A program made the translations under genes and the position numbers. A stretch of DNA of 64,000 nt from Bdellovibrionales bacterium (lineage in GTDB: Bacteria; Bdellovibrionota; Bdellovibrionia; Bdellovibrionales; Bdellovibrionaceae). The notes under the pieces were generated by a model. The model was not told the DNA's origin, ran no database searches, and saw only the letters and a program-made list of their open reading frames with translations. Positions 1-64,000 of this stretch are shown here, piece after piece. Position 1 is the first letter of the stretch. Each line of letters starts with the position of its first letter. Location: assembly GCA_018266295.1 (NCBI GenBank), contig JAFEAQ010000011.1:1091626-1155625 (forward strand), given 5' to 3'.

Positions 1-378
1 CGGGCTAATGATATCTGTCAGACGCACACCGAATTTTTCATTGACCACAACGGCTTCACCGCGGGCGATGAGTTTTTCGTTGACGTAGACTTCCATCGGC
101 TCACCTGCCAATTTCGCAAGCTCGATCACGCTACCTTGAGTGAGATTCAACAACTCGCTCACCGGCATTTTTGTACGGCCCAATTCCACAGTCACACGAA
201 GTGGAATGTCCAAAATCAATTGCAAGTTTTTATCTTTCGGTCCGGCGCCGCCGCCGCTCATGCCGCCAGCACCACCGCCTCCGCCGCCTGCGTCGCCCCC
301 GCCTTTACCAGCGAGCGCGTCGTTCATCGCGGCTGCTTCTTCTGCGAGCTGATCCGCTAGATTCTCTAAATCGTTCAT
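1..378 (-). CDS. fliN: Flagellar motor switch protein FliN (3' end outside window)
   Basis: Reading from the ATG at 378 toward the left edge gives an N-terminal acidic stretch, then a Gly/Pro-rich linker (about residues 24-46), then the conserved SpoA/FliN domain: [20 protein letters not shown], a segment on avoidance of loss of helix ([22 protein letters not shown]) and the [27 protein letters not shown] block. FliN forms the lower C-ring of the flagellar motor with FliM and FliG and helps switch rotation and export. The stop codon is not in the window, so this is a partial gene. It starts 12 bases after fliM ends and belongs to the same minus-strand transcript. The Gly-rich linker is longer than in E. 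coli FliN. Identification is strong on motif and on synteny with fliM and fliL. Confidence 0.95.
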
Positions 379-390
379 GATGGCTTCCCC

Positions 391-1395
391 CTATTTCTCT
401 ATTTGACGTGTGACTTGTACTGCCACCGTTCCGTGATGAATTCCGTAGTAACCTTTAAACTTTTTAACATTTTCAATTTGAATATCGATTTCGCCGGTCG
501 CATCCTGATCGAGAGGAATCACGTCGCCGACTTTCATGTGCATCAGATCTTGTAAAAGAATCTCAGTTTGACCGAGGTTTACTTTCACTTCGCAGTTTGT
601 CTCTAACAACTGCTCTTTGATGATCGCCGTCCAAAGCTTTTTATCTGTTTGATCAGATTCAACTTGGAAGCCGGATTGAAGTTTTTGTTTGATAGGCTCG
701 ATGGTTGCGTAAGGCACAACCACTGAAATAGTTCCCGTCGCATTTTCCAATTCCACGTCGAATGTCGAAGCGATAACAACGTCTGTCGGTGGAACGATAC
801 CGACGAACTGAGGATTGACCTCAGTTCGTACGAAAGAACAATCGATCTTTTCAACCGATGCCCAAGCATTTTCCAAATCATTGATCGCAAGTTCCACGAC
901 CTTTTTAACGATCGAAAGTTCGATCTGCGTAAATTCCTTACCGTCGATCTTTGTATAAGGACGGTCAGCACCACCGAAGAAGCTATCTACCAAAGCATAA
1001 GCCAGCTTACTTTCGATCACCATCAAAGCCGAACCACGAAGAGAACCAAAACGCAAAACCGACATACACGTTGGCATCGGTAAGGTATTGATAAACTCAC
1101 CGAATTTTAAAAACTCAGTGCTTGTCAGGGTGATCGATGCAATCTTACGCAACGTTGATGACAACGAGACGCGGAATGCACGCATGAATTTCTCGTAGAT
1201 AACTTCGAGTTGCGGTAAGCGACCGCGGATAATACGGTCTTGGCTCGTTAAATCGTAGTTAACGACGTTCTTACCTTCTGTCGCTTTAACCGAACCGGAG
1301 CTCTCCGTTTTCGGCGTATCCGCGGTCGTCACCTCACCATCTGAGACGGCGGCTAGGAGCGCATCTACTTCACTTTGTGACAGGACCTGATTCAT
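391..1395 (-). CDS. fliM: Flagellar motor switch protein FliM
   Basis: 334 residues, the usual FliM length. The N-terminus MNQVLSQSEVDALLAAV matches the conserved helix that binds phosphorylated CheY. A CheC-like middle domain (about 55-235) carries the STLRKIASITL and LPMPTCMSVLRF segments, and a FliN-like SpoA domain closes the protein (about 255-330: VNLGQTEILLQDLMHMKVGDVIPL). FliM links FliG to FliN in the C-ring and receives the chemotaxis signal. The start is the ATG at 1395 with GAGG about 6 bases upstream. It sits 9 bases after fliL and 12 bases before fliN, so the three are one transcription unit expected to be driven by the sigma-54 promoter at 1997-2012. Confidence 0.97.
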   Translation of the reverse strand: MNQVLSQSEVDALLAAVSDGEVTTADTPKTESSGSVKATEGKNVVNYDLTSQDRIIRGRLPQLEVIYEKFMRAFRVSLSSTLRKIASITLTSTEFLKFGEFINTLPMPTCMSVLRFGSLRGSALMVIESKLAYALVDSFFGGADRPYTKIDGKEFTQIELSIVKKVVELAINDLENAWASVEKIDCSFVRTEVNPQFVGIVPPTDVVIASTFDVELENATGTISVVVPYATIEPIKQKLQSGFQVESDQTDKKLWTAIIKEQLLETNCEVKVNLGQTEILLQDLMHMKVGDVIPLDQDATGEIDIQIENVKKFKGYYGIHHGTVAVQVTRQIEK

Positions 1396-1404
1396 GCTCG
1401 ACCT

Positions 1405-1950
1405 CTAGTTATAGATAAATTCAGTAAAGAACACGTTTGAAATCTTTCCTTTTACTAAGAAAGAATTAATAGTGTCCTTGATTTCATTTCTGAGATTGTC
1501 TTTACCCTCTCGAGTTGAAACTTCCTCGTAGGTCTTGCTAGAGAGAATGATAATAATGATATCGCGCACTTGAGCCTTGCGCTTGTCGATCTCTTCCTGA
1601 ACGGCTGGGCCTTTCACTTCAAGTTCGATGCTCACGCTGGCAAGCTTACGGCCTTTAGAGCCCGCGAGATTGATGATGAACTTCTCTAAAGGAATGATTT
1701 GACCGACGAATTTCTTTTCTTCGGAGTTTTCCTTTTCGTGTTCTTGGGCTTCTTTTTCGCCCTTGATCACTTGCTCAATTTTTGGTTCTGCAGCTTCTTT
1801 TTGTTTGCCTTTATACAGCATGAAGCCCACGCCGGCGACCACCAACATGTTGATAACTGCCAGAGCAATCAGAATGATATTGTTTTTCCCGCCACCAGAT
1901 GGCGCCGCTGCTGGTTCTGCTGCCGCTGCCGCCGCTTTTTCCTCTGCCAC
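1405..1950 (-). CDS. fliL: Flagellar basal body-associated protein FliL
   Basis: I place the start at the GTG at 1950, because a strong Shine-Dalgarno AAGGAGG (1956-1962, minus strand) lies 5 bases upstream. A longer frame to 2016 would run past this site and past the likely transcription start. The 181-residue product has an Ala-rich cytoplasmic tail, one membrane helix (about 24-46, NIILIALAVINMLVVAGVGF) and a periplasmic FliL domain (FIINLAGSKGRKLASVSIELEV, and a C-terminal IKDTINSFLVKGKISNVFFTEFI). FliL associates with the stator and supports torque and swimming. It is first in the fliL-fliM-fliN transcript, immediately downstream of a near-perfect RpoN promoter. Confidence 0.93.
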   Translation of the reverse strand: MAEEKAAAAAAEPAAAPSGGGKNNIILIALAVINMLVVAGVGFMLYKGKQKEAAEPKIEQVIKGEKEAQEHEKENSEEKKFVGQIIPLEKFIINLAGSKGRKLASVSIELEVKGPAVQEEIDKRKAQVRDIIIIILSSKTYEEVSTREGKDNLRNEIKDTINSFLVKGKISNVFFTEFIYN

Positions 1951-1996
1951 TTCATCCTCCTTGATGAATAGACACACCGATCTCAGTAAGTTATTA

Positions 1997-2012
1997 AGCA
2001 ACGTTAGTGCCA
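1997..2012 (-). promoter_or_regulatory. Sigma-54 (RpoN) promoter of fliLMN
   Basis: On the minus strand the sequence reads TGGCACTAACGTTGCT, which matches the RpoN consensus TGGCAC-N5-TTGCW at every fixed position, with GG and GC at the right spacing. Transcription would begin near 1985, leaving a leader of about 35 bases before the fliL GTG at 1950. The match and its position before a class of flagellar genes known to be RpoN-controlled in many bacteria make this a confident call. An activator (FlrC/FleQ type) is not visible next to it. Confidence 0.88.
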
Positions 2013-2202
2013 ACACGACATCGGTCTGGTCGAGTCACCGTTTTGGCATGTCAGATGGAATGTATGAAAGCTGGGAATTTTTTGCCGCCGAAGCTGGACT
2101 AAACAACATCCAAAATCCCGATAGGCAGAGTCATCCTTTTGACGGCATTTTTTGCCGCGCAGACGTTGGTCTGGGGCTGGACTGGACATGTGTGGCAGGA
2201 AT

Positions 2203-2688
2203 TTAGTTCAACTGCATTTTCATATCAAAAACCTCAATCGGCTGACCGCCAATTGGGACTTCCTTCATGGAACCTACTTGCTGAAATCCAACAGCTTCAT
2301 AGAATTTCTTTGCGGTCTTTGTTCCCGTCAGAGAAACCGATTGCACTGCTTTTGATTCGCACTCTTTAAGCATGAGCCCAATCATCTGCTTTCCGAACCC
2401 TCGACCAATTGCTTCGGGAACAAAATATAATCCCATAAGCTCAGCACAATCACCTTTAATTTGCAGATGCCCAAAGCCAAAAATATTTTCTACCGAATCG
2501 GCAATAACCCAAACAATATCAAGATCCATTGTTTGATGCCAACGAGCTTCCTGAAAGTCACGTCCGGACCAGACTGCAATTTGCTCAGGCGAGTAGTCTC
2601 GCGAACAGACTTCGCGAATCGATCTTCGGTGAGCACTAATGATTTTAGACGCGTCCTCTTTTCGTGCGCGACGAATAATCAAATCCAT
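2203..2688 (-). CDS. GNAT-family N-acetyltransferase
   Basis: 161 residues from the ATG at 2688 (MDLIIRRARKEDASKI), the usual first strand of GNAT proteins. A longer in-frame start would add 23 residues without family resemblance. The acetyl-CoA site is seen as the motif A segment LYFVPEAIGRGFGKQMIGLM (Q/R-x-x-G-x-G/A variant: IGRGFG), followed by motif B with ALTGTKTAKKFYEAVGF-like sequence (TKTAKKFYEAVGFQQVG). It transfers an acetyl group from acetyl-CoA to an amine; the substrate cannot be told. It lies 76 bases downstream of an HNH gene on the same strand. The Shine-Dalgarno is weak, so the exact start is less certain than the family. Confidence 0.85.
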   Translation of the reverse strand: MDLIIRRARKEDASKIISAHRRSIREVCSRDYSPEQIAVWSGRDFQEARWHQTMDLDIVWVIADSVENIFGFGHLQIKGDCAELMGLYFVPEAIGRGFGKQMIGLMLKECESKAVQSVSLTGTKTAKKFYEAVGFQQVGSMKEVPIGGQPIEVFDMKMQLN

Positions 2689-2764
2689 AAACTCAAGCGT
2701 ATTAAAGTCATGAGAAAAGTCAATGGCCGTTCTAAGTAACAAATGCCTTCGATTCAATTGCCGG

Positions 2765-3715
2765 TCATAAACGCGCTGATTTTTTTTCCTTCGAAAATAT
2801 TTTACTCAGCCCCCACTGTTTTGCACATAACAAATTATGAGTGCGACAAAGAACTCTTAAGTTATTTTGGTCATCCTCACCACCACAAGCCAATGGCACA
2901 CAGTGGTCTATCTGAAGCTGATAATGGCTTTCGCACTTCTTACCCGAGACAGGCTCCACATACTCACAGCAATGACTTGCCTTCTGAAGCAACTCTCTTC
3001 GAACTTTCAAAGTTATGTATTTTCGCTTCTGCTTAGTGAAGAAGCCTCGCGTTGATCTTTCGGACCGCAAGCCTTGTTTTTCTTTATCAGGTTGAGTTTT
3101 CCCCAAAACCCTTTTCAGATGCGCCTCTGCTAAATAATCCATAACTTCAACCCAACTTCCATCTGGCAATGAATGCGACAGAAGGTCTTTAACTTGATTC
3201 CATCTCTCCATTTGCTCCAACGATACAGTGAGCTCAAGCCTCACACTCTGATCTCTTTGTGGTTTTACGACCTCATGCATTTGAATGGGCTGATTGAATT
3301 CCATCGCCAAAAATTTTTGAGTTTCAAAATTCGACTTATTTTCAATTTTCTCGAGAATCTCAGAGGCTTTTTCGAGACTCACAGAAACGCCGGCTTTCTT
3401 CTCTTCTTTCAGACACTTCTGCACTTGAGTTAACTGAGTCAAATTCAAAGACCCGTCCTCGAGCTTCGCCGCCAAATGAGGAATTTGTTTTAACAACCTT
3501 GCCGACTGAATACGGCGATAAGCACTGCTTTCCCCGTAACCGAGATGCTTCGTAAGATACTCATACATCGAACCAAATCCAAGATCCGCATACAGCTTCC
3601 GCGATTCCATCTCATTGATGTGCCATAAAACCAAGTGCGTGATTTTTCTCTCCGTCTTTGCCAGCTTCTCAAGGCGAACAAGCAATTCGCTATTTGAAAT
3701 TTTCGTGAGATCCAT
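2765..3715 (-). CDS. HNH endonuclease domain protein
   Basis: 316 residues. The N-terminal two thirds are helical (LVRLEKLAKTERKITHLVLWHINEME, then YLTKHLGYGESSAYRRIQSARLL, a DUF222-like or helix-turn-helix-like region). The C-terminal part is an HNH nuclease fold: a CxxxxxxxxKxC zinc-type pair (CEYVEPVSGKKC), LQIDHCVPLACGGEDDQNNLRVLC with the His and Asn of the motif, and a final C-x-x-HN pair. It would cleave DNA with a divalent metal. Proteins with this architecture occur in several copies in Bdellovibrio genomes; their role is not known. No restriction methylase is nearby, so I do not call it a restriction enzyme. Confidence 0.88.
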   Translation of the reverse strand: MDLTKISNSELLVRLEKLAKTERKITHLVLWHINEMESRKLYADLGFGSMYEYLTKHLGYGESSAYRRIQSARLLKQIPHLAAKLEDGSLNLTQLTQVQKCLKEEKKAGVSVSLEKASEILEKIENKSNFETQKFLAMEFNQPIQMHEVVKPQRDQSVRLELTVSLEQMERWNQVKDLLSHSLPDGSWVEVMDYLAEAHLKRVLGKTQPDKEKQGLRSERSTRGFFTKQKRKYITLKVRRELLQKASHCCEYVEPVSGKKCESHYQLQIDHCVPLACGGEDDQNNLRVLCRTHNLLCAKQWGLSKIFSKEKKSARL

Positions 3716-4038
3716 CTTCCAACTCCTTCTTTCTAATCATCATCTAAAATGACTGACTAAATTCAAAAGAGTTCTATCATAGGTTTTAAAGCCTTAATTT
3801 AACCGATTTTCAGAGGGAAAAATGCAAGATAGATATGCTAATTATTAGCATTGAATAGCTCACAGCTTTGTCTATAAAAAGCTGTACGAGAGCAGACGAA
3901 CCCCGCCGCGTACTAAAAGAACTCCCTTCATTGAAGCTGGTTTAGCGGCAACAAAATCACGTCAATAACTTTATAAAAATATTTAATTTATAACATCACG
4001 CTTCTGCACTAAGCAGTTATTCTCTGACGTATGTGGCC
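3716..4038. other. AT-rich intergenic region with two inverted repeats
   Basis: 323 bases between the HNH gene start and the end of the Cys-repeat gene, AT-rich compared with the genes around it. It holds a perfect 15-base palindrome TGCTAATTATTAGCA (3836-3850) and, 11 bases further, a hairpin whose arms are ACAGCTTT and AAAAGCTGT (3862-3885). The palindrome has the form of a repressor site; the hairpin lacks a clear T-run. The HNH promoter must lie here. I see no open frame with a ribosome site and no tRNA shape. Confidence 0.5.
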
Positions 4039-4689
4039 TTAAAACACACCAATCGTCTCTTTCAATTTCTGAAAGATCACGGCATCACGCACGTCACCCG
4101 AAGAAAACAGCTTCTGCAAGTTCGCTGGCACTTTATAGCGACCGGTTTTCAAGACATCCAACACATATAGCCCGGCGAAATCAGCGCAGGCCAAAGAGCT
4201 CGCGTACTGCGGATCGGTTGAACAATACGGTGGATTCGAGCCTATGCAAATCAAAGTATTCGCCATCTCTTTATCCGACTGACAATAAGAAGGACGAGCG
4301 CGTACGCAAGCCAAATCATTGGCAAACCGACGGTCCGACAAACAATAAGAAGGCAAGCTGCCGACACAAGCTAAAGAGTTAGAATAATCCGAATTCGACT
4401 GACAGTAAGAGGGACGCGCATTCGCACATGCCAGCTTATTGGCATTGTCACCGCTAATACTACAGTAATCCGGCTTCACTCCCGCGCACGCCAATAAATC
4501 CCCCGCCGATGTATCAGAGATACAGTAAGTAGGACGAGTGCCGATACAAGCCAGCGAATCACCGTTAGATTTATCATATGCGCAAAATGTTGGCGGAATC
4601 GCGCCGTGAACTGAGCGTGGCATCAGAATCACCACAAGAAACAAGATCAAACCGATTTCAACGAAGAACCACCAAGAATGTCGTTTCAT
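4039..4689 (-). CDS. Exported protein with seven 20-residue Cys repeats
   Basis: 216 residues from the ATG at 4689, chosen because GGCGGAG lies 5 bases upstream; an in-frame TTG 18 bases earlier would put this site inside the gene. After a basic start, a hydrophobic stretch (residues 6-24) is a signal peptide or anchor. Residues 33-172 are seven consecutive units of exactly 20 residues with the pattern P-x-Y-C-x(8-9)-x-x-L-A-C-x-x-x-x: cysteines recur at positions 4 and 16 of each unit, so 14 in all. A 44-residue tail without cysteine follows. The regular pairs suggest one disulphide or metal site per unit in the periplasm. I do not recognise the family and give no function. Confidence 0.75.
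   Translation of the reverse strand: MKRHSWWFFVEIGLILFLVVILMPRSVHGAIPPTFCAYDKSNGDSLACIGTRPTYCISDTSAGDLLACAGVKPDYCSISGDNANKLACANARPSYCQSNSDYSNSLACVGSLPSYCLSDRRFANDLACVRARPSYCQSDKEMANTLICIGSNPPYCSTDPQYASSLACADFAGLYVLDVLKTGRYKVPANLQKLFSSGDVRDAVIFQKLKETIGVF
4174..4593 (-). repeat. Seven diverged 60-bp coding repeats
   Basis: DNA behind the seven 20-residue units of the Cys-repeat protein, each 60 bases. The codons around the two cysteines (TACTGT/TATTGT and CTGGC/TTGGC-TGT) are the best conserved. The units differ enough that they are old duplications kept by selection on the protein rather than a fresh satellite. The array ends sharply before the tail of the protein. Confidence 0.8.
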
Positions 4690-4749
4690 AACTCCGCCCT
4701 TCTTCAATCACGCGCGGGCGGAAGTTTCGCGAAGCGCTCGGGCGCAGCT

Positions 4750-5601
4750 CTAGTCCGTTTCTTCGCTCAGATAAGGCGCCAGCGTTTTCTGAAGCTCATC
4801 CACGACCTGCGCATTGCCCGCGATGATTGAGTTCTTATAGGGATTATACTTCTTTCCGCGGTAAGTGACCACTTTTCCACCGGCTTCCTCAACAAGTAAC
4901 ATCCCGGCAGCGCTGTCCCATGGCTGAAGGTTTCTTTCCCAGAAACCATCAAACACACCACGCGCTACGAGAGCTAAATCATAGGCCGCGGCTCCGGGTC
5001 TGCGCACGCCACGGCACTTGTAAACAATGTCCGAAAAAATTCGCAATTGCTCTTCGATGACTTTTTGTTTTTCGGCAACAAAGCCAGTCGCAAGAAGCGC
5101 ATCTTTCAATCCCGAAGCAGAACTGATCTGCAATCTTTTTCCATTCATGAAAGCACCCTGCCCGCGAACCGCGGTGTAAGTCTCGCCCATCTTTGGACAA
5201 TCGATGACGGCGACTTGAATTTCACCGTTGATTTCCAAGCCTAGACTGATGCAAAAAATTGGAAATTGATGAATATAGTTCGTCGTTCCATCGAGTGGGT
5301 CGAGGATCCAGCGGCCCTGCGCACCTGCCGAAGTGAGCTGGACTTTGGCCCCTTCGTAGCTCGACTCTTCGCCCAAAAACTCAATACTAGGAAAATTTTT
5401 CCTAAGATAATCTGAAATTACTTTCTCAGATTCTTTGTCTGCCTCACTCACCAAACCAGCCTGAAATTTTTCGGAAATGTGCTGTAGGTTGCCTATATAT
5501 TTGAGTAGGACCTCGCGGCCGAGCCGGCAGGCCTTAAGTCCCACGTGCAGTGCTCGTCCCAAATCTATTGAATTTGCGCTGTTTTCCCCGGATGTTTCCA
5601 C
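4750..5601 (-). CDS. suhB: Inositol-1-monophosphatase family protein (SuhB-like)
   Basis: 283 residues. The three metal-binding motifs of the family are present in order: FLGEESSYEG (motif with Glu), WILDPLDGTTNYIHQFP (DPLDGTTN) and the C-terminal WDSAAGMLLVEEAGGKV. This predicts Mg-dependent hydrolysis of inositol phosphates or of a related sugar phosphate or nucleotide; SuhB homologues also act in rRNA transcription antitermination, which the sequence cannot settle. The start is a GTG at 5601. It lies downstream of nothing obvious on its strand and is divergent from the SPOR gene. Family confident, substrate open. Confidence 0.92.
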   Translation of the reverse strand: METSGENSANSIDLGRALHVGLKACRLGREVLLKYIGNLQHISEKFQAGLVSEADKESEKVISDYLRKNFPSIEFLGEESSYEGAKVQLTSAGAQGRWILDPLDGTTNYIHQFPIFCISLGLEINGEIQVAVIDCPKMGETYTAVRGQGAFMNGKRLQISSASGLKDALLATGFVAEKQKVIEEQLRIFSDIVYKCRGVRRPGAAAYDLALVARGVFDGFWERNLQPWDSAAGMLLVEEAGGKVVTYRGKKYNPYKNSIIAGNAQVVDELQKTLAPYLSEETD

Positions 5602-5722
5602 TACGAAGGCCTTTCCTAGACTGGTCCTTTATTGACCGACTTTTTGCCTAACGCTAACATAAATATAGAGTCAATGGAATGACTCCAATTCAACTTTTAA
5701 GTTACCCCAAGGGGATTCATAA

Positions 5723-6529
5723 ATGGGCGCAAAAACGGACGTAATTGTTAAGTTAGTTCTCGTGTTTTTTATTTCGCTGTTGTCATTTTCCATCGGTACC
5801 TTCGTCGGTAAGAAGTACAGCGATAATCAACACAAACTTGCTGCCTTAGAACCAGGCAAAGGTGAGCATGGTTCACGCGAAGTCGCTTCTGAAAATGAAC
5901 ATGGTGCTGCCACTGAGCATGGCGAAGCTGCTAAAGAACACGGCACCACTGCTAAAGCCGGTGAAGGCATGAGCGATGAAGAAATCGCAAAACTGGCTGA
6001 AGAGTTCGTAGCGGACGATACAACTGCAACAACCACAGCTTCTGCTCATGGCGAAAAAGCGACGGCAGAAACGGGCCATGGCGAAAAAGCTGAAAAGACA
6101 GTCGCAAAAGAAGAAACTCCTGCGACCAACGCAAAAACTCGTTCACTTGAAAAAGCGGAGCCTTTGTCTGCAGCGAAAAATATCGCTCACGGCAAAGCTG
6201 CCACTGCAGCGGTTGCTGAAGAGAAAAAAGCTGAGAAAGACACTCGCGTTCCTTCCAGCATTCCAAAAGATGTCGGCCAATACTCTGCAGGTAAATTCAC
6301 AGTTCAAGTAGGCTCTTACGCAAAAGAGGAAGAAGCTCAGAAAATCGCCGGCGATCTGAAATCTAAAGGCTTCAGCGCTTTCTACATCCCTGCGACAGTG
6401 AAAGGCCAAACTTGGTTCCGCGTCAGCGTAGGTCTTTTCGCAACTCCTAAAGAGGCGCAAGACTACAGAACAGAATTGATGAGCAAAGCGAAACTCAACA
6501 CAGCTTTGGTTCAAAAAATCATTCAGTAA
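5723..6529 (+). CDS. Membrane-anchored SPOR-domain protein with His-rich linker
   Basis: 268 residues with AAGGGG 9 bases before the ATG. One membrane helix (about 9-29, IVKLVLVFFISLLSFSIGTF) is followed by a long low-complexity periplasmic linker (about 40-190) rich in Ala, Glu and Lys with repeated EHG/HGE elements. The C-terminal 75 residues are a SPOR domain (GKFTVQVGSYAKEEEAQKIAGDLKSKG, ending TWFRVSVGLFATPKEAQDYRTEL). SPOR domains bind denuded peptidoglycan glycans and take proteins such as FtsN or DedD to division sites. A role in the division or cell-wall machinery is therefore likely, though the linker is unlike FtsN. A terminator follows directly. Confidence 0.88.
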   Translation: MGAKTDVIVKLVLVFFISLLSFSIGTFVGKKYSDNQHKLAALEPGKGEHGSREVASENEHGAATEHGEAAKEHGTTAKAGEGMSDEEIAKLAEEFVADDTTATTTASAHGEKATAETGHGEKAEKTVAKEETPATNAKTRSLEKAEPLSAAKNIAHGKAATAAVAEEKKAEKDTRVPSSIPKDVGQYSAGKFTVQVGSYAKEEEAQKIAGDLKSKGFSAFYIPATVKGQTWFRVSVGLFATPKEAQDYRTELMSKAKLNTALVQKIIQ

Positions 6530-6552
6530 TTTTAAAGACAATCTAAAAACTC

Positions 6553-6584
6553 AAAAGCCCCGGCTCAAACCGGGGCTTTTTTTT
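6553..6584 (+). terminator. Rho-independent terminator of the SPOR gene
   Basis: Arms AAAAGCCCCGG and CCGGGGCTTTT around a CTCAAA loop, followed by eight T in total. It lies 24 bases after the SPOR stop codon and, being A-rich on its left flank, can also serve the converging lipoprotein gene whose stop codon is at 6583-6585. Confidence 0.93.
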
Positions 6585-7338
6585 ATTTGAAAGCAGCTGT
6601 GAGAGGCAATCCTGAGAAGGTGCCAAGCAGCGTGTAACCATCGCCTGGATCCGTTGAACTCTTCGTGACAATATTATCAGCGCGGCACTCATAAGGTCCG
6701 CTGCGAATGAACCAGCATTTGCGATACGGAGACTGTGGCGCTGCTGTCGCAGTGAAGTTCTTGTAGTAAACCGCACCATTCAAGCAGTTATTAGAATCTC
6801 TTCCCGTTACTGACAACACAATCGCGCCATAGCTATCTTGGAAGAACGCTGTGAAGTAAGCTCCGTTATTATACCAGTAATTGTAAGCCGCTACTTGCGT
6901 GCCGTTATCTTGCAAAGTATCGATAGAAACGTTGGTGCCCGATGGAGCATCAAAAGTTCCCGCATGGAAAACACCTTGATCATAGTAAGAGATCTGCACA
7001 GTACCCGCATAGCGATTGTTGCCGGAGTTATACAAGCTCACCGCCAAGTTCACAGTCGTCGGTGCATACAGATATTTCGCAGCATAATTACTAAGAGTCG
7101 AAACCGAAGTGATACTCAAAGGCACGACCTGCGAAGTTCCGCACGTTCCTGTGGTTGGTGTTGGCGTCGGAGTCACTGTCGCAGTCGGTGTCGCCGTCGC
7201 AATCGGTGTATCCGTTGTGGTTGTCGTTACAGCCGTCGTTGCTGCCGTCGTGTCATCGACAGAGAAAGATGTATTCGAGCACGCATTCAACAAGAACACC
7301 GGTAACAAAGTGATAAAGACAGTCTTGATTTGATCCAT
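6583..7338 (-). CDS. Lipoprotein with Thr/Pro-rich linker
   Basis: 251 residues from the ATG at 7338, which has AAGGGGTG 7 bases upstream. The N-terminus is a lipoprotein signal ending in LLNAC. Next comes a Thr-rich stretch passing into a TPT-repeat linker (about residues 30-65), typical of a flexible stalk between lipid anchor and folded domain. The folded part (about 70-250) has few charged residues, two or three cysteines and aromatic-rich strands (QISYYDQGVFHAGTF, YWYNNGAYFTAFF). I do not recognise the domain. The Thr/Pro stalk resembles that of the GH44 lipoprotein at the other end of the window. Surface or periplasmic location is likely. Confidence 0.75.
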   Translation of the reverse strand: MDQIKTVFITLLPVFLLNACSNTSFSVDDTTAATTAVTTTTTDTPIATATPTATVTPTPTPTTGTCGTSQVVPLSITSVSTLSNYAAKYLYAPTTVNLAVSLYNSGNNRYAGTVQISYYDQGVFHAGTFDAPSGTNVSIDTLQDNGTQVAAYNYWYNNGAYFTAFFQDSYGAIVLSVTGRDSNNCLNGAVYYKNFTATAAPQSPYRKCWFIRSGPYECRADNIVTKSSTDPGDGYTLLGTFSGLPLTAAFK

Positions 7339-7502
7339 AAAGCACCCCTTCATGCTTTACAGAAGTGCGAGCCCCGTGCCGCTGGCCAAAACGCAATGGG
7401 CCGCCTGCCGCCAGAGTGTGAAATCACTGTGGCGTCTAAGTTTTGAGGCGCCGACAATAAGCGCTTAAGTATTGAGAATCTATGGATAAATTATTGAAAG
7501 AT

Positions 7503-7524
7503 TGTGGAGTCCAAAGACTCCACA
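7503..7524 (-). terminator. Probable terminator of the phosphoesterase gene
   Basis: Perfect 9-base stem TGTGGAGTC / GACTCCACA with a CAAA loop, 7 bases after the stop codon of the gene ending at 7531. On the minus strand the hairpin is followed by ATCTTTCAATAATTT, only moderately T-rich. Confidence 0.65.
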
Positions 7525-7530
7525 CAAGGC

Positions 7531-8376
7531 CTATTTCCAAATGTCAGGAACCGCAGCGGCCGTCTCGTCATTTCTGCCAAGATTGCCAAGGCTCCAGTTA
7601 TCTTCCACAAGTTTCAGCAAGCTATAGAGATTTAACTCCGTCGCAAAAACTCCGGGAGTCACAGCCGTACCGACAATCGAAGTATAGATGTGATTTCTTT
7701 TGGCTCCGCCGCTGCTTTCATCAAACGTGGAGATCAAAATGGTGTCCTTCATGAATTTCGGATTAGATATATATTTTGAAAACTTCCCGCTATACCACTT
7801 ATCAGCGTAAGCCACACCCGTATCATGTCCACTATTTTTATCATTCGGCACATAGAACACATACTCTGGTAAGCTTCCGCTCGCGGCATCTTTATCAAAC
7901 TGCGTGGCGTTCACGATGTTCTTACAGCGCTTCGGATTTTTCTGAATATTCACGTAGCTAATAAATGGATTGTGCTTTCTTGCATAACCCCGGTGCGACC
8001 CGCCGGTAAAGCAATTACCTGGATAATCTTCGGCATACACTTTCCAGGAAATTCCCCGAGCCTCAAGCAGATCGACAACATTTTTCTTATCGAGGTTCAC
8101 ATTTTGATTGTCCGTCACTCCAAGCATTGAGCCGGAGGTCAGCGCAATATAATTGGGCTGCGAGTGATGCGCGTGAGCCGTCAAGTTCGAGAACAAAGCC
8201 CCATGCTTTGCGAGCTTCGCAAAGAACGGTTGCCTCATCGTGATATTGTAAGTGGTATTTTCAAAGAGGACGAAGATCGCCCGATCAAAATATTTTCCCT
8301 TTTGAGTCGCAGAAAATACGGGAACAGCAGAAAACGTTAACACAAGAATTAAACAATTCTTAAGAAGGTGGTTCAT
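7531..8376 (-). CDS. Secreted phosphoesterase (acid phosphatase / phospholipase C-like family)
   Basis: 281 residues, with GGAGG 5 bases before the ATG and a clear Sec signal peptide (LILVLTFSAVPVFSA, cleavage near residue 23). The body matches the phosphoesterase family PF04185: RAIFVLFENTTYNIT at the N-terminus (family motif FxxENxxY), HAHHSQPNYIALTSGS, and ILISTFDESSGG (TFDE motif) with YTSIVG further on. Members cleave phosphate monoesters or phospholipids outside the cytoplasm. The gene stands alone between a lipoprotein gene and a two-gene unit, all on the minus strand. In a predator, a secreted phosphatase could act on prey material, but that is inference. Confidence 0.85.
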   Translation of the reverse strand: MNHLLKNCLILVLTFSAVPVFSATQKGKYFDRAIFVLFENTTYNITMRQPFFAKLAKHGALFSNLTAHAHHSQPNYIALTSGSMLGVTDNQNVNLDKKNVVDLLEARGISWKVYAEDYPGNCFTGGSHRGYARKHNPFISYVNIQKNPKRCKNIVNATQFDKDAASGSLPEYVFYVPNDKNSGHDTGVAYADKWYSGKFSKYISNPKFMKDTILISTFDESSGGAKRNHIYTSIVGTAVTPGVFATELNLYSLLKLVEDNWSLGNLGRNDETAAAVPDIWK

Positions 8377-8466
8377 TTTAGCCTCCGAGTTTCGCGTATC
8401 TTAGGCACGTGAAAATCGCGGAGTCCATGACAACAAACCCGCTTTGCTAAAGCTCAATGAGAGGTT

Positions 8467-9039
8467 TTAAAATTCAACGCCCAGACGCAGAAGCATGCCC
8501 GGCTGAGGATTAGGATCAAAGTTCTTTCCGGCCATGAGGCGGCCTTCGAAGCTCACGAGCACGTAATGGAAAAGTACACTCTGAACGCCAGCAGAAACTC
8601 CGCCCATCATTTGCAAACCTGTCGAGTCTTCGGAGCTGCCACTGCCCGCAAGAGTCGTCGTTACTTTCTCGGAATATCCACCCGCCGCACCTGCGATAAA
8701 AAGATCCATCATCTCAAAGTTCATGATGTTCTGCTTCCACCAGAAAAGAAACTCTTCGTGGCTACGGTCCAACGCCAATGTGGCATTTCCCGTCTTCTCA
8801 TCAAATTTAGAATATTCAAAAAGCACTGTGGAAGGACCATTGCGCACGCCGAATGCTAAGCCAAACGGATGACGGTCTACCATCTGTTGAGTTGCATCTC
8901 GTTCCCAACGAATCTCGCCGTTTAAAGGAAAAATATCATAGCGCCAAGGAGTGGAAGGTGCTTTCGCGCCACCAGCCGAAGCCGCCTGCGCGTGAGCAAA
9001 TCCCAATAGCAAAAGTAAAACGACAAAGAAGGATTTCAT
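8467..9039 (-). CDS. Small outer-membrane or periplasmic protein, unknown
   Basis: 190 residues with a signal peptide (FFVVLLLLLGFAHAQAASA). The rest has alternating polar and hydrophobic residues (IFPLNGEIRWER, GLAFGVRNGPSTVLFEYSKF) and ends in LLRLGVEF with the terminal Phe usual for outer-membrane barrels. Its ATG overlaps the stop codon of the upstream HEXXH lipoprotein gene by one base (TAATG), so the two are translated together and probably work together in the envelope. I recognise no family beyond a likely 8-strand barrel. Confidence 0.7.
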   Translation of the reverse strand: MKSFFVVLLLLLGFAHAQAASAGGAKAPSTPWRYDIFPLNGEIRWERDATQQMVDRHPFGLAFGVRNGPSTVLFEYSKFDEKTGNATLALDRSHEEFLFWWKQNIMNFEMMDLFIAGAAGGYSEKVTTTLAGSGSSEDSTGLQMMGGVSAGVQSVLFHYVLVSFEGRLMAGKNFDPNPQPGMLLRLGVEF

Positions 9040-10403
9040 TACTCGCCACCAACAGCCACAGGGAAGGGCTTGATCGTCGCTGTTGGATTTTGATGATCTT
9101 CATCCGACGGGCGCAAAGAAGCCGGAGCTGCCTTCGCCTTGCCATGAACAGTGCCTTGAGACTTATCAACGATGCCTTCAAGGAAGGCTCTCTCATCACC
9201 GTGAATACCGTCCATCGAGGTCTGCAACATTGTGAAGAAGTGTTCAGGGCTGAAGTATTCATTGTTTTTGTACTTCAAGATTTCAGTTCTCAAGCTTGGC
9301 AATGTCTTAACAACCGCCGTTGCAACCAACTTGCGGGCTTCGATCGAAGTCAAACCACGTGAAGTCTCAACAACATTGGCAAAACGTTTCAGTGTGCGGG
9401 CATAATCTGTTCCTAGGCAGTAAGCAACGCGGTCGCCACCACAAGGATTCTTCGTGCCGTCAAAGAAGGTCGCCACTCTTGCCATCGCCAAGCGCGCGCT
9501 GAAGTCGTCTTTATTCGGGAATTTGTAGTTCTCAACTTCTTTTTCAGTCAGATCCAACGTGCGGTCTTTTTCTTCCGAAGGCAATGAGCGCTTCAAGAAG
9601 TTCGCATCACCCGTGTAAACCCAAGCCCAGAAATCCGCGAGGCCTTCGTTAATTCCGCGCGAGAACACTCTGTGGTATCTCTCGATTTCGCCATCCGGAG
9701 TTTCGACCTTTGAAACATTCAAAGAATCGCCGACAATGGAGCCGCCCAAAACAGCTTCACGAACTTTTTGTCCATGCAGAGGTTTTGTTTCTTTATCAAA
9801 CATCTCTTTTTCGACAAGTTTGTAATAGAGCGAATGGAAATGCTCATGAGCCAAAATACCGGCATTCACCGCGATCGGCAGATTGTTCTGAGTATAAGGC
9901 ACCACTAAAATCGCATCTGTCGGGCCGTCATAAAACGCATTGTTCGCATCGAAGTTATCGCCACGGCGGTAGCGAACAGCTACACCCACATCACGCGGCC
10001 ACGTGTTCACGCCGCCAGCACCGACTTCCGTGTCCAAAGCCGCCAAGTTTTGCAAATGGTTATAGATCACCGTCATCTGCTGAGAAAGTTCATCAGCCGC
10101 AACATAGAGATCACTGGATTTAATGAAGCGAGTTTTTGGCTGAGTGCCTGTGATTTTGTTATTAACAACAGCGGGGTAAATATAGAACTTAGCAAACTGA
10201 CCATTGAGTTCGTACAGAGAGGTAATACCCTGAAGAGTGACCTCTTGAAGGCTGTAATCGCCCCCTTCAGCCGCAACCGGAATACGTGTTTTGACATCTC
10301 CGGACACTTTGTTTGTATCCGGTTCGCGGTTACAACCCACACTGGCTGTAACGAGAGCGATTCCTAACAGAGATTGCAAAAGGCTCATTCCAAAAAGCTT
10401 CAC
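9039..10403 (-). CDS. Lipoprotein with zinc-protease-like HEXXH motif
   Basis: 454 residues from a GTG start with GGAG 8 bases upstream. The N-terminus is a lipoprotein signal ending in TASVGC. At about residue 195 the sequence GILAHEHFHSLYYKLV gives an HEXXH zincin motif (HEHFH), and a later GINEGLADFWAWVYTGD supplies an Glu/Asp-rich helix of the kind that holds the third zinc ligand in gluzincins (E-x-x-x-D). It may be an active metallopeptidase on the cell surface or in the periplasm. I cannot name the family. It is the first gene of a unit with the barrel protein ending at 8467, and is divergent from the UvrD helicase gene. Confidence 0.75.
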   Translation of the reverse strand: MKLFGMSLLQSLLGIALVTASVGCNREPDTNKVSGDVKTRIPVAAEGGDYSLQEVTLQGITSLYELNGQFAKFYIYPAVVNNKITGTQPKTRFIKSSDLYVAADELSQQMTVIYNHLQNLAALDTEVGAGGVNTWPRDVGVAVRYRRGDNFDANNAFYDGPTDAILVVPYTQNNLPIAVNAGILAHEHFHSLYYKLVEKEMFDKETKPLHGQKVREAVLGGSIVGDSLNVSKVETPDGEIERYHRVFSRGINEGLADFWAWVYTGDANFLKRSLPSEEKDRTLDLTEKEVENYKFPNKDDFSARLAMARVATFFDGTKNPCGGDRVAYCLGTDYARTLKRFANVVETSRGLTSIEARKLVATAVVKTLPSLRTEILKYKNNEYFSPEHFFTMLQTSMDGIHGDERAFLEGIVDKSQGTVHGKAKAAPASLRPSDEDHQNPTATIKPFPVAVGGE

Positions 10404-10502
10404 AAAAAGGTCTCCGGCGACTATAAGTTTCAGGTACCCATTCAGCTATTGACAAACTGCGTTATTTATACCCTAAACCGAGCCGGAATTCCTTAAAAAT
10501 TT

Positions 10503-12776
10503 ATGGATATTTTTGCAAAAATCACCAACCACCTAAATCCCCCCCAAAAAGAGGCCGTTGAGACCTTAGATGGCCCTATATTGATTCTGGCGGGTGCCGG
10601 GTCCGGAAAAACCAGGGTTTTAACCCATAGAATGGCCAATATTATCGCCCGTGGAGCTGCCGGTCCGGACGAAATCCTGTGCGTAACCTTTACCAACAAG
10701 GCTGCCAAAGAGATGGAGCACCGGATTTATAAGACCCTTTCGGACATTGGCGCCCCGATCCGTAGCCAGCTTTGGATCAGCACTTTCCATAGTTTCTGCG
10801 TCAGAATCCTTCGCCAGCACATCACGCTGCTAGATTATAAAAACGGCTTTGGGATCTATGACTCTTCAGACCAGTTGAGCCAGATCAAAAAGGTCATGAA
10901 GGTTCTGAATATCAACGACAAGATGTACCCGCCGAAGAACTTCCAGGGCCGCATCAGCGACGCGAAGATGCTGGCGCTGACTCCGGACGAGCTAAAAAAA
11001 GCCGGTCGTCCGATGATGGATCCGAAAACGCTCGAAGTGTACTCGATGTACGAAGCCGAAATGAAAAAGGCCAACAGCCTTGATTTCGACGACTTGTTGT
11101 TAAAGACCTACGAACTCTTCCGCATGTATCCGGACATCCTTGAGTCTTACCAGGATAAGTTCAAATACATCATGGTGGATGAGTATCAGGATACGAACCG
11201 TATTCAATACCTCCTCGTGCAAATGCTCGCGAACAAGCATCACAACCTTTGCGTGGTCGGTGACGAAGATCAGTCGATCTACAGCTGGCGTGGTGCGGAT
11301 ATTTCTAACATCCTGAACTTCGAAAAAGACTTCCCTGAAGCCAAGGTCGTTAAGCTTGAAGAGAACTATCGCTCTTCAAGCAACATCGTGACGGCCGCGA
11401 CTCACGTGATTAAGAACAACACTCAACGAAAAGACAAGACGCTCTTTACGTCGAATCCCGAGGGTGATCTGATCCAAGTCCGCGAAGAAAAGAACGAGTA
11501 CGACGAAGCGCGCTTTGTTGCTAAGACTATTCAAAGCATGATGGATGCCGGCGAAGGCTCGTACAATGACTACGCTGTTTTCTATCGGACCAATGCGCAG
11601 TCGCGCGTGCTCGAGGAACAGCTCCGAACTCTCGGCATTCCGTACCGACTTATCGGCGGCGTGAAGTTCTATGAGCGCATGGAGATCAAAGACATTATCT
11701 CTTACATGAAACTTTCCGTGAACCCGGCGGACGATGTCGCGTTTAAACGCGTGATCAACGTCCCGACCCGCGGTATCGGTAAAACGACGGTCGATAAACT
11801 CGAAGAGTTCGCAATCGAGCAAAAGCTAAGCCTCTCGATTGCGGCACAAAAAGCAATCGACACGAAGCTCTTTAATGCCGGAACGACCGCCAAAATCCGC
11901 CGCTTCCTTGAAATCACAGAAGAGCTGCAAGTTTCTGCGGGCCAGTTCAAGCTGCCTGAGTTCTATCACATCCTCTTGGATCGCACGGAATACGTGAATG
12001 CTCTGAAGGCCGAAGATTCTCCGGAAGCCCAAGCCCGAATCGAAAACTTAGATGAATTGGATAATGCCATCACTCAGTTCGTGAAAGAACGTGGCGAAGA
12101 AAGCTCACTCCTGTCCTTCCTTGAGGAGATGGCCTTGGTGGCCGACGTGGACTCACTCGATTATGAGGCCAATGCCGTCACACTGATGACTTTGCATATT
12201 TCCAAAGGTTTGGAGTTCCCTTACGTTTTTGTCGTCGGACTTGAAGAGAACCTCTTCCCGAGCAACCGTGGCGTCGATGAATCGGGCAACGAAGATGTCG
12301 AAGAAGAGCGCCGCTTGGCTTATGTAGGCATGACCCGCGCGCGCCAGAAGCTTTGGATGACATACACCCGTGTCCGCCGCGTTTGGGGACAGGAACAGTT
12401 CAATCCACCTTCGAGGTTTATTAAAGAAATTCCGCAAAAGCTCGTTGAATTTAAATCGGCTATCGATGCTCCACGTTTCTTGTCACGCTATGGTGCCTCA
12501 GGCGGCGGCGATTATGACGACGCGGTCACACATTCTCCTAAGTTCCGTCAAAGCAAGACGGATTATGATTCACAAAGCTTCCCGGACTACGATGAGGGCG
12601 GAGGCAATGGTGGCAGCGGTTACCATAAAGGCATGCGCGTGCGTCATCCGACCTTTGGTGTCGGCTCGGTGTTTGCGACGGAAGGTTCGGGCGATGATCT
12701 CAAAGTGAGCGTTATGTTCGCAGATCAGACGGTGAAAAAGTTTATTGTCAAATACGCTCGTCTGGAAAAAGTTTAG
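10503..12776 (+). CDS. uvrD: UvrD/PcrA superfamily I DNA helicase
   Basis: 757 residues. All SF1A helicase motifs are visible: Q-motif LNPPQKEAVE, motif I LAGAGSGKTRVL, motif Ia TFTNKAAKEM, motif II YIMVDEYQDTN, motif III VVGDEDQSIYSWRGAD, motif IV NYRSSSNI, motif V TLMTLHISKGLEFPYVFV and motif VI EERRLAYVGMTRARQKLW. The C-terminus (about 710-757, RVRHPTFGVGSVFATEGSG) is the Tudor-like domain of PcrA/UvrD that contacts RNA polymerase. The enzyme unwinds DNA 3' to 5' in nucleotide excision and mismatch repair. Between the two is a Gly-rich disordered stretch. A TTGACA-like -35 element lies at 10449-10454, before the ATG. Confidence 0.96.
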   Translation: MDIFAKITNHLNPPQKEAVETLDGPILILAGAGSGKTRVLTHRMANIIARGAAGPDEILCVTFTNKAAKEMEHRIYKTLSDIGAPIRSQLWISTFHSFCVRILRQHITLLDYKNGFGIYDSSDQLSQIKKVMKVLNINDKMYPPKNFQGRISDAKMLALTPDELKKAGRPMMDPKTLEVYSMYEAEMKKANSLDFDDLLLKTYELFRMYPDILESYQDKFKYIMVDEYQDTNRIQYLLVQMLANKHHNLCVVGDEDQSIYSWRGADISNILNFEKDFPEAKVVKLEENYRSSSNIVTAATHVIKNNTQRKDKTLFTSNPEGDLIQVREEKNEYDEARFVAKTIQSMMDAGEGSYNDYAVFYRTNAQSRVLEEQLRTLGIPYRLIGGVKFYERMEIKDIISYMKLSVNPADDVAFKRVINVPTRGIGKTTVDKLEEFAIEQKLSLSIAAQKAIDTKLFNAGTTAKIRRFLEITEELQVSAGQFKLPEFYHILLDRTEYVNALKAEDSPEAQARIENLDELDNAITQFVKERGEESSLLSFLEEMALVADVDSLDYEANAVTLMTLHISKGLEFPYVFVVGLEENLFPSNRGVDESGNEDVEEERRLAYVGMTRARQKLWMTYTRVRRVWGQEQFNPPSRFIKEIPQKLVEFKSAIDAPRFLSRYGASGGGDYDDAVTHSPKFRQSKTDYDSQSFPDYDEGGGNGGSGYHKGMRVRHPTFGVGSVFATEGSGDDLKVSVMFADQTVKKFIVKYARLEKV

Positions 12777-12847
12777 TCTTGACTGTGCCCACGGCTGTGA
12801 CAAAGTTTTTGTTATTCATTTTTAAATAACAACTAAGGAGTCATGCA

Positions 12848-13444
12848 GTGAGAAAATTCGTTCAAAATGTAATTGCAGCTACGATCGTGATCGCTTCTGC
12901 TTCAACTGTTTACGCACAATACGGATCTCGTGGTTACACAGGTTCTTCTTCTTACGGATCATCAGTGAGCTTCGGCAGCCCGAACGAAATCATTATGAAC
13001 CTTGGCTTGGTTGGCACTAACGGTAGCTTGAAATCAGGAAAAGAAACAAAGAACGGTTCTAGCCAAACCAATATCACTGTGGGTGCGAACTACCTTCGTA
13101 CAATCAACTCAAATGTTCAAGCCGGTGCTCAAGCGCAAATCATTTCTACAAGCGGCGGCGGCACAACTAGCGAAACTCAGCTCACTCTTGTTGCTTTGGG
13201 CGTTTATAACTTTGATACAACTTTTAAAGATGCTTTCTTCGTTCAAGGTGGTCTCGGTATCTACCCTGTATGGAAAGACGATGGCTCTGGCCATGAAAGC
13301 AAATTTGGCTTCATGATCGGTGGTGGTAAACGCTTCCCTCTTTGGGGCAACGTGAACTACATCCCGTCTGCTTCATTGGTGAAGCGCGGCGACTTGGATA
13401 TCGGTTTCGACGTTCAGTTCTTGAACTTCTCTGTGATGTTCTAA
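12848..13444 (+). CDS. Small outer-membrane beta-barrel protein
   Basis: 198 residues from a GTG start with AAGGAG 7 bases upstream; the nearby ATG at 12843 is out of frame. Signal peptide (FVQNVIAATIVIASASTVYA) followed by amphipathic strands (TNITVGANYLRTI, QAGAQAQIIST, TLVALGVYNFDT, FGFMIGGGKRFPLW) and a final Phe (VQFLNFSVMF), the usual barrel end. Length suits an eight-strand barrel. Its own terminator follows. No enzymatic motif is seen. Confidence 0.8.
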   Translation: MRKFVQNVIAATIVIASASTVYAQYGSRGYTGSSSYGSSVSFGSPNEIIMNLGLVGTNGSLKSGKETKNGSSQTNITVGANYLRTINSNVQAGAQAQIISTSGGGTTSETQLTLVALGVYNFDTTFKDAFFVQGGLGIYPVWKDDGSGHESKFGFMIGGGKRFPLWGNVNYIPSASLVKRGDLDIGFDVQFLNFSVMF

Positions 13445-13485
13445 AGGTGATGTTCTAACACGGAACTGGATCTAAATCCGGATTT

Positions 13486-13514
13486 AAAAAGGGACCCCTA
13501 GAGGTCCCTTTTTT
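13486..13514 (+). terminator. Rho-independent terminator after the barrel gene
   Basis: Arms AAAAAGGGACC and GGTCCCTTTTTT around CCTAGA, then a T run. It lies about 45 bases after the stop codon at 13444 and isolates this gene from the HlyIII gene. Confidence 0.93.
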
Positions 13515-13544
13515 ATTGCTTTAGAAAAGTGCTAAATTAGAAAT

Positions 13545-14162
13545 ATGCAGTACGGAGAGCGCTTTAATACCATCAGCCACCTTATTGCCACCGGCTTTGC
13601 CGCGATTGGCTCCATCTTTGCCCTTTACCTCGCCAGTGAAAAACACAATATGGTCGAGCTTCTGTCAGTCGCAGTTTACGCGATCACAACCGTGGGCCTC
13701 TACAGCGCTTCGACTTTGTATCACAGCTCGCACGGCACGATTAAAGATCTCTTTCGCAGAATGGATTACATCGGCATCTATTTAAAGATCGCCGGCAACA
13801 CGACTCCTTTTATGATCATCCTCATGCGTGGAATCTCCGGTTGGGCGACGTTGGCTGTGATCTGGGGCCTTGCCCTTGTCGGCATTATCCATGAATTCAA
13901 TCTTGGTAAGAAAACTCGCCGCTATTCGCTGATCATTTATGGTGTGATGGCATTGGCCGTTTTGCCTGTTCTAAAAAATCTTGTCGATGCTTTACCAATC
14001 CAAGGTTTTGCGCTGATTGTGGCGGGTTACATTTCTTATGCGATCGGGTTCTATTTTTACATGAACGACACTCGCATTAAGCACGGGCACGGGATTTGGC
14101 ACATCGGAGTTATAGGTGGCACCCTGTTTCAGTACTTGTGCTTAATCCTTTACGTCGTCTAA
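13545..14162 (+). CDS. Hemolysin III / PAQR-family membrane protein
   Basis: 205 residues with about seven membrane helices. The family metal-binding pattern is complete: ERFNTISHL near the N-terminus, SASTLYHSS (Ser and His) in helix 2, and HGIWHIGVIGGTLFQY in the last helices (two His). Bacterial members (YqfA, TrhA) resemble eukaryotic adiponectin receptors, thought to be zinc hydrolases acting on lipids and linked to membrane fluidity. The name hemolysin is historical. It is followed 10 bases later by a lipoprotein gene on the same strand, so the two are probably cotranscribed. Confidence 0.93.
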   Translation: MQYGERFNTISHLIATGFAAIGSIFALYLASEKHNMVELLSVAVYAITTVGLYSASTLYHSSHGTIKDLFRRMDYIGIYLKIAGNTTPFMIILMRGISGWATLAVIWGLALVGIIHEFNLGKKTRRYSLIIYGVMALAVLPVLKNLVDALPIQGFALIVAGYISYAIGFYFYMNDTRIKHGHGIWHIGVIGGTLFQYLCLILYVV

Positions 14163-14172
14163 AGTCGTCTGA

Positions 14173-14610
14173 ATGACGAAATATCTTTTACCCCTTCTTT
14201 GTGTTTTTCTATGCTCATGCTCTAGCCTCATGGAGAAAATGCTAGAGAAACCAAAAGTGAGTCTTGCGGGGATCTCCGTCAAAGATGCCGACATGAATGG
14301 CGCGACGCTTGTATTTAATATCGCGGTTGAAAATCCCAACAGTGTTGAAATCAAAGTCGATAAAGTGAATTACAAAGTTTTTCTGAACAATAAAGAAATC
14401 ACTCAAGCCTCCACCGACAAAGCTATTAACATCGCCAGTAAGTCCACAGGCAATATCGATTTGCCACTGCCGATTGAGTACCGAAAAGTTTTTAGCGACC
14501 TTAAAGAGTTGCTCTTTTCGGAGTCTGCGTCTTATAAAATCGAAGGCAACGCAAAGATGAGTTTGTTTTCAATTCCGTTTTCTAAGGAAGGTAGCGTAAA
14601 GCTGCGCTAG
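14173..14610 (+). CDS. LEA14-like (WHy domain) lipoprotein
   Basis: 145 residues. A short lipoprotein signal ends in FLCSCS. The rest is a single beta-sandwich of the late-embryogenesis-abundant type 2 family: VSLAGISVKDADMNGATLVFNIAVENPNSVEIKVDKV contains the family's N-P-N turn, and the closing SASYKIEGNAKMSLFSIPF segment is also typical. Such lipoproteins sit in the periplasm of many proteobacteria and are linked to stress tolerance. It probably shares a transcript with the HlyIII gene. It overlaps the converging kamA gene by 4 bases. Confidence 0.87.
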   Translation: MTKYLLPLLCVFLCSCSSLMEKMLEKPKVSLAGISVKDADMNGATLVFNIAVENPNSVEIKVDKVNYKVFLNNKEITQASTDKAINIASKSTGNIDLPLPIEYRKVFSDLKELLFSESASYKIEGNAKMSLFSIPFSKEGSVKLR

Positions 14611-15794
14611 CTCTTAGCGCGTTTGAGTGATTCCCACTCTTCTTGATAAACTTCGAAATCGAGCGGTTTAATAATTCGATCCACCGGAGGGTTCACGTAG
14701 TCCGCTTCGACTCCGTCCCAGCCACGATAACTGCGCTTTTCAAGTGAAGACGCAGTTTCAAAATTAGGAACGTAATAAGTCTTGCCGCCACCATCAGGGA
14801 TATCCACAGACAGATTCGGCATTGCAAGGCCCGACAGATTTCCCCAAAGCTCTTTTTGAATCTCAAGAGAATCTTCGATGCTCGTGCGCAAGTGATCCGT
14901 CCCGCGCGAAGGATCGCACTGGAACATGTAATAAGGCTTCGCACGCAAATAGAGTAATCTACGAGATAACGCCTGCACGATCGCGGGATGATTGTTCACG
15001 CCGTTTAGTAACACCATCTGATTCATCACCGGAATGCCGTTATCAACAAACATCTCAACAGCGGTCGCCGCTTCTTCAGTGAGTTCGCGCGGATGATTGA
15101 AGTGCGACATCAAGAAGACCGGCTTATGCTTCTTTAAGATTTTTACCAGGTCGTCGCTCACGCGCATTGGACACACCACGGGCATGCGAGTTCCCACACG
15201 AATAATTTCAACGTGATCAATCTTACGCAAATCAAACAGCGTGCGATCCAGCTGAGCATCGCTGACAGTCAGCGGGTCTCCGCCTGACAAGATCACTTCA
15301 CGAATGCCCGTGTGAGACTTGATGTAAGCCAAAGCCTCTGTGTACTCGTCTTGCTTAATAAAGGCCTGCTCTTGGCCCGTGAAATGCTTACGAGTGCAAT
15401 AGCGGCAGTACACGCTGCAAATATCAGTGATCAAAAACAGTGCGCGATCCGGATAACGATGAATGATTCTGGGTGCGGGATTATTTCGGCGCTCTCCCAA
15501 AGGATCGAGCATCGCCTGCGTCGGTGTCGCAAGCTCCAGAGTGTTCGGCATCAGGATTCGGCGGATCGGATCCGCAGGATGGGCTCCGGCGAGGCTCGCA
15601 TAATACGGAGTCGTGCGGATGTTAAACATCTCCGCGCCCTCACGAAAGGCCTCGCGCTCTTCGAGGCTTAAATCAAACGTCGCCGCAAAGTCCGCCTGAG
15701 TTTTCAGGCTCTTTTGCAACTGCCAAGTCCACCGGCTCCAATCAGAAGCGGCGATATGGTCAGGTTTTGGAGCTCGATTAAACTGCAGTTTCAT
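14607..15794 (-). CDS. kamA: L-lysine 2,3-aminomutase (KamA family radical SAM/PLP enzyme)
   Basis: 395 residues. Radical SAM motif C-x3-C-x2-C is CSVYCRYC with RKH following, as in KamA. HVEIIRVGTRMPVVCP, and CDPSRGTDHLRTS (Asp that binds lysine) and VDIPDGGGKTYYVPN, with the Lys that carries PLP, match Clostridium lysine 2,3-aminomutase. It converts L-lysine to beta-lysine. The length and the preserved substrate residues favour KamA over the shorter EpmB that acts on elongation factor P; no epmA or efp is adjacent, so the fate of beta-lysine is unclear. It is a single gene with an open promoter region upstream and a short hairpin over its stop codon. Confidence 0.88.
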   Translation of the reverse strand: MKLQFNRAPKPDHIAASDWSRWTWQLQKSLKTQADFAATFDLSLEEREAFREGAEMFNIRTTPYYASLAGAHPADPIRRILMPNTLELATPTQAMLDPLGERRNNPAPRIIHRYPDRALFLITDICSVYCRYCTRKHFTGQEQAFIKQDEYTEALAYIKSHTGIREVILSGGDPLTVSDAQLDRTLFDLRKIDHVEIIRVGTRMPVVCPMRVSDDLVKILKKHKPVFLMSHFNHPRELTEEAATAVEMFVDNGIPVMNQMVLLNGVNNHPAIVQALSRRLLYLRAKPYYMFQCDPSRGTDHLRTSIEDSLEIQKELWGNLSGLAMPNLSVDIPDGGGKTYYVPNFETASSLEKRSYRGWDGVEADYVNPPVDRIIKPLDFEVYQEEWESLKRAKS

Positions 15795-16051
15795 GGGCGC
15801 TTTCGGTCCTTTGCGTGGAGGTCGTTATAACAAACCTAAGATCCTTAAACCACAGTGATTTTCGCGTTTTCCTAAACTGAGACACCAGAAGTTCAACAAC
15901 TGACTAAGCCCGTTTCACGCCGAGACAGAGCTTTTTCACCAGAAAAACCAAAGGCTTAGGGCAATTCCACCACTCGGACCCGTTGGCGTGGGTCTCGCTT
16001 TACATACTGTTAGCAACAAGGGCCAAGATGGCTCATTTTTAGGAGGATGAT
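15795..16051. promoter_or_regulatory. Divergent intergenic region with candidate promoter for the 16052 gene
   Basis: 257 bases. A sigma-70-like pair TTGGCG (15983-15988) and TACTGT, 16 bases apart, lies about 40 bases before the ATG at 16052; the same bases also fit a weak sigma-54 element (TGGCGTGGGTCTCGCT, 15984-15999). A good ribosome site TAGGAGG precedes the ATG. The kamA promoter must be in the left half. No RNA gene is visible. Confidence 0.4.
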
Positions 16052-17476
16052 ATGAAAAAACTCACAGATACCCAAAGAAAGTGGGCTCTGACGGCGTGTT
16101 TAGCTTCCGTACTTAGCTTTAACATGGTGTTAAGCCTGTCTGGTTCCGGTTATGGCTCCATCAGCTTTGCTTCGAAAGATGAGCCACGTTATGAATCGAT
16201 GATTTCCAATAAAGGAGAAAAACTCGAAATTAAGTACGTTAAAGACGAAGATGGTAAAACCATCGCGTACGTACCTGAAAAGCTTGAGAGCGGCTGGTGT
16301 TATCAGTGCGGCGAGAAATATCTCTTGCCAAAAAATTTCGATGCAAACACTGAATCATTAGAAGCAGCTCTTCGTAAAGCGATGAATGATAAAACTGATA
16401 AAAAAGAAATCTCGCAAAAAGAATCTTCTGAAGAAGATTTAGATGCAAAACCAGCAAAAAAAGTTGCTGAGAAGTCCCGCGCGCGCGTTCAAAAAGAAGA
16501 AGACGAAGTTGCGGATGAACCACAAGAAAATCCTGATTTCGCAGCTCTTCGCGAACGTTGCGATAAGAAGGACGATGGCGACGAAAAAACTCGTTGCTAC
16601 GCAAGTGGCTTGACGAAGCTCTTGAAAAACAAAAAGAAAACTTATGACCGTGAAGAAGTTTTGGACCTCTATCGCTCAGAAATCGAGCCGGGCCTCAGAA
16701 CGGCTTTGATGGACATCTCTGACCTCGTTCCAAACAGAAGAGCTTTCGGTCGTAATAACCTCGATATGGACTTCGGCGATGATAAATCAACTCGTCGTGA
16801 AGATGCTCAAAAATTGATTGAAGATATGACGGCGCAAATCACTGGCCGCTACAACTTCCTGCGTGAGCGCTTGACGAAATTGGCTGCAAACTCTGTGTTG
16901 AAGACACAAGAAAATGCACAAATGAAGTTGAAACAAGCTGATCAAATTAAAAACTCAGATCCACAAACAGCCTTACGCTTGCAACAAGAAGGTATGGCAG
17001 GTCTCCGTGCGGCAAACCAAGTTGCTAACGACTTCGGTGGCTCATTGTATGACAGTTTGGAAAGCGCTCAATGGAGCAACTATATTACAGGCAATCAGTT
17101 CGAAAGCTTGTACTACACAAACTACGCTGACGTTGTAAACCAGGCGATCCGTGGTTTGGCTCAGAACCCATTGAATTATGTTTTGCCAAACGTCACTTTG
17201 ACAGATGGTACGACAATCGTTGATCAAAACGGTCAAACATACACAGTGACTGCTACGAACAACCCGCACAACACGACAATCCAAAGCGGTGGCCGTAACA
17301 TCACAGTCATGATGAACAACTTGACGCCGGCAAACGTCGTAAACTCAATGACTCCACGTCTTGCTACAAACGGCGTAGGTCAGCAAGGTACCGCAACGAT
17401 CCAAGCAATCCAAGGTGTGTCAGCTCCTGTGAACCAGGGCAACATTCCAGCGATCCGCGGCGGTCGTGGTTACTAA
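16052..17476 (+). CDS. Exported or membrane-anchored protein of unknown function
   Basis: 474 residues with an excellent ribosome site. An uncleaved signal or anchor (about 11-32, WALTACLASVLSFNMVLSLSG) is followed by a small domain with a WCYQCG pair (Cys83, Cys86), a charged Lys/Glu-rich linker (about 100-165), a region with another cysteine pair (RERCDKKDDGDEKTRCYASG), a long helical part (about 200-340, coiled-coil character) and an Asn/Thr-rich C-terminus (about 350-474) with little charge. I do not recognise it. Codon use is ordinary. The cysteine pair near the N-terminus could bind metal or form a disulphide. A perfect 10-base hairpin follows. Confidence 0.7.
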   Translation: MKKLTDTQRKWALTACLASVLSFNMVLSLSGSGYGSISFASKDEPRYESMISNKGEKLEIKYVKDEDGKTIAYVPEKLESGWCYQCGEKYLLPKNFDANTESLEAALRKAMNDKTDKKEISQKESSEEDLDAKPAKKVAEKSRARVQKEEDEVADEPQENPDFAALRERCDKKDDGDEKTRCYASGLTKLLKNKKKTYDREEVLDLYRSEIEPGLRTALMDISDLVPNRRAFGRNNLDMDFGDDKSTRREDAQKLIEDMTAQITGRYNFLRERLTKLAANSVLKTQENAQMKLKQADQIKNSDPQTALRLQQEGMAGLRAANQVANDFGGSLYDSLESAQWSNYITGNQFESLYYTNYADVVNQAIRGLAQNPLNYVLPNVTLTDGTTIVDQNGQTYTVTATNNPHNTTIQSGGRNITVMMNNLTPANVVNSMTPRLATNGVGQQGTATIQAIQGVSAPVNQGNIPAIRGGRGY

Positions 17477-17515
17477 TTGAATTGATTTTAAAATTGAAAG
17501 TGTGAGTGTCATCCT

Positions 17516-17540
17516 CGCCGAGCTCAGGAAGAGCTCGGCG
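17516..17540 (+). terminator. Hairpin after the 16052 gene, possible terminator
   Basis: Perfect 10-base stem CGCCGAGCTC / GAGCTCGGCG with loop AGGAA, 40 bases after the stop codon. The downstream tract (CCTCTATTTG) is only weakly T-rich, so termination is likely but not certain. Confidence 0.55.
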
Positions 17541-17668
17541 CCTCTATTTGTGCCGGTCCGTGGGTTTACACTTTTAAAAATATCCTCCGGAATGAATCGT
17601 CTATTATACGACCTTCTCGTATTATATACCATTTCAACTAAGAGACCTCTTTTCTCTCTGCTGAGTAA

Positions 17669-17705
17669 AAAACAAAACCCACATCCTTCTAAGACGTGGG
17701 TTTTG
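17669..17705 (-). terminator. Terminator of the 17741 gene
   Basis: Stem AAAACCCAC / GTGGGTTTT with a 13-base loop. On the minus strand it is followed by G and TTTTTTAC, a good T tract, 36 bases after the stop codon of the gene ending at 17741. Confidence 0.85.
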
Positions 17706-17740
17706 CAATTTAAGCAGACTTTCTTATACGAAGTCCGTAA

Positions 17741-18160
17741 TTAAACGGCTTTCAAGAAGTAACCAGTTTGTTTTGTCGTCTTTGTAGTCGTCGTCGTTCC
17801 GGTCTTCTTCATTTTCATGTAGCGTTTGAAATCTTTTGAGTAAGCTTTTTTGAAAGTCGTCTCGTGCTTATTGAACATTTTATCCAACCAGGTGTAGTAG
17901 CAAGTGTACATGTGGTTAGACAAGAAGTTGCAGTACCAAGAGAATGGCATCTGTTGAGTGAAGTTGAATCTCTTAGAGAACGTCACGATCTCTTTATTGA
18001 ACATGCCCCACCACTTAGTTGCTTCTGTCTTGTGTACGAAGTTACCAACCCAGTATGTACGGTTGCCATGTGTGAAGCCCACTTCCCAGCCGTTTCCTAC
18101 GGGTTTGAAGTATGATTTGAAAGTGTGTGGGCCATATTTGTATGTTTTTGTCTTTGTCAT
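17741..18160 (-). CDS. Small basic, aromatic-rich protein, unknown
   Basis: 139 residues, no signal peptide or membrane helix. Very rich in Trp, Tyr, Phe, Lys and Thr (WKWWGMF-like and FSWYCNFLSNHMYTCYYTW stretches) and strongly basic; two cysteines. A Thr/Lys-only run (about 116-129) leads to a short C-terminal tail. The N-terminal part (YKYGPHTFKSYFKPVGNGWEVGFTHG) looks like a small beta domain, possibly nucleic-acid or sugar binding, but no family is recognised. It has its own terminator and an upstream region of 280 bases, so it is a real single-gene unit. Confidence 0.7.
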   Translation of the reverse strand: MTKTKTYKYGPHTFKSYFKPVGNGWEVGFTHGNRTYWVGNFVHKTEATKWWGMFNKEIVTFSKRFNFTQQMPFSWYCNFLSNHMYTCYYTWLDKMFNKHETTFKKAYSKDFKRYMKMKKTGTTTTTKTTKQTGYFLKAV

Positions 18161-18441
18161 CGTTGCCTTCCTTTTTTGTTGGCGTTGAAACAGACTTCAT
18201 CTTGAGCCCGAAATTTTTCGCGCTAAACAACTTTTTTATGAGCCCAAAACTGGAAGGTTTCAGAAAAAAAACTGGGCTGTGGTCCCACTTTTTCTCGGTC
18301 TGCATTAGGACCTTTCTCCCCCAGATTGTTGTTCGATTCTATGAAAAAACTATATGTTCCAAGCCGTTCACTGTTCCGTTGGCCCTAAGATAGAGCTTCT
18401 CAAAAAATCCCGTGGACTTAAAAACACGTTTTTGATTATAA

Positions 18442-18678
18442 ATGAACCCTATGTCGGCACTGGCGAACTACCTGGAAACAATCCGGGTCGAAAAAAACAT
18501 CACTCTTGAGGAATCTGCAAGAAGGTCAAATATGACTCCGGAAACCTATAGACAAAGAGAAAAGCAGCCCGAGAAGGTGCCGCTTTATATGTTGGCTTCT
18601 ATGATGAACGCCCTAGATATGAAAGGCGAAGAATTCGTTGAATTCAGTGTCCTGACGTCCCAACATCTGTGGGACTAG
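18442..18678 (+). CDS. Small helix-turn-helix (Xre-like) protein
   Basis: 78 residues. Residues 7-60 read as an Xre/Cro-type helix-turn-helix: LANYLETIRVEKNITLEESARRSNMTPETYRQREKQPEKVPLYMLASMMNALDM, with the usual L-x-x-x-R start, the A-x-x-x-x-M turn and the closing helix. It likely binds DNA as a small regulator. No ribosome site is strong. The converging carbonic anhydrase gene ends 21 bases after it. Target genes unknown. Confidence 0.75.
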   Translation: MNPMSALANYLETIRVEKNITLEESARRSNMTPETYRQREKQPEKVPLYMLASMMNALDMKGEEFVEFSVLTSQHLWD

Positions 18679-18699
18679 AGCCTTTGAACCTGGTTCGTT

Positions 18700-19338
18700 C
18701 TAAAGCTCAATAAACTTATTCGACTTCTCTGAGTATTCCAAAAGCTTGCCGTCTTCGAGATCAAAGTACCAACCTGACAACGACAAATTGCCCTCGTTCA
18801 AACGCTTTTGAATGAACGGGAACGTCTTCAAGTTTTTCACAGAGACCTTCACGGACTCGAGCTCACAACATTGACAGAACTTCTTGAAGTCATGGATAGG
18901 AACTTGCTGAAGGGCTTTTTCACGCGCCTCATCGGCAATGGTCACCCATTTACGGACAAATGTTCCTTGATCTGCCTGACTTGGGCCGGCCGCCAGCGCG
19001 GCAATACCACCACACTGTGCATGACCAAGGACAATGACATTCTCTACTTTGAGTACGTTCACAGCAAACTCGATCGCCGCACTCGTACCATGGTGACCGC
19101 CGCCCTCTTCATAGGGAGGAACAAGGTTCGCCACGTTGCGAATCACGAACAAATCCCCAGGTTCTGCCGATAATAAGATCGCAGGGTCTACACGCGAATC
19201 ACTGCAGGCGATCAGGAGCGTCTTGGGACTTTGCCCCTCGCTGCTGAGATTCAGATAGAGATCCTTTTCAAGTACAAAGTACTTGCGGCGAAATTTTCTA
19301 AATCCATCGATAAGGTCGAGTTTTTTTGTAAGTGACAT
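18700..19338 (-). CDS. Beta-carbonic anhydrase
   Basis: 212 residues. The zinc ligands and catalytic dyad of the beta class are present: CSDSRVDP (Cys45, Asp47, Arg49) and GHAQCGG (His106, Cys109), with the FVIRNVANLVPP segment between them. It interconverts CO2 and bicarbonate in the cytoplasm. The length (about 200-220) and sequence are like E. coli Can/CynT. The start ATG at 19338 has no classic Shine-Dalgarno; instead two copies of ACGGGTAATTTA lie directly upstream (minus strand). Confidence 0.95.
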   Translation of the reverse strand: MSLTKKLDLIDGFRKFRRKYFVLEKDLYLNLSSEGQSPKTLLIACSDSRVDPAILLSAEPGDLFVIRNVANLVPPYEEGGGHHGTSAAIEFAVNVLKVENVIVLGHAQCGGIAALAAGPSQADQGTFVRKWVTIADEAREKALQQVPIHDFKKFCQCCELESVKVSVKNLKTFPFIQKRLNEGNLSLSGWYFDLEDGKLLEYSEKSNKFIEL

Positions 19339-19341
19339 GTC

Positions 19342-19382
19342 TAAATTACCCGTTAAATTACCCGGGAGTTTTCACTCCCGGG
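19342..19382 (-). promoter_or_regulatory. Hairpin and tandem 12-base repeat before the carbonic anhydrase gene
   Basis: On the minus strand a 22-base hairpin (arms CCCGGGAGT / ACTCCCGGG, loop GAAA, 19361-19382 approximately) is followed at once by two tandem copies of ACGGGTAATTTA and then GAC-ATG. The hairpin may end transcription from the 20869 barrel gene; the tandem repeat sits where a ribosome site should be. Confidence 0.5.
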
Positions 19383-19447
19383 TCCCGCGCCATTGCCATT
19401 GAGCCTAAGATGCTTTCACAGTTGTCGTACTAGATGAGTGCAAAATA

Positions 19448-20869
19448 TCAAAAGCTAATAGCGGCTTTCGAAGCAAAGCCATAAGTGCTCGCGTTTTCAA
19501 GATTGTCTGTGCCATTCTTGAACGCCGCGCCTGGGAACAAGAGTCCCAGTTGATTCACCCACTGAATTCTTTCAGTGGGTTTGTAAACTAATTCAATATC
19601 CCACTCTAAGCCGAGATCTTTTTTGAAATCAGCTACACCGGTTGGGTTCGTCATCAACTGAGCGTAAGTCAAAGTGTTGTTGAGGTCCAAACGGTCGTTC
19701 CAAGCGTAAGAAACTTTTGGAGAGATGTAGATCGCATTGCTGATATATTCATCGTCCAAAGAGTTTGAAACACCGTGGTTAGCGGTCTCTTTGTATCTAT
19801 TCGTCGTGAGGAAATCCTTTTGACCCAAACGATGGTTGAACATCAACATCGCAACGTCATAGTTACGGCTGAATTGGTAACCTTCAAACGCATTTGCGGT
19901 TGAAGGGTCATCACCGGTTGCCATACCCAAACGGATGTTCCAGTCAAATTTAGAGTCTTTGCGTGGGAAATAAAGTTCCGCTGCGATTCCGTAACCATTC
20001 GACTTGATATCTTCGCCCGTCGCATTTTGGGCGCCGACGTTACCACTTGTGAAACCTGCTTCCAATTTGAAAGCAAATTTTTCCCACTCACGACCGAGGA
20101 TAAAGCTAGTTGTAGAAACGCTGTATTCACCCGTCTTTGTCTGACCAGTTGTCGGTGCGCTGTTTAAAGGAACATCGTTCGCACCAAAACTTGCTTTACG
20201 CACTTGTTGCATCAAACCGATCATAGAACCGGATTCTTTGCTCTCGTATTGCAAGTGGAGGATCATGTCTTGAACAGTATTTCCCTGAGAAACATTTTCG
20301 TCGTAGACACGGCCAATGATCGGCATCATGAAGAAATTATCGACGATGAACTTGTAACCAACCATGTCTTCCGTATCGCCCCAGTGGTCGAACATGCCAT
20401 TACCCGCATTGTGAGTAATACCAAGACCGAACTCAAGAGGTGCACGACCCAAAACAAGCGCGCCGTATTCTTGATTTACGTTCAAGTACAACTGAGAAAC
20501 GCGCATTTGTGTTGAAGGATGATTTCTAGAATAGACATTGGTTTGGCCGGCAGTATTCGTTGAATCCCAGCCTTGACCCCACATTTGACCGAATTGAGCA
20601 TCCGCATACGCTGGATCTTGATTCGCCAGAACATCAAAACGAGAAACGATGTTCACACCGTCTGTTGCAATGATTTTTGGGTTCAAAGAAAGATAGTTCA
20701 AACCATAGGATTTCATTCCGTACGGAGTCGCCAGAGTCGGACGGTCTACTTGAGTCCACTCAAAACGGTAAGTCCCTTTCCAATCGATGCTGAGAGCGCT
20801 GGCTGTTGAAGCCACCACCGAAGTCAAAAGAGCTGCTGCAGAAAGAAGTGCTTTATTTTTCAACGTCAT
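19448..20869 (-). CDS. Large outer-membrane beta-barrel protein (porin-like)
   Basis: 473 residues from the ATG at 20869, with AAGGTG about 4 bases upstream; a GTG 6 bases earlier overlaps this site. Signal peptide (ALLSAAALLTSVVASTASA) and a chain of amphipathic strands with aromatic girdles (YRFEWTQVDRPTL, AIYISPKVSYAWNDRLDLNNTLTYAQ), ending ASTYGFASKAAISF with terminal Phe. The size suggests 16 to 18 strands. The segment LVLGRAPLEFGLGITHNAGNG-like (RAPLEFGLGI) recalls the pore loop of alginate-export or phosphate-selective porins, but the family is not certain. It is a single gene with a GroES-like gene 11 bases upstream on the same strand. Confidence 0.78.
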   Translation of the reverse strand: MTLKNKALLSAAALLTSVVASTASALSIDWKGTYRFEWTQVDRPTLATPYGMKSYGLNYLSLNPKIIATDGVNIVSRFDVLANQDPAYADAQFGQMWGQGWDSTNTAGQTNVYSRNHPSTQMRVSQLYLNVNQEYGALVLGRAPLEFGLGITHNAGNGMFDHWGDTEDMVGYKFIVDNFFMMPIIGRVYDENVSQGNTVQDMILHLQYESKESGSMIGLMQQVRKASFGANDVPLNSAPTTGQTKTGEYSVSTTSFILGREWEKFAFKLEAGFTSGNVGAQNATGEDIKSNGYGIAAELYFPRKDSKFDWNIRLGMATGDDPSTANAFEGYQFSRNYDVAMLMFNHRLGQKDFLTTNRYKETANHGVSNSLDDEYISNAIYISPKVSYAWNDRLDLNNTLTYAQLMTNPTGVADFKKDLGLEWDIELVYKPTERIQWVNQLGLLFPGAAFKNGTDNLENASTYGFASKAAISF

Positions 20870-20886
20870 ATTCACCTTTTTTGAAA

Positions 20887-21513
20887 TTAACCAACGACAC
20901 CGAGAACATCGCTCTCGCGAAGAATCAGAACATCTTGATCTTGAACTTTTAATTTAGAACCCGCGTACTCAGAGAAAAGAACTTTATCGCCGACTTTCAA
21001 ATCCATCGGACGAACATGACCTTTTCTGTTGCGGTGGCCGCGGCCCACAGACACAACAAAACCCTGCAAGTTGCCAGAAACATCCGCTACGGTGTCAGGG
21101 ATGTACAAACCACCTGCAGTCATTTTCTCAGCACCCGTCAATTGCACCATTACACGGTCATCCAACGGAGTCACAAAATTGCTGAGATCTACTTTTTTAA
21201 CTGTAGGAGCTGAGAAAGGTTTCGCAGGAGTCGCCTTCATCGCAGTGGCTTTAACAGGCGCTGCCTTCGCCGCTGTTTTCTTAGCCGCGGTTTTCACCGG
21301 AGCTGTTTTTTTAACAGACGCCTTTTTAGCGACGGGCTTTTTTGCAGCCGCTTTTTTCGGTGCAGCCTTTTTAGGCGTAGCCTTGGCAGGTGCAGTTTTC
21401 TTAGCAACTACTTTTTTCGCAGCGGCTTTCTTAGCCGGAGTCTTCTTTGCAGGAGTTGCTTTTTTAGCAACAGACTTTTTCGCTACAGGCTTTTTTACTT
21501 TACCTTTGGCCAC
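20887..21513 (-). CDS. GroES-like co-chaperonin fused to a histone-H1-like Lys/Ala/Pro tail
   Basis: 208 residues in two parts. Residues 1-107 are almost only Lys, Ala, Pro, Thr and Val in AKK/PAKK repeats, the composition of bacterial histone-H1-like (AlgP, Hc1) DNA-binding tails. Residues 110-208 are a complete Cpn10 domain: [12 protein letters not shown], the mobile loop [13 protein letters not shown] that would contact Gro[27 protein letters not shown] and the end [15 protein letters not shown]. So it can probably cap a GroEL ring while bound to nucleic acid or anionic surfaces. No groEL is adjacent. The gene overlaps the upstream DUF507 gene by 14 bases and is coupled to it. A low-complexity tail can be confirmed directly from the codons, with no frameshift. 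Confidence 0.85.
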
Positions 21514-21772
21514 GTTTAGCCCTTTCTTCTTCGTAATATTTTTTATACATCACGTCCCACTCCGGAGTGCCTTCCATCACATTTCGTTTCAAGGAAGCCA
21601 CTTTTTCGCGGGCCCGTTGATCGAGAGCTTCGTCTTCTTTGACAAACTCAGCGATGGCCAGCTTTGCGGCACGCAAGGCTTGGTCATCGTCTGAGAAGTC
21701 CACGATGTCATCACCCCAAACGCCGTCGGTTACGATGTGTGCCAGATGATTCTGGCGATCTGCTGAAATCAC
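21500..21772 (-). CDS. DUF507 family protein, copy 2
   Basis: 90 residues. It contains the DUF507-type C-terminal half: [61 protein letters not shown]. Its ATG overlaps the stop of the first DUF507 gene (ATGA) and its 3' end overlaps the GroES-like gene by 14 bases. DUF507 proteins are small, soluble and of unknown function, found mainly in delta-type proteobacteria and Aquificae. Coupling to a co-chaperonin gene is the only clue. Confidence 0.82.
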
Positions 21773-22047
21773 AAGATCACCTTTCTCTCTTTTGCGAGTT
21801 TCTGTTTTAGAATGGGAAACATTTTAAAACGCTGAAACTCGCCTGGATTGCTCTTTTCGAGCTGGTCTAACATCGCATTGACGTCCTGGTCTAAAGCCGC
21901 TTCTCGGTCATAATCTTCTTTAATGATTTCCACGACTCGAGCAAGCACAATCTTTTCATCTTCTTTAAAAACAACAAGATTTTGCTTTTTCCATTGAGCC
22001 AGAATTTTTTCAGCTAGGACTTGAATTTGTTGGGAGGATAATTTCAT
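21769..22047 (-). CDS. DUF507 family protein, copy 1
   Basis: 92 residues: MKLSSQQIQVLAEKILAQWK, then [54 protein letters not shown]. Start and length match the family. A GAGG-containing site (revcomp of the segment near 22051-22056) is weak. First gene of a three-gene unit: DUF507, DUF507, GroES-H1 fusion. It is divergent from the PBP gene with only 9 bases between the two start codons, so the promoters overlap the coding ends. Confidence 0.85.
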   Translation of the reverse strand: MKLSSQQIQVLAEKILAQWKKQNLVVFKEDEKIVLARVVEIIKEDYDREAALDQDVNAMLDQLEKSNPGEFQRFKMFPILKQKLAKERKVIL

Positions 22048-22056
22048 AATGGTGTC

Positions 22057-24378
22057 ATGCCTCGCCCAGGATTAAAGAACATTTTCCTCGTATTTACAAT
22101 CTTTGTGACGCTCACAATCATCACTCTTGGTGCGGGTATTTCTTACGCTTTCTTCACACTCGAAGATGAGATGAATCAGAAGCTCGAAGCCAAGCGCATT
22201 CTCCTCCCGACGGAGTACTATGCCGCCCCATATCGCTTCTACACTCCCTCACTTCAGACTGTGGATAAGTCTGAACGAGTGCTTCAAGCTCAAAACTACC
22301 GTGCCCGCGACTATCAACAGCGTCTCTTGCCAGGAGATTACCTCAAGGCAAATGCTCCTGAATGCCGCGCCCTGTTTCGAATTGGCGAGGACGTGAATTT
22401 TGCTTCTTGCTTGGCCTTTGTGAAGAAAGACATCGATCCTGGCCAGGCGCAGAATGATATTCGCATCTTGCTCTTTGATCCTGAAGGTAAAATTCAGCAA
22501 ATTTTTAAGGCATTTCCTCTCGAAGTTGTTAACGAAGTGCATCTTGAAGCCCCTCTGGTGGCCCAATACGTAGGCATCGATCCGATCATGCAGGAGGAAG
22601 CTCCTCTCGGTAAGATTCCTCCGTACTGTTCCAATGGCGTGATGGCGATCGAAGATCCGCGCTTCTTAGAGCATCAAGGCGTCAACTATCGCGGGATTTT
22701 CAGAGCCATCATCAAGAACGTGACCTCGGGCCGCATGGCTCAAGGCGGAAGTACGATCACACAGCAACTCGTAAAGAACTACTTCCTGACGAACGAAAAG
22801 ACCATCAAGCGTAAACTGCAAGAGTTCGTGATGGCCTACATGCTGGAATCAAAATTCACCAAAGATCAGATCCTCGAAACTTACCTGAATATTATCTACA
22901 TGGGACAGAATGGTCCGTTTCAAGTTCGTGGCTTTGGTTCTGCGGCACGATTCTATTTCAACAAAGACATTTCGACTTTGAATTTGAGCGAGTGCGCATT
23001 GCTCGCAGCTGTTGTGAATGGCCCGGGTGTTTACAATCCGTTCAAACAACCGGTGAAAGCGTTCAGCCGCCGCGGTCTTGTGCTGGATAAAATGGTTGAG
23101 CATCAATTCATTACAGCCGCCGATGCCGAAGCGGCGAAGAATCTGCCTCTGCCAACGGCTCAGCCGCGATTGGCAACAGAGACAGCGCCTTACTACCTCG
23201 ATGCCGTTCGTAAGCAATTGCAGGCGCAAAATATTGATATCATCGGCGCTAAGATCTACACCGCGATGGATCTCGAGTCCCAGCAATTTGCGCAAGAGGC
23301 TTTGAAAAACCATCTCTCCAAATTGGAAGAGCAGAACAAGATGGTGAAGTCGCAAAAAGAAAAAGGCGTGACTCTCGAGGGCGCGATTCTTTCTGCCGAA
23401 GCCAGCACGGGTCTTATTCAAGTGGCCGTGGGTGGGCGCAATTACCGTCTGACTCAGTTTAACCGCGCGATTGATGGTCACCGCCAAGTGGGTTCAACGA
23501 TGAAGCCCTTTGTTTATTTGGCGGCGCTTGAATCAAAAGACAAAGATGGCAAGGACTTCACCCCGATCACTCCGGTGAAAGACGAAAAGTTCACGATCAA
23601 GTACGAAGGCCAAACATGGTCACCAAACAATTATGGCAGCGAATACTTCGGCACGGTTCCGATGTTCTTTGCACTGAAGAGCTCGCTGAATGCAGCGACA
23701 GCGTCCATTGGTTTGGAAGTCGGACTTGATAAGATCATCAACATCACTGAGTCCCTTGGCGTGACTTCAACGATGAAGCCATTCCCTGCTGTGACTCTGG
23801 GGGCGTTTGAACTTTATCCGAAAGAAGTTCTGCAGGCTTATTTGGCTCTCTCGAAAATGGGCCAGAAGACAGATGTCAGCTTCGTCGATCACGTTGTGAA
23901 TATGAAGGGCGAAGAAGTTTTCAAATTCACTCCTCACTCTGAACAAGTTCAGGATGCGGTTGCGGTTGCGAGTCTCGTCAGCATGATGAAACAGACGATT
24001 GCCTCAGGAACAGCGAAGTATGTCAGCGCGAGCGGCTTCAACCGCCCGGCGGCCGGTAAAACGGGAACAACTTCTGAAAGCCGTGACGTTTGGTTCTCTG
24101 GCTTTACTCCTTATCGCACAACCATCGTGTGGATTGGTTACGACACCAGCACTCAGAATAAACTTACAGGTGCGAGCGGTGCTGTGCCTATCTGGACAGA
24201 CTTCATGAAGCGCGTGACCGCCGAAGATCCACCGGATGATTTCCCATGGCCCGAAGGCACTGTGAAAGTCACTTTTGATGAAAAGAAACTTCAAGAGATG
24301 AACACGCCGATGAAAGAGCCCATGAGTGTCGACCTCATTTTCAAAAAAGGCACGGAGCCTGGGATTTTTGGATTTTAA
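22057..24378 (+). CDS. Class A penicillin-binding protein (PBP1B-like bifunctional)
   Basis: 773 residues. N-terminal membrane anchor (about 10-32), a UB2H-like region (about 50-170), a GT51 transglycosylase domain with AIEDPRFLEHQGVNYRGI (catalytic Glu), GGSTITQQLVKN and KRKLQEFVMAYMLE, and a transpeptidase domain with SxxK GSTMKPFVYLA, SxN SSLNAAT and KTG AAGKTGTTSESRDVW. It polymerises and crosslinks peptidoglycan. The UB2H-like insertion after the anchor favours the PBP1B subgroup, which uses LpoB-type activators in enterics. It is divergent from the DUF507 operon and overlaps a converging gene by 4 bases. Confidence 0.93.
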   Translation: MPRPGLKNIFLVFTIFVTLTIITLGAGISYAFFTLEDEMNQKLEAKRILLPTEYYAAPYRFYTPSLQTVDKSERVLQAQNYRARDYQQRLLPGDYLKANAPECRALFRIGEDVNFASCLAFVKKDIDPGQAQNDIRILLFDPEGKIQQIFKAFPLEVVNEVHLEAPLVAQYVGIDPIMQEEAPLGKIPPYCSNGVMAIEDPRFLEHQGVNYRGIFRAIIKNVTSGRMAQGGSTITQQLVKNYFLTNEKTIKRKLQEFVMAYMLESKFTKDQILETYLNIIYMGQNGPFQVRGFGSAARFYFNKDISTLNLSECALLAAVVNGPGVYNPFKQPVKAFSRRGLVLDKMVEHQFITAADAEAAKNLPLPTAQPRLATETAPYYLDAVRKQLQAQNIDIIGAKIYTAMDLESQQFAQEALKNHLSKLEEQNKMVKSQKEKGVTLEGAILSAEASTGLIQVAVGGRNYRLTQFNRAIDGHRQVGSTMKPFVYLAALESKDKDGKDFTPITPVKDEKFTIKYEGQTWSPNNYGSEYFGTVPMFFALKSSLNAATASIGLEVGLDKIINITESLGVTSTMKPFPAVTLGAFELYPKEVLQAYLALSKMGQKTDVSFVDHVVNMKGEEVFKFTPHSEQVQDAVAVASLVSMMKQTIASGTAKYVSASGFNRPAAGKTGTTSESRDVWFSGFTPYRTTIVWIGYDTSTQNKLTGASGAVPIWTDFMKRVTAEDPPDDFPWPEGTVKVTFDEKKLQEMNTPMKEPMSVDLIFKKGTEPGIFGF

Positions 24379-24944
24379 TAACCCATCTCACTGCAATCAA
24401 CGTCGACCTCTTCATCCAATTTATCACTTGGATCGATGAAACAGCCTCCCGGAGTTGTTACGCCGGCATCATTGCATTCAAACTCACGCACGACATAGCC
24501 ATCACTGATCTTGCCGGTAACATCACGACCGAAAAGAACTCCGCCGACATCTAAAGAACGTCCGTCTTTTCCTGCGAGCACAAAGGTTTGGGTGTAATTC
24601 ACATCCCAGAACTGACGCCCAAAGCACTCAGATCCATCGGCATGAATGACATGAACCTGTGAGCACTTTTTAACGCCCCACTTTTTCTCAGACACGGGGA
24701 TCGACATGATCGCATCATCACCGCCCGCAGAGTTGTAATCATAGTTTGGCAGTGCCAGCACGGGAACTTCGTAAGTCCCTTTCTGCTTCGTCGAAGAATC
24801 GGTATAGTCGATTTGAATGGTGTTGTTGCCATTTCCAGCATCATAGCGAATGTCGTTTTCTTTCGTATGACAAGTCAGGGTAGCAGAGCCGGCGTAAGCT
24901 GCGGTTGAAAGGCAAAGCATACCAAGCGCGATCAATGTCTTCAT
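24375..24944 (-). CDS. Small secreted protein, unknown
   Basis: 189 residues from the ATG at 24944, which has AAGGAG 6 bases upstream; the open frame extends 470 bases further but that part is antisense to rppH and lacks signals. Signal peptide (LIALGMLCLSTAAYAGSA) followed by a beta-rich body with six cysteines (LTCHTKEND, VKKCSQVHVIH, GSECFGRQF, FECNDAG, GGCFIDP, DVDCSEMG), an Asp/Glu-rich C-terminus, and no known motif. The pattern suggests a disulphide-stabilised periplasmic or secreted protein. It ends in the converging PBP gene. Confidence 0.75.
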   Translation of the reverse strand: MKTLIALGMLCLSTAAYAGSATLTCHTKENDIRYDAGNGNNTIQIDYTDSSTKQKGTYEVPVLALPNYDYNSAGGDDAIMSIPVSEKKWGVKKCSQVHVIHADGSECFGRQFWDVNYTQTFVLAGKDGRSLDVGGVLFGRDVTGKISDGYVVREFECNDAGVTTPGGCFIDPSDKLDEEVDVDCSEMGY

Positions 24945-25035
24945 GGAGTCTCCTTTTAATGAAGGAGCTAAACTACCCGGTCGCCAGAAATTTTCAGCGA
25001 CAAAACCAAGAAGAGATTTGAATTTCTCGTCAAAT

Positions 25036-25488
25036 CTAAGCTTTGATCGGAAAACCCAAAAGCCCCAGGGCTTCAAGGTAAGCGGCCTTCTTCCAATGAA
25101 CAATCCGGTCATAGGCTTGTTGCGGAGTAAACCAAGCAAAGCGCGCAAACTCGTCACGCTCCTTAATACTTTCGGCAACAATTTTCGAACCATCGAGAAC
25201 AAAGTAAATATGTTGCTGCCCAATGAAATGGGTCTTCTTGAAAAGACCTTCCGGAAAATTGTATGCAATCCATTCCTCAGTCTGACGAAGAATGGTGATT
25301 TTACGAATGCCGACTTCTTCATCCATCTCGCGATGAAGAGCTTCGACAATCGTTTCGCCGTCTTCCATTCCGCCTTGTGGAAACTGCCATTGACCGGCCT
25401 GCCCCTGGCGCTCACCTAAAAGGACAAGACCATCTTGTGCCAGAAAGATTCCGCACACACCCCGTCTGTATTTATCTTTGGATTTCAT
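25036..25488 (-). CDS. rppH: Nudix hydrolase, RppH-like RNA pyrophosphohydrolase
   Basis: 150 residues. The Nudix box is complete: GGMEDGETIVEALHREMDEEVG (G-x5-E-x7-R-E-U-x-E-E-x-G). The surrounding WQFPQGG and AYNFPE segments, and the position of the box, are those of RppH, which removes pyrophosphate from the 5' triphosphate end of mRNA and so starts decay. Bdellovibrio is known to have such an enzyme. It follows the MBL hydrolase gene by only 2 bases and forms a two-gene unit with it. Confidence 0.87.
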   Translation of the reverse strand: MKSKDKYRRGVCGIFLAQDGLVLLGERQGQAGQWQFPQGGMEDGETIVEALHREMDEEVGIRKITILRQTEEWIAYNFPEGLFKKTHFIGQQHIYFVLDGSKIVAESIKERDEFARFAWFTPQQAYDRIVHWKKAAYLEALGLLGFPIKA

Positions 25489-25490
25489 AG

Positions 25491-26471
25491 TTAGATCTTA
25501 ACTGTCAGGCCTTCGTATGCAAAGTCCCATTGAACCGCACTGAGCGTTTCGCTGTTTTCTTTCGCCGTATTGAGACGCCAGTCATAGTATTCCAGTGTTT
25601 GACGTTTTAACTCTTGCACCTGCTGAATTGTCGCACCTGGATCATGATGCGCGAAAAGAACTTGTTTAATGCCTTCGCGGAAAGCGATGTCGAGTCCCAC
25701 TTGAGCAGCACTGTGACCCCAGTTGGCTTTTTCTGCAAGCTCTGGGAATGTGTACTGAGCATCGTAATACATCAAATCCACTCCTTGGTAGAGTGGCAGA
25801 TCGGGCCCCAGCTCTTCACGTGACACGCGAGTTCCCTCGGTATCCACACAGTGAGAGTAGACCTTGCCGTTACTTTCAATACGGAAACCCCAACAAGGAT
25901 CTGGATGATCTAACTTGTAAGGAGTGACTGTCATATCATCAATTTCAATCGCCTGACGAGGTTGCAAAACATGGAAGTGAATCTTCGCAGCCAGTGATTC
26001 AAACGGTACTGGGAAGTATGGCTTCATAAAGACGCCGCGGATGAGCTTTTCCATTTCTTCTTGAACGGCATAATAGTGAATTTGTACACCAGGAACAAAG
26101 TGTGGAGTGAAGAAAGGCAAACCGATCACATGATCCCAGTGAAAGTGAGTCATGAAAATGTGGAAAGGACCTTTGCTCGCGCCGGCTTTACCACTCATGA
26201 TCTGCTCACTCAGAGAACGAATGCCGCTACCGCCATCAATGATGAGTCTGTTCTTGGGACTCTTCACTTCCACGCAAGTCGTTGCCGCCCCATAACCGCC
26301 CAAATGGGAAGCGCCCAAAGAATCAATGTACTTTGAAACAGCAGCAGACTCACGATGACCAGCATTGAAAAACCCGCGCAAGAGTCCTTCGATATGATTG
26401 GTCCAATCCGATGGAGATGGGGATGATGGCAAAGAACCGCGCACGCCCCAATACTTCATTGTTAACGACAT
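25491..26471 (-). CDS. MBL-fold metallohydrolase
   Basis: 326 residues. HFHWDHVIGLPFF is the metallo-beta-lactamase HxHxDH motif; other ligands follow (DGGSGIRS upstream, SHCVDTEG and HHDPGATIQQ downstream). The start MKYWGVRGSLPS is typical of a family of phosphodiesterase-like MBL proteins (PhnP, ribonuclease Z relatives) found in delta-proteobacteria. Substrate unknown. It is transcribed with rppH, which could hint at nucleotide or RNA metabolism. ATG at 26471 or 12 bases later is possible. Confidence 0.82.
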   Translation of the reverse strand: MSLTMKYWGVRGSLPSSPSPSDWTNHIEGLLRGFFNAGHRESAAVSKYIDSLGASHLGGYGAATTCVEVKSPKNRLIIDGGSGIRSLSEQIMSGKAGASKGPFHIFMTHFHWDHVIGLPFFTPHFVPGVQIHYYAVQEEMEKLIRGVFMKPYFPVPFESLAAKIHFHVLQPRQAIEIDDMTVTPYKLDHPDPCWGFRIESNGKVYSHCVDTEGTRVSREELGPDLPLYQGVDLMYYDAQYTFPELAEKANWGHSAAQVGLDIAFREGIKQVLFAHHDPGATIQQVQELKRQTLEYYDWRLNTAKENSETLSAVQWDFAYEGLTVKI

Positions 26472-26540
26472 ATGGGATTAGAATGACTGGGGATGAGATT
26501 GCTTGCAAATAAAATTTGTTGACCGTCGACAAGACTCTAC

Positions 26541-26825
26541 TCAGGTATTTGCCTTGTCGTAATTCACTCTCAAAAACTTGGACTTAGGTTGAGCCATACA
26601 TGTTTTAAATGTTCGATCCTTCGATTGTTCGTTCACTCGGCCTTCGATCGAATCGACCTCTCCTTGTTCAAGAAATGCGGAGCACGTTCCACAAATTCCT
26701 TCCAAACAAGAATATGGCGGATTTATTTGAAGTCTCAACGCCGCCTCAAGAACAGATTGGTACTCTGTCATTGTGGTTTCATGCTCTTGACCGTTGATTG
26801 TGAAAACTACTTTTACATCAGACAT
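26541..26825 (-). CDS. 2Fe-2S ferredoxin, plant type
   Basis: 94 residues. The ligands are Cys40, Cys45, Cys48 and Cys76 (C-x4-C-x2-C-x27-C) in SCLEGICGTCSAFLEQG and KTCMAQP, as in ring-hydroxylase ferredoxins. It carries single electrons to an unidentified partner in the cytoplasm. Its ATG overlaps the stop of the FadL-type porin gene by one base (TAATG), an unusual pairing since a porin has no need of a ferredoxin; cotranslation suggests uptake and oxidation of one substrate. Confidence 0.9.
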   Translation of the reverse strand: MSDVKVVFTINGQEHETTMTEYQSVLEAALRLQINPPYSCLEGICGTCSAFLEQGEVDSIEGRVNEQSKDRTFKTCMAQPKSKFLRVNYDKANT

Positions 26826-28072
26826 TAGAATGAAAAGGCCGTACCCACGAGCATTGTAAACACGTGCTGAGTAACGACCACCTCCTCTGTTGTTTGATTG
26901 ATTTGTTGAATCGATTTACCACGCCCACCGGTGTAGTAACCACCAAAAGTATAATCGATTTTGTCTCCGGAGGTGAATGCCAAGTTCGCACTGAAACCAA
27001 GTTGATCCACTTTATCCGGCTGAGCACCCGAGATTGCCGTATCCGGATTGGGATGTGATGAAAAGTTCGTAAACGCGCCCATACGTACTTTCAACCAAGG
27101 CATCACTCGCTTCTCGACTCCCGCAGAGACGTTCCAAATCGCCCGATGCTTCCAATGAGTTGCAATCGTCGGATCGTTAAAATCGTTGTATTCCATGGCT
27201 TGATAAAGACTCGCATCGGCAGACACGTTTAAGTCTTCGCTTTCATGATAAGCCACACCAATAGAAAGTTTGCCGGGAATATTCACATTGGTTTTTTCAT
27301 CCGGGCGATTCACCGTAGTGACCGCATAAGGATTGGTATCAACCTTCGAGGAAAAATAAGAACCGCTGCCTTTAACTGTCAAATTCGGTGTGCGTAAGCT
27401 CGTCCCGAAAGACCATTTATCCGAAAGTTTCCAGTGATAACCCAGAATCGCAACAATGGCGTTTTCAACCAAGGTCTTCTCAGAGCTGAATAACACCGCT
27501 TCGCTGGCGGTTGGAAAACTGCTGTCATTCAGAGAACGCGTGTAGCTTCGCGCCGTGTAGTACATCGTTAGACCCAAGGACTCCGTTTCTGAGATTGGCT
27601 TTGCCACTGCGGCCCCAACCCACAAGGACTCATCGACATAAGACAACGTGGTGGTATTTTCAGTGCTGGCGCGCAAGTCGCCTTTATAACTATCAAAGTC
27701 AGGTACCACGATAGAAAATGCGATCGTATAGCCATCCCGGCGAATCACGCTGCCGGTGGAAGAAGGAATCGCACGAAAAAAGCCCTGATTGATTCGCAGA
27801 GGTGCTTTTGTGAAGTCCTCTTCTTTGCCAAAGGTTGTATCAAATTTTTTGTAGATACCTACTGCGGCTGAAAACGAATGCCCTTGCAAGAAGGCCAACC
27901 CCGCGGGGTTATAGTAAGCCAAGGCCGACGCATCGCTATTCATTGCGGTGTAAGCTCCACCCATTCCCGCAGCCTGATCGCCGATCAAAATGGAGTTATA
28001 ATTTGAAAAGGCGGCCATCGCTGGCTGAGCCAACAATAAGAGCAACAAACCGTTGAAGTATTTTAATGACAT
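26825..28072 (-). CDS. FadL/OMPP1-family outer-membrane transporter
   Basis: 415 residues. Signal peptide (LLLLLAQPAMA) and the N-terminal plug hatch of the family: GDQAAGMGGAYTAMNSDASALAYYNPAGLAF. The rest is a 14-strand barrel, ending FTMLVGTAFSF with terminal Phe. Such proteins let long-chain fatty acids or aromatic hydrocarbons cross the outer membrane. The next gene encodes a 2Fe-2S ferredoxin and is coupled to it. It is divergent from the SbmA-like ABC gene with a 75-base shared promoter region. Confidence 0.88.
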   Translation of the reverse strand: MSLKYFNGLLLLLLAQPAMAAFSNYNSILIGDQAAGMGGAYTAMNSDASALAYYNPAGLAFLQGHSFSAAVGIYKKFDTTFGKEEDFTKAPLRINQGFFRAIPSSTGSVIRRDGYTIAFSIVVPDFDSYKGDLRASTENTTTLSYVDESLWVGAAVAKPISETESLGLTMYYTARSYTRSLNDSSFPTASEAVLFSSEKTLVENAIVAILGYHWKLSDKWSFGTSLRTPNLTVKGSGSYFSSKVDTNPYAVTTVNRPDEKTNVNIPGKLSIGVAYHESEDLNVSADASLYQAMEYNDFNDPTIATHWKHRAIWNVSAGVEKRVMPWLKVRMGAFTNFSSHPNPDTAISGAQPDKVDQLGFSANLAFTSGDKIDYTFGGYYTGGRGKSIQQINQTTEEVVVTQHVFTMLVGTAFSF

Positions 28073-28147
28073 TCCCTTGCGTCTCCACTAGCTAGTACTG
28101 CAAAATTAAATGATTATTGACGACAAAAGTCCACCAGAAGGTTCTCA

Positions 28148-29857
28148 ATGAACTCTCAAACTGCAAAAACATCTCCGATCCGCACTGTTCTAAAAGAACT
28201 CGTGCTGCCTTATTGGACACGTTCGGAAGATCGATGGCGCGCTCGTGGACTTTTAGCACTCACTCTCGTGCTCATCATGGGTATGGTTTACGCCTTAGTT
28301 TTGCTGAATCGCTGGAACCAGGCGTTCTACGATGCTCTTCAGAATCTTGATAAAGCCGAATTTGTCAGCCAGCTGTGGCGTTTTTTCTTTATTGCGCTGT
28401 TTTACTCCGTGATCATGGCCTACAAGTTTTATGTCCTGCAAAGTCTCGCAATCGGCTGGCGCAAATGGATCACCGAAAAGAGCTTGCACCGCTGGCTGAG
28501 TGAAAAGAATTTTTACTACTGGCAGTTCAACGGACATCAACACGACAATCCGGATCAGCGTCTTTCCGAAGATATTCACGAACTCACCGATCTGAGTCTT
28601 GAGATTTCCGAAAAGGTCCTCCGCGAGTTCATAACTTTTGTGTCGTTTATCGGCATTCTGTGGGGTCTTTCAAGCTCCTTCAAATTCACGGCCTTTGGTT
28701 ATGATATCGAGCTTTATCGTTACCTTGTTTGGGTTTGCTTGTTTTACGCGGCGATCGGTACTTTCATCGTTCACAAAATCGGAAATCCGCTCTCGACACT
28801 GAACTTCATGCAGCAGAAACTCGAAGCCGACTTCCGTTACTTCTTAGTGCGTCTGCGTGAAAACAGCGAGAATGTGGCTTTACTCAACGGTGAAAAAGCC
28901 GAACAGCAAAAGCTTTCGACGAAGTTCTTCCAAGTCGTGGGTAATTTCAAAGCGCTCATCTCTCGCCAGAAGAAACTGATTCTAACGACGAATATTTACG
29001 GTCAGTTGGCTTATATCTTTCCGTTTGTGGTTGCATCACCAAAAGTGTTCACCAAAGAGATCACTCTCGGCCAGCTTTTCCAAATCAGCAGCGCCTTTGG
29101 CCAAGTTCAAGGGTCGGTCTCTGTGTTTGTGGATATGTATGCGAAGATCGCGCGACTGCATTCGGTCGCTCTGCGTTTGGGCGGATTCTTAAGCTTGCTC
29201 GAAGAAAATCGCGAGCTTCGCGAAAAAGGCCTGAGTGGAAAATTCCATGCGACCGATGGTGCGGATCTTACGACCGAAGACCTTCGCGTTCTGACTCCTC
29301 AACAGCAGACTTTGCTGACAGGTATGAACTTGAAGCTCGCTCCGGGAACGCGTTTGCTAATCACTGCGCCGTCTGGAAAAGGCAAAACCACTTTGCTTCG
29401 GACGCTGAATGGCATCTGGCCTTTCATTGATGGACAGATTCGTTTGCCTCGTCACAGCCATCGCCTCGTGCTGACACAAAAAGCGTATCTACCGATCGGA
29501 ACTCTGCGTGCGGCTCTTGCCTATCCTCTTGAGGCGGAAGCCTTCAGTAATCAAGACATGGTCTCAGCTCTTGCCAGCACGAAACTAAATTCGCTGATTC
29601 AGCACCTCGATGAAGAAGACAACTGGTCACAGCGCCTTTCTTCGGGCGAACAGCAACGCCTGGCTCTCTCGCGCGCCTTCTTGCAAAAGCCGCAGGTTTT
29701 ATTTTTAGATGAAGCCACTTCGGCCCTTGAAAAAGACACCGAAGCCGAGATCTATCACGCTCTGGTTGCGGCTTTCCCGCAAATGATTCTTATCAGTTTC
29801 AACCACGAAACGGGCCCGCTGACAGCATTCCATAACGAGTCCTTAAGCCTCTCTTAA
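28148..29857 (+). CDS. SbmA/BacA-type ABC transporter with fused ATPase (YddA-like)
   Basis: 569 residues in two parts. Residues 30-330 are the ABC_membrane_2 domain shared by SbmA, BacA, YddA and Rv1819c: NRWNQAFYDALQNLD, FYYWQFNGHQHDNPDQRLSEDI and LNFMQQKLEADFRYFLVRLRENSE are hallmark segments, with about six helices. Residues 385-565 are an ABC ATPase: Walker A APSGKGKTTL (A in place of the usual first G), signature LSSGEQQRLALSRA, and Walker B VLFLDEATSALE. SbmA/BacA proteins import modified antimicrobial peptides or B12. It is upstream of the radical SAM enzyme on the same strand with a 233-base gap, so it may share the peptide system's substrate but need not share its transcript. Confidence 0.9.
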   Translation: MNSQTAKTSPIRTVLKELVLPYWTRSEDRWRARGLLALTLVLIMGMVYALVLLNRWNQAFYDALQNLDKAEFVSQLWRFFFIALFYSVIMAYKFYVLQSLAIGWRKWITEKSLHRWLSEKNFYYWQFNGHQHDNPDQRLSEDIHELTDLSLEISEKVLREFITFVSFIGILWGLSSSFKFTAFGYDIELYRYLVWVCLFYAAIGTFIVHKIGNPLSTLNFMQQKLEADFRYFLVRLRENSENVALLNGEKAEQQKLSTKFFQVVGNFKALISRQKKLILTTNIYGQLAYIFPFVVASPKVFTKEITLGQLFQISSAFGQVQGSVSVFVDMYAKIARLHSVALRLGGFLSLLEENRELREKGLSGKFHATDGADLTTEDLRVLTPQQQTLLTGMNLKLAPGTRLLITAPSGKGKTTLLRTLNGIWPFIDGQIRLPRHSHRLVLTQKAYLPIGTLRAALAYPLEAEAFSNQDMVSALASTKLNSLIQHLDEEDNWSQRLSSGEQQRLALSRAFLQKPQVLFLDEATSALEKDTEAEIYHALVAAFPQMILISFNHETGPLTAFHNESLSLS

Positions 29858-29939
29858 TGCGCCGTGACCCGGAAAAGCGACCTGGTACCTTTTCGACAAT
29901 CCGGTAATAGTTACATTGTGGCCCTATGAGGGGTTTTGT

Positions 29940-29955
29940 TGGGACCTTTATGGCA
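29940..29955 (+). promoter_or_regulatory. Candidate sigma-54 promoter of the radical SAM operon
   Basis: TGGGACCTTTATGGCA fits TGGCAC-N5-TTGCW with one mismatch in each box; the GG and GC pairs are at the correct spacing. It lies 135 bases before the radical SAM ATG. The operon it would drive encodes a sigma-54-dependent regulator, so autoregulation is plausible. The match is weaker than at 1997-2012. Confidence 0.4.
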
Positions 29956-30049
29956 TATTGCTAAGTTTCTGTTTTTACTTGGTTTTCATCTGTGGTGGCA
30001 AAAGGAAAACTGGCCCTTGAATTGCACATTTTCACCCTTGGAAGTGGAT

Positions 30050-30066
30050 GGTGACATAAGGTCACC
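30050..30066. promoter_or_regulatory. Perfect inverted repeat upstream of the radical SAM gene, possible operator
   Basis: GGTGACATAAGGTCACC: 6-base arms GGTGAC / GTCACC with a 5-base spacer, ending 24 bases before the ATG at 30091. It has the symmetry of a dimer binding site and lies in the leader or near the start of transcription. It could instead be a small RNA hairpin affecting translation. Confidence 0.45.
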
Positions 30067-30090
30067 AGATAGCCACTATGGGGAAGATTC

Positions 30091-31398
30091 ATGGAACTGC
30101 GACGCTACAAAGACATTCTAGCGCTGAAATCAGAAGAGGGCACTCTTCTGGCGTTCCATTCGCGCAATATGGAAGTCGCACAAATTTCCGAAGACGCTTG
30201 GGTGAACATGAGCCCGACAACCTTGCTGAATTCGACTCCTTCTGAAGCCGTCCTCAAAGAGTGCGAAGCCATCGCTGAGCTCAAAACTTGGAACCAAGAA
30301 GAAAACGCTGAGGTTAAAACCAGCAAGATCAGCAACAACATCCGTTTCCTGACAATCAACGTGACTCAAATCTGCAACCTCCACTGCTCATACTGCGCAG
30401 CCGGTGGCGATGGAACTTTCGGCGATAGCATCGCCAAAATCTCTATCGAAAAAACTTTGCCGCAGATTAAATTCTTCCTCGATCGCCTGCCTGCGGGCCT
30501 AAGTTTCAACGTGAGCTTCCTCGGTGGTGAGCCTTTACTTTACGCTGAAGGCCTCGAGATGATCGCAAAGTACATTGCTGAGATCGCACCTGAGCGCACT
30601 GTGAACTACACGATCATCACGAACGGCACGCTGTTAACAGATAAGAATGTCGATCTACTCGCGCGCATGAAAGCAACAGTAACCATCAGCTTGGATGGCC
30701 CTGCAGAAATCAACGATCGCATGCGTCCGACAAAGAACGGAACTTCATCAACGGCAATGATCGTGAAAGGCCTTGAAAAAGTCCTCGCACGCAAATCTGA
30801 ATTCAGCCACGTGATGATCCACGGAGTTTTCGACAGCCACAATATGGAGCTCGTGAAAGCTTACGAGTTCTATTCTCAGTTCAACGTGGACAGCTACGAT
30901 TTCTCATTCTCGGTTTCTGACAACAACCCGCGCGCGACTCAAGAGTACATGAAACAAATGACTCAAGTTGCAGCTTTGGCCTATGCAAAAGGCGGAGAAG
31001 TGGCTCTCAGAAAGATCCGCGCGTTTGAACAACATTTTCAGTCTTTGGATCAACAACGCCGTACCGAGAACTATTGCGGTGCCGGCAAGTCTTTCTTGAT
31101 GATCGATGCCCGCAATCAGATTTACACATGCCCTTGGGATGTGAACGAAAAGAAAGAACAAGTTGGCCAAGGAACGGAGTTAAACGAAAAGGCTTTGGAA
31201 GCGTACCAAAAGCCCATCCTCGAGCAGAACAAGTGTGAAAACTGCTGGGCGCGATTCCTGTGCGGCGGCGGCTGCATGTTCGCCCATAAGCATGGCTCAG
31301 GATCTAAGAACGTTAAAGATACGCAATTTTGCGAAAGAACAAGATTTATGGTGGCGCTGGCACTGATCTACTACGAAAGGTGTCGAAGCGCTGCTTGA
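30091..31398 (+). CDS. Radical SAM/SPASM peptide maturase
   Basis: 435 residues. Residues 1-85 form an N-terminal domain without cysteine clusters, possibly a peptide-recognition (PqqD-like) element. The radical SAM motif is CNLHCSYC (Cys95, 99, 102), then GGEPLLYAEGLEMI, ITNGTLL and SLDGPAEINDRMRP. The C-terminal SPASM domain is complete: Cys329, Cys347, then C-x2-C-x5-C-x3-C (382, 385, 391, 395) and Cys414, ligands for two auxiliary 4Fe-4S clusters. Enzymes of this class install thioether or carbon-carbon links, or epimers, in ribosomal peptides (PqqE, QhpD, SCIFF maturases), or activate sulphatases. The sulphatase route is unlikely because no sulphatase is near and a small peptide gene follows 31 bases later. 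Cofactor set and role as peptide maturase are inferred; the reaction is unknown. Confidence 0.9.
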   Translation: MELRRYKDILALKSEEGTLLAFHSRNMEVAQISEDAWVNMSPTTLLNSTPSEAVLKECEAIAELKTWNQEENAEVKTSKISNNIRFLTINVTQICNLHCSYCAAGGDGTFGDSIAKISIEKTLPQIKFFLDRLPAGLSFNVSFLGGEPLLYAEGLEMIAKYIAEIAPERTVNYTIITNGTLLTDKNVDLLARMKATVTISLDGPAEINDRMRPTKNGTSSTAMIVKGLEKVLARKSEFSHVMIHGVFDSHNMELVKAYEFYSQFNVDSYDFSFSVSDNNPRATQEYMKQMTQVAALAYAKGGEVALRKIRAFEQHFQSLDQQRRTENYCGAGKSFLMIDARNQIYTCPWDVNEKKEQVGQGTELNEKALEAYQKPILEQNKCENCWARFLCGGGCMFAHKHGSGSKNVKDTQFCERTRFMVALALIYYERCRSAA

Positions 31399-31429
31399 AC
31401 CACAACCACTAGGACATGACGGAGCAACA

Positions 31430-31597
31430 ATGATGAAATTCCTAACTCTACTAAAGGAAAAGATGATGGAAAAATTAGAGAAAAAACACATTAAGAAGCT
31501 GAAGCCACAAACATCTCAGCCTTCACATTTCGGTGCTGGTAACGGCGGCAATCCGTGCCCTCCAGTTGGTGGCGATATTTTGGTACCAAACAACTAG
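31430..31597 (+). CDS. Putative RiPP precursor peptide (55 residues)
   Basis: Too short for usual gene lists. ATG at 31430 (a second ATG follows) with GGAG 5 bases upstream, ending TAG at 31595-31597. The first 26 residues are a charged amphipathic helix of Met, Leu, Lys and Glu (leader-like). The remainder is helix-free and unlike it: KPQTSQPSHFGAGNGG, then NPCPPVGGDILVPNN, with one Cys (residue 43), three Gly-Gly or Gly-Ala-Gly points and no basic residue after Lys25. This leader plus Gly/Asn/Pro/Cys core is the layout of radical SAM-modified peptides. Gaps are 31 bases to the maturase gene and 18 to the kinase gene. The coding call is good; the RiPP role is inference. No export peptidase is adjacent. 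Confidence 0.75.
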   Translation: MMKFLTLLKEKMMEKLEKKHIKKLKPQTSQPSHFGAGNGGNPCPPVGGDILVPNN

Positions 31598-31615
31598 TTC
31601 GAGGACTGACTAACG

Positions 31616-33493
31616 ATGGCTCTCCCTCCTTCGCTGACTAAAACAAAAGGCCCTTTCAAAGGTGGAATCCTGTATTCCGTCTTGCGCCTTGTTTTGGCTT
31701 GCGCGATGGGGATTTTCATCAGTCAGCTCAAACTCGATTCTTGGGAATCCATGCTCTACGACATGCGCATTCGCTTGTTGCCGGAGCCAGCTCCTTCGGG
31801 TCAGATCGAAATGATTTTGACCACATCGCGGACTGTAGAAACCCTCAAAGGGATTCCTACTGCGAAGGAGCAATTGGAACTCCTTAAGAACCTCGAGCGT
31901 GAAGAGCCTCTGGCGGTTCTTTACATTCAAAACCTCGGTGAGCTTGAAGGCAGTGCGGAAGATAAGAAAGCCTTCGCCGTTGAGGCATTGAAGCTCAACA
32001 ACCTGTACATGGTCAGCCAGGATCTCGAGATGAAAGGCGAAGAAGGAAAACTCCGCTTGCCGGAACCTCTCGATACGATCGAGCTCTTCCCTGGCCCCCG
32101 CACAAGTGACGGCGACGTGCTTGCGCAGGATAAAGTGACTCGTCGTATGATGATTACTTATCAGGATCGTCAGATGATTCATCCGTTCATCGCAAGCCTC
32201 GTAAATCCGGAGATGTCTGAGAAGAAAAATATCCGTGGCTTGTTTGAGTTCTTTGACTCTGAACAGGTGTATATCAATTACCGCAAAGCCGGCACATATC
32301 CTATGACGACCTTTGAAGACGTCATGGATAAACGTTTTGAGCCGGGCCACTTTAAAAATAAAATCGTTCTGATCGGTAACGATCACGGCGGCTCCGTGCG
32401 TGACTACGTGAAGACGCCTTTCTCGAAGGACGCGAAGGCTATGACCCTCGTCGAACTTCACGCCAACATGCTTGATACTTTGATTCAAAATAAAGCGCCG
32501 ATTCAGGCGACTCCTTGGTTGAACGTGCTTGTCACGATGCTGACTTCGATCATCACCGTTTACGTGCTCTTCACGATGAAGCCAATCCGAAGTCTTACGA
32601 TTCTGGCGGCGACCGGCGGTGTTTTGCTCGTATTCAGTGCGATTGCCTTCTGGCCTGCGGGTTATTGGGTAAAAATGGCGCATCCATTCCTTGCAATTTT
32701 CTTATGCTATTACTTCTTTATCCCCTACCGTTTGATCATCGAGAATCGCCGTAGCTGGGAATACTTCCAGAAGAACAAATTGCTTTCTCAAGTTGAGGAA
32801 TTAAAGGGCAATTTCATTTCGATGATGTCGCATGATTTGAAAACGCCGATTGCCCGCATTCAAGGCATGACCGATGTAATTCTCAAGGACCAACAGCCCT
32901 TGAGCACTCAGCAACGCGAAGCCGTGGATACGATCCGTCATTCTGGCGATGATCTTTTGAAGTTCATCAACGCGATTTTGAACTACGGGAAGATCGAAAG
33001 CCAAGGTGTTGAGCTTCACATGCAAAGTCGGGACGTTAATTCATTGCTGAAAGACGTCATCCATAAGCATGAGTTCTTGGCTAAGGTAAAACGTATTCCA
33101 ATCAAGTTTGAATCCGAGCCACTGTTCCCGATCCAGGTGGATCCAGAGCTCATGAAGCAAGTGTTCTCAAATCTGATTGAGAACGCGATTAAGTACAGCC
33201 CTGAGGAATCTCAGGTGCATGTTCACAGCGAAGAGATCAACGGCAAAGTGATCGTTCGCGTCCAAGACAGCGGACCTGGAATTCCAGAGGACGAAGTGAA
33301 CAATATTTTTATGAAGTTTTTTAGGAGCAAGAATGCGAAAAGTTCTCCGATTAAGGGATCGGGACTCGGTTTGTATCTTGCTAAATATTTTACAGAATTG
33401 CACCAAGGCAGACTCTTTGTTGAAAGTACCTATGGAAAAGGAAGTACTTTTACTGTAGAACTGCCTCTGGAACAGGGGAGGTCACATGCTTAG
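31616..33493 (+). CDS. CHASE2-domain sensor histidine kinase
   Basis: 625 residues. One membrane helix (about 18-37), a CHASE2 extracellular sensor domain (about 40-300, closing with FKNKIVLIGND and VELHANMLDTLIQNK), three more helices (about 302-372), then a HisKA domain with phospho-acceptor His406 in SMMSHDLKTPIARIQG and a HATPase_c domain with N box IENAIKYSP, G1 VQDSGPGIPEDE, F box IFMKFFRSK and G2 GSGLGLYLAKYF. CHASE2 sensors usually detect small periplasmic ligands. It starts 18 bases after the peptide gene and overlaps the regulator gene by 8 bases, so it is the likely partner of both: it could read the modified peptide, or a condition that controls it. Confidence 0.93.
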   Translation: MALPPSLTKTKGPFKGGILYSVLRLVLACAMGIFISQLKLDSWESMLYDMRIRLLPEPAPSGQIEMILTTSRTVETLKGIPTAKEQLELLKNLEREEPLAVLYIQNLGELEGSAEDKKAFAVEALKLNNLYMVSQDLEMKGEEGKLRLPEPLDTIELFPGPRTSDGDVLAQDKVTRRMMITYQDRQMIHPFIASLVNPEMSEKKNIRGLFEFFDSEQVYINYRKAGTYPMTTFEDVMDKRFEPGHFKNKIVLIGNDHGGSVRDYVKTPFSKDAKAMTLVELHANMLDTLIQNKAPIQATPWLNVLVTMLTSIITVYVLFTMKPIRSLTILAATGGVLLVFSAIAFWPAGYWVKMAHPFLAIFLCYYFFIPYRLIIENRRSWEYFQKNKLLSQVEELKGNFISMMSHDLKTPIARIQGMTDVILKDQQPLSTQQREAVDTIRHSGDDLLKFINAILNYGKIESQGVELHMQSRDVNSLLKDVIHKHEFLAKVKRIPIKFESEPLFPIQVDPELMKQVFSNLIENAIKYSPEESQVHVHSEEINGKVIVRVQDSGPGIPEDEVNNIFMKFFRSKNAKSSPIKGSGLGLYLAKYFTELHQGRLFVESTYGKGSTFTVELPLEQGRSHA

Positions 33494-35018
33494 AGTTTTG
33501 GTGGTCGATGACGATCAGGGGTTAAGACTCTCAGTAAAAACAGCGCTCACTTCTTCGAATCGTTTCGAAGTTGAAGAAGCTTTTGACGGCTTGAATGCCA
33601 TCGAAAAAGTAAAAGCACCTGAGAACTCAGGCGCGAAGAAATTCGATGTTGTTATTCTTGATGTCGATATGCCACGTGTTAACGGTCTGGAAGCTCTCAG
33701 ACTGATCAAAGAACACGATCCAGGTATCATCGTATTGATGATCACGGCGCATGCAACTTTGGACCACGCGGTTCAAGCGGTTAAAGATGGTGCTTACAAC
33801 TATCTTTCAAAGCCTGTTTCCGGCGATGAGCTTTTGGCTCTCGTGGATAAAGCGGTTTCTGCTCACACTATGATTTCAAACATCGCGGCGTCTGCGCCTG
33901 TGTTGGTTGAAGCAGGCCGTAAAATCATCGGCAATACACAGCAAATGCAAAAGGTATTCAACATCATCCATCGTTTGGCGAAGGTTGATACCCCTGTTTT
34001 GATTCGCGGTGCTTCTGGTTCTGGTAAAGAGCTCGTTGCTAAAGCAATTCACTACAACTCTGCTCGTAAAGACGAAAAGTTCGTAGCCATCAACTGTTCT
34101 GCAATCCCTGAGAACTTATTTGAGTCTGAACTCTTCGGTCACGAAAAAGGTTCTTTCACTGGCGCTGATCAGCGCAAAATTGGTAAATTCCAGTTTGCTG
34201 AAGGCGGAACATTATTCTTGGATGAAGTCGGCGATATGCCACTCATGATGCAAGTTAAGATCTTGCGCGTGCTTCAAGAGAAGATGTTCACTCCTGTAGG
34301 TTCTAACCGTGAGATTTCTACGAACGTAAGAATCGTGGCGGCGACCAACCGTCCTTTGGAAGACATGATCAAAGCCGGCACCTTCCGCGAAGACTTGTTC
34401 TATCGCTTGAACGTTGTACCTATATTCTTGCCTGCTTTGGCAGATCGCAAAGACGATATCGAAAACTTGATCAACATCTTCATCAAGAAGTTCAATGCGG
34501 CCCATGGCAAACGCATCTCTGGAGTTGCTCCAGACGCTTTGTCAGCGCTCAAAAAATACCAATGGCCGGGGAACATCCGTGAGTTGGAAAATGTGATCGA
34601 GCATGCTTTTGTTCTTGAGACGAACAACGTTATCACGTTGGCGTCACTCCCTGAGGCCGTTTTGGCCGCAGCGGGCGTTAACTTGATCGATGCATTGTCA
34701 CAAACGACGACTGTTGACATAAAACCAGGGGTTTCCGTGTCTGCGGACCTCGGTGATGATGAAGATTTAGGCGTTGTTGATGGCGAAGACCTCGAGCTCG
34801 ACAGCGAAGAAGGCGAAGTTGCAACTGTGTCTATTTCAGGTGGCAGTCTTGACTTCAATGCTCAAAAGGAAGCTTTCGAGAAAGAATTCATCATTAAGGC
34901 TCTGAAGACCTTCAAAGGCCGCATCAATCAAACGGCTTTGCATGCTAACATTCCGAAAAAGACCTTGCTCCGCAAGATCGAGAAATACGGGATTATTGCA
35001 AAGGACTACTCTAACTAA
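33486..35018 (+). CDS. Sigma-54-dependent response regulator (NtrC family)
   Basis: 510 residues. Receiver domain: acidic pocket VVDDDQG, phospho-Asp59 in VVILDVDMPRVNG, Thr and Lys109 (SKP). AAA+ domain (about 150-390): Walker A RGASGSGKELVAKAIH, GSFTGADQRKIG (the GAFTGA sigma-54 loop with Ser for Ala), Walker B GGTLFLDEVGDMP and R-finger FREDLFYRLNVVP. An acidic linker (about 420-450) then a Fis-type helix-turn-helix (about 468-505, INQTALHANIPKKTLLRKIEKYGI). Its start lies inside the last codons of the kinase gene; the two are a cognate pair. Promoters it controls must be of the sigma-54 type; candidates are at 29940 and 48820. Confidence 0.95.
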   Translation: MLRVLVVDDDQGLRLSVKTALTSSNRFEVEEAFDGLNAIEKVKAPENSGAKKFDVVILDVDMPRVNGLEALRLIKEHDPGIIVLMITAHATLDHAVQAVKDGAYNYLSKPVSGDELLALVDKAVSAHTMISNIAASAPVLVEAGRKIIGNTQQMQKVFNIIHRLAKVDTPVLIRGASGSGKELVAKAIHYNSARKDEKFVAINCSAIPENLFESELFGHEKGSFTGADQRKIGKFQFAEGGTLFLDEVGDMPLMMQVKILRVLQEKMFTPVGSNREISTNVRIVAATNRPLEDMIKAGTFREDLFYRLNVVPIFLPALADRKDDIENLINIFIKKFNAAHGKRISGVAPDALSALKKYQWPGNIRELENVIEHAFVLETNNVITLASLPEAVLAAAGVNLIDALSQTTTVDIKPGVSVSADLGDDEDLGVVDGEDLELDSEEGEVATVSISGGSLDFNAQKEAFEKEFIIKALKTFKGRINQTALHANIPKKTLLRKIEKYGIIAKDYSN

Positions 35019-35042
35019 TTGAGGGTCCAATACTGGGACTTT

Positions 35043-35074
35043 TAAAACCCGGTCGGGAACGATCGGGTTTTTTT
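35043..35074 (+). terminator. Terminator of the radical SAM - regulator operon
   Basis: Arms AAACCCG and CGGGTTT with a spaced inner stem (GTC/GAT region) and seven T after it, 25 bases past the regulator stop codon. It separates the operon from the porin gene. Confidence 0.85.
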
Positions 35075-35189
35075 ATGCCCAAAAAGTATTCAACGTCTGA
35101 CAAACCATTAACTAAATATTCATTAGCCCTTCACATAGTTTCTATGTACCGTTAAGTGGTCAAAAACCATAACAACAAGGATGGCTATT

Positions 35190-36302
35190 ATGAAAACTCT
35201 ATGGACACTATTGGGTGTGCTTCTTGTGTCTGCAAGCGCGCACGCGAATTCTCTAGGCTACGACTTCCGCGGTGACTGGCAAAGTATCGATTACAACGAT
35301 AAGGCCGGTCTTCCTGATTACACTCGCTTCTATCTGAAAACGGGTCGTTTGTATTTCAAAGGCAATGTGAATGATCGCTTCAGCTACGATCTTCGCTGGG
35401 GCTTCTATAAGCCGGCAGTGGATACCGTGAGCACAACTTCTGGTGCACCATCAAATTCACGTCGTGACGGCTTAAACAGCTCGGTTGAGTACGCGAATAT
35501 CACTGACAAAATGAGCGATATGTTTGCTTTAACTGTCGGTAAGTTTAACACAGAGATCGGTGGTTTCGAGGGAGCAACTTCCGGCGCGGACTTATACATG
35601 GTTTCTCCGTCATACGGACACTCAGCAGTGACGACTTTGGATGGAAAGAACTATGGTATCAACGAAAGTGGCACAAGAAATCTTCTCTATATGTCTGGTG
35701 CAAAAGGTGATTTGAGTTTTGGCGATCAACATCTTTACATCTTGGCTGTGAATAATATCTCTGACTCTTTGGAAGGCACAGCATTTAATCAAAATCGTGG
35801 CATGACTGGTTTGATCTGGAAAGGTGGCTTCATTGATAAGACTCTGACTGGTCTTTTGAGCTATCACACTGTGAATCCACAAAATGGCAACAAAGATGAC
35901 AATCATCAGTTCATCTCTGCAGGTGTTAAATACGAAGATGCTACTTGGGTAGGCAGTCTCGAGTACAATACGACAACTTATAAAGATGGCGCTTCTGGCA
36001 ACAAAGATTCCGTTTATTCTGCTATCGCGAAATTTGGCTACAAAATGGAAAGCTGGATCCCACGTTTAGAAGTCTTCACTTCTGAAGAAAAAACAGAGAC
36101 TTTGGCAACAAACGGGACTAATAAATTCATGGGTTACGGTGCAATTCTTGAGTACAAACCAACTCCTGAAAACGTTCGTTACCACTTGGCTATAAACAGC
36201 ATCACATCTAAACCATTTGCAACGGCAACTCGTACTGATGACGATCAAACTCGTATGGAAATTGTTTTGGGTGCACGTTTGTACGGCGACTTCTTGAAAT
36301 AG
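35190..36302 (+). CDS. Porin-like outer-membrane protein
   Basis: 370 residues from the ATG at 35190; AAGGA lies 8-9 bases upstream, whereas an in-frame ATG at 35181 would be too close to it. Signal peptide (TLWTLLGVLLVSASAHA) then a barrel of about 16 strands: SYDLRWGFYKP, TVGKFNTEIGGFEG (the GKF loop-3 segment of trimeric porins), HSVYSAIAKFGYKM-like strands and a tail ARLYGDFLK. Similar to the phosphate-selective or anion porin family in layout, though I cannot fix the family. It lies just after the two-component operon but behind a terminator, with its own 120-base upstream region. Confidence 0.82.
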   Translation: MKTLWTLLGVLLVSASAHANSLGYDFRGDWQSIDYNDKAGLPDYTRFYLKTGRLYFKGNVNDRFSYDLRWGFYKPAVDTVSTTSGAPSNSRRDGLNSSVEYANITDKMSDMFALTVGKFNTEIGGFEGATSGADLYMVSPSYGHSAVTTLDGKNYGINESGTRNLLYMSGAKGDLSFGDQHLYILAVNNISDSLEGTAFNQNRGMTGLIWKGGFIDKTLTGLLSYHTVNPQNGNKDDNHQFISAGVKYEDATWVGSLEYNTTTYKDGASGNKDSVYSAIAKFGYKMESWIPRLEVFTSEEKTETLATNGTNKFMGYGAILEYKPTPENVRYHLAINSITSKPFATATRTDDDQTRMEIVLGARLYGDFLK

Positions 36303-36345
36303 TGGAAGCCTTGCCTAGCAAGGAAAAAATCAATGTTTTTCTAAT

Positions 36346-36373
36346 AAGCCGGAGCAAAATCTCCGGCTTTTTT
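36346..36373 (+). terminator. Terminator of the porin gene
   Basis: Perfect stem AAGCCGGAG / CTCCGGCTT with loop CAAAAT, followed by four more T, 43 bases after the porin stop codon. Confidence 0.94.
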
Positions 36374-36507
36374 GTTGGTGTGTTTTTATCAAGAAAAATA
36401 CCGGCAGTTATCGCGTTGTGTATAAAAATATATTTCCTAAATTTCGCGGTCATTGCCGGACTCGATAATTGACTGAGTATCGCAAGAACAATATCTTTCT
36501 GTCCCTC

Positions 36508-37038
36508 ATGACAATGAATCCCCTACCGCCTCAGGCATACACCAAAGACACGCTGACAAAAGCCTACATGTGGCTCGTGCATCAGAGTGACGCTATCAAG
36601 GAGCTCGCAACGACTCCTGATATCTTGGTGAGCTTGTTTCTGAAGGCTCAACGCAACGGGGACGAAGCTCTGGATACTCCAAGCATCCAAAATTTCAAAA
36701 AAGAGCTTAAAAGTTTAGCAGGTATGATGGGCGAACTTGATGGCGGCAAGCCAGCGGGAGCCGTCTTTGCTCAACCTTTGCCACAAGCGGCTCCACAAAT
36801 GGTTCAGCCGATGCATCAACCGCCTCCTCAGGCAGCACCGCAAGTTGTTGTACAACAGGCTAAACAGGTAAATATCCAGAATAATCACATGTCTATGGAT
36901 CTTGCCGGACAGATGGATGCGAAGAGCCGCTCCATGATCGCAGAGGTTCGCGAGCAATTAAATTTGAGCTCAGACCTCGAAGTCATCCGCCTTTTGGTCT
37001 CTTTGGGTTATCACAAAGCTAAAAGCCTATACTCCTGA
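36508..37038 (+). CDS. Hypothetical protein with Gln/Pro-rich linker
   Basis: 176 residues from the ATG at 36508; a second ATG at 36514 is equally possible, and an upstream TTG start at 36469 has no ribosome site. N-terminal helical domain (about 8-75, YTKDTLTKAYMWLVHQSDAIKELATTPDILVSLFLKAQ), a Gln/Pro/Ala-rich linker (about 88-125) and a C-terminal helical segment (RSMIAEVREQLNLSSDLEVIRLLVSLGYHKAKSLYS), which resembles a small ribbon-helix-helix or dimer helix. No family is recognised. It is soluble and precedes ileS on the same strand by 102 bases. Confidence 0.65.
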   Translation: MTMNPLPPQAYTKDTLTKAYMWLVHQSDAIKELATTPDILVSLFLKAQRNGDEALDTPSIQNFKKELKSLAGMMGELDGGKPAGAVFAQPLPQAAPQMVQPMHQPPPQAAPQVVVQQAKQVNIQNNHMSMDLAGQMDAKSRSMIAEVREQLNLSSDLEVIRLLVSLGYHKAKSLYS

Positions 37039-37140
37039 GAGCTTTTGACCGCCTGCTTCTAATCGCAAAACTCCAGTTAAATGGCTTAAATATTTGGCAT
37101 TTTTCGAATATACTAGCGGCTTCAATTTGAGGAGGCCCTG

Positions 37141-39921
37141 GTGTCTAGCACACTTCCTGATTACAAATCCACAGTGCGATTACCACAAACAGATTTTCCT
37201 ATGAAGGGAAACCTTCCCACGAAAGAACCAGAAATTCTGAAACAGTGGGACGATAAGAAAATCTATCAAAAGATGTCGACGAAAAACGCCGGCAAAAAAC
37301 CTTTTGTGTTTCCGGATGGTCCTCCTTATGCCAACGGTTCAATTCACTTGGGTCATGCGCTCAATAAGAATTTGAAAGACATCATCGTTAAATACAAAAA
37401 CATGAAGGGCTTCCCGACTGTTTTCATTCCAGGTTGGGACTGTCATGGTTTGCCAATCGAGCACAAAGTTTTAAAAGACTTGTCTGCGAAGAAAGTCACA
37501 AAAACTGATCAAGAGATCATGGCTCTTTGTCGTGCGGAAGCTCAACACTGGGTGGATCATCAACGCGTGCAATTCCGTCGCTTGGGGATCTTGGCTGATT
37601 GGGAAAATCCATATCTGACAATGTCTTCTGACTACGAAGCTGAAGAGGTTCGTGAGTTTGCTCGCGCCTTTCAAAAAGGTGATATCTATCGCGGCGAAAA
37701 ACCGGTTTACTGGAACTGGACTTTGAAAACTGCTTTGGCGGAAGCCGAAGTGGAATATCACAACCACAAGAGTCCTTCGATCTACGTCAAGTTCAACATC
37801 ACTGACAAAGCGACATTGGAAAAACTTGGCAACCCGAGCAAACCAACAAGCATGGTGATCTGGACGACGACTCCTTGGACGCTTCCGGCGAACTTGGGGA
37901 TCTCTTTGCATCCTGAATTTGAGTACAGCGTTTTCGATGCTGGCTCTGAAAACTTTGTGATCGCAAAACCGCTCAAAGAATTCTTCGAGAAGGATACGGG
38001 CGTAACTTTGACTGAAGGCAAGATCGTTAAAGGTAAAGATCTTGAATTCGGTAAAGCTCGTCATCCGTTCATCGATCGCGATTCATTGATCATCTTGGGT
38101 GAGCACGTCACTGCGGATGCTGGTACTGGCGCGGTTCATACGGCTCCAGGACACGGCGTGGATGACTTTAACGTCGGTGCTCGTTACAAACTCGGTGTTT
38201 TGAATCCGGTGAACGATGCCGGTGCTTACACAGATGAAGTGCCTGAATTCCAGGGCATGAACATCTTTAAAGCAAATCCTTTGATCGTTGAGAAGTTGCG
38301 CAACTCGGGCCACTTGATCGCGATGAAAGAGATCGAGCATAGCTATCCTCACTGCTGGAGAACGAAGACGCCCTTAATTTACAGAACAACTCCGCAATGG
38401 TTTATGGGCTTGGATTTGGAATCTTCGCAAATCCGCAAGAAAACCATGAAAGAGATCGAAAAAATTCAGTTCATCCCTGAATGGGGCCGTGCTCGCTTCC
38501 AAGCCATGATGGAAAACCGTCCTGACTGGTGCGTGAGCCGTCAACGTATCTGGGGTGTGCCAATCCCGATCCTCAACTGTAAAGCAACGGGTGAACCGTA
38601 TGCGAATTACGATGTGATGATGAAAGTCGCTGATATCATCGAAACACAAGGTGGTATCGAGGCTTACTATCGCGTTCCTGCGGATGAAATCGTGGGTACT
38701 ACTTGGAAAAATTCTGAACAAGCGAAGAAAGATCCTAAGTTCGGCTCTGAAGGTTTCCGTCATGGCCGCGACATCTTGGACGTTTGGTTCGACTCTGGTA
38801 TCTGCCACGCCGCTGTTCAAAAGCGCCGCCCTGGTATGGGTTTCCCAGCGGATATCTATCTTGAAGGCAGTGACCAGCATCGTGGCTGGTTCAATACTTC
38901 GATGCTGTCTTCAATGGCGACGAACGGACAAGCTCCTTATAAGGCGCTCTTAACTCACGGTTTCGTGGTGGATCCCCAAGGCCGTAAGCAAAGTAAGTCT
39001 TTGGGCAATCAAATCGATCCGAACGAAGTGTCGGCGAAGTCTGGTGCTGAGATCATCCGTCTTTGGACTGCCTATGAAGATTACGGTAAAGACGTCAGCT
39101 GCGGCAAAGAAGAACTCGATCGCGTGACTGAGACTTACCGTCGTATCCGCAACACGATGAGATTCCTGTTGGGTGCGGTGAATGACTTTGATCCTTCAAA
39201 AGACATGGTTCCGTATGAAAAACTCACGGCGATCGACCAATGGGCCTTGCATGAGCTTTATGAACTGACGGAGAAAGTGACTCAAGCGTATGACTCTTAC
39301 GAGTTCTACAAAGTTTATCACTTGCTCAATAACTTCTTTACGGTGGACTTGTCCGCAACGTACTTGGACGTGTTGAAAGACCGCTTATACACTTGGAAAG
39401 CCGATGGCCTTCCTCGCCGCGGTTCTCAGACGGTGCTTTTCTTGATCACAGACTATCTTGTGCGCATGATGGCTCCGATCTTGTCGTTCCTATCTGAAGA
39501 AGTTTATGGCTACGTTAAAGGGAATAAAGCAGAGAGTGTTTTCTTGTTGGACTTCCCTGAAGCTCCGATGGAATGGAACAATCCTTCGCTAAACCAAAAG
39601 TTTACGGGCTTGCTGAAAGTTCGTGGCGATGTGCAGAAGGTTCTTGAAAACCTTCGCGCCCAGAAAGTTATCGGGGCCAGCCTCGAAGCTTCTGTCACGA
39701 TCAAGGCTGAAGGCGATCTTTTAAAAGACTTGAAGAGCTTTAAGGATTTGCGTGAGTTCCTGATTGTCTCTAAAGTAGAAGTTGTCATGGGTTCTTACGA
39801 AGTTTTGGCTGAGAAGGCTCCTGGCGAAAAATGTGTGCGTTGCTGGACTTACTCGCCTGATATCAGTCAGGCTCCGGCGACCTTGGGTGTTTGTCCGAAA
39901 TGTGTTGAGGCACTAACATGA
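37141..39921 (+). CDS. ileS: Isoleucyl-tRNA synthetase
   Basis: 926 residues, usual length. GTG start with GAGGAGG 6 bases upstream. Class I motifs: HIGH-type GSIHLGHALNKNL and KMSKS-type GRKQSKSLGN (Gln in place of Met). The editing domain carries TTTPWTLPANLGI and GTGAVHTAPGHGVDD; WCVSRQRIWGVPIP is the usual IleRS block; the C-terminus ends in a zinc finger (CVRCWTYSPD ... CPKCVEALT). It charges tRNA-Ile. The lspA gene starts 4 bases before its end, the common ileS-lspA arrangement. Confidence 0.98.
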   Translation: MSSTLPDYKSTVRLPQTDFPMKGNLPTKEPEILKQWDDKKIYQKMSTKNAGKKPFVFPDGPPYANGSIHLGHALNKNLKDIIVKYKNMKGFPTVFIPGWDCHGLPIEHKVLKDLSAKKVTKTDQEIMALCRAEAQHWVDHQRVQFRRLGILADWENPYLTMSSDYEAEEVREFARAFQKGDIYRGEKPVYWNWTLKTALAEAEVEYHNHKSPSIYVKFNITDKATLEKLGNPSKPTSMVIWTTTPWTLPANLGISLHPEFEYSVFDAGSENFVIAKPLKEFFEKDTGVTLTEGKIVKGKDLEFGKARHPFIDRDSLIILGEHVTADAGTGAVHTAPGHGVDDFNVGARYKLGVLNPVNDAGAYTDEVPEFQGMNIFKANPLIVEKLRNSGHLIAMKEIEHSYPHCWRTKTPLIYRTTPQWFMGLDLESSQIRKKTMKEIEKIQFIPEWGRARFQAMMENRPDWCVSRQRIWGVPIPILNCKATGEPYANYDVMMKVADIIETQGGIEAYYRVPADEIVGTTWKNSEQAKKDPKFGSEGFRHGRDILDVWFDSGICHAAVQKRRPGMGFPADIYLEGSDQHRGWFNTSMLSSMATNGQAPYKALLTHGFVVDPQGRKQSKSLGNQIDPNEVSAKSGAEIIRLWTAYEDYGKDVSCGKEELDRVTETYRRIRNTMRFLLGAVNDFDPSKDMVPYEKLTAIDQWALHELYELTEKVTQAYDSYEFYKVYHLLNNFFTVDLSATYLDVLKDRLYTWKADGLPRRGSQTVLFLITDYLVRMMAPILSFLSEEVYGYVKGNKAESVFLLDFPEAPMEWNNPSLNQKFTGLLKVRGDVQKVLENLRAQKVIGASLEASVTIKAEGDLLKDLKSFKDLREFLIVSKVEVVMGSYEVLAEKAPGEKCVRCWTYSPDISQAPATLGVCPKCVEALT

Positions 39922-40433
39922 TGAAGAAGAAGTATTTGTACCTGGCTGTTATTACCGGACTCCTTGTAGCTGCTGATCAGCTCGTGAAAATGTATATCCA
40001 TACACAGTTTCACTTGGGTGAATCTCTCGTGGTGATCCCGAACTTCTTTAACCTAACTTACGTGCGTAATTTCGGCGCGGCTTTCGGCTTTTTAGCTGAA
40101 AGTCACCCGACCTTCCGCGAAGCTTTCTTCTTGGCGATGCCGCCGATTGCATTGGTCATCATCTTGATGATCATGCGCGGAGTGAAAGACAACGATACCA
40201 AACAGATCGTCGCATTGTCTGCGATCTTTGGTGGTGCGATCGGTAACTATGTGGACCGCTTGCGTTTCCGTTATGTCATCGACTTCTTGGATTTCCACTT
40301 GAACAACAAATACAGCTGGCCGGCATTCAATATCGCCGACAGCGCGATTGTCTGCGGTGTGGGATTACTGCTCTTCATGATGCTCATGGAGACGCGGCAG
40401 AAAAAAGCTCAAGAGAGCGCAGCGAAGGCCTAA
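39918..40433 (+). CDS. lspA: Lipoprotein signal peptidase II
   Basis: 171 residues, four membrane helices. Catalytic aspartates are in GGAIGNYVDRLRF and FNIADSAIVCG, and NLTYVRNFGAAFGFL is the conserved NxGAAF region. It cuts prolipoprotein signal peptides after Lgt has acted. The start overlaps the ileS stop codon (ATGA) and two ATG codons are in frame. With lgt 1.6 kb away, the many lipoproteins of this window have their full maturation set here except lnt. A terminator overlaps the stop codon. Confidence 0.97.
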   Translation: MMKKKYLYLAVITGLLVAADQLVKMYIHTQFHLGESLVVIPNFFNLTYVRNFGAAFGFLAESHPTFREAFFLAMPPIALVIILMIMRGVKDNDTKQIVALSAIFGGAIGNYVDRLRFRYVIDFLDFHLNNKYSWPAFNIADSAIVCGVGLLLFMMLMETRQKKAQESAAKA

Positions 40434-40449
40434 AACCTTCGCTTTTTTT
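40422..40449 (+). terminator. Terminator overlapping the lspA stop codon
   Basis: Stem GCGAAGG / CCTTCGC with loop CCTAAAA and seven T. The left arm is inside the last codons of lspA. Confidence 0.92.
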
Positions 40450-40484
40450 ATATCTTTCGCCGACTGAATTGGTGAGAAATCTTT

Positions 40485-41924
40485 TTAAACGAAGAAGTAA
40501 TGGAAAGAGGGCTTATGCTCTTTACGGCCCGTTTCGATATTGAAAAGACTGATCACTTCGGTTTTGACGCCTTTTTTGACGTTGAAAATTGTGAGGTCTG
40601 AATTCTCGATAATTTGGTGGAGGCCGCGGCCGGCTCCACCTTTGTTGGCGTTGAGGGATCCCGCTTTGCCTTGGTAGCAGCTCTCTAAGTAGCTGATGAT
40701 GATTTCTTTTGTGAGAGCGCCGAACGGGTCTTCAACTGATACGGCGATCATTGTGCCATCAAATGCGTAGCGGAGATTCGACTCTTGGCCTTTGACGAGA
40801 TTCACTTCTGTTTTGCGTGGCAAGTGATTGAAGAGGGCCTGACCCTTGCCGTCTGTTGGCGCATCGTAGATTGCGTTCATCAACATTTCTTCGGCAACGA
40901 GATAGACTCGATCCAAAATAGACGAACGGATACCACTTTGTTTGAAATGAGCGACCATGTCGTCTTTGAGTCCTTCACGTTCTTTGCTGGCTTTTACGCA
41001 CTTCAACTGAACGTCGGCTCCCCAAGAAAGATACTTTTCAATACCGAAGATGTTCTTATTAAGAACTTTCGTCAGAGTCGTCAAAAGACTGCGAACCGTA
41101 AAGCTGCGGTCTTCAGGATCACGGGACATGATATTGTCGACGAAAGGAAGACCCTTCATCGTCTCGATATTTTCAGTCACATTTGGATTCGTCAGTAATA
41201 CCAGGTGAGGGCTTACTTTATCCTTATGGGCTTGAACGAGAATATCCAAGAAAGTCTCTTCGCAAAGAATCGCATCGTATTTGCGCTCTTTAACGAAGTT
41301 CTGAGCTTCTTCCTTATTATTCGCGATATCCAAACGGACGCCGGTTCCACCCACGGCCATACGAGCCACGACTTGCTGTTTTTTATCGGACTCAACAAGA
41401 AGGACGTGCTTATCGCCGACCTCTTGAAGATCTGCCTGCACACGTTGAAGTTCGCGGTTTGCGATCTCAAACAAGCGCGCTTTTTCGTTGGTCTTCATCA
41501 GACGCTCAACGAGAATCGAGGAGTAAAGGCGATAAAGAAGAGCATCAAAATGATCTTTGTCTTTAGGGTGGACGTGGTCAAAGTCTGAGGCTTGAACGGT
41601 GAAGCACTCCACATCGTCCGCCGCACGAACAGATGTCGTCGCCGGATTTTCGCTGATAACGCTCATTTCACCAATAACTTCGCCGACCTGGCCTAGTTCT
41701 GCGACGACTTCGCCTGATAGAATGATTTCAACTTTGCCCGAGCGGAGGAAATAAAGAGATTGATTCGGTTGGCCCTGACGGAGAATAAATTCGCCCTTTT
41801 TAAAAGATTTGCCAGTCATCATGGTAGATACTTGCAAAAGCAAATCTTCACTGAAGCTTTTGAAGAAAGCGAACTGTTTAATTTCTCGCGCAACTTCCGC
41901 GGGATGTAATCTCATAGAAATCAT
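40485..41924 (-). CDS. cNMP-binding + degenerate receiver + HATPase (RsbW-like) protein
   Basis: 479 residues with three modules. Residues 15-135 are a cyclic-nucleotide-binding domain (FKKGEFILRQGQPNQSLYFLRSGKVEII, VGEVIGEMSVISENPATTSVRA), with the phosphate cassette G-E-M-S in place of the classical F-G-E-x-x-L. Residues 172-290 fold like a receiver (VLLVESDKKQ ... KYDAILCEETF ... LVLLTNP) but the phospho-Asp is replaced by CEE and the Lys by SR, so it is unlikely to be phosphorylated. Residues 325-470 are a GHKL ATPase of anti-sigma/kinase type (N box AEEMLMNAIYDAP, G2 GGAGRGLHQI). It probably links cAMP or cGMP level to a partner-switch output. Between lspA and lgt but on the other strand; no STAS partner is visible. 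Confidence 0.82.
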   Translation of the reverse strand: MISMRLHPAEVAREIKQFAFFKSFSEDLLLQVSTMMTGKSFKKGEFILRQGQPNQSLYFLRSGKVEIILSGEVVAELGQVGEVIGEMSVISENPATTSVRAADDVECFTVQASDFDHVHPKDKDHFDALLYRLYSSILVERLMKTNEKARLFEIANRELQRVQADLQEVGDKHVLLVESDKKQQVVARMAVGGTGVRLDIANNKEEAQNFVKERKYDAILCEETFLDILVQAHKDKVSPHLVLLTNPNVTENIETMKGLPFVDNIMSRDPEDRSFTVRSLLTTLTKVLNKNIFGIEKYLSWGADVQLKCVKASKEREGLKDDMVAHFKQSGIRSSILDRVYLVAEEMLMNAIYDAPTDGKGQALFNHLPRKTEVNLVKGQESNLRYAFDGTMIAVSVEDPFGALTKEIIISYLESCYQGKAGSLNANKGGAGRGLHQIIENSDLTIFNVKKGVKTEVISLFNIETGRKEHKPSFHYFFV

Positions 41925-42015
41925 TATGAATTTTGATTTCTGGGTTGACTAGTTTGCACTTGAATAATTTTGGAATTGTTTGAAAATTAAGTCCTAGGTC
42001 CATCAAGGAGTAAAT

Positions 42016-42798
42016 TTGTACCCTATTATCCACTTAGCCGAAGGTCTGGATATTCCGACCTACTTTCTGGTCATAAGTCTGGTCGTCTCTGCCGGACTTT
42101 TTTGGATTGTTCGCCGGAGCGAAGTCTACAGCCTTCCTAAGAAAAATGTTCTGGATTTGAGTTTGTTGCTCATGTTGTCTGCCTTATTGGGTGCGCGGGT
42201 TTTCCACGTCGTTTATGAGAATTTCGATTTTTATCGCCAGTATCCGGTTCGCATTTTCTATCTTTGGGAAGGCGGCTTCGTCTTTTACGGCGGCATGATC
42301 TTGGCTTTCATCGCAACCTTCACATATCTTCACTTCATTCATGCGCCCAAAAAAGGCGACTACTTCGATGCCTTTGCTCCGGTCTTGTCCTTCACTTATG
42401 GGTTTGGCCGTGTTGGCTGTTTCATGGCTGGTTGTTGTTACGGAAAAGACTGCGATCTTCCGTGGGCTGTCGATCATCGTCACCCGACGCAGCTTTATGC
42501 CACGTTCTGGGAAATCGGCGCGATTTTACTTTTACTAGGTCTTGAAAAAATCCCTCGCAACAAACGCCCAAAAATGCTCTCCCGCCCGGGGGACTTATTT
42601 ATTCTTTGGATGTTCTTGCATGCAGTTGGCCGGATTTTGATGGAGCACTATCGTGAAGACTTCCGTGGAGAAGAGATTTTCGGACTTTCTGTCTCCACAG
42701 TCTTTAGCTTTGGTTTGTTACTTGTATCAGCGGCTCTCTTAGGCGGCTTTGCGCGACGCTGGATCGTTTCCGCCCAAAACAATGGTATTCAAAAGTAA
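42016..42798 (+). CDS. lgt: Prolipoprotein diacylglyceryl transferase
   Basis: 260 residues from a TTG start with AAGGAG 5 bases upstream. Seven membrane helices. GRVGCFMAGCCYG is the conserved Lgt signature, HPTQLY the second, and LWEGGFVFYGGMI the start of the active site. It adds diacylglycerol from phosphatidylglycerol to the lipobox cysteine. It is convergent with, and overlaps by 60 bases, the chemoreceptor gene. Identification is secure; the start codon is rare but well supported. Confidence 0.95.
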   Translation: MYPIIHLAEGLDIPTYFLVISLVVSAGLFWIVRRSEVYSLPKKNVLDLSLLLMLSALLGARVFHVVYENFDFYRQYPVRIFYLWEGGFVFYGGMILAFIATFTYLHFIHAPKKGDYFDAFAPVLSFTYGFGRVGCFMAGCCYGKDCDLPWAVDHRHPTQLYATFWEIGAILLLLGLEKIPRNKRPKMLSRPGDLFILWMFLHAVGRILMEHYREDFRGEEIFGLSVSTVFSFGLLLVSAALLGGFARRWIVSAQNNGIQK

Positions 42799-44223
42799 AA
42801 CAGCATTTTGCATCTGTTTCGCTTGGGCTGCGATTTCTTCCGCAGTTCCAGCGATCTCTTCAGATGAAGCCGCATTGGACTGCGAAGACTGATCCAAGTT
42901 ATTCATGGCTTTATTGATCTGAACAATGCCGCCACTTTGCTCTTGGCTAGTGGTTGAGATCTCCTGATTTAAATCAGCGACCTTCTTAACGGAAACGACA
43001 ATCTTAGAAAGAACTTCGCCCGAACGATCGGCAATCACTGTACCGTTTTCAATTTTACTGACGCTCTCTTTGATCAGACCGGTAATATCTTTTGCAGCTT
43101 CGGCGCTCTTGTGAGCCAAAGTTCTAACGGCCTCTGCGACGACGGCAAAGCCTTTTCCTTGCTCGCCAGCACGGGCGGCTTCCACAGAGGCATTCAAGGC
43201 CAGCAAGTTTGTTTGGAAAGCAATGTCTTCGATCACAGTAATAATCTCTTCGATCTTTTTAGAAGACGCTGAGATATCATGCATTGAAGAGATTAAAGAG
43301 TGGATTTCCTTTTCACCCTCTTGGGCTGAAGTGCTCGAAGTCTGTGACAACGCAGAGGCCTGGCTTGCATGATCTGATGCCATTTTAATCATGCTGGTCA
43401 TTTCTTCGAGCGATGCAGCCGTTTCTTCTAAAGAAGCAGCGGTCTCGACTGACGCTTGAGATAAGCCACTCCCTGCTTCAGACAGCTGGTTGATTGCTTG
43501 AGAAATCTGCTGACCGGATTCTTCGAGAATCTTCGCGGTTCCGCCAATGGCTGACGAAAGGCGGTGCGCAATAATCGCCATGATTGTGAATAATAGTAAG
43601 CAAGAAATCGCGCCTACACCGATCATCATTTGCGTTACGCGCGCTGTGAGCTCCTTCTGCTTAACGTTTTTTTCAGCCGACATCGTTTGGTAGTACTTGA
43701 TATTCTTTTCGATAGATTTACGCAGCTCGATCGACATCTTATGCCAAGGACCGTAATCAATCAAAGTCCGCGCTTGTGCTTGTGCCTCAGGAGTCTCAGT
43801 GCCCAGCTTTGTGATCATCTCCTGAGTCGTATCGATGAACTCTTTTTTGTGTGTAGCCACATAAGAATAGTTTTCTTTCTCCTGATCATCGAAAGAGCCC
43901 GACTCATACTTGGTTTGAACTTCTTTAAACTCATCGAAAGCTGCTTGTGCCTTGCCGAGGAACTCTTTTTTTCTTGTCGCGTCCGTTGAGCCAATCGCAG
44001 CCCAGCAGAAATAGCCGATGCTCGCACGGAGCGTTGTCATACGCCCGAGGTCATCCATTGCTGGAATTACATCCGAATAGGCGTCATTCAGCATATAACT
44101 GACTTCACCTAAGCCTTTATAAGAACCGCCAACGACAATAATGAAAGCAATAACAGGCAGGAATGCGGTGAACAACAATTTGCCTTTAAGACCACGAAAC
44201 CAAGAAGCACTCGAAATGTTCAT
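42739..44223 (-). CDS. Methyl-accepting chemotaxis protein with 4HB sensor
   Basis: 494 residues. Two membrane helices (about 14-33 and 197-217) flank a periplasmic four-helix-bundle sensor (about 35-190). The cytoplasmic part has a short HAMP-like stretch and the signalling hairpin with tip IAFQTNLLALNASVEAARAGE and GKGFAVVAEAVRTLAHKSAEAAKDI. The methylation helices (SLEETAASLEEMTSM) are present; the C-terminal CheR-tether pentapeptide is not. It controls swimming. A sigma-28-type promoter lies 26 bases upstream of its start. The last 60 bases overlap lgt, which runs the other way. Confidence 0.94.
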   Translation of the reverse strand: MNISSASWFRGLKGKLLFTAFLPVIAFIIVVGGSYKGLGEVSYMLNDAYSDVIPAMDDLGRMTTLRASIGYFCWAAIGSTDATRKKEFLGKAQAAFDEFKEVQTKYESGSFDDQEKENYSYVATHKKEFIDTTQEMITKLGTETPEAQAQARTLIDYGPWHKMSIELRKSIEKNIKYYQTMSAEKNVKQKELTARVTQMMIGVGAISCLLLFTIMAIIAHRLSSAIGGTAKILEESGQQISQAINQLSEAGSGLSQASVETAASLEETAASLEEMTSMIKMASDHASQASALSQTSSTSAQEGEKEIHSLISSMHDISASSKKIEEIITVIEDIAFQTNLLALNASVEAARAGEQGKGFAVVAEAVRTLAHKSAEAAKDITGLIKESVSKIENGTVIADRSGEVLSKIVVSVKKVADLNQEISTTSQEQSGGIVQINKAMNNLDQSSQSNAASSEEIAGTAEEIAAQAKQMQNAVLLLNTIVLGGNDPASRKAA

Positions 44224-44248
44224 TTATAGATTCTCCAGTTCATTATAT

Positions 44249-44275
44249 GAATCGGCACGATACGTAATTTCTTGA
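44249..44275 (-). promoter_or_regulatory. Sigma-28 (FliA) promoter of the chemoreceptor gene
   Basis: On the minus strand TCAA, 15 bases, then GCCGATTC, close to the flagellar consensus TAAA-N15-GCCGATAA. The start of transcription would be about 15-20 bases before the ATG at 44223, and chemoreceptor genes are classic FliA targets. Two mismatches leave some doubt. Confidence 0.7.
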
Positions 44276-44309
44276 TTAAAAATCCGTCAAATAAGATCCT
44301 TTTTGTTCT

Positions 44310-46376
44310 ATGAAAACAACATCATATGGAAATCCACCAAAAGCTTCAAAGTATCCTCAAACCTTTAACCACCACGGCGATCAGCGTGTGGATCCTTATT
44401 TTTGGCTGAAAGACGTCAAGCACCCAGAAACTAGACCTTATTTAGAGGCTGAGAATGCTCACACTGAGGCGTTCTTCGCAGACTATAAAGATTTCGAAAG
44501 TAAACTGTTCGAAGAAATGAAAGCAAGAATTGTGAAGGACGATTCTTCGCCGCCGGCAAAGAGCGATGACTATTATTACTACACCCGTACTGAAGGCGAT
44601 AAAGAACAAGCCATTTATTGCCGTAGCAAAGGCTCCCCGACTAGCCCCGAAGAAATCGTTCTTGATTGCAATGAATTGGCGAAAGGCCATAAAAGTTTTT
44701 CTTTGGGCATTTACGATGTCAGTTTGAATCACGAAATTTTGGCTTATGCTTCTGATACCGATGGTTCTGAGCTTTACACTCTCTATTTCAAAGATCTTAA
44801 GAGTGGGACGCTCTATCCAGAAGTTATTAAGAATCTCTACTACAGCAGTGCCTGGGCGAAAGATAATAAAACTTTCTACTATGTGACTCAGGATGAAAAC
44901 CAACGCCCTGATAAACTCTGGCGCCATACTCTCGGCACACCGGTTGAAAAAGACGAAGTGTTGTTCGAAGAAAAAGACAATCAGTACTTTATCTCTTGCG
45001 GGCTTTCAGAAAACGAGGAATATATTTTCCTCAACCGCCACAGCCATGCGACGTCTGAGTTTTATTTCATGTCCTCGAAAGACCCAAAAGCGCAGTTACA
45101 ACTGTTCTCGAAGCTTGAAGAGAAAGTCGAGTACGACGTCACTCACCGCGGAAACTACTTTTACATCATGACGAACAAGGATGCACAGACCTTCAAGCTC
45201 TGCCGCACTCCTGTAGGCCGAACCTCGAGTGAAAATTGGGAGACCATCGTTGAAGCGACTCCTGAGCGTACTTTGAAATCAATTGCGGCCTTCCAGGATT
45301 TCATGATTGTTTCTGCTACCGAGCAGGCTTTGCAGACTCTTTACAAGTTTGATTACGATAGCTTTAAAATGGAACCGATCGAATTCCCGGATCCGATTTA
45401 TCAGGTGGGCCTTGGTTCAAACCTCGAGTTCGCAACAGACTGGGTGCGATTGAATTACAGCTCATTAGTACAACCAAATCAGACTTACGATTTGAATATG
45501 AAAACCAAAGAGAAGATCGTGCGCAAGATTCAGAAGATTCCTTCTGGCTACGATGCGGACGAATACACCTCAGAGCGTGTGTGGGCAGTGTCTCATGACG
45601 GAATCAAGGTTCCGGTTTCTTTGGTTTATAAAAAATCTCTTCGTAAGAACGGGCCCCAGCCGACATTGCTGTATGCTTACGGCTCTTACGGTTATTCAAT
45701 GCCGACAGCATTCAATGCGCAAAGAATCAGCTTGCTGGATCGTGGTTATATCTACGCCATCGCCCACATTCGCGGTGGCGCGGATATGGGACGTCAGTGG
45801 TACGAAGAAGGTAAGTTTTTGAAAAAGAAAAATACCTTCTACGATTTCATCGCAAGTGCTGAGCACTTGATTCAACACAAATACTCAAAACCAAAAACTC
45901 TGGCGATCATGGGCGGCAGTGCCGGCGGTATGTTGATGGGGGCGGTGGTGAATATGCGCCCGCAGCTTTTCAATGCGGCGTTGGCGATCGTTCCATTCGT
46001 GGATGTTCTAAATACGATGTTGGATTCGAAGCTGCCTTTGACTCAGATGGAATACCAAGAGTGGGGAAATCCTGAAGCGTCTAAAGAGTACTACGATTAC
46101 ATCAAGAGCTATTCACCGTATGATAACGTGAAAGCGATGGCATATCCGAACTTGTACATCAAAGCGGGTCTGAACGACCCACGCGTGACCTACTGGGAGC
46201 CTGCAAAATGGTGCGCAAAGTTGCGTGAGATGAAAACAGATCACAACGTTTTATTGCTTGAAACGGACATGCAATCAGGTCATGCGGGGGCTTCGGGACG
46301 TTTTGAATATTTAAAAGAAATTGCCCGTCAGTTCACATTTATCTTGGCAACCAGCACACCGGAACTCTGCAAGTAG
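44310..46376 (+). CDS. ptrB: Oligopeptidase B (S9A serine peptidase)
   Basis: 688 residues, colinear with E. coli PtrB: start QTFNHHGDQRVDPYFWLKD, then a seven-blade beta-propeller (about 75-410), then an alpha/beta-hydrolase domain with GGSAGGMLMGA (catalytic Ser), LNDPRVTYWEPAKW (Asp) and DMQSGHAG (His). GRQWYEEGKFLKKKNTF is the shared block. It cleaves short peptides after Lys or Arg in the cytoplasm. Its end overlaps by 38 bases the converging HEIGH gene. Identification is based on long matching segments. Confidence 0.95.
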   Translation: MKTTSYGNPPKASKYPQTFNHHGDQRVDPYFWLKDVKHPETRPYLEAENAHTEAFFADYKDFESKLFEEMKARIVKDDSSPPAKSDDYYYYTRTEGDKEQAIYCRSKGSPTSPEEIVLDCNELAKGHKSFSLGIYDVSLNHEILAYASDTDGSELYTLYFKDLKSGTLYPEVIKNLYYSSAWAKDNKTFYYVTQDENQRPDKLWRHTLGTPVEKDEVLFEEKDNQYFISCGLSENEEYIFLNRHSHATSEFYFMSSKDPKAQLQLFSKLEEKVEYDVTHRGNYFYIMTNKDAQTFKLCRTPVGRTSSENWETIVEATPERTLKSIAAFQDFMIVSATEQALQTLYKFDYDSFKMEPIEFPDPIYQVGLGSNLEFATDWVRLNYSSLVQPNQTYDLNMKTKEKIVRKIQKIPSGYDADEYTSERVWAVSHDGIKVPVSLVYKKSLRKNGPQPTLLYAYGSYGYSMPTAFNAQRISLLDRGYIYAIAHIRGGADMGRQWYEEGKFLKKKNTFYDFIASAEHLIQHKYSKPKTLAIMGGSAGGMLMGAVVNMRPQLFNAALAIVPFVDVLNTMLDSKLPLTQMEYQEWGNPEASKEYYDYIKSYSPYDNVKAMAYPNLYIKAGLNDPRVTYWEPAKWCAKLREMKTDHNVLLLETDMQSGHAGASGRFEYLKEIARQFTFILATSTPELCK

Positions 46377-47043
46377 CTTCGGTCAGGCAGCTCGCCCCGG
46401 CTTTGAAAGTGTCCAGACGACACTGATCGCTGGGGTAAGAGTGGCGATTTAATTCAGTCGCCACTTCCGTCGCGGTTTTTTCTAAAGAAACCCGTTCTTG
46501 ATTGGAGGTGGCATATTTCTGCGATAATTGAAGAAATCCAAGACCCGCAAGTTGAATGCGCTGTTGGATCAAATCCGCGCCCAAGCTCGGCTCGAGAGTT
46601 TTAAAATATCTCGGTAAGCAGATCGACGCCGCAAAGAAATCAGCTTGGCCTTCGACGGAGGTCCATTCCGCCCCGGGAATATCCTGATAAGGCTCTCCAC
46701 CAATCATATGGCCGATTTCATGACAGAGGATGAGAGCATAAATATCTTCGGTCATCTCCGGAGTGCGCACCATACCGCCGAAGATTCTGACATAAACGAA
46801 GTGTTCGTCTTGTATAGCCCCACCGCCGAAATAGGGGCTTTCCCATTGAAGCTGTATCACGAGCGGCTTTGAAGTTTTAGTGAGCACTTCATTGAAGTGT
46901 TGTAAGAAGAGTCTTGAGGAAACTTGATTGGCTTTGTCGAGGGTCACAGGGCCAACATTCACAGCATCGACCGGCAAACTAAAATAGTCCCCCGCGACCG
47001 CAGACAGTGAAATCAGAATGGTAAATGTCAGTATCCATTTCAT
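46339..47043 (-). CDS. Secreted zinc-peptidase-like protein with HEIGH motif
   Basis: 234 residues from the ATG at 47043, with GAGG 8 bases upstream; the frame extends 13 codons further without signals. Signal peptide (ILTFTILISLSAVAGD). The zinc motif is LCHEIGHMIGGEPY, and a following GQADFFAASICLPRYF contributes an Asp/Glu helix that may hold the third ligand, as in M48-type peptidases. The C-terminus has five cysteines (DQCRLDTF ... SCLTEATCRVPVCWL). It is probably exported. No family name can be given beyond zincin-like. It overlaps the end of ptrB on the opposite strand. Confidence 0.78.
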   Translation of the reverse strand: MKWILTFTILISLSAVAGDYFSLPVDAVNVGPVTLDKANQVSSRLFLQHFNEVLTKTSKPLVIQLQWESPYFGGGAIQDEHFVYVRIFGGMVRTPEMTEDIYALILCHEIGHMIGGEPYQDIPGAEWTSVEGQADFFAASICLPRYFKTLEPSLGADLIQQRIQLAGLGFLQLSQKYATSNQERVSLEKTATEVATELNRHSYPSDQCRLDTFKAGASCLTEATCRVPVCWLPR

Positions 47044-47279
47044 CGCGAAAACCTCGGTAAGGTTATATCTCCTCCCCGACAAGAGGGGATAATTAATTGA
47101 ATTCTTTGAATTTATTTCCCAGAAAAGCCAGTGGCTTATGGTGGAAGCATTTCCTTAAATGACGACATGTTTCGCTTGGATTTGACAGGATCTTCAAGAG
47201 GGCAAAACCTATTCTTCTTACGAACAAAATAAAATTTAGGCTCCTGGTTCTCACAAAGTTTTTTATCTTTGGAGGGTCT

Positions 47280-48740
47280 ATGAAATCCGGTTTCATGTTG
47301 GTTCTTAGTTCTCTAACCGTTTTGGCTCTGACAGCCAGCGCCGCCAGCGGAAAAAAAATCGATAGTGTGGAAGATCTCGGCCGGGATGCCTATATCTGGG
47401 GCTATCCTGCGGTCTATCTGAATAAAGTGCGCGAAGCGATGCTCAGTAAAACCAAGGCCGGCCTGGAATCTATCAATCACTTTTATCACTCAAGCAAAAT
47501 TCCCGACCCATTCGTCGGCCACTTTGTGAATGTGAATCCCGAGAATCTCTACAGTTGGGCATGGGTTGATCTTAGTAAAGAACCTCTGATCATGACCCAC
47601 CCGGCAATCAGTGACCGGTACTATTCGGTGCAATTTGTCGATGCCTATTCCACGGTCTTTCATGCGATTAGCAATGTCAGCTATGGCGATAAAGAAGGAA
47701 CTTTTATCATAACGGGACCGAACTGGAAAGGTGACGTCCCAAAAGAGATTCACCAAGTGCGAGCCTCAACGCCTGAAGTACTGATCGTGGCGCAGACGTT
47801 TGTGAAAGATGCCAAAGATCTTCCGAAAGTTGCGAAACTTGCCAGTGAACGCCAGTTGATTCCGCTTTCGAGCTGGCAAAAAGGCATTCAAGTCGACCCC
47901 TTTAAGGGCGTCTATCCGACGGAGCCCCTGAAGATAAATAAAAATATCGCCGCCGATGGCATCCACTTCTATGAAGACCTCCGCCGGATTGCGGAAAAGA
48001 ATCCACCACCTACTCGCACCAGCGCGAAAGAGTTCGATCGCTTTAAATCACTCGGTTTGCAAAATGAGGAGACTCTGAAGTCTGTCCTAGCTAATGAAAC
48101 GACAAAAAAAATGGTGGAGCACGGAATCTTCGAAGGAGAGAGGGAAATTCAACAGCGTCTCGCGACCGGCTTTGGCGCGAAAATCAATGGCTGGAGCTAT
48201 GAATTGAAAGCTCCTCCGTTTACCGATGACTATCTGATAAGGGCCGCTGCCTCGCAGAGATATCTTTTTTCGCCACCTCCTGAAGAGAGCGTGCAACTGG
48301 CTCTAGATTCCGATAGCGAAGGCCGCCAACTCACCGGAAGCTACCGCTATGTACTGCACTTTGAGAAAGATGATTTTCCACCGGCTCGTTACATGTGGTC
48401 GCTCCGAGTGCACGAGCTAAAAAGTAAGAACCTCGATGACCTAACTCGAGCTATTTCTTTCTTGAACGACAAGTCGTCGCAACTCAAATACAATATGGAC
48501 GGCTCGATGGATCTATTGCTGCAAGAGGAAAAACCGGCCAAAATTTATCGTTCAAACTGGCTTCCTATCACAAGCAATGCAAATTTCTACGTGGTTTTGA
48601 CCCTGTATAACCCTAGTAATTCGGTGTTAAACCGCAAGTACATAGCGCCTTCTTTGACTCGAGTGGATGAGGATTCTATTCCTAAACAGCGCGTGACTCA
48701 CACGATGATGGCGAATGCGACAGAGCCTGTCTCAAAATGA
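47280..48740 (+). CDS. DUF1254/DUF1214 secreted protein
   Basis: 486 residues, ribosome site GGAGG 5 bases before the ATG, signal peptide (VLSSLTVLALTASAASG). The N-terminal half is DUF1254 (DAYIWGYPAVYLNKVREAM, NPENLYSWAWVDLSKEPLIMTHP, RYYSVQFVDAYSTVFHAIS) and the C-terminal half DUF1214 (GSYRYVLHFEKDDFPPARYMWSLRVHE and SNWLPI). The pair occurs in many bacterial secreted proteins of unknown role, often annotated as a possible enzyme of cell envelope metabolism. Single gene. Confidence 0.9.
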   Translation: MKSGFMLVLSSLTVLALTASAASGKKIDSVEDLGRDAYIWGYPAVYLNKVREAMLSKTKAGLESINHFYHSSKIPDPFVGHFVNVNPENLYSWAWVDLSKEPLIMTHPAISDRYYSVQFVDAYSTVFHAISNVSYGDKEGTFIITGPNWKGDVPKEIHQVRASTPEVLIVAQTFVKDAKDLPKVAKLASERQLIPLSSWQKGIQVDPFKGVYPTEPLKINKNIAADGIHFYEDLRRIAEKNPPPTRTSAKEFDRFKSLGLQNEETLKSVLANETTKKMVEHGIFEGEREIQQRLATGFGAKINGWSYELKAPPFTDDYLIRAAASQRYLFSPPPEESVQLALDSDSEGRQLTGSYRYVLHFEKDDFPPARYMWSLRVHELKSKNLDDLTRAISFLNDKSSQLKYNMDGSMDLLLQEEKPAKIYRSNWLPITSNANFYVVLTLYNPSNSVLNRKYIAPSLTRVDEDSIPKQRVTHTMMANATEPVSK

Positions 48741-48819
48741 GACGAGCCCAAAAATGGCACTCTTCTCAAGAGTTTGACAGGTAATTATTCCTTACTTCAT
48801 CCTTATTTGTCTCTGTCTG

Positions 48820-48835
48820 TGGCACGGGCTCTGCT
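48820..48835 (+). promoter_or_regulatory. Candidate sigma-54 promoter of the lipoprotein gene
   Basis: TGGCACGGGCTCTGCT: the -24 box is exact (TGGCACG) and the -12 box has CTGCT for TTGCT. GG and GC spacing is correct. Transcription would begin near 48847, 44 bases before the ATG at 48891. Confidence 0.65.
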
Positions 48836-48890
48836 ATTGAACTCTAGTGAAGAAGTTTAATAACAATGGCCACTCTCTACAGAGGACATT

Positions 48891-49637
48891 ATGAAGAAGT
48901 TCATTTTCTTAATTGCTGGTTTCTTAGTTTCCGCTTTTGTCGTTGCTTGCGGTTCAGGCAGCAGCGATAACAACGGTGGCGCTGTCATCCAATGCCCGGC
49001 TGGAACTACTTTCCAAAACGGCTACTGTGTTGGCGCTAATGGTGGTGTCGTACAAACCGGATCGGTCGGTTTCTACTCCGAAAACTGGTACAATCGCTCT
49101 ATGACAGTTACTTCCGGCAGCGGCATGAGAGAGTTCCTGAAAAACGCAATGGGCGTATGTGACCGCGAGCATGCTAGTGGCGGTCTCGCAGACTGCTCTT
49201 CATGGTTGTCGGGCGCATTTGACATCGTCATGCAATCTCCGAACACACAAACAAACGCAGTTCAAATGACTTTCAGAGCAAAACCAAAAGTGAGCCCTTA
49301 TGGTTACTACTCATACTCAATTCCATCGGGCGGTCAGTTAGCGGGCGCATTGTTGGGTTTCCCGGTTGTCACAAACCCAAGTGCTGTTCGAAATCCTTTG
49401 CAACTCAACATGACGGTTTCTGTAACGAACAACTATCAAGGCTTTGAAGCTCGCGGCTATGGCGACTTCTACACAAACTCCAACAGAAGCTTGATTCAAG
49501 TTCAAATTGCTAAAGGAAAACTTGAAGATTCAAGATTCGACTATCGTATCGCTTACCGTGGCGAAATTATTGTTACGGGAACTTTTGTCCGCTGCAACAC
49601 CGCAGATTGCGGATTGTCTGCTCCTATTGGATATTAA
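48891..49637 (+). CDS. Small lipoprotein, unknown
   Basis: 248 residues. Lipoprotein signal ending in FVVAC (Cys20). After a Gly/Ser linker there is a segment IQCPAGTTFQNGYCVG with two cysteines, then a beta-rich domain (about 50-248) with aromatic strands (VGFYSENWYNRSMTVTSGS, YGYYSYSIPSGG) and two or three further cysteines (CDREHASGGLADCSS, CNTADCG). No family recognised. Probably an outer-membrane lipoprotein. It has a sigma-54-like promoter, so it may belong to the flagellar or the two-component regulon. Confidence 0.72.
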   Translation: MKKFIFLIAGFLVSAFVVACGSGSSDNNGGAVIQCPAGTTFQNGYCVGANGGVVQTGSVGFYSENWYNRSMTVTSGSGMREFLKNAMGVCDREHASGGLADCSSWLSGAFDIVMQSPNTQTNAVQMTFRAKPKVSPYGYYSYSIPSGGQLAGALLGFPVVTNPSAVRNPLQLNMTVSVTNNYQGFEARGYGDFYTNSNRSLIQVQIAKGKLEDSRFDYRIAYRGEIIVTGTFVRCNTADCGLSAPIGY

Positions 49638-49687
49638 TTCAAAAGGATGTTGGTGGGCTCGAATCCTGCCACTAGACTGGTTCTTAC

Positions 49688-49921
49688 ATGAAAAAAGAAG
49701 ATCAAAAACTTTCTACTTCTAAACGCAAAATCAAATGCCCACAATGTGGGCGTTTGACGTTTTTCTCCTCTGAAAATCCCTTTCGACCCTTCTGTTCTGA
49801 GCGTTGCCGTATGCTCGATCTTGGACAGTGGGCTGATGAATCTTATCGCATCCCGATTGAACAGAGTAACGTCTCCAGTGAACTCGAGATTCCTGACGAA
49901 GACGCCGATAATTTTCAATAG
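49688..49921 (+). CDS. yacG: DNA gyrase inhibitor YacG-type zinc protein
   Basis: 77 residues. Zinc ligands Cys17, Cys20, Cys36 and Cys40 in [12 protein letters not shown] and [24 protein letters not shown], the full YacG signature. YacG binds GyrB and inhibits gyrase in E. coli. It has a Lys-rich N-terminus and an acidic C-terminus (EDADNF). No coaE is next to it, unlike in enterics. Identification from the motif is strong. Confidence 0.88.
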
Positions 49922-50017
49922 TGCTCACTTTTTGATGTTGACGAAATCTTGTTTTTGTCTTTTCATTGTGCTCATTAGAGGAAGAGTTAAACAACATTGA
50001 CACAATGAGGAGTCAAA

Positions 50018-50290
50018 ATGAATAAAGCTCAATTGATCGAAAAGATCGCTACTGAAACTAAAACTTCTAAAGCTCAAGCTGAAGCAATCTTGGATTGCGC
50101 TATCGAGAACATCAAAAAAACTGTTAAAAAAGGTGATGATGTTAAGTTGGTTGGTTTCGGTACATTCACAAAAGCTAAGCGTAAAGCTCGCACTGGCCGT
50201 AACCCACAAACTGGTAAAGCAATCAAAATCCCAGCTTCTTGGGCTCCAAAATTCCGCGCTGGCGCTGAATTCAAATCAATGGTTAAGTAA
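50018..50290 (+). CDS. HU family DNA-binding protein
   Basis: 90 residues with AGGAG 7 bases before the ATG. The full HU fold: LIEKIATETKTSKAQAEAILDCAIENIKKTVKKGDDVKLVGFGTF, the arm TKAKRKARTGRNPQTGKAIKI and the closing ASWAPKFRAGAEFKSMV. It bends and compacts DNA. Which HU or IHF subunit it replaces cannot be told. CATTGTG and CACAATG arms flank the leader (about 49967 and 50001), which could form a hairpin or autoregulatory site. Confidence 0.96.
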   Translation: MNKAQLIEKIATETKTSKAQAEAILDCAIENIKKTVKKGDDVKLVGFGTFTKAKRKARTGRNPQTGKAIKIPASWAPKFRAGAEFKSMVK

Positions 50291-50310
50291 TTAGTTACTG
50301 ACTAATGATT

Positions 50311-50344
50311 AAAAAAAGGATCGCGAGAGCGATCCTTTTTTTTT
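50311..50344 (+). terminator. Bidirectional terminator after HU
   Basis: Arms AAAAAAAGGATCGC / GCGATCCTTTTTTTTT with loop GAGA-type. It ends the HU gene 21 bases after its stop, and its A/T symmetry lets it serve the converging matrixin gene as well. Confidence 0.94.
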
Positions 50345-50370
50345 GCTTTGAACCGTATGTGCTAAAGAAT

Positions 50371-51102
50371 TCAGGCGGCCTTTCTCAAGCCACCATAAAT
50401 TGCCAGAGGCAACAACATCAGAGCCAGCACTACAGCAAACATCCCACCGCTCGGTGGACGTGGTGAACCCACGGTCGTCACTAGTCCACACCCCATCATC
50501 TTGTCTTGTCCCAGCTCATTTCGGGGATACAAATAGCTCACGCCATCAATGTCATCCTGAGCGAGAGCCAAGTGAGTTTTTGCGCTTGCATTATAATACA
50601 TCAAAGCATTCGGATCTTGAGAGTGCCCGAGCCCCAAAATGTGCCCCACTTCGTGAGCAATAATCACGAGCAAAAGAGAGCGATCAAATCCTGAGATATT
50701 CGCACTACCTCCTGACACATTCAGATAGAGCAATCCCGTTGCAACGTAATTTCCTGATGGAGTCGGCAGAGCTGCTGCGGGAACATAGTTCTGGTCAGCT
50801 CCGGTCACACCTTGAAAGTTGGGTTCGCAGTACACGGTCGTTGGATTTCCCGTTACGGTACTTGTCGTAGATCCATTGTAAGAGATCTTCACTCTGCTCG
50901 TGGCAACGTTGTTCCAAACTTTGACGGCATCGGTGATCAAGCCCGGAATGTCCATAGAAGCGGGACAGTTTGCGGTGTTCACGTTGAATAAGATTTCTGG
51001 ATCTTGCCAGCCTAAGAAATCAGGATTCGTCGTCACAAGTGTGAACGCTGAACAGAACCACGGGAGCAGGATTATTGGGATGAAAATAAAAATATTTTTC
51101 AT
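50371..51102 (-). CDS. Matrixin-like metalloprotease with C-terminal GC-membrane-Arg tail
   Basis: 243 residues. Signal peptide (FIFIPIILLPWFCSAFT). The full matrixin zinc motif HEVGHILGLGHSQD (H-E-x-x-H-x-x-G-x-x-H) and Met-turn NALMYY are in a typical M10A catalytic domain. The last 40 residues read MGCGLVTTVGSPRPPSGG followed by a 17-residue membrane helix (FAVVALALMLLPLAIYG-like) and GLRKAA, resembling the GC - helix - basic tail of MYXO-CTERM-type sorting signals. It overlaps the upstream barrel gene by one base, so the two are one unit. An exported protease anchored by its C-terminus is the likely product. Confidence 0.85.
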   Translation of the reverse strand: MKNIFIFIPIILLPWFCSAFTLVTTNPDFLGWQDPEILFNVNTANCPASMDIPGLITDAVKVWNNVATSRVKISYNGSTTSTVTGNPTTVYCEPNFQGVTGADQNYVPAAALPTPSGNYVATGLLYLNVSGGSANISGFDRSLLLVIIAHEVGHILGLGHSQDPNALMYYNASAKTHLALAQDDIDGVSYLYPRNELGQDKMMGCGLVTTVGSPRPPSGGMFAVVLALMLLPLAIYGGLRKAA

Positions 51103-51704
51103 TAAAAGCCTCCGCCAAAGCGATAGTCATAAGTGAGCATCAGGTCTTCACTGCGTTTGTCAGACATTGCGCCTTCGATAATCACATCCAGTCCAAAACG
51201 CGAGTTTTCGAGATTCCAAGCCAGCCCCGTATTGAGTGTCACATTTTGCACCGTCACGCTTTTTCCCGGCAGACCAAATGTTGCAGTCCCCGTTCCGTTA
51301 CTCAGAACAGTCGTCCCGCCTTTTCCTTGAATGGTATAGCGAATCAGACCGGGCCCGACGAACCACTCCCAACCGGAAAAGCCACGGTCCGCAAAGTTCT
51401 GTCCGAACGGAAAATACAAATGCATCATCGTATTTTTTGCAGAGTCAGCCGCCGATTCGCGAGCAATCGGTGTGATACTGAAACGCCCTGCTAAATACCA
51501 GTCATAGGTAATAGCGACGTCGTACTTCAAATTGAGTGCATACATGCTGGTGCCGAGAAAACCTGCATCCCCAGAGGGTTTGTTCGCAACACGATTCAAA
51601 GAGTTTTGCGAAAAATAACCAACGCCTCCGTAAAATGCCTTGCTCTTAAATGCTAACGCGGGCGCGCAAAGGGCCAGGGAAGCTGCGAAGATCAGAAGCT
51701 TCAT
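51102..51704 (-). CDS. Small outer-membrane beta-barrel protein
   Basis: 200 residues from the ATG at 51704; the ATG 12 bases earlier sits too close to AAGG. Signal peptide (LLIFAASLALCAPALA). Strands such as YDVAITYDWYLAGRFSITP, EWFVGPGLIRYTIQG and FGLDVIIEGAMSDK give a barrel ending in LTYDYRFGGGF. Coupled by TAATG to the matrixin-like gene, which suggests a joint envelope role, for instance a protease and its outer-membrane partner. No family name. Confidence 0.75.
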   Translation of the reverse strand: MKLLIFAASLALCAPALAFKSKAFYGGVGYFSQNSLNRVANKPSGDAGFLGTSMYALNLKYDVAITYDWYLAGRFSITPIARESAADSAKNTMMHLYFPFGQNFADRGFSGWEWFVGPGLIRYTIQGKGGTTVLSNGTGTATFGLPGKSVTVQNVTLNTGLAWNLENSRFGLDVIIEGAMSDKRSEDLMLTYDYRFGGGF

Positions 51705-51768
51705 GAAAATCACCATCCTTGTGACTGAAACACTCTTATGTTAGCCTCATTTCACCGAGGAATTCATC

Positions 51769-52743
51769 ATGAAAAAAATTGGCGTATATACATCTGGCGG
51801 AGATGCTCCTGGTATGAATGCTGCCATTCGAGCAGTGGTTCGTATGGGAATTGCGAAAGGTCTTGAGGTCTACGGAATCTATCAAGGTTACGTCGGCATG
51901 ATCGAAGGAAATATTTCGCAACTACAACTGCGTGATGTTGCCAACATCATTCAGCGCGGAGGCACGGTTTTAAAAACCGGCCGCTCTGCCGAATTCATGA
52001 AACCGGAGTACCGCAAAAAAGCGGCCGACAACCTCCGGGCTCATGGCATCGAAGGCTTGGTGTGTATTGGTGGTGACGGTTCTTACCGTGGAGCCCATGC
52101 GCTCTGGGAAGAACATAAAATTCCTGTCGTCGGTATTCCTGGCACTATTGATAACGACATTTTCGGCTCGGATAACACGATCGGCTTTGACACAGCGGTA
52201 AATACCGCTCTCGATGCCATCGATAAAATCCGCGACACCGCTGCCAGCCACGACCGCCTGTTCATCGTTGAAGTGATGGGCCGAAACTCTGGTCATATTG
52301 CTTCGCATGTGGGCCTTGCCGGTGGTGCGGAAGAAATCTTCACACCAGACGCCAACACCACTGTTGATAAAGCTGTGGAAAGAATCAAAGAATCCATGAA
52401 ACGCGGAAAAACGAGTTCGATCATTGTCGCAGCCGAGGGGCAAAAGCCCGGCCGTGCTTATGATTTAGCCGAAGCGATCCGTAAAAAATCGGGCCTTGAT
52501 GCCAAAGTCTGCATTCTCGGTCACATTCAGCGCGGTGGTAGCCCGACTGCGAGCGATCGTATCCTAGCTTCACGCATGGGAGCTGCCGCAGTTGAAACAT
52601 TGCTAGCGGGCCAATCCGACGTGATGGTCGGTACGGAAGCGGATAAGTTGATCACGATGTCGCTCGAAATTGTGACGAAATCCGAGAAAAAGAGCTCGAG
52701 TTCGATGGATCTCGTGAATCTTGCGGTGGCGTTGTCGATTTAA
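51769..52743 (+). CDS. pfkA: 6-phosphofructokinase
   Basis: 324 residues. ATP site GGDAPGMNAAIRAVV, GGDGSYRGA, catalytic GTIDNDIFGSDNTIGFDTA and VMGRNSGHIA are all in place; the size is that of the ATP-dependent PfkA group. It makes fructose-1,6-bisphosphate. Start has GAGG upstream (CCGAGGAATTCATC). A single gene divergent from the barrel and matrixin pair. A GC-rich intergenic region with hairpins follows. Confidence 0.95.
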   Translation: MKKIGVYTSGGDAPGMNAAIRAVVRMGIAKGLEVYGIYQGYVGMIEGNISQLQLRDVANIIQRGGTVLKTGRSAEFMKPEYRKKAADNLRAHGIEGLVCIGGDGSYRGAHALWEEHKIPVVGIPGTIDNDIFGSDNTIGFDTAVNTALDAIDKIRDTAASHDRLFIVEVMGRNSGHIASHVGLAGGAEEIFTPDANTTVDKAVERIKESMKRGKTSSIIVAAEGQKPGRAYDLAEAIRKKSGLDAKVCILGHIQRGGSPTASDRILASRMGAAAVETLLAGQSDVMVGTEADKLITMSLEIVTKSEKKSSSSMDLVNLAVALSI

Positions 52744-53103
52744 TTCGCTTTGTGGTGGCTCCGCACTTCTTCCTGCATCCTGCAATCAGGGCTTCCGCCC
52801 CGAACCCCGCTTCCTGACGGCCGTCCGGGCCGTCAGGCTCTCGTAACAGAGACATTCTTACTTGTTCAGTACTTGTATTCTGTATTCATTCCCTCCTGAG
52901 CACGATGCTCAGGAGGCCCCGTTCTCATGGATGGACGGCCCTCGCTGTTCCCCTCACTGGGCGGACGAGCCAAAAACCAAAGGGGCGAGCGTGCACTTCT
53001 CGAACGAAACTCGTCATTTCCTCTTCTTCACGCCGTAAATAAAAATTGACCGAACCTCTCGTGATTGCAATCATTTGCAATATAGAAACAGGAGTCTAAA
53101 AAT
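52744..53103. other. GC-rich intergenic region with two strong hairpins
   Basis: 360 bases after pfkA. It holds two perfect inverted repeats: CCTGACGGCC - GTCCG - GGCCGTCAGG (52813-52837) and an 11-base stem CCTCCTGAGCA - CGA - TGCTCAGGAGG (52892-52916). Neither is followed by a T run. The stretch between 52780 and 53030 is richer in G and C than the genes around it and has no coding frame with a ribosome site. It may end pfkA transcription, encode a structured RNA, or be a REP-like element. The livK promoter must lie at its right end. Confidence 0.5.
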
Positions 53104-54225
53104 ATGAAAAAAATGATCATCGCTCTCCTCATGGTTTTGCCGTTGATGGGTGCATGTACTAAGAAAAGCAACGAGATCCTTGTCGGAGAATACGGTTCTT
53201 TGACTGGTAACGACGCGACTTTCGGTCTTTCTACGAACAAAGGCCTGCGCATGGCCTTTGAAGAAGTGAACGCTGCCGGCGGTATCAATGGCAAAAAAAT
53301 CAAGCTCATCACTATTGATGACCAAGGTAAGAGCGATGAGGCTGCTGCGGCAGTCACTCGTTTAATCACCCAGGATAACGTTGTTGCCATCATCGGTGAA
53401 GTTGCCAGCGGCCGTTCTAAAGCCGGCGCTCCGATTGCGCAAAAGCACCAGATCCCGATGATCACTCACGCTTCGACAAATCCAACTGTGACTCAAGTGG
53501 GCGATTATATCTTCCGTACTTGTTTCATCGATCCATTCCAAGGTTTTGTTGTTGCCAAATTCGCGAACCAAAACTTGAAAGCGAAAAAAGCAGCCGTTCT
53601 TCGTGACGTGAAATCTGAATACTCTGTTGGCTTGGCGGACGTGTTCGTGACTGAGTTCAAAAAAATGGGCGGCGAGATCGTCACTGATCTTAGCTATCAA
53701 GGGAACGATATCGATTTTAAAGCGCAATTGACTCAAATCCGCTCTAAAAATCCGGATGTGATCTTTATCCCTGGCTACTACACTGAAGTCGGCTTGATTG
53801 CACAACAAGCTCGTCAGCTTGGCATCAAAGCCGCTCTTTTGGGTGGCGACGGCTGGGACTCTGCTCGTTTGAGCGAAATTGGTAAAGATGCTATCAACGG
53901 TAGCTACTACTCAAATCACTACACGACTGAATCAACAGATCCATTGGTTGTTGATTTCGTTAAAAAGTTCAAAGAGAAGTACAACGAAACTCCGGACGTC
54001 ATGGCTGCTTTGGCTTACGATGCCGGCAAGATTTTGGCAGCGGCAATGGCTCGCACGAAAGAAGTGACTCCTAAAAATATCCGTGACGAAATTGCTAAAA
54101 CCAAGGACTTCCCTGGTGTGACTGGTAAAATCAGTTTGAATGCAGACCGCAACGCCGATAAGAGCGCTGTGATCGTGCAAGTTCAGGGTCCTGAACGTAA
54201 ATTCATCACCACTATTGCTCAGTAA
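53104..54225 (+). CDS. livK: Branched-chain amino-acid ABC transporter, substrate-binding lipoprotein
   Basis: 373 residues. Lipoprotein signal ending in LMGAC (Cys18), followed by a periplasmic-binding fold: ILVGEYGSLTGNDATFGLSTNKGLRMAFEEVNAAGGINGKKI, DNVVAIIGEVASGRSKAGAPIAQKHQIPMI and FIPGYYTEVGLIAQQARQLGIKAALLGGDGWD match LivJ/LivK. It binds Leu, Ile, Val or a related amino acid and delivers it to LivHM. Since this is a Gram-negative with a full lipoprotein pathway, the anchor is expected in the periplasm. First gene of livKHMGF. Confidence 0.93.
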   Translation: MKKMIIALLMVLPLMGACTKKSNEILVGEYGSLTGNDATFGLSTNKGLRMAFEEVNAAGGINGKKIKLITIDDQGKSDEAAAAVTRLITQDNVVAIIGEVASGRSKAGAPIAQKHQIPMITHASTNPTVTQVGDYIFRTCFIDPFQGFVVAKFANQNLKAKKAAVLRDVKSEYSVGLADVFVTEFKKMGGEIVTDLSYQGNDIDFKAQLTQIRSKNPDVIFIPGYYTEVGLIAQQARQLGIKAALLGGDGWDSARLSEIGKDAINGSYYSNHYTTESTDPLVVDFVKKFKEKYNETPDVMAALAYDAGKILAAAMARTKEVTPKNIRDEIAKTKDFPGVTGKISLNADRNADKSAVIVQVQGPERKFITTIAQ

Positions 54226-54233
54226 GGATCAGC

Positions 54234-55136
54234 ATGCAGGATTTTATTCAGCACTTGATTAACGGTATTAGCCTCGGAAGTATTTATGCACTCATCGCTC
54301 TTGGCTATACAATGGTGTATGGAATCCTGCAGATGATCAATTTCGCCCACGCAGACGTTTACATGGTGGGCGCGTTTACCGCATATTACGCGGCGAAATG
54401 GATGGGCCTGGAGAATTCTCCCGGCCTTTCGACTTTAGCGATCTTATTAGTTTCAGCTATGGTTGTTTGTAGCCTCTTGGGTCTTGCCATTGAGCGCTTT
54501 GCTTATCGCCCTCTCCGTAACTCTCCGAAGCTGAATGTTTTGATTACCGCTATCGGTGTGAGTTTGCTTTTAGAATTTTCTGGCCAAGTGATTTTTGGCG
54601 CCGATCCCAAAGTCTTTCCTGAAGTCATGAAAGATTTTGTGATCAGCAGTTTCGGCGGCATCGATTTGAAATCCTCCGATGTCACCGTTCTCGGAGTCAG
54701 CCTCATTGCCATGGTGGCTTTGACCTTCATCATTCAAAAAACTAAAACCGGTCGTGCAATGCGCGCGGTAAGCACCAATGCTCCTGTGGCAGCAATGCTC
54801 GGTGTGAATACAAACAGAATTATTTCTTTTACCTTCATCGTGGGTTCGTCATTGGCGGCGATCGGTAGCATTCTGGTCGGCATGAAGTACCCTAAGATCG
54901 AGCCACTCATGGGCATGATGATCGGGATGAAGGCCTTCGTTGCAGCCGTTCTCGGTGGCATCGGCAATATTCAAGGCGCGGTTCTTGGTGCGCTGATCAT
55001 GGGCCTGTCTGAAGAATTGGTGGTTGCTTACTTGTCCAGCACCTATCGTGATGCTTTGGCTTTCGGTATCTTGATCGTAATTTTGATTCTGAAGCCTGCG
55101 GGCCTTCTCGGTAAGTACACGGTGGAGAAAGTATGA
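54234..55136 (+). CDS. livH: Branched-chain amino-acid ABC transporter permease LivH
   Basis: 300 residues, eight or so membrane helices. GSIYALIALGYTMVYGILQMINFAHADVYMVGAF is the LivH signature, and IQGAVLGALIMGLSEEL follows the loop with the ABC-coupling motif. Starts 8 bases after livK with AAGGA upstream and overlaps livM by 4 bases. Confidence 0.95.
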   Translation: MQDFIQHLINGISLGSIYALIALGYTMVYGILQMINFAHADVYMVGAFTAYYAAKWMGLENSPGLSTLAILLVSAMVVCSLLGLAIERFAYRPLRNSPKLNVLITAIGVSLLLEFSGQVIFGADPKVFPEVMKDFVISSFGGIDLKSSDVTVLGVSLIAMVALTFIIQKTKTGRAMRAVSTNAPVAAMLGVNTNRIISFTFIVGSSLAAIGSILVGMKYPKIEPLMGMMIGMKAFVAAVLGGIGNIQGAVLGALIMGLSEELVVAYLSSTYRDALAFGILIVILILKPAGLLGKYTVEKV

Positions 55137-56098
55137 TTCGTGCTTTCAAGGCCCCCCTGGCTTCGTTGATCGTATTGCTCGTACTAGGTGTGATTCTCGA
55201 TTTTGGGTTTAATGCTTACATTCAATTGATGACTCTGTTTGTGATCATCAATGCGATCATGGCGATGAGCTTGAATCTTGTGAATGGTTATACCGGTCAA
55301 TTTTCATTGGGCCATGCGGGCTTTATGGCGATTGGAGCTTATGTCGCTGCCTTCTTAAGTACCACCTACCCCTTCTTTGCGACTCCGTTTGGAATTATCT
55401 TTACTTCTATCGGTGGCGGTTTGCTCGCAGCCTTTGCCGGCTGGCTCGTAGGTCTGCCTTCTTTGCGTTTGAAAGGCGACTACCTAGCAATCGTGACTTT
55501 GGGCTTTGGTGAAATCATTCGCGTGGCTCTGCTAAACATGGAATCTCTGGGCGGTGCGCGCGGGATTTCGGGCATTCCTTCTTTTCCGAATTTTTTAACA
55601 AGTTACAGCTATGCCGTTGTCTGGGCTTTGATTTGCTTCTTTGTCATCTGGCGATTGGTTCATAGCAGTCATGGCCGCGGGTTCCTGAGTGTGCGTGAAG
55701 ACGAAATCGCCGCTCAAGCCATGGGCATTAATACGACGCAAATGAAAGTTCGTGCTTTCGTTCTTTCAAGCTTCTTTGCCGGTGTGGCAGGTTCTTTATT
55801 CTCTTATGTGACAAACTTTATCAGTCCTTCCACGTTTACATTCCTGCTGAGCGTGAATGCCGTCATCATGGTGGTTCTCGGTGGCATGGGTAGTATGACA
55901 GGTTCGATAGCGGCGGCTGTGTTTATCACCGCGATGCCGGAGCTTCTGCGCTCTTTGCAGGATATTACCGGTATCGACCTACGCATGGTGATTTATTCTT
56001 TATTGCTGATTCTTGTAATGATTCTTCGACCTAAAGGCCTCTTCGGCGAAAATGAAATCACCGACATTTGGAGAAAATATGTCCGCAAATCTGCTTGA
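55133..56098 (+). CDS. livM: Branched-chain amino-acid ABC transporter permease LivM
   Basis: 321 residues, polytopic. AMSLNLVNGYTGQFSLGHAGFMAIGAYVAA and LRLKGDYLAIVTLGFGEIIRV are LivM hallmarks; GRGFLSVREDEIAAQAMGIN is the coupling segment to the ATPases. The start overlaps the livH stop codon by 4 bases (ATGA), and the livG start lies inside its last 20 bases. Confidence 0.95.
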   Translation: MIRAFKAPLASLIVLLVLGVILDFGFNAYIQLMTLFVIINAIMAMSLNLVNGYTGQFSLGHAGFMAIGAYVAAFLSTTYPFFATPFGIIFTSIGGGLLAAFAGWLVGLPSLRLKGDYLAIVTLGFGEIIRVALLNMESLGGARGISGIPSFPNFLTSYSYAVVWALICFFVIWRLVHSSHGRGFLSVREDEIAAQAMGINTTQMKVRAFVLSSFFAGVAGSLFSYVTNFISPSTFTFLLSVNAVIMVVLGGMGSMTGSIAAAVFITAMPELLRSLQDITGIDLRMVIYSLLLILVMILRPKGLFGENEITDIWRKYVRKSA

Positions 56099-56849
56099 AG
56101 TGAAAAACATCACCATGCAGTTCGGCGGTCTCAAGGCCGTGGACTCGCTTTCGTTTTCAATTCCAAAGGGACAGCTGGCGGGATTGATCGGCCCGAATGG
56201 CGCCGGCAAAACGACGGTCTTTAATATGCTGACCGGTGTTTACCAGCCAACAAAAGGCGAAATCCTTTTGAATGGCGAAAATCTGGTAGGCAAGAAGCCT
56301 TATCAGATCTCGCATCTCGGAATGACTCGCACGTTTCAGAATATCCGTTTGTTTAAGAGTCTCACGGTGCTTGAAAACGTTTTGATCGCGACTCATCAGC
56401 ACATCAGTTACGGTTTGCGTGACTCTGTCTTGTTGACGAAGAAATTTCAAACGCAAGAAGCTGACATGCACGACAAAGCGATGTCGCTCTTAAAAATATT
56501 CCATCTTGAAAGCAAAGCTCAGGAAAAGGCCGGATCACTGCCCTACGGTGAGCAGCGCAAGCTTGAAATCGTTCGCGCCATGGCAACGGATCCAAGCCTG
56601 ATTTTACTGGATGAGCCGGCCGCCGGGATGAATCACTCTGAAACTCATCATTTGATGGAGACTATTGCTAAGATCCGCCAAGATTTCAAACTGACGATTC
56701 TTTTGATTGAACACGATATGAAACTTGTGATGGGTATCTGTGAAAACATCACGGTGATCGATCACGGTGTAAAAATCGAAGAAGGTGCGGCGAAGAAGAT
56801 CCAAACTTCTGAAAAAGTTATTCAAGCCTACTTGGGAGTCGAAGCATGA
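56079..56849 (+). CDS. livG: Branched-chain amino-acid ABC transporter ATPase LivG
   Basis: 256 residues from the ATG at 56079, with GGAG 5 bases upstream; an in-frame start 27 bases earlier lies within livM and lacks a site. Walker A GPNGAGKTT, Q-loop FQNIRLFKSL, signature LPYGEQRKLEIVRA (Tyr in place of Ser, as is usual in LivG) and Walker B LILLDEPAAGMN; H-loop LIEHDM. It powers LivHM. Confidence 0.95.
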   Translation: MSANLLEVKNITMQFGGLKAVDSLSFSIPKGQLAGLIGPNGAGKTTVFNMLTGVYQPTKGEILLNGENLVGKKPYQISHLGMTRTFQNIRLFKSLTVLENVLIATHQHISYGLRDSVLLTKKFQTQEADMHDKAMSLLKIFHLESKAQEKAGSLPYGEQRKLEIVRAMATDPSLILLDEPAAGMNHSETHHLMETIAKIRQDFKLTILLIEHDMKLVMGICENITVIDHGVKIEEGAAKKIQTSEKVIQAYLGVEA

Positions 56850-57559
56850 GCCGCGTCCTAATGAGCGTACAAAATCTGGAAGTCTATTACGGCGCCATTC
56901 ATGCGGTTAAAGGCATTAACTTCGAGGTTTATGAAGGTGAAATCGTTTCTCTGATCGGCAGCAATGGTGCGGGTAAAACCACCACTTTGCGTGCTATTTG
57001 TGGTTTGGCGCAGGCTCAAGGCAAAGTGATGCTCGACGGAAAGCCTTTGCTAGATATCCCAGTGCATGAGCGTGTTCACCATGGAATTGCGCAATCGCCT
57101 GAAGGCCGCGGGATTTTTCAGAACCTCACGGTGCTTGAGAACCTGCAAATGGGTGCTTACTCGCGCAAAGACACTGCAAATATTCAAAAAGACATTGAGC
57201 GCTGCTTTACACTCTTTCCGCGTTTAAAAGAACGCATTAGCCAAGTGGCGGGAACGCTTTCCGGTGGTGAACAGCAAATGCTCGCCATTTCACGCGCGAT
57301 TATGTGTAAGCCGAAGTTGTTGCTGCTCGATGAGCCTTCTTTGGGTTTAGCTCCGAAGATTGTTTCTCAGATCTTCGAGATTATTAAAAAGCTCAACTCC
57401 GAAGGCATGACGATTCTTTTGGTGGAGCAAAACGCGAATCAAGCATTGAAAATCGCGCATCGTGCTTATGTGCTTGAAACCGGCCGCATTACTCTGAGTG
57501 GCTCGGGCCAGGATCTTTTGACCAACGATGAAGTTCGTAAAAGCTACCTCGGCGTCTAG
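56846..57559 (+). CDS. livF: Branched-chain amino-acid ABC transporter ATPase LivF
   Basis: 237 residues. Walker A GSNGAGKTT, signature LSGGEQQMLAISRA, Walker B LLLLDEPSLGLAP, H-loop LLVEQNANQALKI. It partners with LivG in the transporter. The start overlaps livG by 4 bases (ATGA). It is the last gene; a terminator follows 9 bases after its stop codon. Confidence 0.96.
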   Translation: MSRVLMSVQNLEVYYGAIHAVKGINFEVYEGEIVSLIGSNGAGKTTTLRAICGLAQAQGKVMLDGKPLLDIPVHERVHHGIAQSPEGRGIFQNLTVLENLQMGAYSRKDTANIQKDIERCFTLFPRLKERISQVAGTLSGGEQQMLAISRAIMCKPKLLLLDEPSLGLAPKIVSQIFEIIKKLNSEGMTILLVEQNANQALKIAHRAYVLETGRITLSGSGQDLLTNDEVRKSYLGV

Positions 57560-57567
57560 CAGAAAAG

Positions 57568-57598
57568 AAAAAGGGAAGGTTTTCACCTTCCCTTTTTA
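57568..57598 (+). terminator. Terminator of livKHMGF
   Basis: Stem AAAAGGGAAGG / CCTTCCCTTTT with loop TTTTCA and a T-rich tail. It ends the liv operon and, being A-rich on its left arm, may also stop the converging gene whose stop codon is at 57619. Confidence 0.94.
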
Positions 57599-57618
57599 TT
57601 CTTAGCTCTTCTCAGAAA

Positions 57619-58743
57619 CTATCTTGCTAGCAAGTTCCCACAACGAGTCATTCCTGCGACACGGCCGGCGGCGTAGCGAACAGCATCTTGTGAAGTCATG
57701 TTGAGTCCGCTTGTTGAGTAAGCAAAGTTATACTCTTTAATAAATTGCTGTTGGATCTGTCTAACAACGGAGGCGTTTTCACAACGGTTTTCAACCCATC
57801 TGCGGGCAAGCATGCCGGCGTCTTGGCTTGTCATGTTCATACCTTGAGTCGAATAAGCGAAGTTTCTCACCGCTTGAATTGTCTGAGACATCTCTTGAGC
57901 TTCAGCGCGAGAAACATACTCAGCCATGTTCAATGCAAACTGAGCCGCCTCTTGCGAAGTTAAATCCAAACCTTGTGAAGAGTAAGCAATCGTGCGCAAA
58001 GGATTAAAGCGCGCGATGAACTCTTGAATCGTTCCGCAATTGTGAGTGTTGTTATAGTTCAAAGCCCACTGCACAGAGTCTTGCTCTGTCAAATCCACGC
58101 CCTGAGAAGAGTAAGCAAACTGCTTAGCTGCATAGAACTGCTGATGATCGTAATCAGCGCAGTAACCACGAAGATCACCGCCATAAACCGGTGGTTGCGG
58201 TGATGGTCTCACTGGCGGCTGAGGTCTTACGACTGGGGGCGGTTGCGGAGCGACGTCACCAACAACTAGCTGCGGAGTTCCTTCCGGCGAAAGAGCGTGA
58301 ACCAAAATGTCTGAATACGCACCGAAAGACTCAGCACGGATATCAATCAAAATCACTCGAGAATTCAAATAAAGATCTTCAGAGGCAATCGCCTGACCTG
58401 CGGTCACGATCGGTGTATTTGAAAGGGCTAGCACATTTACGCGAGCCCGATTTTCAGTAACGACACTGACTTCATGAAGCTTTACGCTCGCGTTAAGAAC
58501 GCTGATTTCAAGACGGCTCAAAGAAACCGGCTGAAGAAGACTCACACGGTACCACTGACCTCCACCTTTGCGGGTGATTTGGTTTAATTGCGCAACCCCT
58601 TCGTAAAGACCTTGCCCAGGAGAGCTCGGAATCGGTGGCGGCGCACCCGGAGTAATATAGGCATGGGCGGCCGGCAAACTGACCGTGAAGCTCGATGCCA
58701 ATAATGCTGTTGCGAAAATTTTTGCAAAGGAAAGCTTGCTCAT
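57619..58743 (-). CDS. Secreted protein with four AYS-x-x-G helical repeats
   Basis: 374 residues from the ATG at 58743, with AGGA upstream; a longer frame of 25 codons has no ribosome site. Signal peptide (ATALLASSFTVSLPAAHAY). Residues 45-160 are a beta-sandwich (QWYRVSLLQPVSLSRLEISV). A Pro/Arg-rich linker of about 20 residues (170-186) follows, then four units of 43-45 residues at about 209, 252, 295 and 340 with the pattern [FI]-A-Y-S-[ST]-x-G-[LMV]-[DN]-[LM]-T-[SE]-Q-[DE]. Cysteines near the units (CADYDH, HNC, NRCEN, TRCGN) may form disulphides. I do not recognise the family. It is probably periplasmic or surface-exposed, and the linker suggests two folded parts acting apart. Confidence 0.75.
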   Translation of the reverse strand: MSKLSFAKIFATALLASSFTVSLPAAHAYITPGAPPPIPSSPGQGLYEGVAQLNQITRKGGGQWYRVSLLQPVSLSRLEISVLNASVKLHEVSVVTENRARVNVLALSNTPIVTAGQAIASEDLYLNSRVILIDIRAESFGAYSDILVHALSPEGTPQLVVGDVAPQPPPVVRPQPPVRPSPQPPVYGGDLRGYCADYDHQQFYAAKQFAYSSQGVDLTEQDSVQWALNYNNTHNCGTIQEFIARFNPLRTIAYSSQGLDLTSQEAAQFALNMAEYVSRAEAQEMSQTIQAVRNFAYSTQGMNMTSQDAGMLARRWVENRCENASVVRQIQQQFIKEYNFAYSTSGLNMTSQDAVRYAAGRVAGMTRCGNLLAR

Positions 58744-58849
58744 CTCTTTTAGTCCTTGTCGTTGGAGCCGCAAAGGGCGGTGGTTTTCACAAACAAGGAC
58801 ATAGCAAAGAGCGTGCACAGGGTTTTGGAGCTAAAGTGACACTGATTTC

Positions 58850-59539
58850 CTACTTTTTCTTATTGGGAACACTCAAGCTGATGCTTTCAAAGTAGGCTGC
58901 TAGAGCCTGAATGTCTTTATCTGAAAGTTTTTTTGCGATCTCGGCCATCTGCTCAGGACTGTTCTTACGAGTTCCAGTTTTCCACGCGGCAATCTGCTGC
59001 GCCAAATACCCGGGATGTTGGGCCGCCAGACCCGGCATTGTCGGAGCAACTCCCCGGCTGCCGGGGCCATGGCAGTTATTGCAGGCCTGAAGGAAAAGCT
59101 TCATATCTCCGGTGGTCGCTAAAGTTTCTCCGCGCTTGAGCTCTGCTTTAGTGGCTTTTTTAGCCGGCTTCAATGGAGGAACCGGCAACGAAGCGAAGTA
59201 AGCAGAGACCGTTTCTTTTTCCGCATCAGTCAGGGCCTTGGCAATCGGTCCCATGACGGCGTTTTCACGCACTCCGCTCGCATAGTCTTTCAGCTGACTC
59301 GTCATGTAGTATGCGGGCTCTCCAGCTAAGCGAGGAAAACTGCTGGCGGCCATGCCCTCACCTTTTGGGCCGTGACAGCCGTTGCAGGCAGCCGCCCCCG
59401 CTTTTGTTCCCTGCGAGGCGATCGCTGCACCTTCTTGTAATGATGGTGCTGGCGCAAGTTTGTCTGCCGGTTGAGCCATCACCCAACAGAAGCTCAACAA
59501 AGAAAGCACACTCAAAATGAAAACCTTTTCTTTTTTCAT
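58850..59539 (-). CDS. Dihaem cytochrome c (c4-like)
   Basis: 229 residues. Signal peptide (FILSVLSLLSFCWVMAQP). Two haem c sites CNGCH (52-56) and CNNCH (153-157), each followed by a GP-rich turn and a Met-containing segment (GEPAYYMTSQL and QHPGYLAQQI), the two-domain architecture of cytochrome c4. It sits in the periplasm and carries electrons to a terminal oxidase. Its ATG overlaps the stop of the GMC oxidoreductase gene (TAATG); it is the electron acceptor subunit of that enzyme. Confidence 0.9.
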   Translation of the reverse strand: MKKEKVFILSVLSLLSFCWVMAQPADKLAPAPSLQEGAAIASQGTKAGAAACNGCHGPKGEGMAASSFPRLAGEPAYYMTSQLKDYASGVRENAVMGPIAKALTDAEKETVSAYFASLPVPPLKPAKKATKAELKRGETLATTGDMKLFLQACNNCHGPGSRGVAPTMPGLAAQHPGYLAQQIAAWKTGTRKNSPEQMAEIAKKLSDKDIQALAAYFESISLSVPNKKK

Positions 59540-61305
59540 TACGTCACCAATTTTCCTGGATTCTTAAGGTACTTATTAACAATCGCATCGGCCGCCCAGT
59601 AAGTGAGAGCCCCCACCGTGCCCGTTGGGTTGTAGCAGCTATTTTGTGGAAACGCGGAGGCTCCGACAACAAACAAGTTCGGCACATCCCAGCTTTGCAA
59701 GTAGCGGTTCACGACACTGGTCTTTGGATCCGAACCCATGACGGCGCCGCCGGTATTGTGAGTCGTTTGGTAAACTGTTGTCGTCCAAGATTTTGCTCTT
59801 GGTGTGGCAACGAATGTTTTTCCCTTCATTTGTTGAGCGATGCCTTTAGCCTTTTCAGTCACGAAGTTCGCCATACGAATATCGTTGTCGGGAAAGTCGA
59901 AGGTAATCCTGAGGAGGGGCAAACCCCAGGCGTCTTTGTAAGTTGGATCAAGATCAAGATAGTTTCCCCGACTTGCTGTTGAGCTGCCGTGGACGTTCAA
60001 AGCCACTGTGTGATTATAGTGACGTGCCACTGCTTTCTTCCATTCGAGTCCCCAGGCAGGAGTTCCCGGCGGAGTCGGATGGAATTCGATCGGTCGTCCG
60101 TTGGTCATGATCGCACCGATGTAAGAGCCACCAATAAATTTATGTTTTCCATGATCAAAGTTATCGCCACCAAAATCATCAATCATGGTGCCGTTCGCAC
60201 CCGAGGCCATGAACGGATTGATGTTGGTATTCTCATCATAGAAGACCTGTGCGCTACTCATCGTCTGATAGGCGTAGTTGCGGCCGACAACGCCTTCACC
60301 TGTTTTCGGATCGTAAGGCGTACCGATCCTTGAAAGCAGCATCATGCGCACGTTGTTGATCGAGAAGGCCGTTAGCAAAATCAAATCCGCCGGTTGTTCG
60401 AACTCGCGTCCCGCACTATCTACGTAGGAGACGCTGACGGCTTTCTTTTTATCGCTGTCCAAATTGATTTTCAGAACTTGGCAGCCAAAGCGCGGCTCAT
60501 AGTTTGAATGACTCGCCAAAACTGGATAAATAATTGTCTGGGGACTTGATTTTGCAAAGTGCTCGCAGCCGAATCGTTCACAGAAACCGCAGAAAGAACA
60601 GGTAAAGAGCTTCATCCCTTCCGGATTCGTGTAATTTTGGCTGAGATTCGACGAAGGCTGCGGGTAAGGACTGTATCCCAACTCATTCGCAGCTTTTCTA
60701 AAGAGCGCGGCAAAGTAAGGCTCTTTCATTGCGGGCGTTGGATAGCCGCGCGAGCGCCAGGCCTCGAAGGGATTCCCGCCGGCTTGCTTTTTGCCTTTGA
60801 TATTTCCCGCGGTTCCACTCGTTCCGCAGAGATATTCAAAGCGATCGAAGTGGGGTTCTAGTTCGTCGTAGGTGACGCCCCAATCTTGGATTTGCAAATC
60901 CGGATCGAGAAAGTTTTTGCCATAGCGTTTTTCAATGTGGGTCTTGTATATGAAATCCGCGACTTGAAAGCGGAACGTCTGTCCGTTCCAATGATTCATG
61001 GCTCCGCCAAGCCCGGTGCCTGGCAAGAAACTATCCCAGCGGCGAATTGGCAACGCGGTCTCATCAAGATTATTCCGTGCCGTCACTGTTTCTTTTGTAT
61101 TATCCTGCATCATCCCCTTGCGAACAGCGTAGCGAAGTTCGTCGTGCATGTTCGGAGATTGAAAGTCAGGCACCGTATCGACGTAGCGGCCTCGCTCAAG
61201 GCCGACAACTTTCAGGCCCTTCTTCACGAGCTCGCGGGCGAGGATGGATCCTGTCATGCCAATACCAATAGTGACGACGTCGACGGGTTTAAGCTTGGTT
61301 GCCAT
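59539..61305 (-). CDS. GMC-type FAD oxidoreductase (gluconate dehydrogenase-like large subunit)
   Basis: 588 residues. FAD-binding DVVTIGIGMTGSILARELVKKGLKVVGLERG, substrate/FAD segment GTGLGGAMNHWNGQTFR, and the C-terminal GMC signature HNTGGAVMGSDPKTSVVNRYLQSWDVPNLFVVGASAFPQNSCYNPTGTVGALTYW. Belongs to the gluconate 2-dehydrogenase/sorbitol dehydrogenase flavoprotein group, which oxidises polyols or sugar acids. A CSFCGFCERFGC cluster (about residues 233-244) is typical of this family. Second gene of a three-gene unit: small Tat subunit, this, dihaem cytochrome. Substrate not fixed. Confidence 0.9.
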   Translation of the reverse strand: MATKLKPVDVVTIGIGMTGSILARELVKKGLKVVGLERGRYVDTVPDFQSPNMHDELRYAVRKGMMQDNTKETVTARNNLDETALPIRRWDSFLPGTGLGGAMNHWNGQTFRFQVADFIYKTHIEKRYGKNFLDPDLQIQDWGVTYDELEPHFDRFEYLCGTSGTAGNIKGKKQAGGNPFEAWRSRGYPTPAMKEPYFAALFRKAANELGYSPYPQPSSNLSQNYTNPEGMKLFTCSFCGFCERFGCEHFAKSSPQTIIYPVLASHSNYEPRFGCQVLKINLDSDKKKAVSVSYVDSAGREFEQPADLILLTAFSINNVRMMLLSRIGTPYDPKTGEGVVGRNYAYQTMSSAQVFYDENTNINPFMASGANGTMIDDFGGDNFDHGKHKFIGGSYIGAIMTNGRPIEFHPTPPGTPAWGLEWKKAVARHYNHTVALNVHGSSTASRGNYLDLDPTYKDAWGLPLLRITFDFPDNDIRMANFVTEKAKGIAQQMKGKTFVATPRAKSWTTTVYQTTHNTGGAVMGSDPKTSVVNRYLQSWDVPNLFVVGASAFPQNSCYNPTGTVGALTYWAADAIVNKYLKNPGKLVT

Positions 61306-61317
61306 GGAAATTCTCCT

Positions 61318-62088
61318 CTATTGTTTTGCCGGGATGTTTGGATGTTGGTGAATCATGCCTGCAGCATCTTCTGCGAGACTGAGCGGCGCGCGGTCGATCT
61401 TGATTCCGTGCTTATCAACAATGTCATAGTAGCTGCCGTAGGCTCCGGGGAAGCCAATCATGCGCCATGAAAGCATGTCTCTGTTGCCGCCATAGACAGG
61501 ATCTGAGAAAAATCCCTCCATCGTCATTTGCAAGAGGGAGCTAAAGAAAACTTTCGACGGCACTCCACCGAGATCAATATCTTCTTTTTCAAGCTTGTGT
61601 AAGTAAGCGTCTTGGTCTGCGGTTGACATCTTGGCAAAAGGTGTTTTCTTTAAGTCCGTGTCGATAGCTTTAAGGGCCGTACGGAAAAGTTCTGCGGGTG
61701 TGTAAGGCAATTGATAGCCTTGGGTCTTAGTACCGGCCTTCCAAGGGCCGCTACGATAGAGGCGTTCACCGGCTCCCCAGCTTCCACCGAGTTGCTTATC
61801 GAAGTAATTCGGCACATCGGCTTCGATGGCTCCGCCCCACTGATCATCAGCGGGTATGAGGCGCGCCACGGCGGCTTCGATAAAGGCCGCTTCGTTCTTA
61901 TTCAGGAAGATGTAGACATTTTTCTTTTTACCTGGGCTGGCACCGGCTTTGGGTGCCTTGGCCGCGTGTTTGACGGCTTGAGCTTCGGCCTGAGTGACCG
62001 GCAGAGCAGCGACGAGTAAACCAGATGTCGCAGCGATGATAGCTTCACGACGGGTTAGTCCCGAGTCTTTGGACTCTTTATCACCCAT
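61318..62088 (-). CDS. Gluconate 2-dehydrogenase subunit 3 family protein, Tat-exported
   Basis: 256 residues. Twin-arginine signal LTRREAIIAATSGLLVAALP at the N-terminus, then an Ala/Lys linker and the subunit 3 domain: FLNKNEAAFIEAAVARLIPADDQWGGAIEADVPNYFDKQL, ending in GGNRDMLSWRMIGFPGAYGSYYD. It escorts the folded flavoprotein, which has no signal of its own, through the Tat system and stays as the small subunit of the periplasmic complex. It starts the three-gene unit; the GMC gene begins 12 bases after it. Confidence 0.9.
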   Translation of the reverse strand: MGDKESKDSGLTRREAIIAATSGLLVAALPVTQAEAQAVKHAAKAPKAGASPGKKKNVYIFLNKNEAAFIEAAVARLIPADDQWGGAIEADVPNYFDKQLGGSWGAGERLYRSGPWKAGTKTQGYQLPYTPAELFRTALKAIDTDLKKTPFAKMSTADQDAYLHKLEKEDIDLGGVPSKVFFSSLLQMTMEGFFSDPVYGGNRDMLSWRMIGFPGAYGSYYDIVDKHGIKIDRAPLSLAEDAAGMIHQHPNIPAKQ

Positions 62089-62212
62089 AAAAAAACCTCC
62101 GTAAGATGTCTCTCAAGGAGGTCGCATTTTCGTTTGATTTTCAACGAATGTGAAATTTCCCTGCGAACATACAGAGCTCTTTCACGAAACCACGATATTT
62201 AATTTCGAAAAT

Positions 62213-64000
62213 CTACTTACTCAGTACAATCGTTGTCACACTCATCGCCGGCATTGAATAACGGAAACTACTACCAGACATCGTGAATGTGCCCGCTGCC
62301 TTCGGTGTTGAAACTCCATCTATGATTTGATAAGTGGCACCTTTGGTGTAATCGCCCGCGTTTGTCATATAAATGTTTGTCGATAATGCTGCCGAAGTTT
62401 TATTCAAAGCGACAATATAGATCTTATTCGGATCACTCGAAGACTGCATAGCATAGACAGAAGATTTTTCGTTGTTAGATGCCACCGCGCGAATCGAGAT
62501 ATCACCGACGCGTGCACCGGCACCATCGTAGTTCACATACAATCTCATCGCACCGTAAATATAGGGAGAAGCTTCACGGTCCCAGTGAGTCGCGGCAAAG
62601 ACATCCTCGCGCCCGAAAATACCGAGTACGTCAGCTTCTGCAATACCACCAGAGATGATCTGGCCGCCGCCGTGATTGTATTCTGAGAATGAAATCTTGG
62701 TGCCCGGATAGTACATGTTGATACGTTCTTTCAGTCGAGGAATCCAGCGCAAAGCATCCTTGAGATAATCATCGACAATCCAGCTGGTTTCTTTATACGT
62801 CGGATCCCATAATGAGCGCGGTGCTTGTAAGCGGGCGGCAATCAACGCCGGCGTTTGCGGAGCCGTTTCGTCAAGCACGCGATAGTTATCTCCGCGAGCT
62901 TCCGATCCCCAGTGCATATCAAGCACATCGACAAGGCGTTTACCGTAGGTTTTCTCGGCCGCTGCGAGTTGCTGCAGGTACCACGACATGTATTCGCCGT
63001 TGCTTCTATCGGGAGCGTCTTGCAAACTCATCATTTCATTGAAACCATAAGCCACGGGACCAAACACCATCGAGTTCGGCGCATTGTCTTTGATCATCGA
63101 GGCAAAACGAATTGTCTTCTCTTTCATCTCAGCATAAGTGGTCTTATCCGGATGGATGAGAGGATGTGTGGTCTTCCAAATAGCCGGCTCGTTATCCAGC
63201 ATGTAGAAAATCTTTTGACCCGCATCGAGATTGGCTTTGAAGGTGCTTTGGAAAAAGCGCACGGCTTCGTCCTGGTAAACGTAATTGTCACTGAGATCGC
63301 CCACAGGATTCGTTACACTGGCAGGTTTTCTGGCGACGTTTTGGCGGAAGCGGGTATTTGTTGGGCTTGCTGCGGTTGTGATCGTACCGTTCTTATCTGC
63401 TGCGATGTAATCGACCATCGGAATCGTGACAATCGGCGCTGCTTTATACTGGTACGCAAGCAGCACACCCAAACGGACGGCTTCACCGGCGACTTCGCTG
63501 CGGCTTCCGCAGTTGACAAGTTCGCAGACGCGATTGCCGCTGCTATTGTTGTAATCGGTACCACCGTTCGTCGCATTGTTTTCCCAGTTATAGGTCGTCC
63601 AGCGATTTCCTCCCATGCGGAAGGCCCCGATACCGGTCATCATGCTGGTTTCGTAGTTCGTGCCATAGATGTAAGGCGAAATCGCATGACGATCCGCTGA
63701 GGCATCGATATTAAACGTGATATCCGCCGCCGGGAGTGGAGTTGGTGTAGGAGTTGGCGTTGCCGATGGAGTGGCCGTTGGCTTTGGTGTAGCCGTCGGA
63801 GAAACCCCAGGGCTTGGAGTCGGCGTTGCCGTCGGTGTGACTGAAGGCATCGGTGTCATCGTTGGCGACACCGCCGGAGAGGGCGATACCGTAGGCGTTG
63901 GGCTTGGCTCGGAACTGCCTAAGCTCGTGTTGCCTTCGGTGTTATTAGGCACGTTGAAATTTTGAGGCGCGCAGTTCTGGAAAAGCAGAATGCAGAAGAT
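62213..64000 (-). CDS. GH44 glycoside hydrolase, lipoprotein (5' end outside window)
   Basis: The frame is open to the right edge and gives 595 residues without the true start. The visible N-terminus ends [20 protein letters not shown]: a lipoprotein signal with lipobox LFQNC, so the V before PNN (a GTG, 63950-63952) is not the start. A Thr/Pro linker (about 75 residues of TPT and PSP repeats) leads to a GH44 domain: [28 protein letters not shown], the acid/base Glu in [14 protein letters not shown], and the nucleophile Glu in [13 protein letters not shown]44 cleaves beta-1,4-glucans or xyloglucan. Surface anchoring fits a role in degrading extracellular polysaccharide; the substrate in this organism is unknown. 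Confidence 0.88.

Follow-up and report, generated by a model that had tools for sequence, protein, structure and literature searches.

The closest described systems are radical-SAM enzymes of the SPASM class and their peptide substrates. In the SCIFF ranthipeptide system CteB/CteA (structures 5wgg and 5why), the N-terminal domain of CteB (RRE) binds the leader, one of the auxiliary clusters leaves a site free for the substrate cysteine, and Cys32 is joined to Thr34 with i,i+2 spacing (PMC8326336). PapB, the enzyme of the PapB/PapA system (freyrasin, a Cys-X3-Asp ranthipeptide), tolerates Glu as the partner as well as short spacings (PMC9413430). In the sulfatase-maturating enzyme anSMEcpe, an extra cysteine fills the auxiliary cluster site (PMC5715301). 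SCIFF-derived ranthipeptides are reported to act in clostridial quorum sensing (Chen et al. 2020, as cited in PMC8102284).

The locus described here lies in a window of 64,000 nucleotides from a Bdellovibrionales genome, which is the whole stretch of DNA analyzed. Our main reading, with a probability of about 0.6, is that a short ORF in this window encodes a Bdellovibrionales-specific RiPP precursor that carries a thioether on Cys43 and stands within a sigma-54 two-component circuit. If this is true, it would represent a RiPP family that is new, spans a whole lineage of bacteria-killing bacteria and is conserved in the manner of a housekeeping system, not scattered like bacteriocins. Literature searches on radical SAM/RiPP or CHASE2 in Bdellovibrio gave no paper that treats the locus.

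The radical-SAM enzyme and its distribution

The enzyme gene (30091-31398, forward strand) encodes a 435-aa SPASM radical-SAM peptide maturase with a Pfam Radical_SAM domain and an RRE-like N-terminus. Both motifs that define such enzymes are observed, namely CxxxCxxC (Cys 95, 99, 102) and the seven-Cys SPASM motif (Cys 329, 347, 382, 385, 391, 395, 414). These ten cysteines are invariant in 29 homologues, which share no further conserved cysteine. The nearest solved structure by sequence is CteB (5wgg, E 4e-29), and the structure model of the enzyme, which is confident (pLDDT 90), aligns with CteB over 397 residues from residue 6 on (Z 36.4), including the RRE-like region. The SPASM-class assignment made by an earlier sequence-only reading is thus borne out by both sequence and fold.

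The likeness to CteB covers the full-length fold with its RRE-like domain, the 3+7 cysteines and the inferred use of a cysteine donor. However, the two enzymes share only about 20% identity, and the present locus is found in Gram-negative predators, together with a sigma-54 two-component system. The named NCBIfam peptide-maturase models all score below their cut-offs: TIGR04064 (Nif11-like maturase) gives the best score, 166 bits against 518.7, followed by NF047865 (PapB; 164.3 bits against 340), while TIGR03974 (SCIFF maturase), TIGR03906 (QhpD) and TIGR03942 (anSME) reach 136.1, 120 and 91.9 against cut-offs of 425, 453 and 349, respectively. We therefore consider the enzyme to form a subfamily of its own. 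The precursor, unlike that of a Nif11-like maturase, fits no Nif11 model. PapB resembles the present enzyme in its Cys-based chemistry, which is inferred here, but no Cys-X3-Asp motif or conserved Asp occurs in the present precursors. QhpD, the quinohemoprotein amine dehydrogenase maturase, is likewise a SPASM enzyme and makes Cys-Asp/Glu thioethers, which the Glu of the C-P-E branch described below recalls; its substrate, however, is an enzyme subunit.

A search of 60 related genomes gave high-scoring enzyme matches across the family. Within the phylum, the enzyme is present in 81 of 369 genomes, all of them from three families of the order. The best matches outside the order have about 30% identity, and no similar precursor was seen beside these more distant enzymes from other phyla. 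Two individual loci may be mentioned: in relative G036 the enzyme lies at 3272168-3273442, and an entry titled Streptomyces griseus (CALQIT020000002.1, our L081) carries this Bdellovibrionaceae locus, and its title looks wrong.

The precursor peptide family

The ORF at 31430-31597 (forward strand, ATG...TAG) translates to MMKFLTLLKEKMMEKLEKKHIKKLKPQTSQPSHFGAGNGGNPCPPVGGDILVPNN. Its layout agrees with what the sequence-only reading had described, that is, 55 residues, GGAG 5 bases upstream of the ATG, an in-frame TAG, a cysteine at residue 43 and no Lys or Arg beyond residue 25. The start codon is uncertain. Two in-frame ATG codons at 31463 and 31466 (codons 12 and 13; products of 44 and 43 aa) are preceded by AAAGGA, and the precursors of most relatives start 2-10 residues ahead of HIKK; a product of 43-44 residues is therefore at least as likely. 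Consequently, the charged helix that had been assigned to residues 1-26 may be untranslated in part; the leader that is conserved is KKHIKKLKP (residues 18-26).

Short ORFs of the K-HIKK-x-KP ... C-x-P type were found on the same strand, 3' of the enzyme, in almost all loci where the sequence reaches far enough. The family is built of a K-HIKK-x-KP leader, a fast-evolving linker and a single-Cys core. The leader KKHIKKLKP (codons 18-26, 31481-31507, forward strand) is the probable enzyme recognition element, and its HIKK has a His and a first Lys that are at least 90% conserved among 42 homologues. The core NPCPP (codons 41-45, 31550-31564, forward strand; Cys43 at 31556-31558) contains the Cys and the Pro45 at +2 that are invariant within the C-x-P class. 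To avoid circularity, precursors were also chosen by the leader alone in the 76 loci with enough downstream sequence. A leader-detected precursor is present in 71 of them, always with a Cys near the C-terminus (71/71), and the cores belong to the C-x-P (65) or C-P-E (6) class; in the other five loci the peptide is of the C-x-P class and its leader has diverged. A precursor profile matched 27 of 60 genomes, once in each and always adjoining the enzyme or its kinase, although it misses diverged precursors that are recognizable by eye.

The pattern of substitutions differs between the three parts of the peptide. In seven close homologue pairs (pooled), we obtained pS 0.62 and pN 0.017 for the leader, pS 0.38 and pN 0.065 for the core, and pS 0.47 and pN 0.187 for the linker. 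The precursor is thus under purifying selection as judged from these comparisons, with almost only silent changes in the leader, few changes in the core and free variation in the linker. In addition, a leave-one-out profile made from 41 homologues, with the window peptide excluded, was searched against 1,846 window ORFs; it recovered the precursor at E 8.7e-9, and the next-best ORF had E 2.6. On the strength of sequence comparison alone, the 55-codon ORF is a real gene. Its shortness and the lack of a matching model in Pfam or NCBIfam could be taken to mean that it is not a gene, but homologues at about 70 distinct loci and selection at the protein level oppose this notion; the selection pattern and the leave-one-out profile refute it, and we give it practically no credence.

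The RiPP-like leader/core layout proposed from the sequence is supported by conservation of the leader and the Cys core next to the enzyme: the precursor is short, has a leader and a core, and adjoins a modifying enzyme whose N-terminal domain is of the leader-binding type. The proposal would have failed if relatives lacked the ORF beside the enzyme, but it is there, and the alignment of homologues shows the expected conservation of Cys43 and its flank together with a freely varying stretch 28-40. The distinction drawn from SCIFF peptides also holds, since SCIFF requires six Cys in about 45 residues, whereas the window precursor and nearly all homologues have one. CteA accordingly differs from the present precursor in its six Cys, against one near the C-terminus here, and in its leader.

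Two kinds of unusual loci were observed. Six loci (L060, L093, L101, L103, L104 and L112) form the C-P-E branch, in which a MKHIKK-type leader is kept and C-x-P is replaced; their precursors are natural variants for placing the putative cross-link. Locus L076 has two tandem precursor genes 3' of the enzyme (about 3447-3704) with the cores CIPIG and CIPSGLPNSSSN, and is the only clear case of two precursors behind one enzyme.

The putative cross-link

In the mechanism that we propose, the basic K-HIKK-x-KP leader would be bound by the RRE-like N-terminus of the enzyme, the precursor tail would enter the active site, and Cys43 would take the free site on an auxiliary [4Fe-4S] cluster, by analogy with CteB. 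A 5'-deoxyadenosyl radical would then abstract a hydrogen from a neighboring residue, most likely Cys+2 (Pro45, or Glu in the C-P-E branch), and the resulting thioether would close a small ring in the peptide. Asp or Gly, which had been suggested as link partners, find no support in this role: Asp49 and the core Gly residues are not conserved among homologues. Because only the Cys and the +2 position are fixed, the CteB link has the same spacing and PapB accepts Glu, we infer that Cys+2 (Pro, or Glu in the C-P-E branch) is the better candidate; this is a best guess, held with moderate confidence. We know of no report of proline as a thioether acceptor, and cross-linking of the Cys-x-Pro type would be chemically novel. 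Membership in the ranthipeptides (a Cys thioether to a non-alpha carbon) is likewise inferred and has support only from the enzyme lineage and the invariant Cys.

The enzyme might instead act like a sulfatase-maturating enzyme and oxidize Cys43 to formylglycine. This is suggested by the C-I-P-V-R tail of many homologues, which fits the sulfatase motif C-x-P-x-R, and by the place of anSME as a fold neighbor within the same SPASM superfamily; C-x-P occurs in 65 of 71 leader-detected precursors, and Arg is found at +4 in 20 of 70 C-x-P peptides. The likeness to anSME lies in the SPASM fold and in a substrate motif that resembles the tail of one clade here. The enzyme has 3+7 invariant cysteines, which fits enzymes whose auxiliary cluster is open, and lacks the eighth cluster Cys of anSMEcpe. 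The residue after Cys347, which occupies the place of the catalytic Asp277 of anSMEcpe, is Pro in 26 of 29 homologues and Asp in none. Furthermore, the sulfatase maturase model scores 92 bits against a cut-off of 349, the window core CPPVG has no Arg, and no sulfatase gene was seen at the locus. The route is thus weakened by the missing Asp and the missing Cys, and we consider it very unlikely; since both features set the enzyme apart from anSMEcpe, a thioether on Cys43 appears likelier than formylglycine, the modification itself being inferred. Another alternative is that the modification lies elsewhere, as a C-C bond, an epimerization or a link to +1, +3 or +4, and that Cys43 is retained to bind a metal or a cluster or to form a disulfide. 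SPASM enzymes have varied chemistry, the +1 (Ile, Val, Leu) and +3 (Val, Thr, Ile, Leu) positions are mostly aliphatic, and the Pro flanking the Cys might serve turn geometry only. Against this, there are no invariant positions besides the Cys and +2, and the nearest relatives of the enzyme are thioether formers; we regard this alternative as possible, albeit on the unlikely side.

Gene block, promoter and possible role

The precursor gene is followed by genes for a CHASE2 membrane histidine kinase of 625 aa (31616-33493, forward strand; Pfam CHASE2, HisKA and HATPase_c) and an NtrC-family sigma-54 activator response regulator of 510 aa (33486-35018, forward strand; Pfam Response_reg, Sigma54_activat and HTH_8). 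The gene order is well conserved, as the kinase comes next in all 36 relatives whose contig is long enough, and the regulator stands behind it in 33 of 35. A sigma-54 type -24/-12 element, TGGCCCTTGAATTGCA (GG-N10-GC), was observed at 30011-30026 on the forward strand, 65-80 bases before the enzyme start. The pattern TGG-N8-TTGCW occurs within 200 nt upstream of the enzyme in 58 of 73 loci, compared with 7 of 2,742 random windows (0.26%), although these 58 loci are related and hence not independent. The locus has the upstream GG-N10-GC element of a sigma-54 operon, while co-transcription and the transcription start are inferred only. Several genomes without the enzyme also have elements resembling this motif ahead of the kinase.

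The kinase is more widespread than the enzyme, with a homologue in 53 of 60 genomes, and about four gains or losses are required to place the enzyme on the kinase tree. The enzyme-less genomes keep the kinase and regulator in place, mostly ahead of the same conserved genes; none was found to have a C-x-P family peptide before the kinase, one contig being too short to tell. Because these genomes lack the peptide and retain the kinase and regulator, we infer that the enzyme and peptide move together and that their site is fixed. The locus has no conserved exporter, protease or signal peptide. An SbmA/BacA-like ABC protein is encoded just upstream of the enzyme (28148-29857), at this site only in this genome; as a candidate exporter it was rejected, being absent from the locus in the relatives; only one of 40 relatives encodes a similar protein (33% identity), at a different place in its genome. 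A peptidase C39 exporter was rejected as well, as domain matches in 13 of 30 genomes are mostly weak and none lies at the locus.

Our best reading is that the single-Cys RiPP family is new and is under, or feeds, a sigma-54 two-component circuit; its chemistry, export and role are inferred. The sigma-54 promoter would drive a transcription unit that includes the CHASE2 kinase and the sigma-54 activator. From this combination we infer that production of the peptide is governed by its own two-component circuit, on which the peptide probably acts back. Since the gene block includes a sigma-54 activator, autoregulation is the most straightforward reading, in the absence of transcription data. It can further be speculated that the peptide is the predators' own signal, with a thioether ring of the Cys-x-Pro or Cys-Pro-Glu type, and that the adjoining CHASE2 kinase senses it, so that through the sigma-54 regulator the peptide drives its own operon, but we hold this to be improbable. 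Such a peptide-pheromone identity rests on gene order and the promoter motif alone, and binding of the mature peptide to the kinase is an inference. No residue of the CHASE2 periplasmic region separates peptide-bearing from peptide-less genomes, and a search for a peptide-linked kinase signature yielded only three positions, all in HisKA (residues 397-462) and none in CHASE2. Since the sensor domain bears no mark of the peptide, a kinase ligand is only a hypothesis; a direct ligand role remains unproven, and the kinase also exists without the peptide.

A serious rival to the ligand hypothesis is that the modified peptide is an effector, an antimicrobial or a redox cofactor, whose production alone is controlled by the kinase-regulator pair without any contact with the kinase. 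Either the kinase and regulator are older than the peptide or they persist after its loss, given the 53 of 60 genomes with a kinase homologue and the enzyme-less genomes that retain both, and the sensor domain shows no adaptation to the peptide. On the other hand, the peptide is near-universal in the family, single-copy and confined to one site, unlike most bacteriocins, and there is no immunity or export gene; we rate this rival somewhat below an even chance. The reading of a peptide within a sigma-54 circuit has a parallel in the clostridial SCIFF ranthipeptides, which are also lineage-wide peptides of the same enzyme class with a regulatory effect; however, the cited text (PMC8102284) makes no mention of a kinase-regulator pair dedicated to the peptide and encoded beside it. 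As the peptide adjoins its likely regulator, its chemistry and role (signal, effector or cofactor) are directly testable in a cultured predator.

Some variation of the gene block was observed among the relatives. The regulator is upstream and divergent in L062; in L042 there is no regulator match, and an 842-residue ORF stands in its place. The order kinase-regulator-'PPQAYT' protein-IleS-LspA (36469-40433 of the window) is common in the order, whether the peptide is present or not.
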